From Candidatus Thalassarchaeum sp. (lineage in GTDB: Archaea; Thermoplasmatota; Poseidoniia; Poseidoniales; Thalassarchaeaceae), in the NCBI GenBank assembly GCA_022449945.1, contig JAKURM010000010.1, forward strand, positions 1-34,605: 34,605 nucleotides of DNA, written 5' to 3'. Every line of letters starts with the position of its first letter. Position 1 is the first letter of the stretch. This document shows, one piece after another, positions 1 to 34,605 of the stretch. The notes beneath the pieces are model-generated. The model was not told the origin of the DNA. It was given only the letters and a program-made list of their open reading frames with translations, and made no database searches. Position numbers and translations under genes: made by a program.

Positions 1-152
1 GGTACTCTACGTTGGGCCAGTCTGCCTGCACGCCTTGCCTGGCCGGCCAGTTCGCTGCAGACGCGGGGACGGCAGATTCGTGCACGCCCTGCGCAGCGGG
101 GCAGAGCCAGTTTGCTCAATATGGGCATGGAGGTTTTCCCACCGACGAGTGA
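1..152 (+). CDS. C-terminal end of a Cys-rich repeat protein (ephrin-receptor-like / GCC2-GCC3 type), 5' partial
   Basis: The third frame is open from the window edge to a TGA at 150-152, giving 49 residues. They contain two repeats of the form C-T-P-C-x-A-G-Q, with an A-G-T-A-D-S linker before the second CTPC. This spacing (C-x2-C-x2-G...G-x(4-5)-C-x2-C) is the pattern of the tyrosine-kinase ephrin-receptor-like (GCC2/GCC3) repeat found in large extracellular proteins. The last 15 or so residues have no cysteine and end in acidic residues. Everything upstream is outside the window, so the full domain order, signal peptide and size are unknown. The call rests on the motif alone. The other two frames across this stretch show no family pattern. 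Confidence 0.5.
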   Translation, partial: YSTLGQSACTPCLAGQFAADAGTADSCTPCAAGQSQFAQYGHGGFPTDE

Positions 153-202
153 CGAATCCTTCGAGGGTCAGGCTGATGAGGCCCCTCCCTACGCATGATT
201 GC

Positions 203-757
203 ATGCAAGACGCGGGTTCGCCTAGGATTACGGTCCTCAGGCTGGGCCATAGGAGGGAGAGGGACAAGAGGATCACATCCCACTTGGGGCTCACTGCCAG
301 AGCTTTCGGTGCCGATCAGATAGTACTCTCGGGAGAGGAGGATCCTTCTGCGCTAGAGACTTGGGAGACTGTAACTGAGAGGTTCGGCGGCTCTTTTGAG
401 AGTAGGTTTGAACCGAATCCTATGTCCTGGCTACGTGGGCAATCGAAGTCTGAACAGGCAACAATTGTCCACCTCACTATGTATGGCGAGCCCTGGAGGG
501 AGTGCATATCCCAGATTCCGAGGGATAGGGATGTGGTCTTGGTGGTCGGTGGTACCAAGGTTCCCGCCGAAACCTACCACATATCCGACTACAACGTGTC
601 GGTTGGAAACCAGCCCCATTCGGAGGTGGCTGCACTTGCAGTTTTTCTTGACTCCTGGGTTGGTCCACTGAAAGAGAAAATCAGATTTCAAGGAGGGGAA
701 ATAGAGGTCGTCCCATCCACTCGGGGGAAGGTTGTCATCAATCACGAAGAGGAATGA
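203..757 (+). CDS. trm56: tRNA (cytidine(56)-2'-O)-methyltransferase Trm56
   Basis: This SPOUT-fold methyltransferase 2'-O-methylates C56 in the T-loop of archaeal tRNAs. With the ATG at 203 the protein is 184 residues, near the family's usual length. The diagnostic motifs are visible: an N-terminal VLRLGHRRERDKR block, LTARAFGAD, VHLTMYG, a VVGGTKVP block, and the C-terminal SPOUT knot region DYNVSVGNQPHSEVAALAVF that builds the SAM pocket. The start is uncertain. The in-frame ATG at 176 has a GAGG about 10 nt upstream, but ATG 203 puts the conserved VLRLGH block where the family has it. A longer reading from TTG at 35 would overlap the preceding gene. carA follows after 31 nt, but no functional link is obvious. 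Confidence 0.9.
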   Translation: MQDAGSPRITVLRLGHRRERDKRITSHLGLTARAFGADQIVLSGEEDPSALETWETVTERFGGSFESRFEPNPMSWLRGQSKSEQATIVHLTMYGEPWRECISQIPRDRDVVLVVGGTKVPAETYHISDYNVSVGNQPHSEVAALAVFLDSWVGPLKEKIRFQGGEIEVVPSTRGKVVINHEEE

Positions 758-788
758 CGAAGCCCAATCCGCCCCATCCCCACTGTGA

Positions 789-2156
789 ATGTTCAAGAGC
801 CTCGCTTGGGCAGCGTTGCTGATGTCAGAGACTACTGGTGGCCGGGGCTTCTCCCCCGGAGCCGGTGTTGTTGGCGTCGACTCCGCCCCTTCCTTTCCCG
901 ATGCCGCCGATGCGATACTGGGCTCGTCTGCTCCCGAACAGCCAAGCGGGTCCAGCGGGCTGCTGATATTAGCCGATGGGACCAGGTTCGAGGGACGACT
1001 ATTCGGTGCCGAGGCAATAGCCGAAGGAGAACTGGTTTTCACCACAGGGATGTGTGGTTACCAGGAGAGTCTAACCGACCCCTCGTTTGCCGGGCAGGTC
1101 CTAACATTCACCTACCCGCTTCTTGGGAATTACGGGATAATTCCGGGCATTTCCGAGTCATCCTCCGTTCATCCAAGGGGCGTTGTCTGCCGACAACACA
1201 TGCAGAACCCAGATCACAGGAGCTCAGTCGGAAGCGTGCACGATCTACTGATGGCTCACAACGTTCCCGGTATCGAGGGTGTCGACACCAGGTCACTAAC
1301 ACGTAGAGTAAGGGAGCATGGGACCGTGCTCTGCGTTTTCGGTCCTGCTGAGAAGGAGGCCGAGATGACTCGAATACTAGACGAGATGACGCCTCCAGAT
1401 TCAGACGACCTTGTTGGGCAGGTGACTATCCAGGAGCCCACTCTGCTGAATCCGGGAGCAGAGGATGGAGATGGCAGGCCGCTCCCAAGGCTCGCGGCGA
1501 TAGACTGTGGCATCAAGTACAACATACTCCGGGAATTATGCCGTAGGTTCGAAGTCGTGTGGTGCCCGGCGACGATGAGCATCGATGAGATTCAAAGGGA
1601 CTGGTCTCCCGATGCACTTTTCGCTTCCAACGGTCCGGGCGATCCGGCCCACCCTGGTGCTGCTAACGATGCTAGAAGGACACTTGCAGCGGCTGTGAGA
1701 AACGGGATGCCAGTAATGGGAATTTGCCTTGGCCACCAGCTCATGGGCCTCGCTGCCGGTCTGCGAACGTACAAGTTGCGTTACGGGCACAGGGGAGCGA
1801 ATCAGCCAGTAATGGATCTCGAGACTGGCAGGGTGCACATCACTAGTCAGAATCATGGTTTCGCAGTTGAGGATCCGGTCAAGGGGATGCTCGCCCCTCA
1901 CCCGAGCGGGGCTCGTTCTGACTCCGGTGAGAACGTCCTCGGTGCGGATTTCCGTGTCAGGCACGTTAACTCAAATGACGGCACCGTAGAGGGACTCGAT
2001 CTGGTGGGTAAGCCTGCTTTCACCATCCAATTCCACCCCGAGGCCTGTCCAGGACCTCATGACGCATCTCCCCTGTTTGATAGATTCCAAGGATTAGTCG
2101 AGGAGCACTTGGCTACTGCCCACGCTACTATAGGGGCAAAGCGGGGTGGGCTCTGA
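789..2156 (+). CDS. carA: carbamoyl-phosphate synthase small (glutaminase) subunit
   Basis: This subunit hydrolyses glutamine and passes ammonia to CarB for carbamoyl phosphate, which feeds pyrimidine and arginine synthesis. The N-terminal small-subunit domain starts at about residue 57 (LLILADGTRFEGRLFGAE) and continues with TGMCGYQESLTDPSFAGQ. The class I glutamine amidotransferase domain follows: the nucleophile Cys is about residue 313 in GICLGHQ, and the His/Glu pair is in QFHPEACPGPHD. The protein is 455 residues, against roughly 360-390 in most CarA proteins. The excess is a Gly/Ser/Pro/Ala-rich leader of about 55 residues that the family lacks. No Shine-Dalgarno sequence precedes ATG 789; ATG 822 is an alternative and still leaves a long leader. 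The stop overlaps the carB start by one base (TGATG). Confidence 0.95.
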   Translation: MFKSLAWAALLMSETTGGRGFSPGAGVVGVDSAPSFPDAADAILGSSAPEQPSGSSGLLILADGTRFEGRLFGAEAIAEGELVFTTGMCGYQESLTDPSFAGQVLTFTYPLLGNYGIIPGISESSSVHPRGVVCRQHMQNPDHRSSVGSVHDLLMAHNVPGIEGVDTRSLTRRVREHGTVLCVFGPAEKEAEMTRILDEMTPPDSDDLVGQVTIQEPTLLNPGAEDGDGRPLPRLAAIDCGIKYNILRELCRRFEVVWCPATMSIDEIQRDWSPDALFASNGPGDPAHPGAANDARRTLAAAVRNGMPVMGICLGHQLMGLAAGLRTYKLRYGHRGANQPVMDLETGRVHITSQNHGFAVEDPVKGMLAPHPSGARSDSGENVLGADFRVRHVNSNDGTVEGLDLVGKPAFTIQFHPEACPGPHDASPLFDRFQGLVEEHLATAHATIGAKRGGL

Positions 2157-5100
2157 TGCCCCGTAGGGACGATCTAAAACGAATAGTGATTCTAGGCAGT
2201 GGCCCTATTCGAATCGGCCAAGCAGCCGAGTTCGACTTCTCCGGCTCACAGGCCTGCAGAGCCCTTAGGTCGGACGGATACGAGGTCATCCTGGTCAACT
2301 CTAATCCAGCCACCATTCAGAACGACCCCGAGATGGCAGACAGGATATACATCGAACCGCTACTTCCAGAGGTCGTTAAGAGTATCATGGAGAAGGAGAA
2401 TCCTGATGCCTTGCTAGCAGGAATGGGTGGGCAGACCGCACTCAACATCGCATCTGCACTTGCAAAAGATGGAACACTTGACGAGTTAGGCGTCGAGCTG
2501 ATTGGCTGCAACCTGGCTGCCATCGACGAAGCAGAGGACAGGGATCTGTTCAAACGTGTGTGCGAGGAGATTGATTTACCGGTCTGCAAGGCAACCGCCT
2601 GTGATTCGATAGAGGAAGTGATAGCAGCCGCCGAGGAACTCGGCTCATTCCCCCTACTTATTCGTCCAGCATTCACTTTGGGTGGCCTTGGGGGTGGGAC
2701 GGCATTCAACATGGGCGAATTAGTAGAGATAGCAAGCCAAGGAATTCTTCATTCCGCGATAGGCCAGGTTCTGATCGAGGAGAGCATACTGGGATGGCAG
2801 GAGCACGAGTACGAGGTAATGAGGGATAGCTCTGACAATGCGATAATCGTATGCACAATGGAGAACATCGATCCAATGGGAATCCATACGGGTGAATCGA
2901 TCGTGGTAGCACCACAACAGACCCTATCGGACAGAGATCACCAGATGCTAAGGGACGCGGCTCTAAAGCTAATCAGGAGGCTCAATATCAAGGGCGGATG
3001 CAATGTCCAATTCGCCTTAGACCAGTCAACCGGGGACTACAGGGTGATTGAGGTGAATCCTAGGGTTTCCCGCTCTTCGGCCCTTGCATCAAAGGCAACC
3101 GGCTACCCCATCGCTAGGATGGCTGCCCTGATTGCGGTGGGCTATACCCTGGACGAACTCCCCAATCCCATTACCGGTGAGGGAACAACTGCTGCCTTCG
3201 AACCGACTCTTGACTACTGCGTCGTCACGATACCCCGCTGGCCTTTCGACAAGTTCCGGACTGCAGATAGGAGGCTCGGCACCTCGATGAAGTCTACGGG
3301 AGAGGTCATGGCGATTGGTCGTAGCTTCGAGGAGGCCTGCCTGAAGGCATGGGCCAGTCTCGAGTACGGCAAACCCCATCCGAGACCCCTAACGATGTCG
3401 GACGCTTCGGACGGGGAGACCATGGACGAAAGGGCAGCAGAGCACCTACCCACTGCCCTTCTAGAGGACTGGCTTCGCGTTGCAACAGACAGGAGGCTCG
3501 GAGCAGTAATCGAGGCGCTGAGGAGGGGGTATTCGATTGAAGACGTTCGCGACTTGACGGGTGGAATGACTCGATGGTTCATCAGGCGTTTCGAGAATAT
3601 TGCCGCAATAGAAACTGAGATCAGGGCTGCAGGCGAGATCGGCATGAGGCCCGCGGACATTCCAGAGGCGGAGTTGCGCTCCTGGAAAGGAGCCGGATTC
3701 ACCGATCTGCATATCGCAGATGCACTAGCAGGATTCCCCCAAGGCGGATTCAAGAGCCTCCCTGCTGGAATGGACGAGACCTCAGTGAGGCTCAGGCGCC
3801 ACGAACTACGAATCCACCCTCGCTACCGGATGGTCGACTCATGTGCAGCAGAGTTCGCCGCAGTTACTCCCTACTACTACTCGACCTACGAAGGTGGTTC
3901 CGCCGATTTGGGTATCGACTACGTCCCGGGTCTGGCCTCTTCAACCAAGCAGAGGATAGCCGTAATTGGATCTGGACCGATTAGGATAGGCCAGGGAATT
4001 GAGTTCGACTATGGCTGCGTTCACGCCGCAGGAGCAATTCAGGATCTCGGGCACGAGGCCATAATAATCAACAACAACCCCGAGACGGTATCCACGGACT
4101 TCGACACTAGCGACCGCCTGTACTTCGACCCCCTTACCCTTGAATCAGTGGAAGAGGTCTTGCTCAGGGAGGATGCGAACGGCATCCTCTTACAGTTCGG
4201 GGGGCAGACTGCAATCAACCTCGCCCTCCCTCTAGCCGACGAGATGCCCCACCTCTCTGAGATGGGACTAGATCTGGTTATCGAGGGGACATCTCCCGAG
4301 TCCGTAGACGAGGCGAGTGACAGAGAGCGTTTCGAGGAGTTCGCTCTGAGGTGCGGCCTGAGGATGCCTGACGGGGCAACAGCCACATGTCCCGATGGAG
4401 TCAGAGAGGCAGCCAACGAGATAGGATACCCCGTGTTGATCCGTCCCTCGTATGTGCTAGGCGGACGAGGAATGGAGATCCTGTCGAACTACAAGCAACT
4501 TGAGTCCTACATGGGCGAGGCATATCTATCATCTGACAGGCCACTTCTGATTGACAAGTATCTGGGGAACGCCATGGAGTTGGATGTGGATGCAGTATGC
4601 GATGGCGAGACAGTCCTCGTTGGAGCGATAATGGAACACTTGGAGGAAGCCGGAATCCACTCCGGTGACTCGACCTGTTTCATCCCCCCACAGAACGTTT
4701 CCATTGACATCCTCAACCAGGTAGAGGAGTGGACCACCCTAATCGGACTCGAGCTCGGAATCCGCGGATGCTTCAACATACAGTTCGCAATACACGAGAA
4801 TCTACTTTACGTACTCGAGGTAAATCCACGTGGCTCGCGGACATTTCCATTCGTAGCCAAATCTACGGGAATACCTCTTGCCCGCATCGCAGCTAGGGTC
4901 GCACTAGGTGAGAGGCTATCCGATCTCGACATTCCGCAGCCTCAGACTGATGCAGTCTGTGTCAAGGCACCCGTGTTTCCTTTCATCAAACTCAGGGGTC
5001 TAGACCCGGCCCCCGGCCCTGAGATGAAGTCTACCGGAGAGGTCATGGGTTCGCATGTCAGGGCATCTGCAGCATATCTGAAGGCAAGACTGGCGACCGA

Positions 5101-5521
5101 ATTACCAGTACCTACCGAGGGTGGCGTTTACATCACGGTAAAGGACGAAGACAAGCATGCTATGATTCCTCTCGCTGAGAGGCTCGGTGAGATGGGATTC
5201 ACCCTTTATGCGACCAGAGGTACCTCGAGGGTCCTCCGAGGGGTGGGTGGCTTGGATGTAAAGACGTGCTACAGAATCGCCGAAGGCAGGTCACCAGACG
5301 CCCTTGATCTGATGAGGCAAGGCAAGATTCAGCTGATCATCAACACCCCACGATCAACCGGAGGAGCCGTACTGGATGGCAACATGATGCGAAGATTGGC
5401 AGTGGAACTGAATATTCCATTCGTTACCACCATGGCTGGTGCTAGGATGGAGGTCGAGGCTATTGACGAGGCTAGGGCAGGGATTCCCGAGCCTCGGCTA
5501 CTGAGGATCAAGTCCCTCTGA
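2156..5521 (+). CDS. carB: carbamoyl-phosphate synthase large subunit
   Basis: This ATP-dependent subunit makes carbamoyl phosphate from bicarbonate and ammonia using two ATP. The 1121 residues form one uninterrupted chain with the usual duplicated ATP-grasp halves. The first opens with ILGSGPIRIGQAAEFDFSG; the second opens at about residue 600 with VIGSGPIRIGQGIEFDYG. Each carries a FGGQTA or GGQTALN motif and a VNPRVSRSSALASK or VNPRGSRTFPFVAKS motif. The C-terminal 120 or so residues (from GVYITVKDEDKHAMIP) match the MGS-like allosteric domain. Some archaea split CarB into two genes; this one does not. Translation is probably coupled to carA through the TGATG overlap. The length slightly exceeds the usual 1,070 or so residues. 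Confidence 0.97.
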   Translation: MPRRDDLKRIVILGSGPIRIGQAAEFDFSGSQACRALRSDGYEVILVNSNPATIQNDPEMADRIYIEPLLPEVVKSIMEKENPDALLAGMGGQTALNIASALAKDGTLDELGVELIGCNLAAIDEAEDRDLFKRVCEEIDLPVCKATACDSIEEVIAAAEELGSFPLLIRPAFTLGGLGGGTAFNMGELVEIASQGILHSAIGQVLIEESILGWQEHEYEVMRDSSDNAIIVCTMENIDPMGIHTGESIVVAPQQTLSDRDHQMLRDAALKLIRRLNIKGGCNVQFALDQSTGDYRVIEVNPRVSRSSALASKATGYPIARMAALIAVGYTLDELPNPITGEGTTAAFEPTLDYCVVTIPRWPFDKFRTADRRLGTSMKSTGEVMAIGRSFEEACLKAWASLEYGKPHPRPLTMSDASDGETMDERAAEHLPTALLEDWLRVATDRRLGAVIEALRRGYSIEDVRDLTGGMTRWFIRRFENIAAIETEIRAAGEIGMRPADIPEAELRSWKGAGFTDLHIADALAGFPQGGFKSLPAGMDETSVRLRRHELRIHPRYRMVDSCAAEFAAVTPYYYSTYEGGSADLGIDYVPGLASSTKQRIAVIGSGPIRIGQGIEFDYGCVHAAGAIQDLGHEAIIINNNPETVSTDFDTSDRLYFDPLTLESVEEVLLREDANGILLQFGGQTAINLALPLADEMPHLSEMGLDLVIEGTSPESVDEASDRERFEEFALRCGLRMPDGATATCPDGVREAANEIGYPVLIRPSYVLGGRGMEILSNYKQLESYMGEAYLSSDRPLLIDKYLGNAMELDVDAVCDGETVLVGAIMEHLEEAGIHSGDSTCFIPPQNVSIDILNQVEEWTTLIGLELGIRGCFNIQFAIHENLLYVLEVNPRGSRTFPFVAKSTGIPLARIAARVALGERLSDLDIPQPQTDAVCVKAPVFPFIKLRGLDPAPGPEMKSTGEVMGSHVRASAAYLKARLATELPVPTEGGVYITVKDEDKHAMIPLAERLGEMGFTLYATRGTSRVLRGVGGLDVKTCYRIAEGRSPDALDLMRQGKIQLIINTPRSTGGAVLDGNMMRRLAVELNIPFVTTMAGARMEVEAIDEARAGIPEPRLLRIKSL

Positions 5522-5555
5522 TTCCCCCAAGCTCCCAGCGTGAGAAACTGGACGA

Positions 5556-6479
5556 CTATTCTATATCGTGACCGACGTGCTCGGTCCCCTCTTCCCAGCA
5601 ATCGTCTCCATCGTCAAAGATTGCACCTTCCCTTGTTAGGCATGGGTGGTGGTTTGTGAACACGTCATCATGGGTCAGCCATGGCCTGACTATCCAGGCA
5701 TGAACCATCCAGAAATCATCCAGTGCGATGTTTTCTCCTCCCCTATTCTCGCATACTCCATCCTCGAGATTCTCCCCAACAACCAGCATTTCCTCGATTT
5801 GGAAGCATAGGGACTCGTGACGATGCCACCAGTCATTTCCACCAGTGAAACCCTCTGGCGGACTATCTGCTGGACTTCGCACGTACCAAGCAAAACCCAC
5901 TAGCTCGGAGTCCGGCTCCTCTCCGGAATACATTAGGAACTCTGGCCGAGAGTGATTGAATTCTGAATCGAGGTAAGTCCCTCGGAAATGCGGTATGTCG
6001 GCATTGAAATCATCGTCTGACATCCTGAATTCGCCCAACATGGCATGATGGGTCCCCATTCCATTGGTATATCCAACGGTCATGTGGTATCCTGCTTCCT
6101 CTGCATCGCCCAGGGTTGGCCACTGGGATGTCCACTCTATCGCATCCTGGAATTCGGCTGTCAGCAACTCGCACTCCTCTTCCGAAAGAGGGCTCTTTTC
6201 CATCCCATCGTATGCGAGGTCAACGTGGTGCCCGCCAATCCCAGTGGAGTTGCACCACCAAGGGTTTGTGCCGGGCGTGTAGCCGCTAAGTGGGCAGTCC
6301 AACTCCCCATCGCCATCCAGATCCCCGCAGATGCCTTCTTCCACTAGCTCAATTACTTCCTCTTCGTCCTCAATCCACTGCTTTTCGGGCTCAATTGTGA
6401 TGGTCTCTTCCGTGGCAACACAACCCGAAATCGAGACGCCTAGGAGGATCAATAACATCGAAAAGACTCGTCCCTCCAT
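5556..6479 (-). CDS. predicted His-rich secreted lipoprotein of unknown function
   Basis: The 307 residues begin with a short hydrophobic signal ending in the lipobox I-S-G-C (Cys at residue 20), so the mature protein should be lipid-anchored outside the membrane. A Glu-rich linker follows, then a possible calcium-type loop DLDGDGELDC. The main domain has many His/Trp clusters: GIGGHHVDL, GMGTHHAML, NDWWHRHESLC, and near the end MVHAWIVRPW followed by FTNHHPCL. Several cysteines may pair. The conserved-looking His clusters suggest a metal site, but that is inference and I do not recognise a named family. The gene is convergent with carB (34 nt apart). A TATA-like element sits about 30 nt upstream of the ATG, which would suit a leaderless transcript. 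Confidence 0.75.
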   Translation of the reverse strand: MEGRVFSMLLILLGVSISGCVATEETITIEPEKQWIEDEEEVIELVEEGICGDLDGDGELDCPLSGYTPGTNPWWCNSTGIGGHHVDLAYDGMEKSPLSEEECELLTAEFQDAIEWTSQWPTLGDAEEAGYHMTVGYTNGMGTHHAMLGEFRMSDDDFNADIPHFRGTYLDSEFNHSRPEFLMYSGEEPDSELVGFAWYVRSPADSPPEGFTGGNDWWHRHESLCFQIEEMLVVGENLEDGVCENRGGENIALDDFWMVHAWIVRPWLTHDDVFTNHHPCLTREGAIFDDGDDCWEEGTEHVGHDIE

Positions 6480-6504
6480 GTTACAGATTCAACTCGCATA
6501 CCCG

Positions 6505-6514
6505 ATAAAATAAA
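6505..6514 (-). promoter_or_regulatory. candidate TATA box for the 5556-6479 lipoprotein gene
   Basis: On the minus strand this reads TTTATTTTAT, the most AT-rich run in the 60-nt gap. Its centre lies about 30 nt before the ATG at 6479. Archaeal TATA boxes sit about 26-27 nt before the transcription start, so the transcript would begin at or a few bases before the ATG (leaderless). No Shine-Dalgarno sequence is visible, which agrees. This is a sequence match only. Confidence 0.35.
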
Positions 6515-6539
6515 CCCTTGACTGTTCACTAAATAGAAC

Positions 6540-6863
6540 TCATTCTTTTTCTTCCCACCAATTCTCCCCGCTCCCCATTTCGGATTCTGCAACATCTTCC
6601 TCAGTCGTGGCCTGGGAATCGCTATCATCGGACTGACCTCCTTCGCCTTCAGAATTCGAACCCTGCTCCTCTTCTAGAGACATTGAAGTCCAGATAGACT
6701 TCCGATAAATGACAAACAAGTAAAATATTGCGAGAAAAAACAATCCATAGGCCTGTGATTCGGAAATCCCTAGGCTTTCCATTAGAAAAAGTATGATTAT
6801 GACTTCGATAACATCGAAAATTATCCGTCCGCAGATGTCTTCTATCACGGATTCTATTGGCAA
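6540..6863 (-). CDS. small two-helix membrane protein with acidic tail, function unknown
   Basis: The 107 residues from a TTG start contain two hydrophobic stretches, at about residues 14-32 (IIFDVIEVIIILFLM) and 39-53 (AYGLFFLAIFYLFVIY), followed by a basic stop (YRKS). The C-terminal half is very acidic and Ser/Gly/Glu-rich and ends in WWEEKE. I do not recognise a family. There is no in-frame ATG near the N terminus and no clear Shine-Dalgarno sequence; a GTG at residue 6 is an alternative start. It lies 14 nt downstream of the sulfotransferase stop, so co-transcription is likely. A role with the sulfotransferases is only an inference from position. The composition is AT-richer than the carAB region. 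Confidence 0.55.
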   Translation of the reverse strand: MPIESVIEDICGRIIFDVIEVIIILFLMESLGISESQAYGLFFLAIFYLFVIYRKSIWTSMSLEEEQGSNSEGEGGQSDDSDSQATTEEDVAESEMGSGENWWEEKE

Positions 6864-6877
6864 CAGAAAGATTTGAA

Positions 6878-7684
6878 CTATTCTACGGAATCATGACTTA
6901 GGGGATGCATTCTTCCACGTACCTGGCCTTCGATGACTCTGTGATAGAATTCCAAGTCAATGCGAGACTGCTCTTCGAAACGTTGCCGCTCGTCATCGGA
7001 TATCGACATCTTGATTTTGAGCATGTACCTGATGGCTGATACCAGTCTCAGCCTGCTTACTAGCATCGATAGGGCCCTGCGGTTGCCAAATGTGGAGTGG
7101 GAATCGACCTTCATTTTATCCCAACCCAGGGCCCCAAAGAGATGTTCACCCAGGTCACCGTCCCTCTCGGTTACAATTACCAAGTCGAACAACGATAGGT
7201 TGCTTAGGGCATTGGACAAGGACTCCTTCCCTATTGACTGCCTATCGGCATGAAAGCTGTTTGCGAAAGTCCTGACGAGGAGGTTGTCCACCTTTATTCT
7301 GCGATCCTCATCCATATATTCGGCTAACGTCGCCGAATTGGAAAACCCGAGGTAGTAGTCGTAGTTGAAATTAGAGATTAGCCTATTCCAAGGTTCTCTG
7401 ACGCAAGTCATGAGCAATACTCTCGGGTCGTCGTGTAAGGCCCCATAGTTGGGGGCTCCCCATTCAGTGGCAACGAACGTCACTTCCTTGGTCTGGCACT
7501 CGTCAATGAAGCCTCGGAGCCCCCCTTCGTCTAGATCCCATATTGGCATCACTTCCCCCTCTTCGTTGCAGGGGTTTCCATTCTGGTGACTTGGGAACGG
7601 CACCTCCCCGTTTGCAACTGCTTGATTGACGATGTAGCTTCCAGCCGCCTTGTGAACGTGTTGGAACCAAATGAGCCTGTACAT
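6878..7684 (-). CDS. sulfotransferase family protein (PAPS-dependent, Sulfotransfer_2-like)
   Basis: It probably moves a sulfuryl group from PAPS to an unknown glycan, lipid or protein acceptor. The N terminus holds FQHVHKAAGSYI (residues 7-18), the 5'-phosphosulfate loop in the HxxKxAG form typical of carbohydrate-type sulfotransferases. CVREPWNRLISNFNYDYYLG at about residue 100 is the 3'-phosphate loop (R-x-P-x-x-R...S). The middle segment RIKVDNLLVRTFAN and a late ERDGDLGEHLF block also look like this family. I prefer ATG 7684 (268 residues), because it places the first loop near the N terminus as usual and has GAGG just upstream; GTG 7708 is the longer option. The next gene upstream on the same strand is another sulfotransferase, 109 nt away. 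Confidence 0.8.
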   Translation of the reverse strand: MYRLIWFQHVHKAAGSYIVNQAVANGEVPFPSHQNGNPCNEEGEVMPIWDLDEGGLRGFIDECQTKEVTFVATEWGAPNYGALHDDPRVLLMTCVREPWNRLISNFNYDYYLGFSNSATLAEYMDEDRRIKVDNLLVRTFANSFHADRQSIGKESLSNALSNLSLFDLVIVTERDGDLGEHLFGALGWDKMKVDSHSTFGNRRALSMLVSRLRLVSAIRYMLKIKMSISDDERQRFEEQSRIDLEFYHRVIEGQVRGRMHPLSHDSVE

Positions 7685-7793
7685 CCGCCTCGTTTGTCGT
7701 GTATGCACGATTGTATTTCACTATCTTGTCGTGAAGTGCCCCGATTCGCACATATGGAAAACAGCAAAGCTCCCGAATTCTGCCGATTGATAA

Positions 7794-8732
7794 TTAGAGA
7801 ACAATTCTTTCTGGTATCTCGGAAGCGAGTCCTTCGTAGAATTCGATGTCTTGCCTGAGGGCATCTCTGATATCTTCTCCGAAAACCTGACCGATTTGGG
7901 GCTTTTCAGCAGGCGTGTGCTTCCACCCCATTCTCCTAATGGGGTCCAGTACTGCCCTTCTGATGGCCCTGCTGGGCAATAGCAATCGAGCGGTGGAAAA
8001 GGCCCAACCGGGGGGCTTCCTCAAGAACCTCCTGAACTTGGAATTGGATAGTTTCCCCGTAGTGTTCTCCGAGGAGCGATTCCTTGGCATTCCAGACATC
8101 CCAATTCCTAGCCAATCGCCAAGGCTTTCGAGAACGCTATTTGGCTCATCCGCGATTGAAGACAGTCTGACGACCCTGACTCTGTCCGAACCCAGTTCCG
8201 AAGCCCACTCCCTGACAAAACTCGAGTACCGCGGGTATGCCAGGAACATCCAGGTCTCCGGTTTGTCTATGTCTGGTTCCCAGTCCTGTGCTTTCATCAT
8301 TCCGAGTAGCTCATCGAAAGTGGTTTGGTAGCTATCGGACTTCCACATTTGGGAGTATAGGCTAACCAACAGGTCGACCGGGTCCCTGAGGGTGATTATC
8401 ACCCTTGCATCGGGCATTAGGTCTCTGACGGTTTCCAGTGCCTTTTTGGAATACAGATGCTGAGGTGACTTGTCAATAATCCACCTCTCTCCCTTGTAAT
8501 GGTCCATGTCTGCCTCGTGCGGAAGCAGGAGTGTGCCCCTTGGTTTGAAGGGTGAAACCGGGAACTCTGAAGGGCCGGCGATCAGGAAACCACTCTCCAC
8601 TGCATTAGAGCCGGCCCTGGACCAGGGGTGGTAGATTTCCGGATGCCCTCTTAGCCACATCAGGAGGGAAGTAGTCCCCGACTTAGGCGCGCCCACCAAA
8701 AGTAGGTTAGGACGAGGCTCGATGGCTCTCAT
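7794..8732 (-). CDS. sulfotransferase domain protein (Sulfotransfer_1/3-like)
   Basis: The 312 residues show the two PAPS-binding elements: LLVGAPKSGTTSL (about residues 11-23, the 5'-phosphosulfate loop) and ITLRDPVDLLVSLYSQM (about residues 115-131, the 3'-phosphate loop with Arg and Ser). WIIDKSPQHLYS is the conserved strand before the second element. No signal peptide or membrane helix is present, so the enzyme is cytoplasmic and probably acts before export of its product. The acceptor cannot be read from sequence. ATG 8732 is preferred; a GTG two codons upstream is possible. It lies 51 nt downstream of lysS. It is only distantly related to its sulfotransferase neighbour (different loop type), so the pair is not a recent tandem duplication. 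Confidence 0.88.
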   Translation of the reverse strand: MRAIEPRPNLLLVGAPKSGTTSLLMWLRGHPEIYHPWSRAGSNAVESGFLIAGPSEFPVSPFKPRGTLLLPHEADMDHYKGERWIIDKSPQHLYSKKALETVRDLMPDARVIITLRDPVDLLVSLYSQMWKSDSYQTTFDELLGMMKAQDWEPDIDKPETWMFLAYPRYSSFVREWASELGSDRVRVVRLSSIADEPNSVLESLGDWLGIGMSGMPRNRSSENTTGKLSNSKFRRFLRKPPGWAFSTARLLLPSRAIRRAVLDPIRRMGWKHTPAEKPQIGQVFGEDIRDALRQDIEFYEGLASEIPERIVL

Positions 8733-8783
8733 GTTCACTGCGCAGGAGTGTTGATGTTAAGTCCTAACTGGGGCGGATTAGCC

Positions 8784-10367
8784 TCATTCTTGGAAATATG
8801 ATCTCGCCAGGGAAACAAAATCATCTCTCGACATCTCGCCAATGAGTGTGGATGCCTTCGGCCCGTAGTCTCTCCCGAGGAGGATCCTGTATAGGATCGT
8901 GTAACCCATCCTCCTTGGGGTGCCAACCTTGTCAGCCGTTTCCCTGATGCAGGCCCCTATGGATTCGTAATCCCATCCCCCGTCCTCCAATGCCAAACAA
9001 AGACCCTCGAGAAAAACAACCCCTTCCTGGCCAATTTCCTCTCGAACCTCGTCTCTTGCTTCGGTGAGAATTCGGACTCGCCCGTCCTCTGGGAAGTGGG
9101 ACCCGCCTATCCATGACCTCATTTTGGCCAGCCTCCCGATTAGTGAGGTTGATGGATCCCCTTCCAAGTGACCAGATTTTCTCAGTGAGTCCCAAACCAC
9201 CTCGTCTGACTTCTTGATCTGTGCCAGCATTGAGAGATGGCTGAAGGAAACACCCCCTATTGATTCCGATGGTTCGGAGCCCCTGACAGATTGGCTTAGC
9301 CTGATTGCTCCCTTCTGAGTGCGTACGGCGACCCTCTGCCGCTTGCTCATGCCATCCTCTTCCTCCGGCGGTTCCGCGACTAGCCTCTCGTACTCCTCGG
9401 CGGCCTGGAAAAGCGAAGAACCAGTGTCGAACTCTATGTGGCGCCCCATCTTGCTTCTCGCGATAATGTACCTCATGATTTCCGGAGGGACCAGTTCCAA
9501 GGCTTCCATTGGCCCAATTGTCAAGCCAGATGAGCTGGACATAGCACCCATTCCCTTGAGCTGAATCCATTCGTAGGTCATCTTGTCTGGTGGTTTTCCT
9601 CCGAGTAGCCTGCAGATTGGTATTCCCGTATCATAGCTCCCCCCGGCAGCCCCGTGGTCCTTCCCCGCTGGCTCGCACGTTACGCCGTGAATTATCCACC
9701 TAGCAGCCCAGTCTACCCTCCAGGGGAGCTTCCCGTCCCCTCCCCGAATGTCTGATCTGCCCTCGACACCATGACTGTCAATCCAATGGACGAATGGCTT
9801 CTCATAGCCCGTGACGGTGACCCCATCCATGCTTCCCTTCGAGTCTCTGGGGTTGTAGGGAAACCATCCGTCGTCGAGCTCCCTGCCGGAAATGCTCTCG
9901 ATCAACTCCCTAATCTCCACCTTCATGGATATGGAACGGTCTATGCTTTCGGCGAATCCACCAGATTCGTATGTCTCGTGGTTCATTATCACGCGGGGAC
10001 TCACTCCTATTTCTTCCAAGGACTCGAGGAACGGATTGAGGAAGTGTTCAGCGTAGCTGTTGCTTCCATCACCAGGCTCTCCGTCCGGTCCTGGGGCTGG
10101 GATGTACGCCAATGGGTGTCCAATATACCGTTCATATGAATCGGATAGGAAGTCGTAGACTCTCCTCAGGGGATCCATCGAGTCTACAATGAAGACGTAC
10201 TCGGACTCAAGCCCCGCATCGAGACAGGCCCTGTGGATCATCTCTGCAGAAAGGATCTCTCGGAGGTGCCCGACGTGGAACTCACCAGAGGGGGTAATCC
10301 CGGAGCACGATACCTGCGGTCCGCCCCTGTTGCTCAGCCTCTGCGCGGTGTGATCCGCCCAATGCAT
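8784..10367 (-). CDS. lysS: class I lysyl-tRNA synthetase
   Basis: It charges tRNA-Lys. Class I LysRS is the archaeal form, unrelated to the common class II enzyme. The 527 residues show the HIGH-type signature in SGITPSGEFHVGHLRE (residues 22-37). The second ATP signature region reads LKGMGAMSSSSGL, so the usual KMSKS lysines appear as Ala and Ser. The conserved class I LysRS block WRVDWAARW is followed by GKDHGAAGGSYDTG. The C-terminal part is the helical anticodon-binding region. The start is well supported: a GAGGT Shine-Dalgarno sequence lies 5 nt upstream and overlaps the TGA of the preceding PRTase gene, suggesting translational coupling. Confidence 0.95.
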   Translation of the reverse strand: MHWADHTAQRLSNRGGPQVSCSGITPSGEFHVGHLREILSAEMIHRACLDAGLESEYVFIVDSMDPLRRVYDFLSDSYERYIGHPLAYIPAPGPDGEPGDGSNSYAEHFLNPFLESLEEIGVSPRVIMNHETYESGGFAESIDRSISMKVEIRELIESISGRELDDGWFPYNPRDSKGSMDGVTVTGYEKPFVHWIDSHGVEGRSDIRGGDGKLPWRVDWAARWIIHGVTCEPAGKDHGAAGGSYDTGIPICRLLGGKPPDKMTYEWIQLKGMGAMSSSSGLTIGPMEALELVPPEIMRYIIARSKMGRHIEFDTGSSLFQAAEEYERLVAEPPEEEDGMSKRQRVAVRTQKGAIRLSQSVRGSEPSESIGGVSFSHLSMLAQIKKSDEVVWDSLRKSGHLEGDPSTSLIGRLAKMRSWIGGSHFPEDGRVRILTEARDEVREEIGQEGVVFLEGLCLALEDGGWDYESIGACIRETADKVGTPRRMGYTILYRILLGRDYGPKASTLIGEMSRDDFVSLARSYFQE

Positions 10368-10375
10368 GTGATACC

Positions 10376-10957
10376 TCAGACCGTCGCTGCCCTTACCAGT
10401 GCTCTCATTGGTACGCCATCTACGTCATTGTCCCATGACTTGTTGACCAGCACAAGGCAAAGCTTGACGTCTGCTCCGGAGGCTTTCAGGTTAGCCGCCG
10501 TTTTCTTCATGGTGGTCCCCGAAGAGTAGACGTCGTCGATAATCACTACGCGCTTGCCCTCAACGCCCGCGTAAACCTGGGACAGGTGCCCGCTCATGTC
10601 CTCGCTGATGCTTCGGACCACCGACATCTCAAGTCCCATGCTGGATGATATGGTCTGGGCAAAGGCGATCCCGTTGATGCTGACTCCCACAATGGTATCG
10701 ACCTCGTCATTCACCATCTCCTCGATAATGTCGCAGAATACGAAGGAGACTGCCTCGATCCTCTCTCCTTTCACGGCAATGGATCTCCAGCCGACTTTCA
10801 CGTCAGAGGGTTTTGCCTCAATCTCGTAGTCACTAGCAGATAACCACTCTATGGTGGTCTGGGATAGGGACAACTCGTCAGCTATCTGCTGGGTGGTTAG
10901 TCCGCTTGACCTGAACTCATCGACCATGCCCCTGAGTTCATCTACGCTCAACTGCAT
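10376..10957 (-). CDS. orotate phosphoribosyltransferase-like protein with N-terminal HTH (GfcR-like regulator)
   Basis: The 193 residues combine an N-terminal helix-turn-helix (about residues 20-42, SGLTTQQIADELSLSQTTIEW) with a type I phosphoribosyltransferase domain. The PRPP-binding loop is RVVIIDDVYSSGTTM, with the acidic pair and Gly-Thr-Thr of that motif; a GVSINGIAFA loop precedes it. Proteins of this architecture are annotated as PyrE-like; in haloarchaea the GfcR member controls sugar-degradation genes. Whether this protein is an enzyme, a regulator or both is not decided by sequence. The longer form starts at TTG 10987; ATG 10957 (MQLSVDEL) fits better. dut lies upstream (73 nt) and lysS downstream (8 nt), so a nucleotide-sensing regulator is plausible. 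Confidence 0.85.
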   Translation of the reverse strand: MQLSVDELRGMVDEFRSSGLTTQQIADELSLSQTTIEWLSASDYEIEAKPSDVKVGWRSIAVKGERIEAVSFVFCDIIEEMVNDEVDTIVGVSINGIAFAQTISSSMGLEMSVVRSISEDMSGHLSQVYAGVEGKRVVIIDDVYSSGTTMKKTAANLKASGADVKLCLVLVNKSWDNDVDGVPMRALVRAATV

Positions 10958-11030
10958 CGCCACATCCCAGCGCCGCAGTGCTATCAATCCACCGGGAGTA
11001 ATCTATTGAGCGGGTCTATATTTTCTGTAT

Positions 11031-11480
11031 TCAGAATCTGCCGGTGCTCCCGAATCCACCGGATCCCCTCTCCGTTTCCCCTAGCTCCTCATAACCAACC
11101 TCGATGAAACCGACCCTGGGAATCGGAGTTATCAGTAGCTGCGCTATCCTTTCGCCGGACTTCACCAAGTAAGAATCGCCTTCCCCGATCCATGTCATCA
11201 GGACGAACAGCTCCCCCCTGTAGTCCGCGTCAATGGTGCCGATGCTATGTGGTAGTATCAGTCCCTTGGAACCCAACGAGGAACGCGCCCTAACCTGTCC
11301 CTCGTATCCCACGGGGATCGCCACATGAAGCCCCGTCCTGAGTTTCACGCTTCCCCTGAAAGGGACCTCGGTATCCTCCAGCGAGTACAGGTCCCAACCA
11401 GCCGCGTGCGCGCTTCCCTTTGTTGGCATGCGAGAATCGGGGTGAACCCTGGCAACCTTCACTTGGACTGCCTCAGGCAT
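11031..11480 (-). CDS. dut: dUTP diphosphatase (trimeric dUTPase)
   Basis: It hydrolyses dUTP to dUMP and pyrophosphate, which keeps uracil out of DNA and supplies dUMP. All five dUTPase motifs are present in 149 residues: AAGWDLYS (26-33), RARSSLG (64-70), GTIDADYRGELFV (81-93, with the catalytic Asp and the uracil-loop Tyr), GERIAQLL (109-116), and the C-terminal arm RGSGGFGSTGRF (138-149). The arm is complete to the stop. The start is ATG 11480, with an AGGATGGGG purine run just upstream. It is divergent from the aIF2-beta gene, with 88 nt between the start codons. Confidence 0.96.
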   Translation of the reverse strand: MPEAVQVKVARVHPDSRMPTKGSAHAAGWDLYSLEDTEVPFRGSVKLRTGLHVAIPVGYEGQVRARSSLGSKGLILPHSIGTIDADYRGELFVLMTWIGEGDSYLVKSGERIAQLLITPIPRVGFIEVGYEELGETERGSGGFGSTGRF

Positions 11481-11535
11481 ACCCCATCCTGCCGAAAGAG
11501 GTCTTTGACCGTTGGCAATCCATCAACAACCCCGG

Positions 11536-11552
11536 TGGGGTGAAAAACCCCA
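11536..11552 (+). repeat. short hairpin in the leader of the aIF2-beta gene
   Basis: TGGGGT and ACCCCA form a perfect 6-bp stem around the five-base loop GAAAA. It lies between dut and the aIF2-beta gene, ending 9 nt before the GGAG Shine-Dalgarno sequence. It could be a leader structure or chance. It would be coding if translation began at the upstream TTG 11512. Confidence 0.35.
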
Positions 11553-11568
11553 TGCATTTCGGAGTCCC

Positions 11569-11979
11569 GTGACCAACCGCAACTACGACGAGCTTCTGGA
11601 TAGGGCCAGGGGGAGAATCCCCAAGGACATTAGTGAACGCTCCAGATGGACAATGCCTGAACCAGACATAATGATCGAGGGAAGCCAGACGATATTGCGA
11701 AACTTCTCTGACATTGTGGATGCAATGGACCGGGATGCCAACCATGTTTTCCAGTACCTGCTCAATGAGCTCGGGACATCTGGAAGCAGGGAGCAGGTAC
11801 GAATCATGCTCAAGGGAAGGGTCCCCCCGAAGAGGATCAAGGAGAAGATAGTGGCCTACGTCAAGACCTACATCCTATGCGGCGAATGCAAGGCTCCAGA
11901 CACTAGATTCCTCAGGGAGGGCCGAACCACTCTTCTGAAGTGCCAGGCCTGCGGGGCCACTAGACCCGTCAGGCTTTAG
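11569..11979 (+). CDS. eif2b: translation initiation factor aIF2 subunit beta
   Basis: This is the beta subunit of the heterotrimeric aIF2 that brings initiator tRNA to the ribosome. The 136 residues begin NRNYDELLDRARGRIP, typical of the family's N terminus. The core MPEPDIMIEGSQTILRNF follows, then an alpha/beta domain with MLKGRVPPKRIKEKI. The C-terminal zinc ribbon has two C-x2-C pairs: ILCGECKAPDT and LKCQACGATRP. I chose GTG 11569 because GGAG lies 4 nt upstream and the N terminus then aligns with the family. The TTG at 11512 would add 19 residues unlike any aIF2-beta. It is divergent from dut. Confidence 0.93.
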   Translation: MTNRNYDELLDRARGRIPKDISERSRWTMPEPDIMIEGSQTILRNFSDIVDAMDRDANHVFQYLLNELGTSGSREQVRIMLKGRVPPKRIKEKIVAYVKTYILCGECKAPDTRFLREGRTTLLKCQACGATRPVRL

Positions 11980-12014
11980 CAAAATTGTCCGGATTTCATC
12001 CCAATCTCGGGATA

Positions 12015-13037
12015 TTAGTTTGGGGAGAAGTCTAGTAGGACCTTTCCACGGTTCTTGCGTTCGTGAATATGCAACTGAGCATCTGCAACCTTCTCGAAAC
12101 GCCACACTGAATCAATAATCGGGGCAATATCACCCTTCAGAAGCATCGAAGAAAGAGCTTCAAGATGTCCCTTGAAAATTGAATCGTCATCGAGAAGCCC
12201 CATGTGGACTCCGAACACAGCCCTATTCGAGTTCATCATCCTCAGTGGGTCGAATTTCGGCGTACTAGCCCACATTTTGAGGGCAGCAAGCCTAGATCTC
12301 CTTTCTCCCTTCACTGCAGCAGAGGCTCCGAAATAGTACAGCTTCCCCCCTCTCCTTAGAGACTGGTATGAACGCATCAGATGACCTCCGCCAACCGGGT
12401 CTATCGCATGGTGCACTCCTTTTCCTCCCGTCAACTCCTTGCAGATATTTACGAAATCCTCTGACTCTCGATCCACGAAGTGCATTCCCAATGAATTGAC
12501 GAAATCTCGTTTTGGAGAAGACGCAGTGCCAATGACAAGGGATGCCCCCATGGCTTTGCAAATCTGTGCAACGGCAGTCCCCACCCCTCCTGCTGCATGG
12601 TGGATTAGGACGGTTTCACCCCTGGTCAGGTTTCCCAAGTGAACCAGCATATGGTATGAAGTCCCGTATGTGACCGGCATTGCGGCCGCCTGGTCGAAAG
12701 AAACAGAGTCAGGAAGGGGGACTAACCTTCCTGTGTCCAAGACGACCCTTTCCGAATACCCCCCGAACCCGGTCATCGCAAGGACCCGATCTCCTGGTCG
12801 AAAACCCCCGACTCCGTCACCGATTTCGATAATCTCTCCAGATGCCTCGTATCCGGGCGTGAACGGGAAGTCAGGATTGGAACCGTACAGGCCCTGGCGC
12901 ATCATTAGGTCGGCGAAGTTTATCCCCGCTCGATGCACTCTGACGCTGGCTTGACCTGGTCCGGGAACCGGATCCTCCACATCTACAATCTGTATGGAGT
13001 CAACTCCGCCTACACGAGGGTAAATCACCTTCCTCAT
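12015..13037 (-). CDS. NADPH:quinone oxidoreductase-like MDR-family dehydrogenase
   Basis: The 340 residues have the medium-chain dehydrogenase layout. The N-terminal GroES-like domain carries AGINFADLMMRQG and PFTPGYEASGEI. The Rossmann domain carries the NAD(P) loop HHAAGGVGTAVAQ, then HHAIDPVGGGHL. The zinc ligands of alcohol dehydrogenases are missing, which places it with quinone oxidoreductases and VAT-1-like proteins. Substrates in this group vary (quinones, enones), so no specific reaction is claimed. The start is ATG 13037 with GAGGGA just before it. The upstream 2Fe-2S gene ends 4 nt away, so the pair is likely co-transcribed and may form a redox unit. It is convergent with aIF2-beta, with 35 nt between the stops. 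Confidence 0.85.
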   Translation of the reverse strand: MRKVIYPRVGGVDSIQIVDVEDPVPGPGQASVRVHRAGINFADLMMRQGLYGSNPDFPFTPGYEASGEIIEIGDGVGGFRPGDRVLAMTGFGGYSERVVLDTGRLVPLPDSVSFDQAAAMPVTYGTSYHMLVHLGNLTRGETVLIHHAAGGVGTAVAQICKAMGASLVIGTASSPKRDFVNSLGMHFVDRESEDFVNICKELTGGKGVHHAIDPVGGGHLMRSYQSLRRGGKLYYFGASAAVKGERRSRLAALKMWASTPKFDPLRMMNSNRAVFGVHMGLLDDDSIFKGHLEALSSMLLKGDIAPIIDSVWRFEKVADAQLHIHERKNRGKVLLDFSPN

Positions 13038-13041
13038 TCCC

Positions 13042-13335
13042 TCACTCCATTTCGTGCATCTTAGATGGCTTCCCGTCTTTGAGGTGCCGCAGTATCTCGT
13101 TCAAGCCCCCTTCGTCTTTTGGTAACGAGTACCACGTACCTTCGGGATAAACTACGCATGACGGCCCTTCCTCGCATTTGTCAAGACAGCCAGCCTTGTT
13201 TACTCGAACATCGGACAAACCCTCCTTCCTTGCAGCCCTCTTTATCTTGGTCAGTATCTCCAACGAATCTTTGTCAGCACAGCATCCTCTGGGGTGCCCC
13301 TCTTCTCTCTGGTTCGTGCAAACGAAAACGTGCAT
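13042..13335 (-). CDS. small [2Fe-2S] thioredoxin-like ferredoxin
   Basis: The 97 residues match the thioredoxin-fold [2Fe-2S] ferredoxins. They begin HVFVCTNQRE, with Cys6, then Cys18/Cys19 (RGCC). A second cluster NKAGCLDKCEEGPSC is followed by VVYPEGTWYS, the usual closing strand. Four of these cysteines would hold a 2Fe-2S cluster. Homologues stand alone or occur as parts of larger redox enzymes. The start ATG 13335 gives the family's MHVFVC-type N terminus; TTG 13353 would add six residues. The neighbouring MDR oxidoreductase is 4 nt downstream, a plausible but unproved electron partner. Confidence 0.85.
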   Translation of the reverse strand: MHVFVCTNQREEGHPRGCCADKDSLEILTKIKRAARKEGLSDVRVNKAGCLDKCEEGPSCVVYPEGTWYSLPKDEGGLNEILRHLKDGKPSKMHEME

Positions 13336-13361
13336 CCGGAAGTTCCCAGGCAACTAATCAC

Positions 13362-13688
13362 CTAGGCATGGTCGAACTTGGCTGCAAGGACGAAGTCGGA
13401 CTCGGTCAGCCCATCGATCTTGTGCGTGTAAATAACTGCCGAAACCCTTCCCCATCCGAGTTCGAAGTCAGCATGGTGATTCTGCTCTTCGCAAATTTCG
13501 CCCAATGAGTTAGTGAATTCCAAGGCGCTTTCGAAGTCCGGGAATGACCATTCCCTGGAAATGTGGTGGTCGTCCACGACTTCCCAGCCATCGTGGATTT
13601 TAACCAATAGTTCTGCTATCTCCCCACCATCCAGTGGAGGGACACCTCCTTGGCATGGCACGCACTCCTTTTCATTGAGTCCCATCAT
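13362..13688 (-). CDS. pterin-4-alpha-carbinolamine dehydratase
   Basis: The 108 residues match the PCD/DCoH family, which dehydrates 4a-hydroxytetrahydropterins. The active-site signature is EEQNHHADFELGWGRV, with the tandem His, followed by VSAVIYTHKIDGLTESDF, the typical C-terminal strand-helix. The N terminus carries CVPCQGG, a common start in prokaryotic members. No aromatic amino acid hydroxylase is in this window, so its partner is unknown; in prokaryotes the protein has also been tied to molybdopterin metabolism. The ATG at 13688 directly abuts the TGA of the preceding gene, and a TGGGG run lies just upstream. Confidence 0.92.
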   Translation of the reverse strand: MMGLNEKECVPCQGGVPPLDGGEIAELLVKIHDGWEVVDDHHISREWSFPDFESALEFTNSLGEICEEQNHHADFELGWGRVSAVIYTHKIDGLTESDFVLAAKFDHA

Positions 13689-14138
13689 TCAACCCCATAG
13701 ATTGCTTTCGTATCCGTCACTTGTCTTCTCGGCCTTTTCGTGCATCTCGGACCTTCTGCGCATGTCATCTTTCTCAAACTTGAGTAGCTCCTTGTCTTCG
13801 ATGTAAGTCCTTCTCAGGTGTGTTACGAGCCTTACTTCGACGATTACGTCCCTAGCGATGGATCTGAACTCTCCGTTTTGGTCTAGAATGTCTATTGAGT
13901 TCCTGTTAGTACCAACAAGCATCCCTCTTAGGTGGGGTACCCTGTCCTCCGGAAGCATTCTCCTATCCAGTAGTATCTCGATTAGATCGTCTCTCCTCAG
14001 TCCTGATTTCCTATCCATCAGTGGACCATGGAAAACGTCTCCCAGACTGTCTAGATCTGGTGAACCGTAGTCTTCGTAGAAACCCCTAGCCCAGTCTGGA
14101 AGATCTTCCGCCCTTCTGCCCCTCCGGTCCTCTGCCAT
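13689..14138 (-). CDS. conserved-looking hypothetical protein, possible Sm-like core
   Basis: I do not recognise the family. The 149 residues are strongly charged. The N-terminal half (to about residue 65) is acidic/basic and helical, including DLPDWARGFYEDYGSPDLDSL. The centre (about 70-105: LRGMLVGTNRNSIDILDQNG, then SIARDVIVEVRLVTH) reads like five alternating strands with a G-x-N turn, similar in style to an LSm/SH3-type barrel. A basic/acidic helical tail ends the protein. A nucleic-acid role would suit its place beside NOG1 and PCD, but that is inference. The start ATG 14138 has no strong Shine-Dalgarno sequence. It abuts the PCD start, so the two are probably co-transcribed, and it is divergent from NOG1. 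Confidence 0.7.
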   Translation of the reverse strand: MAEDRRGRRAEDLPDWARGFYEDYGSPDLDSLGDVFHGPLMDRKSGLRRDDLIEILLDRRMLPEDRVPHLRGMLVGTNRNSIDILDQNGEFRSIARDVIVEVRLVTHLRRTYIEDKELLKFEKDDMRRRSEMHEKAEKTSDGYESNLWG

Positions 14139-14255
14139 GGCTCTTCGTTTCGGTGGTCATAGAAAAACAAGCGGGTGGTATCGGGCAATTCGCCAATCTC
14201 AGACTCTGCTAATGCTTGAAGTGTAATGCCGTGGCGGCGAGGAGCGGGGAGAGCG

Positions 14256-15311
14256 ATGTCTTTGGTCGAGTGGAGGTCAATTCCTACTGTTTTGTATCCC
14301 CAAGAGATTCTCGACAAGGCGTTCGGTAGGGCTAGCAGCCAGGCAGATTTGGTTGAGGACCCAGACAAGTACCACAGAGTCAGGAAGCAGATGACAAGAA
14401 TGGTCCAGGCTGCATCTGATGTTATTGCGAAGACCCTCAACTCCTACGTTGACAGATGGCCGAGCCTTAATGCCCTATCCGAGTGCGACCGTGCTCTTGT
14501 AGACGCAGCAGTAGGTTGGGATGAATACAGGAAGAACCTGGGGACCCTTCAATGGGCCGCTGAGAGGTCTCAGCGGATATCCGGAGAGGCCCAATCCAAG
14601 ATTCTCCGCTTGAGGGACATTGACGGATTTCACAAGGCGCGAAGGCACGCATATGGGCGACTTTCTTCCATAATTGACCAGATTTCTCCTCAGATATTCT
14701 GGCTAGGGGATGCCCGAGGAGTCCTACGTAAGCTCCCTTCGATAGACCAGCATGAGCCGTGTATCGTTGTTGCCGGTTCTCCAAACGTGGGGAAGTCAGC
14801 TCTTATTGGGGCTCTTTCTAGTGGCGAACCTCAAGTCGCCTCATATCCTTTCACGACTAAACAGATCCATCTAGGGCACTTCACCCATAGGAGAAGGGTG
14901 TACCAGATGGTCGACACGCCCGGGCTCCTCGATCGTCCTATGGGCGAACGGAATCAGATAGAGATGCAAGCAATTGCCGCTCTAGAGCACTCCGGGGATG
15001 TCTTAGTGTTCTTGTTGGACAGGACCGAACAGTCTTCCACTCCACTAGATGAACAGAAAAACCTGCTAACAGAGGTTCGTGGGCTTATTTCCGAGAAGCC
15101 AATATTGGTAGTCAGCAGCAAGTCCGATCTGGTAGAGTCAGAAGTTGAGGGCGATGACGCTAGAATCAGCTCACTAACCGGAGAGGGTTTAGAGGAACTC
15201 AGGTCGAGGCTCATAGAGATAATCGCCGCAGACCAGGTGAATGATCCACTTAAACTTCCGGAACACTGGCCAAGGAAGGACGAAAACCACGGCCCAATAG
15301 GACGCCCGTGA
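14256..15311 (+). CDS. NOG1-family GTPase
   Basis: NOG1 GTPases act in large-subunit ribosome assembly in eukaryotes; archaeal members are assumed to do the same. The 351 residues have the family's N-terminal helical domain (SIPTVLYPQEILDKAFGRAS at the start). The G domain follows: G1 GSPNVGKS (174-181), the switch SYPFTTKQIHLG, and G3 DTPGLLDRP (220-228). The G4 position reads VVSSKSDL, so S-K-S-D replaces the usual N-K-x-D. It ends shortly after the G domain, as archaeal forms do. ATG 14256 is preferred because GGGGAGAG lies just upstream and the N terminus fits. An in-frame ATG at 14226 would add ten Arg/Gly-rich residues. Confidence 0.9.
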   Translation: MSLVEWRSIPTVLYPQEILDKAFGRASSQADLVEDPDKYHRVRKQMTRMVQAASDVIAKTLNSYVDRWPSLNALSECDRALVDAAVGWDEYRKNLGTLQWAAERSQRISGEAQSKILRLRDIDGFHKARRHAYGRLSSIIDQISPQIFWLGDARGVLRKLPSIDQHEPCIVVAGSPNVGKSALIGALSSGEPQVASYPFTTKQIHLGHFTHRRRVYQMVDTPGLLDRPMGERNQIEMQAIAALEHSGDVLVFLLDRTEQSSTPLDEQKNLLTEVRGLISEKPILVVSSKSDLVESEVEGDDARISSLTGEGLEELRSRLIEIIAADQVNDPLKLPEHWPRKDENHGPIGRP

Positions 15312-15313
15312 AT

Positions 15314-15430
15314 TCAGACGTGCCACGTGTGCCCACAAACCACGCAGAAGAGGTTGTATCCGCCAAAAGATTCGGATAGTCCCTCGATTTCAATTGCAGT
15401 CCCGCAGTTGGGGCACTTCGCATTCGCCAC
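15314..15430 (-). CDS. 38-residue zinc-ribbon protein
   Basis: Reading the minus strand from GTG 15430 to TGA 15314-15316 gives 38 residues with two C-x2-C knuckles: KCPNCGTAIEIEG and LFCVVCGHTWHV. The second is followed by two His residues. The 19-residue spacing between knuckles suits a small zinc ribbon. An in-frame TAA lies a short way upstream, so GTG is the only standard start. The gene ends 2 nt from the NOG1 stop (convergent) and lies 48 nt downstream of the 15479-16063 gene on the same strand. No Shine-Dalgarno sequence is obvious. I know no named family; zinc binding is inferred from the cysteines. Confidence 0.6.
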   Translation of the reverse strand: MANAKCPNCGTAIEIEGLSESFGGYNLFCVVCGHTWHV

Positions 15431-15478
15431 GATACGTCCAACGAGTTTGGGTTATTCAACGATGCTGATGCCGATTCA

Positions 15479-16063
15479 CTATGCATTCTTGAAGCGATTC
15501 AACAGGTTTCTGATAGGGAATGCCATTTCCCCTGCACCAGCAATAAGAAGTATCGAAACAACGGCCAGAGAAATCTCTACAATATTGTTCAGATGGATGG
15601 AAGTACTTATTGTCACTTGCTGCGAATCCAGACTGGATCCGTCCTTTCCCGCTGTGACAAATCGATATTCACCGGGCCCCATCTCGAAAACAAGGCTGCC
15701 ATCCGAATCAGGTCCGCCAGCCACCTTGTGGACGACCATATCTTCCCAAGTGCACTGCGTCAGGCCATTGGAATCATGGGGGCAATCATCTTTTGCCTTT
15801 GAGTCTACAACCCCCAACCAGGCCCTGTCCGGCTCATTCCACTTCACCTCCAAACTGATGTCAAGTAGTATGAATGCAGGAGGAACATCGATGTCGTCCT
15901 GAGTCATCCCCACGTTGCACCCAATATCGCTATCTGTGCATGGGACGATCGGTACCTCTGTGCCAGAGTCGGGGGGGGAATATCCGAAAATGCTGATGAC
16001 CAACATTGTCGCACAAAGAAGGCCAACGAGCATCGGCAGAACAGACAAAATCCTAACCATCAT
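15479..16063 (-). CDS. membrane-anchored protein with extracytoplasmic domain, function unknown
   Basis: The 194 residues have a hydrophobic N-terminal helix (about residues 5-28, ILSVLPMLVGLLCATMLVIS) and a C-terminal one (about 160-178, VEISLAVVSILLIAGAGEM) ending in a basic tail, NLLNRFKNA. Between them lies an extracytoplasmic part with four cysteines (VPCTDSDIGC, KDDCPHDSNGLTQC) and a beta-rich region ending FEMGPGEYRFVTAG. This layout suggests a small beta-sandwich held at the outer face of the membrane. No family is recognised. A GAGGAA Shine-Dalgarno sequence lies 8 nt before the ATG at 16063. It is probably co-transcribed with the zinc-ribbon membrane protein upstream (26 nt gap). 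Confidence 0.65.
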   Translation of the reverse strand: MMVRILSVLPMLVGLLCATMLVISIFGYSPPDSGTEVPIVPCTDSDIGCNVGMTQDDIDVPPAFILLDISLEVKWNEPDRAWLGVVDSKAKDDCPHDSNGLTQCTWEDMVVHKVAGGPDSDGSLVFEMGPGEYRFVTAGKDGSSLDSQQVTISTSIHLNNIVEISLAVVSILLIAGAGEMAFPIRNLLNRFKNA

Positions 16064-16089
16064 GGGAATTCCTCAGCAAACTCTACGAT

Positions 16090-16392
16090 TCAACCTGACG
16101 CCCCCATGACTCCTTGGATTAGGAATAGCACGGTTATTGCAGGAATCATGTACATTAGGATGACCAGCCTCTTCCTTGACCGTTCCCTTTTCTTGTGGAT
16201 GTTTAGGCACTCTTCTCTTCCACAAACCGCTGGATCTTCTTCGAGATGAACTGGCGTCCAGCAAACAACGCAGTGCCGATGAGGGTCTACTCCAATGCCC
16301 CCTCTTGACCTCTCCCGACGCGAGGAAGCAGCAGCCCGTGCCTCCTTGGCCGTCCGCTTGGCGGCCCTAAGTATTGTATCCCTCCTACTCAT
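16090..16392 (-). CDS. zinc-ribbon membrane protein (DUF2116-like)
   Basis: The 100 residues have an Arg/Ala-rich basic N terminus. A treble-clef/zinc-ribbon module follows at about residues 38-66, with HRHCVVCWTP and VCGREECLNIH (C-x2-C and C-x4-C). A basic linker KKRERSRKR precedes one C-terminal membrane helix (about 76-95, VILMYMIPAITVLFLIQG). This order matches archaeal DUF2116 proteins, short zinc-ribbon proteins tethered to the membrane. Their function is unknown; nucleic-acid or protein binding is assumed from the ribbon. ATG 16392 has a GGGGGAT run about 6 nt upstream, inside the end of pyrH, which suggests coupled translation. Confidence 0.75.
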   Translation of the reverse strand: MSRRDTILRAAKRTAKEARAAASSRRERSRGGIGVDPHRHCVVCWTPVHLEEDPAVCGREECLNIHKKRERSRKRLVILMYMIPAITVLFLIQGVMGASG

Positions 16393-16394
16393 TG

Positions 16395-17096
16395 CTATCC
16401 CCCGACAACCGTCCCCTCGAACCCCTCTCCTTCGAGCGACTGCCTGATCCTCTCAGCATCCCTCCCGTCCAAGATGTCTAGGGGCATAGAGTTGCTAACG
16501 GCCCTACCAACTCCCACGGGATCTACAACCTGAGAACCTCCTGCACCCCTGTGCTCGGGGGGGCCCACGATTTCCTGTAATTCGATGAGTGTAAGGGAGT
16601 CGAATGGTTCAGCATCCGGGTTGTCCCTAGGATCCTCTGAGTACACCTTTGCTACATTGGTTGCAATTACGCACTTTTCCGCCCCACTCTTCACTGCAAG
16701 CATGATCGCGACCGTATCGGTGGTATGTCCTGGAACGGTGCCTCCCATGACCACGACCTCCTTCCTGTTGAGATCAACTACTGCCTCGTCTACGCTACTC
16801 GGAATCGTCCCTGCAACTGGTACCCCATAATCTGCGAGAGCCTCTCGAATGATAGTGGCATTCAATCTCGTTGCTGCTATGCCGATTCTGTCGAGATGGT
16901 CGATATCGTCAATGGACTGACTGGCAATCTCGATTCCTTCCCTGGCAGGGGCTCCCCCTCCCACGACGACTCCAATCCTGTCACCAGAGGAAACCCTATC
17001 TCGGATTATTGTAACAAAATCACTCAACCAGTCCTGTCTTTGTTCGACTTCTGGCCTAAGGAGGCTCCCTCCCAGTGCTATCACCACCGTCGCCAT
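16395..17096 (-). CDS. pyrH: UMP kinase, archaeal type
   Basis: It phosphorylates UMP to UDP in pyrimidine nucleotide synthesis. From ATG 17096 the protein is 233 residues and opens TVVIALGGSLLRPE, the phosphate-binding start of the amino-acid-kinase fold. VVVGGGAPAREGIEI follows. Later come TVPGHTTDTVAIMLAV, and CVIATNVAKVYSEDPRDNPD, the nucleotide-binding block typical of archaeal UMP kinases. An upstream in-frame start at 17168 would add 24 residues with no family match and is rejected. Together with carAB and dut it adds to the pyrimidine genes here, although they are not in one operon. It is divergent from prf1, with 94 nt between the start codons. Confidence 0.94.
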   Translation of the reverse strand: MATVVIALGGSLLRPEVEQRQDWLSDFVTIIRDRVSSGDRIGVVVGGGAPAREGIEIASQSIDDIDHLDRIGIAATRLNATIIREALADYGVPVAGTIPSSVDEAVVDLNRKEVVVMGGTVPGHTTDTVAIMLAVKSGAEKCVIATNVAKVYSEDPRDNPDAEPFDSLTLIELQEIVGPPEHRGAGGSQVVDPVGVGRAVSNSMPLDILDGRDAERIRQSLEGEGFEGTVVGG

Positions 17097-17158
17097 CGAG
17101 CCTAGGTGTACACCCTGCCTTTCAATTCCTACGCTCAACTGGGGCTGAAGGGTTGAAA

Positions 17159-17175
17159 TGCCGCCCATGGCGGCA
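17159..17175 (+). repeat. GC-rich hairpin in the prf1 leader
   Basis: TGCCGCC and GGCGGCA pair perfectly over 7 bp with a CAT loop. The hairpin ends 6 nt before the GGAGAG Shine-Dalgarno sequence of prf1. The NOG1 leader has a shorter related form, TGCCG-TGG-CGGC, in the same place relative to its purine-rich Shine-Dalgarno sequence. It may be a leader structure, or coding sequence if translation starts at ATG 17158. Confidence 0.4.
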
Positions 17176-17190
17176 ATTCACGGAGAGGCT

Positions 17191-18438
17191 ATGTCTGACG
17201 AACTTGCGCAGCAGCAGCGGAGGCTCCGCCTGAAGAAATCCCTCAAGGAGATATCTGGGATGAAGGGCATGGGGACGGAGCTGGTAACCGTAGTAATTCC
17301 GCCCGACCGGATGATTCACGATGTTAGACAGCATTTGGGACAAGAGGCCGGCCAGGCTGCCAACATCAAGTCAAAATCTACTAGGAAGCACGTTACGGAC
17401 GCCATCGAGTCGGCAATTTCCACCCTAAACAGATACAAGACCCCAGGGGAAGGCGGACTAGCTATCTTTGTCGGTCACGTGATAGTGGGCAATAACAAGA
17501 CAAGGTTGTTCTCTAAGGTGGTAGATGATCCTCCAGAACCATTTCCTTCTTTCAGATATAGGTGCGATTCCAGATTCGAAGTTAGTCAGTTGGAGGAGAT
17601 GCTGATTGATCGCACTTCGTACGGCCTTTTTGTTATTGATCGTTCCGAAGCGGCATACGGTTTGGCTTCGGGAAAGAGGCTTCACTGCCAGGAGCACATT
17701 ACTTCTCTGGTACCCTCTAAGCACGGTCGCGGCGGGCAATCAGCGCAGAGGTTCGAAAGGCTGATCGAGGAGGCCGCAGACAAGTTCTTCAAGAAGGCAG
17801 CAGAGAGGGCATGCAATTATTGGTTGCCATTGGTTCAGGACCTGCGCGGGATAATTATCGGAGGTCCCGGTGCAACGAAGGACTATGTTGTCAAGAATGA
17901 CTACTTCCATCACGAAATCAAGAAGCTGATTGCTGAGCCATACTTCGATGTTGGCTACTCAAACGAGAGTGGTCTCAGGGAACTAATTCAGAGGGCAGGA
18001 TCAATGATGGATCAGATTGAGCTGGACATCGAACGCACTCTTGTTGACGAGTTCTTGAGGGAGGTAATGCAGACTAGCCCCAAGGCGACCTACGGAGAGG
18101 GAATGATCAGATCGGCCCTGGAACAGGGGGCGGTCTCTACACTCCTGCTCTCGGAGTCTCTGACAAAGAGGAGGGTATTTTGGATTTGCAAGGGATGCAA
18201 GCTCGAGTGGGACTCAACCCAAGAAACTCGTTCTGAAGTTCCTAGTTGCCCAGAGTGCAACTCCAAGAATGTAGGCGAGGACCAGGAGAGGACAATGGAC
18301 CTGATTGACGAGCTCTCGGTTCTAGCCGGGCACACCTCGGCTCAGGTCAAACTCATCTCCATGGATACCGAGGAGGGAGCAACACTGAGTACAGCTTTCG
18401 GGGGAATCGCTGCTTTACTGAGATACTCCATTTCATGA
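17191..18438 (+). CDS. prf1: peptide chain release factor aRF1
   Basis: The archaeal/eukaryotic class-1 release factor reads all three stop codons and triggers peptide release. The 415 residues contain the NIKS decoding motif (58-61, AANIKSKSTRKHV) and the catalytic GGQ loop (181-183, KHGRGGQSAQRF). The C-terminal domain has a C-x4-C...C-x2-C mini zinc ribbon (WICKGCKLEW, SCPECNSKN). ATG 17191 is preferred over ATG 17158, since GGAGAG lies just upstream and the N terminus (MSDELAQQQRR) fits the family. The extra 11 residues of the longer form overlap a leader hairpin. argS starts 10 nt after the stop, so the two are likely co-transcribed. Confidence 0.97.
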   Translation: MSDELAQQQRRLRLKKSLKEISGMKGMGTELVTVVIPPDRMIHDVRQHLGQEAGQAANIKSKSTRKHVTDAIESAISTLNRYKTPGEGGLAIFVGHVIVGNNKTRLFSKVVDDPPEPFPSFRYRCDSRFEVSQLEEMLIDRTSYGLFVIDRSEAAYGLASGKRLHCQEHITSLVPSKHGRGGQSAQRFERLIEEAADKFFKKAAERACNYWLPLVQDLRGIIIGGPGATKDYVVKNDYFHHEIKKLIAEPYFDVGYSNESGLRELIQRAGSMMDQIELDIERTLVDEFLREVMQTSPKATYGEGMIRSALEQGAVSTLLLSESLTKRRVFWICKGCKLEWDSTQETRSEVPSCPECNSKNVGEDQERTMDLIDELSVLAGHTSAQVKLISMDTEEGATLSTAFGGIAALLRYSIS

Positions 18439-18448
18439 GGTTTGAAAG

Positions 18449-20188
18449 ATGAGACAACTGATTGAAGACTCACAATTTGCTTTCTCGGGAGCTATGTCCG
18501 AAATGGGGCTGTCCGATTCCGATTGGGGGAATCTCCTTGGCCGTGCCACTGTTGAGGACCATGGTGACGCTGCCATGCCCTGTCATTCACTAGCAAGCAC
18601 CCTCAAAAGAAGTCCAAGCGAAATCGCCGAAGAGGTCTGTTCCCTAGTTTCTCCTCAATTAGATGGAATAGCCGATGTATCTTCAATCAGCGGCTTCGTA
18701 AACCTCAGAGCTACAGCATCATGGCTCTCCTCAAAGGGCTCTTCCCTGCTATCCGATCCACGTTTGGGAGTAAACGAAGAGGATAGGATGACAATCGCAG
18801 TAGACTACTCCGCTCCGAATGTGGCCAAGGAAATGCATGTGGGCCACCTCAGATCTACGGTAATTGGGGATGCAATTGTCAGATTGCTTGAGTTCAAGGG
18901 GCACCGCGTCCACAGGGAGAATCACGTCGGAGACTGGGGGACGCCATTCGGGATGCTGATCGAGCACCTCCTGGATTTGGGCGAGGATGAGGCAGCGAAC
19001 GAGCTGAGTGTCGGTGATTTGGACTCATTTTACAAGCAGGCCCGCTCAAAATTCGTTTCCAATGAGGAATTTGCAGAACGTTCCCGTAGGAGAGTCGTCC
19101 TACTACAAGGTGGAGACGAGGAAACACTCCGTCTTTGGAGGGTTCTCGTTGATGAGTCAATGCGGTATTTCAATGACGTCTATTCGATGCTCGGTGTCCT
19201 ATTGACCGATGATGACATAATGGGCGAGTCGGACTATCAAGAGATACTTCCAACTGTGGTTGATAGGCTGTCTGAGGGTGGTTTGATTCAGAATAGCGAG
19301 GGAGCAGATGTGGTTTTTCCCGGAGGCTGGGTCAACAGGGAGGGAGAACCCCTTCCAATGATTATCAGGAAGGCCGATGGGGGTTACAACTACAGCACAT
19401 CGGACTTAGCATGCATTATCGACAGAGTCGAGAGGTTGGGATGCGACAAGTTCCTCTATGTTGTCGGAACCCCGCAGAAGCAGCACTTCGAGATGGTTTT
19501 CCAAGTAGCAAAGCAAGCTGGTTTCATGGATGAAAGACACAGTGCAATCCACGTAAACTTTGGTTCCGTGTTGGACACTGATGGAAAGGTCCTGAAGAGT
19601 AGAGAGGGAGAGGTCATCAAGCTCCATGACCTTCTTTCGGAGGCAGTAGTCAGGGCCAATTCTGCAATCGAGGAGAAGAATCCAGAATTGAAGGGAAGCC
19701 AGAGGGAATCTGTTGCATCCATGGTTGGGATAGGGGCGGTAAAGTATGCCGATCTGTCGACGGAGAGGACCAAGGATTACGTTTTCGAATGGGAGAGGAT
19801 GCTCTCTTTTGAGGGAAATACTGCTCCATACTTGCAGTACGCACATGCCAGAATATGCAGTATTTTCAGAAAGTGGGGGGGCGACAGGTCAACCCTCTCC
19901 GACTCTACCATTTCGTGCAATGAGCCCGAAGAGTCAATGCTAGCCCGAAGACTGGTCAACTTCCCATCAGTATTGGACGAAACGATATCAACCTACAGTC
20001 CGCACAAGCTTTGCTCCCACCTTCATTCCGTTGCTTCAGCGTTCGCAACCTTTTACGAGGCATGCCCAGTATTGGGTGCGGATAGTGAAGACGAGACGAG
20101 CTCCAGACTGGCACTCTGTGAGCTGACAGCAAGGGAGCTCGACCTAGGTCTAGGACTGTTGGGCATAGAAGTCCCAGACATGATGTAG
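18449..20188 (+). CDS. argS: arginyl-tRNA synthetase
   Basis: This class I synthetase charges tRNA-Arg. The 579 residues begin with the additional N-terminal domain, in which VSSISGFVNLRA is typical. The active-site signature is DYSAPNVAKEMHVGHLRST, with HVGH in place of HIGH, followed by RENHVGDWGTPFGMLIEHL. The KMSKS-equivalent loop is GKVLKSREGEVIKL. The helical DALR anticodon-binding domain occupies the C terminus, with YLQYAHARICSIFRK. A GAGG Shine-Dalgarno sequence overlaps the prf1 stop, 8 nt before the ATG. The peroxiredoxin follows after 36 nt. Confidence 0.97.
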   Translation: MRQLIEDSQFAFSGAMSEMGLSDSDWGNLLGRATVEDHGDAAMPCHSLASTLKRSPSEIAEEVCSLVSPQLDGIADVSSISGFVNLRATASWLSSKGSSLLSDPRLGVNEEDRMTIAVDYSAPNVAKEMHVGHLRSTVIGDAIVRLLEFKGHRVHRENHVGDWGTPFGMLIEHLLDLGEDEAANELSVGDLDSFYKQARSKFVSNEEFAERSRRRVVLLQGGDEETLRLWRVLVDESMRYFNDVYSMLGVLLTDDDIMGESDYQEILPTVVDRLSEGGLIQNSEGADVVFPGGWVNREGEPLPMIIRKADGGYNYSTSDLACIIDRVERLGCDKFLYVVGTPQKQHFEMVFQVAKQAGFMDERHSAIHVNFGSVLDTDGKVLKSREGEVIKLHDLLSEAVVRANSAIEEKNPELKGSQRESVASMVGIGAVKYADLSTERTKDYVFEWERMLSFEGNTAPYLQYAHARICSIFRKWGGDRSTLSDSTISCNEPEESMLARRLVNFPSVLDETISTYSPHKLCSHLHSVASAFATFYEACPVLGADSEDETSSRLALCELTARELDLGLGLLGIEVPDMM

Positions 20189-20224
20189 AACTTCCCCATG
20201 ATGGATGGGTAGCTCTTCTAGGGC

Positions 20225-20719
20225 ATGATTGAAGTCTGTAAACCCCTTGGACATGCCATGGTAGCGGTTGGAGAGAAGGCCCCCGACTTCACATTGATGG
20301 CGGCTCACGATAGGTCCATGGTGACACTCAGTAAGATAGGAAAAAGAACGATTTTGGCATTCTACCCTGCAGCATTCACTGGAGTGTGCACCTCTGAACT
20401 ATGCACATTTTCTGACTCTCTTTCTGATCTAGAGGAAGCCGAAGCAGTGGTACTGGGAATTTCCGCTGACAATGTTTTCGCGAACAAGCAATTCGCTGAC
20501 ACGAATGGCATCGGGTTCCCCCTGCTATGTGATGTGGAGAGAACAACCATCGATTCCTACGGACTTGCAATTTCGGACTTCGGAGCACCAGGATATACGA
20601 CATGTCAAAGGGCTGTTTTCGTTGTGGAGGCAGATGGCTCCGTGGGATACTCGTGGGTGGCGGATAACCCAGGGATGGAGCCCAACTACTCCGAAGTCAT
20701 TTCGTTTTGTACTTCTTAG
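20225..20719 (+). CDS. peroxiredoxin (AhpC/TSA family, AhpE/BCP-like)
   Basis: It reduces peroxides in the cytoplasm. The 164 residues show VGEKAPDFTL, typical of the N terminus, and the active-site motif P-x3-T-x2-C in FYPAAFTGVCTSELC (peroxidatic Cys55). Cys60 five residues on is a possible partner. VVLGISADNVFANKQFA and a conserved-looking QRAVFVVEADGSV strand follow, with no long C-terminal arm. The length suits one-domain AhpE/BCP-type enzymes. ATG 20258 (MVAVGEKAPDF) is a reasonable alternative start. The gene overlaps the convergent M28 peptidase gene by 4 bp. Confidence 0.92.
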   Translation: MIEVCKPLGHAMVAVGEKAPDFTLMAAHDRSMVTLSKIGKRTILAFYPAAFTGVCTSELCTFSDSLSDLEEAEAVVLGISADNVFANKQFADTNGIGFPLLCDVERTTIDSYGLAISDFGAPGYTTCQRAVFVVEADGSVGYSWVADNPGMEPNYSEVISFCTS

Positions 20720-22476
20720 GCCCACGCAAGGTGCCTAACAAGGGAGCCGTAGATTATTCCTGATACAACAAGGCTCTCTTCGTTGAACCTGTCCATGTTA
20801 TCCAAGTACGTGTGATATTCCGATGAACCGGAACCATAGCAGAGCATCGCCCGTCCGAATTCCCCTCCATCCTCATCTAGATTGTAGACGAAAGGTGCAT
20901 GGTCGGAATTGTATGGCATATCCTCTGAGTCAAGATCTCTTACGGTAATGTCGTACTTTTCGGCCAACTCGGGGTATACTTTGGAGAATTTGCTAACAAT
21001 CCCTTCTATCCGCTTGACGTCACCAGGACTATTTCCCTGCAGAGTCAATCCCGAGTTTCTCTGAGCATCAACATGGTTCATATCCAGGTTAATGTATAGC
21101 CTTAGGTTGTCCCTCAATTTGGCCTGGTGCTTTTTCACCCACTCGCTCGAACCCCAAAGTCCCTCCTCCTCCCCTCCCCAGGTGCAGAAGTAGATGGTCA
21201 TCTTGGGTTGTCCTAGTTCGGACTGAAGGAGCCCAATCTGCCTAGCCATCTCCTGAACCGTTGCCGTTCCAGCGGTATTGTCTACGGCTCCTTGCCCGTT
21301 GTACACTGTATCGTGATGTGCTCCAATTATGATCAACGAGTCGGTCTCCCCTTCTATTATTCCACACGGTACGTGGATGTATGCCTCTACTTGGTTATCG
21401 ACTTCGACTTGGAACTGTAGCATACCATCTCCGTCTACAACTTGTTCCACAATCATCTCCCCCACGCTCTTTGAAACCATCACGAAGCCGATGTTGTATG
21501 GCTCCTCATCGAATTGGGTAATGTCCAGAGACTTCGAATAAGGCACACAATCTCCTTCGACCAATTCGTCGCAGTTCTGCTTCGCATTAACCGTAATCAA
21601 GCCCCTTAGGCTGTTCTCCTGTGCCCTTTTCATCAGTACCGTATTGCTCTCAGTTCCAGCTTGGCCATCCTGTCCATCGAGCAGCCAGACTACGCCAATT
21701 CCGTTCGCTGCTGCTCCCCAATCTTCCGATTCGTTACCTATCCCAAGTTCTATCACTTGGGTATTGCTGCTTGCTACGATATTCACGTCGCCACTATAGC
21801 CCTGGACCACGTAGTCGACCCTATGTTCAAATTCTGTCTCATCCCTATCGAAATCTGCAATTGAGCAAGGAGTTGGACCGCCGATGATGCCTCCTACGTT
21901 GCCGGGCTGACAAATCATCAGATCGAACTGATTGCCCATGTAGAATAGCGGGACCTCGAACTCCTCCAACGTGGATGGCATTCCACTGTTTGAAAAATTC
22001 GTCTTTATTGATTGGGCAGTATTCTCTTCTTCAACGGTTCCTGACAACCTTCCTCCCCATTCGGGATGGCCTAGGGAAACCAACCCCTCTGCATAGGCTC
22101 TGGTTTGGTTGGCATCGAATTCAATTAGAACGTAATCCTGGTCCCCTTGAATCCACTCAATTATCTCGTCACTGTATAGTATCCCGCCACCCGTAGCACC
22201 AAGGATCATAATCCCCGCGACAAAAAAAGTGGTTATCGGAGAATCCATATTTTTCCAATGCCCAACCGATTTCAGTCGATCGAAACTAAACCCGAGGGGG
22301 GATGACTCGGGGGTGCCAACGATCTCTGCTTCTAGAACTACAGAACTGGAACTACCTGATTCTAGTCTACCAATTAGTTCTGACTTTTTCCCCGAAACGG
22401 AAAGACCCCGCGACACTAGCTCGCGTTTGAGCTCCTCGACAGTTTTTGAGCTCCATTCGGACATGCTATCGGGCAT
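20716..22476 (-). CDS. SAP-domain, membrane-anchored M28-family metallopeptidase
   Basis: Domains in order over 586 residues: a SAP-like helix-turn-helix at about 10-38 (VEELKRELVSRGLSVSGKKS); a Ser-rich linker; one membrane helix at about 81-102 (TTFFVAGIMILGATGGGILY); a large extracytoplasmic region that probably contains a PA-type insert (about 115-370); and the M28 zinc peptidase at about 380-570. The two-zinc ligands are visible: His387 in GAHHDT, Asp399 in GAVDNTAG, Glu436/437 in GGEEEGLWGS, Asp465 in NLDMNH, and His555 in EYHTYLDN. This predicts an aminopeptidase facing outside with a SAP module inside. SAP usually binds DNA, so here it may have another role. An AAGGGG lies before ATG 22476. 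It is convergent with the peroxiredoxin gene. Confidence 0.9.
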   Translation of the reverse strand: MPDSMSEWSSKTVEELKRELVSRGLSVSGKKSELIGRLESGSSSSVVLEAEIVGTPESSPLGFSFDRLKSVGHWKNMDSPITTFFVAGIMILGATGGGILYSDEIIEWIQGDQDYVLIEFDANQTRAYAEGLVSLGHPEWGGRLSGTVEEENTAQSIKTNFSNSGMPSTLEEFEVPLFYMGNQFDLMICQPGNVGGIIGGPTPCSIADFDRDETEFEHRVDYVVQGYSGDVNIVASSNTQVIELGIGNESEDWGAAANGIGVVWLLDGQDGQAGTESNTVLMKRAQENSLRGLITVNAKQNCDELVEGDCVPYSKSLDITQFDEEPYNIGFVMVSKSVGEMIVEQVVDGDGMLQFQVEVDNQVEAYIHVPCGIIEGETDSLIIIGAHHDTVYNGQGAVDNTAGTATVQEMARQIGLLQSELGQPKMTIYFCTWGGEEEGLWGSSEWVKKHQAKLRDNLRLYINLDMNHVDAQRNSGLTLQGNSPGDVKRIEGIVSKFSKVYPELAEKYDITVRDLDSEDMPYNSDHAPFVYNLDEDGGEFGRAMLCYGSGSSEYHTYLDNMDRFNEESLVVSGIIYGSLVRHLAWA

Positions 22477-22529
22477 TCAGCCCCTTCGTGCCTTTATTGA
22501 ACCCATTCCAGAGTGGACCTTCTGTGGCA

Positions 22530-23108
22530 TCAATCTTCAGATGGAACTTCCTCACCGGTCCACCTCTTTCCAAGTGTGTGGTCGATATCCAATTGGTCCA
22601 GAATCCTTGCCACTACGAAATCAACCATGTCATCTATTGATTCAGGTGCGTGGTAGAAGCCTGGGCTAGCTGGAAGGATGACTACTCCCCATTCCGAAAG
22701 ATTGGCCATAGCCTTCAGGTGGGGGGTCGAGTAGGGGGCCTCTCTTGGTACAAGGATTAGCTTCCTCCTCTCCTTCATTGCAACTAGCGCACTTCTAGTA
22801 GCAAGGTTGTCGCTAATCCCGGCTGCGATCTTGCCTATGGTCGTTCCACTGGCAGGGCAAACTACGTATGCATCGAATCTAGCAGATCCCGATGCCGCCC
22901 TTGCAGCAAGGTTTCCATTATCCTCCAGTCTAACTCCTTCTCGCACTAGTTCAGATGGGGCGATCCCACACTCAAGGTCTAGGTTTATCGCCCCTGAGCT
23001 CGTAACAATCAGATTAACCTCCCAACCATGTTCAATCAATGCACCGACGAGCCTTACTCCGTACTTAGCACCCGATGCTCCGGTGATTGCCACCACTGCC
23101 TCAGGCAT
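22530..23108 (-). CDS. ubiX: flavin prenyltransferase UbiX
   Basis: UbiX makes prenylated FMN, the cofactor of UbiD-type decarboxylases. The 192 residues show the family signatures: AITGASGAKYGVRLVG (FMN phosphate site), VTSSGAINLDLE, CPASGTTIGKIAAGISDNL, and VPREAPYSTPHLKAM, followed by ILPASPGFYHAP. The length is typical. No UbiD gene is visible in this window. It lies 41 nt downstream of the distal end of the interrupted aminotransferase frame, on the same strand, and may be its operon partner. The start ATG 23108 follows the family N terminus well. Confidence 0.95.
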   Translation of the reverse strand: MPEAVVAITGASGAKYGVRLVGALIEHGWEVNLIVTSSGAINLDLECGIAPSELVREGVRLEDNGNLAARAASGSARFDAYVVCPASGTTIGKIAAGISDNLATRSALVAMKERRKLILVPREAPYSTPHLKAMANLSEWGVVILPASPGFYHAPESIDDMVDFVVARILDQLDIDHTLGKRWTGEEVPSED

Positions 23109-23149
23109 GATTGCCCGGCCCTACTTCTGCCCTTCAATGGTTGCTTTCT

Positions 23150-23341
23150 TCAGAGGCTGTCTCGCAATGCCCATGCGAGGAATTTGTACTCATCGACATG
23201 GTTGTACAACTGTGCTGAGATCCTGATGTATCTTTTCCCATGGTGCCGCCATGGGAAAACCGGGACCTGGATTCCGTATTCGTCCAGGAGGAAGTTATGG
23301 TAAGGGTCTCCCTCCAAGCTCATTGCACCGACCTCGCCCTC
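23150..23341 (-). pseudogene. C-terminal tail of the class V aminotransferase, beyond an in-frame TGA
   Basis: After the TGA at 23342-23344 the same frame stays open for 63 codons to a second TGA at 23150-23152. The tail reads as the missing C-terminal end of the enzyme: LEGDPYHNFLLDEYGIQVPV followed by YIRISAQLYNHVDEYKFLAW. The GIQVPV and RISAQLYN blocks are the standard end of isopenicillin N epimerase-like aminotransferases. With the tail the protein would be 396 residues, the normal length; without it, 332. The simplest reading is a nonsense mutation or a base error at the TGA, with readthrough the alternative. A restart at the internal ATG nine codons before LEGDPY would give only a fragment. 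Confidence 0.75.
23233..23259 (-). repeat. perfect 11-bp hairpin inside the aminotransferase tail
   Basis: TTTTCCCATGG and CCATGGGAAAA are perfect inverted copies around a five-base loop. On the minus strand the hairpin begins 82 nt after the in-frame TGA and lies within the codons for VFPWRHHGK. No T-run follows on either strand, so a simple intrinsic terminator is not indicated. It is the strongest perfect inverted repeat I noticed in the window. Confidence 0.6.
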
Positions 23342-24340
23342 TCAGGCCATCTCCACTGCTGCAATTGACGAAACCATTGACTCCGGTACCGGAGGTATAG
23401 TCCCCAGTGCCTCGCAAACTATTCCCCTCCCCTCAATGGCAAGATTCCGATTCCTCTCCATTATCTCCGACCAGCCGCCTTCCACGAGTCCACCGATGAA
23501 TTCGAGGGCCTTGGGGATGCAAAGCCAGGGGGTCGGGTCTTGCGTACCAGGCCAGGCAAACTCGTAGTCGAACCTCTCCTGGTCACTTCCTTCGTGAGTT
23601 GCCCCATGGCTAATGCTTAGGGGCCTAATACCGCTCTTCCTGTCGCTCCTGATGTGCAGGAAGGCGGAACCCTTGGGCGTGCAAATCCACTTGTGGCAAT
23701 TTCCCGTACAGTAGGCGACTCCCAGCTCAGTTAGATCCAGGGGGACGATGCCCGGCCCATGTGCTGCGTCTAGAAGCACGTCAACTCCTTTAGATTGTAG
23801 TTCGGACACCAGAACCTCGAAGGGCATCCTCACTCCCGTGGGGCTTGTCACTGTGTCGATAAGTGCCAGAACTGTGCGTTCTGTCACCGCACCCAAAACC
23901 GCGTCTATAATTTCCAATTCGCCCTCCACTCTGAAGGGAATGTCGACAACTACCGTCCTCGCCCCAGATCTGGAAGTGACGAAGTCCACTGCGTTCCAGC
24001 AAGCTTGGTAACAGTGATTTGGTACGATTATCTCGTCTCCAGGTTTAAGATCTAGGCTTCTTAGAACCGTGTTTACCCCTTCAGTCGCATTCTTGACGAA
24101 AGCCATCCCGTGAGGGTCAGCATTGAGGAACCCACATAGGGCATCCCTGGAAACTTCCAGCTTCCCGATGAAGTCCCTCTCGAAGAATCTCACCGGGTCC
24201 CTCTCGATTTGTAGCCTTATTCTGCTCTGCTCCTCCAATACTACTTTGGGAGTGGCCCCAAATGAACCGTGGTTGAGGAATGTAACGCTTGAGTCCAACG
24301 GCCAGTGCTCGGCCAGTTCAGACCTCCGAGGCCTTTTCAT
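23342..24340 (-). CDS. class V aminotransferase (isopenicillin N epimerase-like), truncated by an in-frame TGA
   Basis: This is a PLP-dependent enzyme of the class V / cysteine-desulfurase-like fold. Visible motifs are VTFLNHGSFGATP at the N terminus, ATEGVNTVLRSL, the PLP aspartate in VLLDAAHGPG (about 187-196), and the Schiff-base lysine in CTGNCHKWICTPKG (Lys217), then SHGATHEG. Its substrate is not evident; homologues include epimerases, desulfurases and aminotransferases. The frame stops at TGA 23342-23344, removing the C-terminal domain end that family members need; the missing part continues in frame to 23150. ATG 24340 overlaps the lipB stop as ATGA, the usual sign of coupling. ATG 24361 is a longer option. 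Confidence 0.85.
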   Translation of the reverse strand: MKRPRRSELAEHWPLDSSVTFLNHGSFGATPKVVLEEQSRIRLQIERDPVRFFERDFIGKLEVSRDALCGFLNADPHGMAFVKNATEGVNTVLRSLDLKPGDEIIVPNHCYQACWNAVDFVTSRSGARTVVVDIPFRVEGELEIIDAVLGAVTERTVLALIDTVTSPTGVRMPFEVLVSELQSKGVDVLLDAAHGPGIVPLDLTELGVAYCTGNCHKWICTPKGSAFLHIRSDRKSGIRPLSISHGATHEGSDQERFDYEFAWPGTQDPTPWLCIPKALEFIGGLVEGGWSEIMERNRNLAIEGRGIVCEALGTIPPVPESMVSSIAAVEMA

Positions 24341-25008
24341 GCGAGAATCCCCGGAGTCCATTCCACGGGCTCGCCCGGACTTCTTCCCAGATGCTTCTCA
24401 CAATGCTTTAGCAAGCCAGACTCTATCCTGCCGAGGTCGATTTTGTTTCCTTCGGTATCCGAAACGTATCCGAGCCTTGCTAGGCTTGTATGGATGCCGG
24501 GCTTCATCCCGCAACCCTCTAGTTCCTCTACCCTGCTTCCAGGAGTATCTATGTTAATTGACATCCCGTGACGACTAACCCAATGGAGGAATGAAAGCCC
24601 TATTGAGCAGATCTTGTGCCCGTCCACCCAGGCCCCCTGCATGGCTTCGTCTTTGTAAGCCGCAATGCCACAGTCCGAGAGCGCTTCTATCGCCCAGTCT
24701 TCCAGTTTCCCGATTATCCCTCTGACGCTCTGCTCCTCAATATTCCACTTTACAATTGGGTAGACGACCAGTTGACCGGGTCCATGCCAGGTAATCCCGC
24801 CCCCTCTGTCTGTGTTCGAGGTGGGGTATCCTTGGACCGACACGCCATCTCTTACTGCCTTCGGCCCTATGGTGACCACTGCAGGGTGCTCGACGAAGAT
24901 GAGCGTATCCTGAATCTCGCCTGCAATCCTCTTCTGCTGCAAATCCTTCATCGACTGAGCCATTGTACTGTGATCAACCAAACCCGATCTGAGGATGCTA
25001 ATCTCCAT
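24337..25008 (-). CDS. lipB: octanoyltransferase LipB
   Basis: LipB moves octanoyl from acyl carrier protein to the lipoyl-domain lysine, the first step of de novo lipoylation. The 223 residues show EHPAVVTIGP, DRGGGITWHGPGQLVVYPI (the conserved RGG-x-x-T-x-H-GPGQ block), the catalytic lysine in GHKICSIGLS, and the catalytic cysteine in EGCGMKPGIHTSL. The cofactor fits the 2-oxoacid dehydrogenase genes just upstream. A GAGG Shine-Dalgarno sequence overlapping the E3 stop lies 7 nt before ATG 25008. LipB is more typical of bacteria; many archaea use lipoate ligases instead, so transfer is plausible. Confidence 0.95.
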   Translation of the reverse strand: MEISILRSGLVDHSTMAQSMKDLQQKRIAGEIQDTLIFVEHPAVVTIGPKAVRDGVSVQGYPTSNTDRGGGITWHGPGQLVVYPIVKWNIEEQSVRGIIGKLEDWAIEALSDCGIAAYKDEAMQGAWVDGHKICSIGLSFLHWVSRHGMSINIDTPGSRVEELEGCGMKPGIHTSLARLGYVSDTEGNKIDLGRIESGLLKHCEKHLGRSPGEPVEWTPGILA

Positions 25009-25017
25009 ACATTTGCC

Positions 25018-26454
25018 TCAACTGATGTGAATTGCGTGTCCTAGCGTCTTGAGTACCCCCTCGTGGAAAGCCTCTGCCATTGTTGGGTGAGCATGCACGG
25101 TCCCTGCTACGTCTTCCAGGAGTGCCCCCATCTCAAGTGCGAGGACGAATTCCGCATGAAGCTCCGCCACATGGCTTCCTACTGCCTGGACTCCGAGGAT
25201 TACGTGGTCGGATTCCCTTGCTGTGACTCGGATGAAGCCCCCCGTCTTCTCTGCTTCAATGCTCAATGCTCTACCGTTTGCCGCTAGGGGGAATTTTCCT
25301 ACGACTATTTCTTCCCCTCTCTCTTCAGCCTCTTCGGGCGTGAGGCCCACTGAAACTATCTCCGGCTCCGTGAAAACAATTGCCGGGATCGCTATCTTGT
25401 CGAACTCTCGCTTGTGTCCCGCGATAATCTCAGCAACCATCTCTCCCTCGGCGCTGGCCTTGTGAGCTAGCATGGGCTCTCCTGCTACGTCCCCAATTGC
25501 ATAGACTCCGGGTACTGAAGTTCTGCACTGCCTGTCTGTTCTGATGAATCTCCCAGAGGCGTCCATCCTAACTCCGGTGTTTTCGAGCCCCCATCCCTTG
25601 GTATTGGGACTTCTGCCGACCGTGACTAGTATCTTGTCGACTTTGATTTTCTTCTCCTCGCCATTCTTCTCGAAACATAACTCTACCTTCCTAGAGGCTC
25701 CCTTGCCCTTGATTTCTGCCCCCCTGGCCAGTGAATCGGTGTGAACCTCGACCTTGTGCTTCTTGAGCCAGAGTTCTAGAGGCCTCCTGATCTCTTTGTC
25801 CATTATTGCGAGGATGCTATCCATCCCCTCGACCACTGTTACTTCCGTTCCTAGTTTGGCTAGGGCGCAACCCAGCTCCAGGCCGATGTAACCGCCTCCA
25901 ACAATTGCGGCACTCTTGGGCAGTCTCTGAAGGTCCAACGCCCCGGTCGAAGAAAGGATGAACTCTTCGTCACAGGGCATGAATGGGAGGTCAATGTGAC
26001 TCGAACCGGTTGCAAGAATGACGTTCTCGGCCTCTATGGATATCTCAGCTCCTCCGGTGTCCACGACGCAGCTCTTGGGTCCGTCGAATTTCGCCCATCC
26101 ATTAACTAGCTCAGCACCAGCAGCCTTCAGCAGGCCCTCTACCCCTTTGTTCAGCCTTTCCACTATCGAGTCCTTCCAGGAGACAAGGGCTGACATGTCC
26201 ACTTCCGGTTTTCCTTCAATAGTTAGGCCCATGTGCCCGCCTTCTTCCGAATGCTCTCTTAGCGACTCGAATCTCTCAGCAGCGTGAATGATTGCTTTGC
26301 TGGGGATGCAGCCCCTGATTAGGCATGTTCCTCCGGCCTTGTCCCCTTCCACAACAATGGTGTCTAGGCCCAATTGAGCAGCCCTAATTGCAGCAACATA
26401 GCCTCCTGGTCCAGCGCCAATAACGAGGACCTGGCATTTCCGGGATTCGACCAT
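25018..26454 (-). CDS. lpdA: dihydrolipoyl dehydrogenase (E3)
   Basis: E3 reoxidises the dihydrolipoyl group of E2 with FAD and NAD+. The 478 residues show the FAD-binding start VLVIGAGPGGYVAAIRAAQ, then the redox disulfide GGTCLIRGCIPSKA, the NAD-binding GGGYIGLELG, the second FAD motif GVYAIGDVAGEPMLAHKASAE, and the catalytic His-Glu pair in HAHPTMAEA. ATG 26454 is preferred over GTG 26469 because GAGGGG (26462-26467) lies 7 nt upstream. The longer form would overlap the E2 stop as GTGA. It sits between E2 and lipB in one transcription unit. Confidence 0.96.
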   Translation of the reverse strand: MVESRKCQVLVIGAGPGGYVAAIRAAQLGLDTIVVEGDKAGGTCLIRGCIPSKAIIHAAERFESLREHSEEGGHMGLTIEGKPEVDMSALVSWKDSIVERLNKGVEGLLKAAGAELVNGWAKFDGPKSCVVDTGGAEISIEAENVILATGSSHIDLPFMPCDEEFILSSTGALDLQRLPKSAAIVGGGYIGLELGCALAKLGTEVTVVEGMDSILAIMDKEIRRPLELWLKKHKVEVHTDSLARGAEIKGKGASRKVELCFEKNGEEKKIKVDKILVTVGRSPNTKGWGLENTGVRMDASGRFIRTDRQCRTSVPGVYAIGDVAGEPMLAHKASAEGEMVAEIIAGHKREFDKIAIPAIVFTEPEIVSVGLTPEEAEERGEEIVVGKFPLAANGRALSIEAEKTGGFIRVTARESDHVILGVQAVGSHVAELHAEFVLALEMGALLEDVAGTVHAHPTMAEAFHEGVLKTLGHAIHIS

Positions 26455-26465
26455 CTTTCGACCCC

Positions 26466-27740
26466 TCACATGAATCTAAGCGCAGCATTCTCAAGCATTC
26501 TCCTTAGGTGCTGTATCAGTGCCGCACCGTCAGCGCCGTCAACAACTCTATGATCGAATGCGCTTGACAGATTCATGATCCTCCTAACTACAATCTGGCC
26601 ATCTCTGACAACTGGCATTTCCCTAGCCTTGTGCACTCCCAAGATGGAAACCTCGGGGTGGTTGATGATGCGAGTAGCACCCAAACCACCCTCCCTTCCC
26701 AGACTTGTGATGGTGAATGTAGATCCGGTAAGATCGTCTAAGCTGGCACTACCATCCCTAGCCGAACCGGTCACTCGTTGCATCTCCGATGCCGTATTCC
26801 ATACGTCCATCGACTCAACGTGCTTGACAACTGGCACGTACAATCCTCTCTCTGTCTGGGTCGCGATTCCCAGATTTACCGCTGCATGCCGATTCACTAT
26901 CCCCTGCTCGTCGTCGAAGTGAGCATTGCACTCTGGGTGTTCTGGCATAATCTTGGACAGTGCCAGCATTATGAATGGGAGGTAAGTCAGCTTGGGTTGG
27001 TTCTCGTCCTTTGATGAGTTGAGAATCTGCCTCAGTGACTCCAGTTCAGTTATGTCCACTTCTTCGAAGTACGAGAAATGTGGGATCCTGCTCTTGCTTA
27101 GCGTCATCTGCTCGGAGATTTTCCTTCTGAGTCCTACGACCTTGACCGGAGTCACCTCCGTCCTCTTGGTTGAGTATGCCGAGGGGGCGGCTCCGGAAAC
27201 AGCCCCACCAGCCGCTATGAAAGCATCCAAATCTGCGTGCCTGATCCTTCCCGCTGGACCCGAACCCCTAACATTGGATAGATCTACTCCGCTCTCCCGA
27301 GACCTCTTCCTGACAGCAGGGCTAGCCAGAACACGGTGGGTCGCCTTCGTAGAGGGGGCATCTGAAGGGGCAGGTGCCGGCGTAACAACCGGGGCTGGCT
27401 CTGGCGGAGGGGTCGGCAACGGTTTAGGAGCTTCCTTTTCTGGCACTGTTTCCTCTGGCACCGATTCCTCCGACGATGACTCTTCAGTACCAGAAGCATC
27501 TTCCGAGTCAATCTCCAGCAGCATAGATCCAACAGCCACCATGTCCCCAACACCCCCGCTAAGAGAGCTTACTACTCCGCTCACGGGCGAGGGAATGGTC
27601 ACGGTAGCCTTGTCTGTCATTACATCGACAATCGGATCGTCCTCGGACACCGAGTCACCTACGGAGACGTGCCATTGCACAACCTCGCCTTCTACAACCC
27701 CCTCTCCTATGTCTGGTAGTTTGAAAACGAAATTTCCCAT
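26466..27740 (-). CDS. bkdB: 2-oxoacid dehydrogenase E2 (dihydrolipoyl acyltransferase, branched-chain type)
   Basis: E2 is the core of the complex; its lipoyl arm passes acyl groups from E1 to CoA. Domains over 424 residues: one lipoyl domain (residues 1-77, lipoyl-lysine 44 in MTDKATVTIP, the T-D-K-A form usual in branched-chain E2); an acidic then Pro/Ala-rich linker; the peripheral subunit-binding domain (about 135-172, ASPAVRKRSRESGVDLSNV); and the catalytic acyltransferase domain ending in SSAFDHRVVDGADGA, the active-site DHR-x-x-DG motif. An AGGAGG Shine-Dalgarno sequence lies 6 nt before ATG 27740. E1-beta stops 1 nt upstream. Confidence 0.95.
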   Translation of the reverse strand: MGNFVFKLPDIGEGVVEGEVVQWHVSVGDSVSEDDPIVDVMTDKATVTIPSPVSGVVSSLSGGVGDMVAVGSMLLEIDSEDASGTEESSSEESVPEETVPEKEAPKPLPTPPPEPAPVVTPAPAPSDAPSTKATHRVLASPAVRKRSRESGVDLSNVRGSGPAGRIRHADLDAFIAAGGAVSGAAPSAYSTKRTEVTPVKVVGLRRKISEQMTLSKSRIPHFSYFEEVDITELESLRQILNSSKDENQPKLTYLPFIMLALSKIMPEHPECNAHFDDEQGIVNRHAAVNLGIATQTERGLYVPVVKHVESMDVWNTASEMQRVTGSARDGSASLDDLTGSTFTITSLGREGGLGATRIINHPEVSILGVHKAREMPVVRDGQIVVRRIMNLSSAFDHRVVDGADGAALIQHLRRMLENAALRFM

Positions 27741-27741
27741 C

Positions 27742-28755
27742 TCAATCCTCCTGAGTGCTGCGTATCGCCGCGGCTATCCTAGTGGGACCGGGCATGTAAT
27801 CCCATTCAGTAGTATGGGGAAAGGGAGTATCCCATCCAGTGACCCTCTGTATGGGGCTTTCGAGGTGGTAGAAGCACCTTTCCTGTATAGAGGCAGTCAT
27901 CTCCGCCCCAAACCCGCTCGTCTTCGGTGCCTCGTGGACAATCACGCATCGCCCCGTCTTCTCGATCGAATTGACCACCGTTCCCTTGGCCCAAGGCAAT
28001 AGTGGCTGCAAATCGATTAGATCACAAGAAACCCCACTATCCTCTATGGCCTTCTCGCAGACATGGACCATGGCTCCCCATGCAATTACCGTGCAGTCAT
28101 CGCCCTCCATAGCGAGTCTGGCTTGTCCGAGAGGAATCGTAAAGTGGGAATCAGGTACCTCTGCCTCAGGATGGCCAGACCACGTAGGGACATTGTGGGG
28201 GTCTCCGTAAAATGGCCCCCTGTAGCATCTTTTTGGTTCGAAGAAAACCACAGGGTCATTGGACTCAATCGAGCTGATAAGCAGTCCCTTTGCATTGTAT
28301 GGGGTGGAGCAATAGACAACTTTCAGTCCTGGAGTGTGTGTGAATTGTGATTCCGGTGACTGGGAGTGGTGATGACCCCCTCTGATCCCCCCTCCAGCAG
28401 GAGTCCTGAGGGTTACAGGAGACCAGAATTCCCCTCCCGAGCGATGCCGAATCTTGTCAATCTCGTTTAGAATCTGGTCGTAAGCTGGGAAGATGTAGTC
28501 TGCGAATTGTATCTCGACCACTGGCCTCAGTCCGTTAAGCCCCATCCCAAACGCCGTGGCAGCGATACCCCCCTCTGAAAGGGGCGAGTCGAAGACTCTG
28601 TGTTCTCCGTGCTTCTCCTGGAGCCCATCAGTAGTTCTGAAGACCCCTCCGAAGTAGCCTACATCCTCTCCGAAAATAATTACATTCGGATCCCTCTCTA
28701 GCATGATGTCTAGAGCGCTATTTAGCGACTGTATCATATTCATGTTTGGCATCAT
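27742..28755 (-). CDS. bkdA2: 2-oxoacid dehydrogenase E1 beta (branched-chain type)
   Basis: With E1-alpha it forms the thiamine-diphosphate decarboxylase of the complex. The 337 residues show IIFGEDVGYFGGVFRTT, the conserved FDSPLSEGGIAATAFGMGL, and AGGGIRGGHHHSQSPES, the His block of branched-chain-type E1-beta. VVFFEPKRCYRG follows, and the C-terminal transketolase-like domain has VIVHEAPKTSGFGAEM. The branched-chain call over pyruvate rests on the GGHHHSQSPE block together with the E1-alpha and E2 motifs. The start codon overlaps the E1-alpha stop by one base (TGATG), with a GGGGGG run just upstream. MM at the start allows either ATG. Confidence 0.93.
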   Translation of the reverse strand: MMPNMNMIQSLNSALDIMLERDPNVIIFGEDVGYFGGVFRTTDGLQEKHGEHRVFDSPLSEGGIAATAFGMGLNGLRPVVEIQFADYIFPAYDQILNEIDKIRHRSGGEFWSPVTLRTPAGGGIRGGHHHSQSPESQFTHTPGLKVVYCSTPYNAKGLLISSIESNDPVVFFEPKRCYRGPFYGDPHNVPTWSGHPEAEVPDSHFTIPLGQARLAMEGDDCTVIAWGAMVHVCEKAIEDSGVSCDLIDLQPLLPWAKGTVVNSIEKTGRCVIVHEAPKTSGFGAEMTASIQERCFYHLESPIQRVTGWDTPFPHTTEWDYMPGPTRIAAAIRSTQED

Positions 28756-29990
28756 CAGCCCCCCATTACCTCATCGTGCTGCTCTCTTAGATGCCAAGGC
28801 ATTTCTTCGTAGACCTCTGTAAAAATCGTATCAGCAGAGGGATAAGGGCCATTTGCCAAGTCTCCGAATTTCACAGCCTCCTTGTATGCTTCAACTACCT
28901 CCGAATCGACTCTTTCCTCTAGTTCCGAATGCCTGTCTTCGCTCCACTCGCTTATGGAGATCAAGTGCTCCTTCAATCGTGAAACCGGATCGCCTCCAGG
29001 CCATTTGGTATGCTCATCCCCTGGACGGTACCTGCTGGGATCATCACTGCTGCTATGTGCCCCCGCTCTGTATGTTAGGACCTCTATGTGGGTGGAACCA
29101 GCTCCTGATGCAGCCCGCTCCCGGGCCCATTTCGTCACTGAGTATAGTGCTAGGAAGTCGTTTCCATCTACCCTTATTGATGCCAACCCGTAGGGGAGGC
29201 CCCTGGATGCGAAGTTTCCAATTCCGGTAGAGAAGTTTGCATGGGTGGAAATTGCCCATTGGTTGTTAACGACATTGAGGATAACCGGGGCGTTGTAAAC
29301 GCTGGCGAAATTTAGAGCATAGTGGTAGTCTCCCTCTGCACTCGCACCATCGCCAATCCATGTAATTGTGACTTCGTCGAGCCCTTTGTATCTCGAGGCC
29401 AGTGCCACACCTACTGCTTGGCTGAATTGTGTTCCCACTGGGCTCGATACCGAGATGAACCTCCCTTCTCGGTACGAATAGTGCACGGGCATCTGCCTTC
29501 CTTTGATGTTGTCCTCTACGTTCCCAATGCAATGGCAAATCATGCTCACCATGCTCCGGCCCCTGACGAACTGGGCTCCTGGCTGTCTATAGGTGGGGAA
29601 GATCCAGTCCTGCTCTTCCAGGGCCATTGTCTGGGCAATCGCCACTGCTTCCTCTCCGAATGACCTCATGTAGAACGATAACAAACCAGTCCTCTGCATC
29701 TTCATCATACGGTCATCAAAAATCCGCAGTCGGACCATATGCTCAAGTCCCAGTCGAAGCTCATCCGCACTGAGTCCCGGGTCCCATTCACCCGAAGCGT
29801 TTCCATCGTCATCTAGGACTCTGACCAATCCGTATGCAAGCTCCTTTGTATCCTCTGCTGAGCATGTCTTTGCATCTGGCATAGGGTAGTCTTCAGGATT
29901 CCATGGCCAGCGTTCGAAACTCGCTTCCTCACCGGGCCTGAAGGGAGCATCTGGTACGTCGATTGTGGAACCCCCGTCTTCGCTTGCCAT
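28755..29990 (-). CDS. bkdA1: 2-oxoacid dehydrogenase E1 alpha (branched-chain type)
   Basis: E1-alpha decarboxylates branched-chain 2-oxoacids (from Val, Leu, Ile) with thiamine diphosphate. The 411 residues show SFYMRSFGEEAVAIAQTMAL, the WIFPTYRQPGAQFVRG block, GRQMPVHYSYRE, the ThDP motif WIGDGASAEGDYHYALNFAS ending near NNQWAIST, and the loop YRAGAHSSSDDPSRYR, which is the branched-chain phosphorylation-loop form. The first 50 residues are a Pro/acidic extension found in this subfamily. The Thermoplasma complex of this type has been shown to use branched-chain substrates, which supports the assignment. The gene starts 22 nt after lipA. Confidence 0.95.
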   Translation of the reverse strand: MASEDGGSTIDVPDAPFRPGEEASFERWPWNPEDYPMPDAKTCSAEDTKELAYGLVRVLDDDGNASGEWDPGLSADELRLGLEHMVRLRIFDDRMMKMQRTGLLSFYMRSFGEEAVAIAQTMALEEQDWIFPTYRQPGAQFVRGRSMVSMICHCIGNVEDNIKGRQMPVHYSYREGRFISVSSPVGTQFSQAVGVALASRYKGLDEVTITWIGDGASAEGDYHYALNFASVYNAPVILNVVNNQWAISTHANFSTGIGNFASRGLPYGLASIRVDGNDFLALYSVTKWARERAASGAGSTHIEVLTYRAGAHSSSDDPSRYRPGDEHTKWPGGDPVSRLKEHLISISEWSEDRHSELEERVDSEVVEAYKEAVKFGDLANGPYPSADTIFTEVYEEMPWHLREQHDEVMGG

Positions 29991-30012
29991 GTTACCTACA
30001 CCCTAACCTCGC

Positions 30013-31107
30013 TCATGACATTTGGCCTCTAGCAGTAATTATTTCCTCTCCGGATATTAGGTGGCTTACTGCCGAGCCGGTTGAATCTCTAGTTACCACC
30101 GGCTCACCACCCATTGCCTCGTCCCAGAGCATTCCTGCTCTGTAGCTGGACCTTACAAGGGGTCCACTGGCTACTGCACCGAAACCAATCTCTCTTGCCG
30201 CCTCGTCCCAATCTGCAAACCTTTCCGGTTCTGGAAACCTGTCTACTGGTAGGTGTTTGTAACTGGGCTGCAGATATTGCCCGATTGTGACCATATCCAC
30301 TCGTGCATCATGAATCATTCTCAATGCCTCCTCTACTTCTTCATCCCCCTCCCCCAAGCCAACCATGATGCTGGTCTTGGTCAGTATATCGGGTCGCAGA
30401 ATCTTAGCCTGCTCCAGAATTCTAAGTGACTGCTGGAATGAAGCCCGACTATCGCGTACGGTCCGGTCTAGTCTGGGGACGCACTCGACATTATGCGCGA
30501 AGACCTTGAGTGGGAGGTCTTCTAGCAGTAGTCCGAGAGCATCCAGGTTGCCATCTAAATCAGAGCATAGTAACTCAACTCCAACATCTGGATTCTTTTT
30601 CAAGACCTCTAGAATGCAGTTCCGATAGTGAATAGCCCCTCCGTCTTCTAGATCGTCCCTGTTTACAACTGTGATAACTGCATAACTCAAACCCATCTTC
30701 CTGATGGCTTCTGCCAGCTCTTTAGGCTCGTCGGGATTTAACTCAGGAGGGGACTTAACAGTACCCACGGCACAGAACCTACACCCTCTGGTACAAACCT
30801 CTCCAGCCACCATGAAGGTAGCAGTTCCACGCCCCCAGCAGTCGTGAACGTTCGGGCACATTGCCTCTTCACAAACAGTATTCAGACCATGCTCCTTAAC
30901 CTTCGATTTCGTCCCGTTGTACCTAAGCTGAGATTGCCCAATCGGTAAGGTAGTTCTAAACCACGGGGGCAACCTCTTCCTAGTAGCCTTTCTTGCGTCC
31001 AGTGGACTGACTCTGGAGACTCCCCCGCAACCACCAGAACCGGTCCCTGCGGACTCTATGGTCGGTAATCGCCTCTCCATCGAAACAGGCGGACGCTGGA
31101 CCGACAT
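30013..31107 (-). CDS. lipA: lipoyl synthase LipA
   Basis: This radical-SAM enzyme inserts two sulfurs into octanoyl groups to make lipoyl cofactor. The 364 residues show the auxiliary-cluster motif C-x4-C-x5-C (CEEAMCPNVHDC), the radical-SAM motif C-x3-C-x2-C (CTRGCRFC), and the C-terminal RSSY (VRSSYRAG) that helps hold the auxiliary cluster. The N-terminal 40 or so residues are a variable Gly/Ser/Arg-rich leader. ATG 31107 is preferred: earlier starts back to 31308 would run into the divergent SDR gene, while ATG 31080 is a shorter option. It leads the E1-E2-E3-lipB run, giving a complex plus its own cofactor pathway. Confidence 0.94.
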   Translation of the reverse strand: MSVQRPPVSMERRLPTIESAGTGSGGCGGVSRVSPLDARKATRKRLPPWFRTTLPIGQSQLRYNGTKSKVKEHGLNTVCEEAMCPNVHDCWGRGTATFMVAGEVCTRGCRFCAVGTVKSPPELNPDEPKELAEAIRKMGLSYAVITVVNRDDLEDGGAIHYRNCILEVLKKNPDVGVELLCSDLDGNLDALGLLLEDLPLKVFAHNVECVPRLDRTVRDSRASFQQSLRILEQAKILRPDILTKTSIMVGLGEGDEEVEEALRMIHDARVDMVTIGQYLQPSYKHLPVDRFPEPERFADWDEAAREIGFGAVASGPLVRSSYRAGMLWDEAMGGEPVVTRDSTGSAVSHLISGEEIITARGQMS

Positions 31108-31144
31108 TAACCGTTTTCTAGGGACGACTCGTCTAATTGCCTCG

Positions 31145-31154
31145 ACCAATTGGT
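31145..31154. promoter_or_regulatory. 10-bp palindrome in the lipA-SDR divergent gap
   Basis: ACCAATTGGT is a perfect palindrome 3 nt before the SDR start codon and 37 nt upstream of lipA, in a 50-nt gap between two divergent genes. Its position would suit an operator acting on either gene. Ten-base palindromes also arise by chance. Confidence 0.25.
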
Positions 31155-31157
31155 AAA

Positions 31158-31955
31158 ATGTCAGTGATACTCCCGCCATATGTGGGCAGAACAGTTCTAG
31201 TGACTGGTGGTGCCAGACGAATCGGTAGGGAAATTTGCCTAAGGCTTGCCAAAGAGGGTTTCTCCATTGCTGTTCATTACCAAACATCCGAGTCCGAAGC
31301 CCGGTCACTCGTTGAGGAGATAGAATCTATTGGACAGAAGGCGATTTCTATACAATCTGACCTCTCCGTACCCGGCTCAGCACAAGTTCTGATTAGTCGG
31401 TGTTTGGACTCAATCGGCCCGATATCCGGCCTAGTAAACAATGCATCTCTATTTCTTCACGATGATATCGAAACTGTCGACGAGGCATCGTGGGATTCAC
31501 ACATGGCAGTGAATGCCAGAGCACAAACTATGCTGATAAGGATATTTTCCGAACAGTTCTTCCAGATCCGCAACAGCAAACCTGCCCAGGGGTCCGTTGT
31601 CAATGTCCTGGATCAAAAGGTGGCTTCTCCAAATCCCGACCATCTGTCGTATACCGCATCTAGGTTTGCAATGTTGGGTATGACCGAGGCACTTGCTAGG
31701 GCACTGGCTCCAAGAATTAGGGTCAATGCAGTGGCTCCGGGCCATACCCTTCCTAGCCCCGAACAATCTGAATCCGGATTCCGCAAGGCACAGTCCCAGT
31801 CTCCATTGGGTTATGGCCCAGATGCCTCAGATATAGCCGACTCAGTTTCATTTCTCATGAATGCCAGGGCAATCACCGGACAGATCCTGTTCGTTGACTC
31901 CGGTGAGAGATTCCTAGGACGGCAACGGGACGTCCTATTCGAGACGGAGGAATAG
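31158..31955 (+). CDS. short-chain dehydrogenase, FolM/pteridine-reductase-like
   Basis: The 265 residues have the SDR fold: the nucleotide loop TGGARRIGREI (the RIG form of pteridine reductases and FolM), SDLS, LVNNASLFLHDD, and the active-site region VVNVLDQKVASPNPDHLSYT, where Asp replaces the usual Ser, as in PTR1/FolM. The tyrosine is present, but the Y-x3-K lysine is Arg (YTASR). NAVAPGHTLPSPEQSE and TGQILFVDSGERF follow, close to a bacterial SDR group next to folB genes. It probably reduces a dihydropterin, but the Arg leaves activity unsure. ATG 31158 is preferred to TTG 31137. folB follows after 2 nt. Confidence 0.85.
   Translation: MSVILPPYVGRTVLVTGGARRIGREICLRLAKEGFSIAVHYQTSESEARSLVEEIESIGQKAISIQSDLSVPGSAQVLISRCLDSIGPISGLVNNASLFLHDDIETVDEASWDSHMAVNARAQTMLIRIFSEQFFQIRNSKPAQGSVVNVLDQKVASPNPDHLSYTASRFAMLGMTEALARALAPRIRVNAVAPGHTLPSPEQSESGFRKAQSQSPLGYGPDASDIADSVSFLMNARAITGQILFVDSGERFLGRQRDVLFETEE
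31946..31950 (+). promoter_or_regulatory. Shine-Dalgarno sequence deciding the folB start
   Basis: GGAGG lies inside the last codons of the SDR gene, 7 nt before a TTG at 31958-31960. It makes the TTG the likely start of folB and suggests translational coupling of the two genes. Confidence 0.6.
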
Positions 31956-31957
31956 AA

Positions 31958-32362
31958 TTGGCAGAATTAGCAGACGCACTTTCGACTCTGGTCTCCCAGA
32001 CTAGTGGTGAAGCTTCGATAGTCTTCCTAGAGAATTCCGTTAGGGATGTCGATATTGGTATTCACGACTACGAAAAGGGCTCAACTCAGCCAGTTAGATT
32101 CGATATCTATGTTGCCCACAGTGGGAATCCCACGTCCAAGAATAGCGGAATTGCAGACGTTCTTAACTACGAGTATTTGCTTAATGCTCTCGAAAATGTA
32201 GTTGAACTCCCCAGATTCGGTTTACTGGAACAAATGGCCGACGAATTGCTAGATTCCGTAATGTTGCCTGAACCGGTTATCGCAGCAACCGTGAAGATCA
32301 CAAAGACATCCGTTCCAGGCGTAGAGGGATCCCTAGGCTGCTGCATAACGCGATTCAAGTAG
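31958..32362 (+). CDS. folB: dihydroneopterin aldolase family protein (FolB/FolX-like)
   Basis: FolB-type enzymes cleave or epimerise dihydroneopterin in folate and reduced-pterin synthesis. The 134 residues show the family start LENSVRDVDIGIHDYEKGS, then RFDIYVAH, IADVLNYEYLLNAL (the D-x-x-x-Y block), the catalytic Glu in FGLLEQMADELL, and a late lysine in VKITKTSVPG. The start is TTG 31958 behind a strong GGAGG. It sits 2 nt after the SDR, an arrangement also seen in bacteria. No folE or folP is in this window. The gene ends 3 nt before the 3' end of the opposite-strand tRNA-Leu. Confidence 0.85.
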   Translation: MAELADALSTLVSQTSGEASIVFLENSVRDVDIGIHDYEKGSTQPVRFDIYVAHSGNPTSKNSGIADVLNYEYLLNALENVVELPRFGLLEQMADELLDSVMLPEPVIAATVKITKTSVPGVEGSLGCCITRFK

Positions 32363-32365
32363 AAT

Positions 32366-32451
32366 TGGTGCAGGGGGAGGGATTTGAACCCACGAAGCAC
32401 TATGCACCGGAGCTTAAGTCCGGCCCCTTTGACCAGCTCGGGTACCCCTGC
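32366..32451 (-). tRNA. tRNA-Leu (anticodon UAA)
   Basis: On the minus strand GCAGGGG (acceptor 5' side) pairs with CCCCTGC, then discriminator A and an encoded CCA (366-368 on the plus strand). The anticodon stem CCGGA/TCCGG closes the loop CTTAAGC, giving anticodon UAA, which reads UUA. A 15-nt variable arm with a GCA/TGC mini-stem is typical of class II (Leu) tRNAs. The T-loop TTCAAAT is normal; the T-stem has one apparent T-T mismatch. The length is 86 nt with CCA. No intron is needed. It is convergent with folB, 3 nt away. Confidence 0.95.
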
Positions 32452-32538
32452 AACCCTCCAGTAGGGGCTTTCGCTTTCAATCGAGCGGACGGGAATGGTG
32501 CTAGAACCGATGCATTGCCTGCTCCAACCCCCCCAATC

Positions 32539-32546
32539 CTTTAACA
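32539..32546 (+). promoter_or_regulatory. possible TATA-like element before the secreted-protein gene
   Basis: CTTTAACA is the most AT-rich octamer in the gap between the tRNA and the secreted-protein gene, about 40 nt before ATG 32586. It would allow a leader of about 15-20 nt. No clear Shine-Dalgarno sequence is present. The rest of the 134-nt gap holds no gene that I can support. Confidence 0.2.
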
Positions 32547-32585
32547 TCCCGATTGCGGCGCACATCCGTGCGAAATCGCTCTAGA

Positions 32586-34605
32586 ATGGAGTTAAGGCGC
32601 GGTACTACTCTGCTCGCCTTTTCCCTTGTCACGCTAATTCTGCTTCAATCTGGGCTTACCGCTAAGCCAATCGAGCTAGAAGATGTTGCTGACAGAATGG
32701 GGGCCGATGCCTCTCCCGATGACAACCTGTACAAACTGTACTTGACCGAACCAGGTACCAATGCATCGGCTGGAATGGATGGGCTGATATCCACCAGGGT
32801 CCCGGAAAACGATGATTCTCAGGAGTCCGCTTCGGCCTTGGACGCCGATGTTGAATTTAGGACAATAGAGCTACACTCTAGTATGGAGTTTTATGGCAGG
32901 AAATATCATTCCAATGATTCCTATTACCTCCCAGTCAACCTGTTTTTGAAGGCCACTGGTTCACAAAATGCGAATGTGGACTGGACTGTAACAATTAGTA
33001 GCACCTCGGACGGAACAGTAGGGAGCACCACCTGGGGCGGAGGTGCAGTTTGCTCGTCATCATTCGGCAGCACTTGTGAATTTGACTACGAGTCACTGGA
33101 AGTAGGCATTGGAAATCAGGATTCATTCGAAGTCAGGGGTGGCGAGCGACTAGTCCTTGAGGTAAGAGCAACGATTTCGGGTTGTGATGATGGGCTGTTC
33201 TCGGACTGCTCTGCAGAGGTGGCATGGGGCAACATAGACGGGGAGAATCGTTTCTCCAATATCGAGGCCGATGCTAATGCCCTCATGGACAGCATCATTG
33301 TCGTCCAGAGAAAGGGTGCAAACATAGCAGAAGGTCCGGAGGTTGACTGGTACCCCAATGACGTCATGGAGGACAGGGAGATGCAATTTTCTCTGGATGC
33401 TAAGAGTGCATTTGGTAGGGACGATATCTCAAAGGTCGAGATCCTTATGCGGGACCCCGATTTGAATTACAGGATTGACTACCTAATTACTGGTGACGAG
33501 GAAGATATTGAAGACTCAAGCTACGGCGTTTTCGGCGAGTACCTGTGGACTTATCCAAGTGGCCTGACATCCGGGGAATACTCCGTGACTCTTCGAATTA
33601 CTGACATCCAGGGGAATAGGGTCGATGTAGAGCATGAGTCAATCACCATGCATGAGTGGGGCGTATCCCTGAAGCACAGGTATGACAGGACAATAGAGTA
33701 CTTTGCACCAGGACAAATTACACCGATCCCATTAATCTTGGTCCACAGGGGAGACTCAACCAAGTCTATGCAAGTGGAGCTGGAAGTGCTTACTAATCTG
33801 GGAAGCTCATGGCTAGTTGAACTAGACTCGCCTGCGGGGTACGAGCTAAATTCCGGAGGTACAATTCTCAACCCAACTGTGACCCTAACTGCACCTGACG
33901 ATCTAACGGGGATGCCAAAAAAGATAGAGATCAGGGCAATTGCCGAGGCTGATGTCGAAGGCGTAATTTCTGTTGTCCATCAGGATGTCTTAACTCTAAA
34001 TGTGGAGAAGATAGACGTTTATCAGCCACCGGTCGTTTCAATCTGGTCAGATGACCACACTACGCCAATTGCAAACTCTTCAAGAGGAGATGCAATAGAC
34101 TCGACAATTCCTAGATTTGCGGAGTACAACGAGTTCAATCCGTTCATTTTGGAGATTTTCAATACTGGATTTGATGCGGACTACTTCCGTATTGACATCC
34201 TGCAGAGGTCCAAGTCTCTATTCCAACTTCACGACAATCAAACAGGACAGAGGATTTTGGAAAATGAAGGGGACTTCACCTTTCACACATCGCTGATGGA
34301 GAGGCACGCAACCCAAGTTTTCATTCTGGGGGTCAAGCCAAGCCTGGATCGTTCGGACCCCGACATTGGGGAAATAGAGATCGAGGTAATTAGCGGGGGG
34401 AACTCTTCCTCAAGCACTACGACCTCATTCACTATCCAGAGGACGTTTGGAATCAGGGCGGAGGTTTCACAGGATTGTGATGGGACTCCCTTGGGCCACA
34501 TGAAGGTCGCACTTTGTGCACCTAACCAGGAGAGGCCTACAATCGACTTCCGGGCAAGGATTACCAACAGTGTTTCGGATGCTGAGGCAGCCTCATGGTG
34601 GTTAA
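32586..34605 (+). CDS. large secreted protein with signal peptide, 3' partial, function unknown
   Basis: From ATG 32586 the frame is open to the window edge (673 residues, no stop). The N terminus is a signal peptide: ELRRGTT, then a hydrophobic run (about residues 9-24) and LTAKP as a likely cleavage region. The rest is acidic and beta-rich with few cysteines. One pair is SSSFGSTC; another is GCDDGLFSDC. Repeated Ser/Thr/Asp-rich segments and turns such as SGLTSGEYSVTLRITDIQGN look like stacked Ig-like or cadherin-like sandwich domains of a surface protein. No catalytic motif is visible. No other gene is predicted downstream of 32586. It could be an adhesin or part of a cell-surface layer, which I cannot decide. 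Confidence 0.75.
   Translation, partial: MELRRGTTLLAFSLVTLILLQSGLTAKPIELEDVADRMGADASPDDNLYKLYLTEPGTNASAGMDGLISTRVPENDDSQESASALDADVEFRTIELHSSMEFYGRKYHSNDSYYLPVNLFLKATGSQNANVDWTVTISSTSDGTVGSTTWGGGAVCSSSFGSTCEFDYESLEVGIGNQDSFEVRGGERLVLEVRATISGCDDGLFSDCSAEVAWGNIDGENRFSNIEADANALMDSIIVVQRKGANIAEGPEVDWYPNDVMEDREMQFSLDAKSAFGRDDISKVEILMRDPDLNYRIDYLITGDEEDIEDSSYGVFGEYLWTYPSGLTSGEYSVTLRITDIQGNRVDVEHESITMHEWGVSLKHRYDRTIEYFAPGQITPIPLILVHRGDSTKSMQVELEVLTNLGSSWLVELDSPAGYELNSGGTILNPTVTLTAPDDLTGMPKKIEIRAIAEADVEGVISVVHQDVLTLNVEKIDVYQPPVVSIWSDDHTTPIANSSRGDAIDSTIPRFAEYNEFNPFILEIFNTGFDADYFRIDILQRSKSLFQLHDNQTGQRILENEGDFTFHTSLMERHATQVFILGVKPSLDRSDPDIGEIEIEVISGGNSSSSTTTSFTIQRTFGIRAEVSQDCDGTPLGHMKVALCAPNQERPTIDFRARITNSVSDAEAASWWL

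Follow-up and report, generated by a model that had tools for sequence, protein, structure and literature searches.

A class V aminotransferase-like gene interrupted by TGA

We found that the in-frame TGA of a class V aminotransferase-fold gene in a Candidatus Thalassarchaeum genome is very probably a private, non-conserved lesion, either a very recent nonsense mutation in the population or a consensus/base-call error. Such a private TGA would stem from a recent nonsense change or a sequence error by which two adjacent codons were altered. The window, that is, the whole stretch of DNA analysed (34,605 nucleotides), is an entire contig (C2) of an assembly of 1.34 Mb in 112 contigs, which is 88% complete.

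Translation of window positions 24340..23150 gives a minus-strand frame that runs from 24340 for 332 residues up to the TGA at 23342-23344. The same frame then continues for 63 residues and ends at a normal TGA stop at 23150-23152. Over its full length this tail can be aligned with intact orthologues (residues 1-396; 90% and 85% identity for the two closest relatives) and is therefore the genuine C-terminus that the open part lacks, not an ORF that arose by chance. Translation and alignment thus confirmed the preliminary description, in which a TGA interrupts a class V aminotransferase gene whose C-terminal end is intact in the same frame and the 63 codons after it form the family ending. The features of the locus are as follows.

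23345..24340, minus strand: class V aminotransferase-fold gene, uninterrupted portion encoding residues 1-332 (translation; Pfam Aminotran_5, 83 bits; tblastn to relatives)
23345..23347, minus strand: neighbouring codon, the second component of the lesion: GCC (Ala) here, CCN (Pro) in close relatives
23342..23344, minus strand: the in-frame TGA, at which the two closest relatives have GGA (Gly) and the others various sense codons
23150..23341, minus strand: tail in the same frame (63 codons, then the normal TGA stop), which is homologous to the C-terminal end of intact orthologues and contains an invariant Arg (residue 373)
23231..23263 (approximate), minus strand: stretch that can fold into a hairpin and codes for VFPWRHHGK; relatives lacking the TGA have it as well
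24337-25008: upstream gene, which we take to be lipB-like
22530-23108: ubiX-like gene, next after the aminotransferase gene

The lipB-like gene overlaps the start of the aminotransferase gene by ATGA. Throughout the window segment 22530-25008, the genes are separated by very short gaps or overlap, and nearly all Poseidoniales relatives read keep the same succession of lipB-like, class V aminotransferase-like and ubiX-like genes. The conserved order and the tight spacing suggest that the three genes are co-transcribed.

A Pfam search placed the gene product in Aminotran_5 with 83 bits, and the closest solved structures to the sequence of an intact relative are those of Egt2/hercynylcysteine sulfoxide lyases (PDB 5UTS and 5V12, E 8.5e-38). 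The gene shares with Egt2 the class V aminotransferase fold and a conserved arginine of the C-terminal tail, which aligns. It differs from it in scoring far under the 400-bit cut-off of the EgtE model (NCBIfam TIGR04343), with 29.4 bits for the window fragment and 33.9 bits for an intact relative. Its scores are also far below the cut-offs of the named NCBIfam enzymes. On this basis, the gene appears to encode a normally 396-residue, Egt2/C-S-lyase-like protein of class V aminotransferase fold in the Thalassarchaeaceae (Poseidoniales).

In Egt2 and cystathionine beta-lyases, a conserved arginine anchors the substrate carboxylate (PMC11794154). The arginine of the lost tail, Arg373, is invariant in 78 of 78 relatives, and its counterpart in a HMMER alignment to the 5UTS chain is Arg445; we infer that it may be the substrate-anchoring arginine. 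If the TGA is real, translation would end after residue 332 and the C-terminal 64 residues would be missing, the invariant arginine among them. As the lost tail carries this residue, the truncated 332-residue product would probably be inactive. A search for a second intact copy of the gene in the genome found none.

Codon at the site in related genomes

The preliminary description had called for a comparison of the codon in orthologues. A scan of GTDB contigs yielded 80 relative loci, 78 of which read across the site. All 78, including the two closest congeners, have a sense codon at the position of the TGA. Within the genus, some match to the protein was found in 27 of the 28 genomes (the window's genome counted), and the orthologues covering the site are all uninterrupted. 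Intact orthologues occupy the same locus in the relatives, with the lipB-like and ubiX-like neighbours kept. Since none of the relatives read over the site carries a stop, the stop is private to the window's assembly. The comparison puts an end to the idea that recoding is conserved here, so that a mutation or an error is left. Of the options first proposed (mutation, base-call error, readthrough or recoding), these two therefore stand, while readthrough and recoding are unsupported.

The window reads ATG GCC TGA GAG at this place, where JASMLH010000003.1 (Candidatus Thalassarchaeaceae, 90% identical) reads ATG CCG GGA GAT and PBOL01000015.1 (85% identical) reads ATG CCC GGA AAC. Most close relatives have Pro-Gly here (ATG CCG GGA or ATG CCC GGA). 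CGA had been named as an example of the sense codon to be expected in relatives; the closest ones carry GGA (Gly) instead. Position 333 lies in a variable loop (a loop position had been proposed); its commonest residues among the 78 relatives include G (20), T (15), W (8) and E (6).

Taken literally, the earlier statement that a single substitution would restore a normal protein holds. Compared with its relatives, though, the window departs twice: the codon just before the TGA is GCC (Ala), against CCN (Pro) in the close ones. GCC TGA can be derived from CCC GGA by two substitutions; it can also be derived from CCT GGA by one inserted and one deleted G, i.e. by compensating slips. Whichever route was taken, the lesion is a small cluster of two changes. 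In a search for a template-switch donor, allowing up to one mismatch, the core word was found in the window at the site itself only.

Constraint on the tail and readthrough

Compared with one relative (G022), dN/dS is 0.088 over the first 331 codons and 0.096 over the tail. Only four changes in the tail are specific to the window, two of them at third positions. The tail thus shows no sign of decay and is constrained like the rest of the gene, so that the stop is either very recent or not real.

An undecayed tail is also expected under persistent readthrough, in which a real TGA would be decoded by a near-cognate or suppressor tRNA to give the full-length enzyme. Nearly every residue that might be inserted would be tolerated at this variable loop position. 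Three observations argue against this explanation, which we consider very improbable: no relative has a stop at the site; no tRNA with a UCA anticodon was found among the tRNAs of the 1.0 Mb of sequence read, which make up about three quarters of the genome and include 27 kb of N; and the other lesions of the assembly, described below, are TAG, TAA and a deletion, hence not specific to TGA. A TGA that is real, fixed in the species and usefully read through by a mechanism other than selenocysteine insertion is less probable still. The gene was also rejected as one with programmed stop-codon readthrough, as the stop is not conserved and all relatives read have a sense codon. Real readthrough of this TGA would be notable for this archaeal group; nothing that we found points there.

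A reassigned genetic code was rejected as well. TGA is not avoided in this genome: it is the commonest ordinary stop, ending 349 of 679 ORFs (at least 120 aa, 0.89 Mb of genome), a share about the same as in two relatives. This confirms the earlier view that TGA is used here as an ordinary stop.

Selenocysteine and the downstream hairpin

The combination of an in-frame TGA, a conserved tail and a downstream hairpin is what would be seen if selenocysteine were inserted at the TGA under the direction of that hairpin. The search for tRNA-Sec in the genome (88% complete) gave only matches below the cut-off, the best at 36.6 bits versus 47, which we read as ordinary tRNAs. The selenophosphate synthetase SelD was found in none of 28 genus genomes, i.e. 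the window's genome and 27 congeners. An Rfam search with E up to 1 over positions 22900-24400 gave no match to the Rfam models, which do not amount to a dedicated archaeal SECIS model. Neither Cys nor a stop occurs at position 333, a variable loop position, in the relatives tabulated. The preliminary description had judged selenocysteine unlikely and had seen no Sec machinery, in line with these results. Selenocysteine insertion is already close to refuted, and we regard it as the least probable of all the explanations considered.

The strong hairpin pointed out downstream of the TGA does exist. Its arms, TTTTCCCATGG...CCATGGGAAAA, fall within the codons for VFPWRHHGK, and it is almost unchanged in two relatives that bear GGA at the site. 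As a recoding signal it was rejected, and it provides no evidence for recoding, because intact relatives without the TGA have the same hairpin; it is a by-product of the coding sequence and cannot be a signal specific to the TGA.

Archaeal selenoprotein genes, in which UGA is recoded, e.g. in Asgard archaea (PMC9723677), resemble the window gene in the in-frame TGA, the conserved sequence after it and the downstream hairpin. They differ from it in that no Sec machinery was found in the window's genome, that no Cys homologues of the gene occur among the relatives read, and that its hairpin is shared by genes without the TGA.

Eight codons past the TGA there is an in-frame ATG, preceded by a purine-rich GAGGT. 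The gene could thus have been split in two, its 332-residue first part assembling in trans with a C-terminal fragment whose translation restarts at this ATG. In the two closest relatives with an intact gene, the ATG and the GAGGT occur too, as part of the coding sequence, and so neither is an adaptation; a split gene is found in none of the relatives. We give this arrangement very little credence.

Other lesions in the same assembly

Four other genes of the assembly are disrupted and are intact in relatives. In a large gene of the FtsX-family permeases (contig C54, L179:600-3983), TAC of a relative is changed to TAG at residue 376 (of 1209), within an alignment of 93% identity. A GDPD-family gene (contig C24, L149:8630-9739) is 89% identical except in a span of about 20 bases, where changes occur in a burst and create a TAA. 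In a PAC2-family gene (contig C1, about 44.45-45.19 kb, L126:4452-5191), a 22-nt deletion near 44.7 kb shifts the frame, and two relatives have the gene intact. Finally, in a TSP3-repeat gene (contig C44, L169:10297-10884), an in-frame codon about 60 bases short of the contig end is TAG, as against AAG in a relative.

Many of the stops that the scan for lesions seemed to show belonged to antisense or upstream shadow ORFs; these were removed on inspection. After this triage by eye, lesions numbered 5 of 318 in the window's assembly versus 1 of 222 in relatives, an excess that is not significant (p = 0.41). In relative G022, a gene on contig C11 (L209:2921-4145) has a one-base frameshift near codon 331; the same gene is intact in the window's genome.

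The burst of changes in the GDPD-family gene and the stop near a contig end in the TSP3-repeat gene look more like consensus errors than evolution. For this reason we lean slightly towards a consensus/base-call error over a real nonsense mutation as the origin of the TGA.

Significance

Recoding, selenocysteine insertion and programmed readthrough are all unsupported. The window gene resembles a young pseudogene or a consensus error in a metagenome-assembled genome in its single private in-frame stop and undecayed tail, in that all relatives have an intact orthologue at this locus, and in the other lesions of the same assembly. The sole difference is that two adjacent codons are altered. A literature search on stop codons as errors in such assemblies found nothing. 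The phenomenon is ordinary. Its import hardly goes beyond annotation: in this assembly, the gene deserves a flag as disrupted or doubtful. The lesson is that an in-frame stop, a conserved tail and a nearby hairpin together mimic recoding until relatives are aligned.
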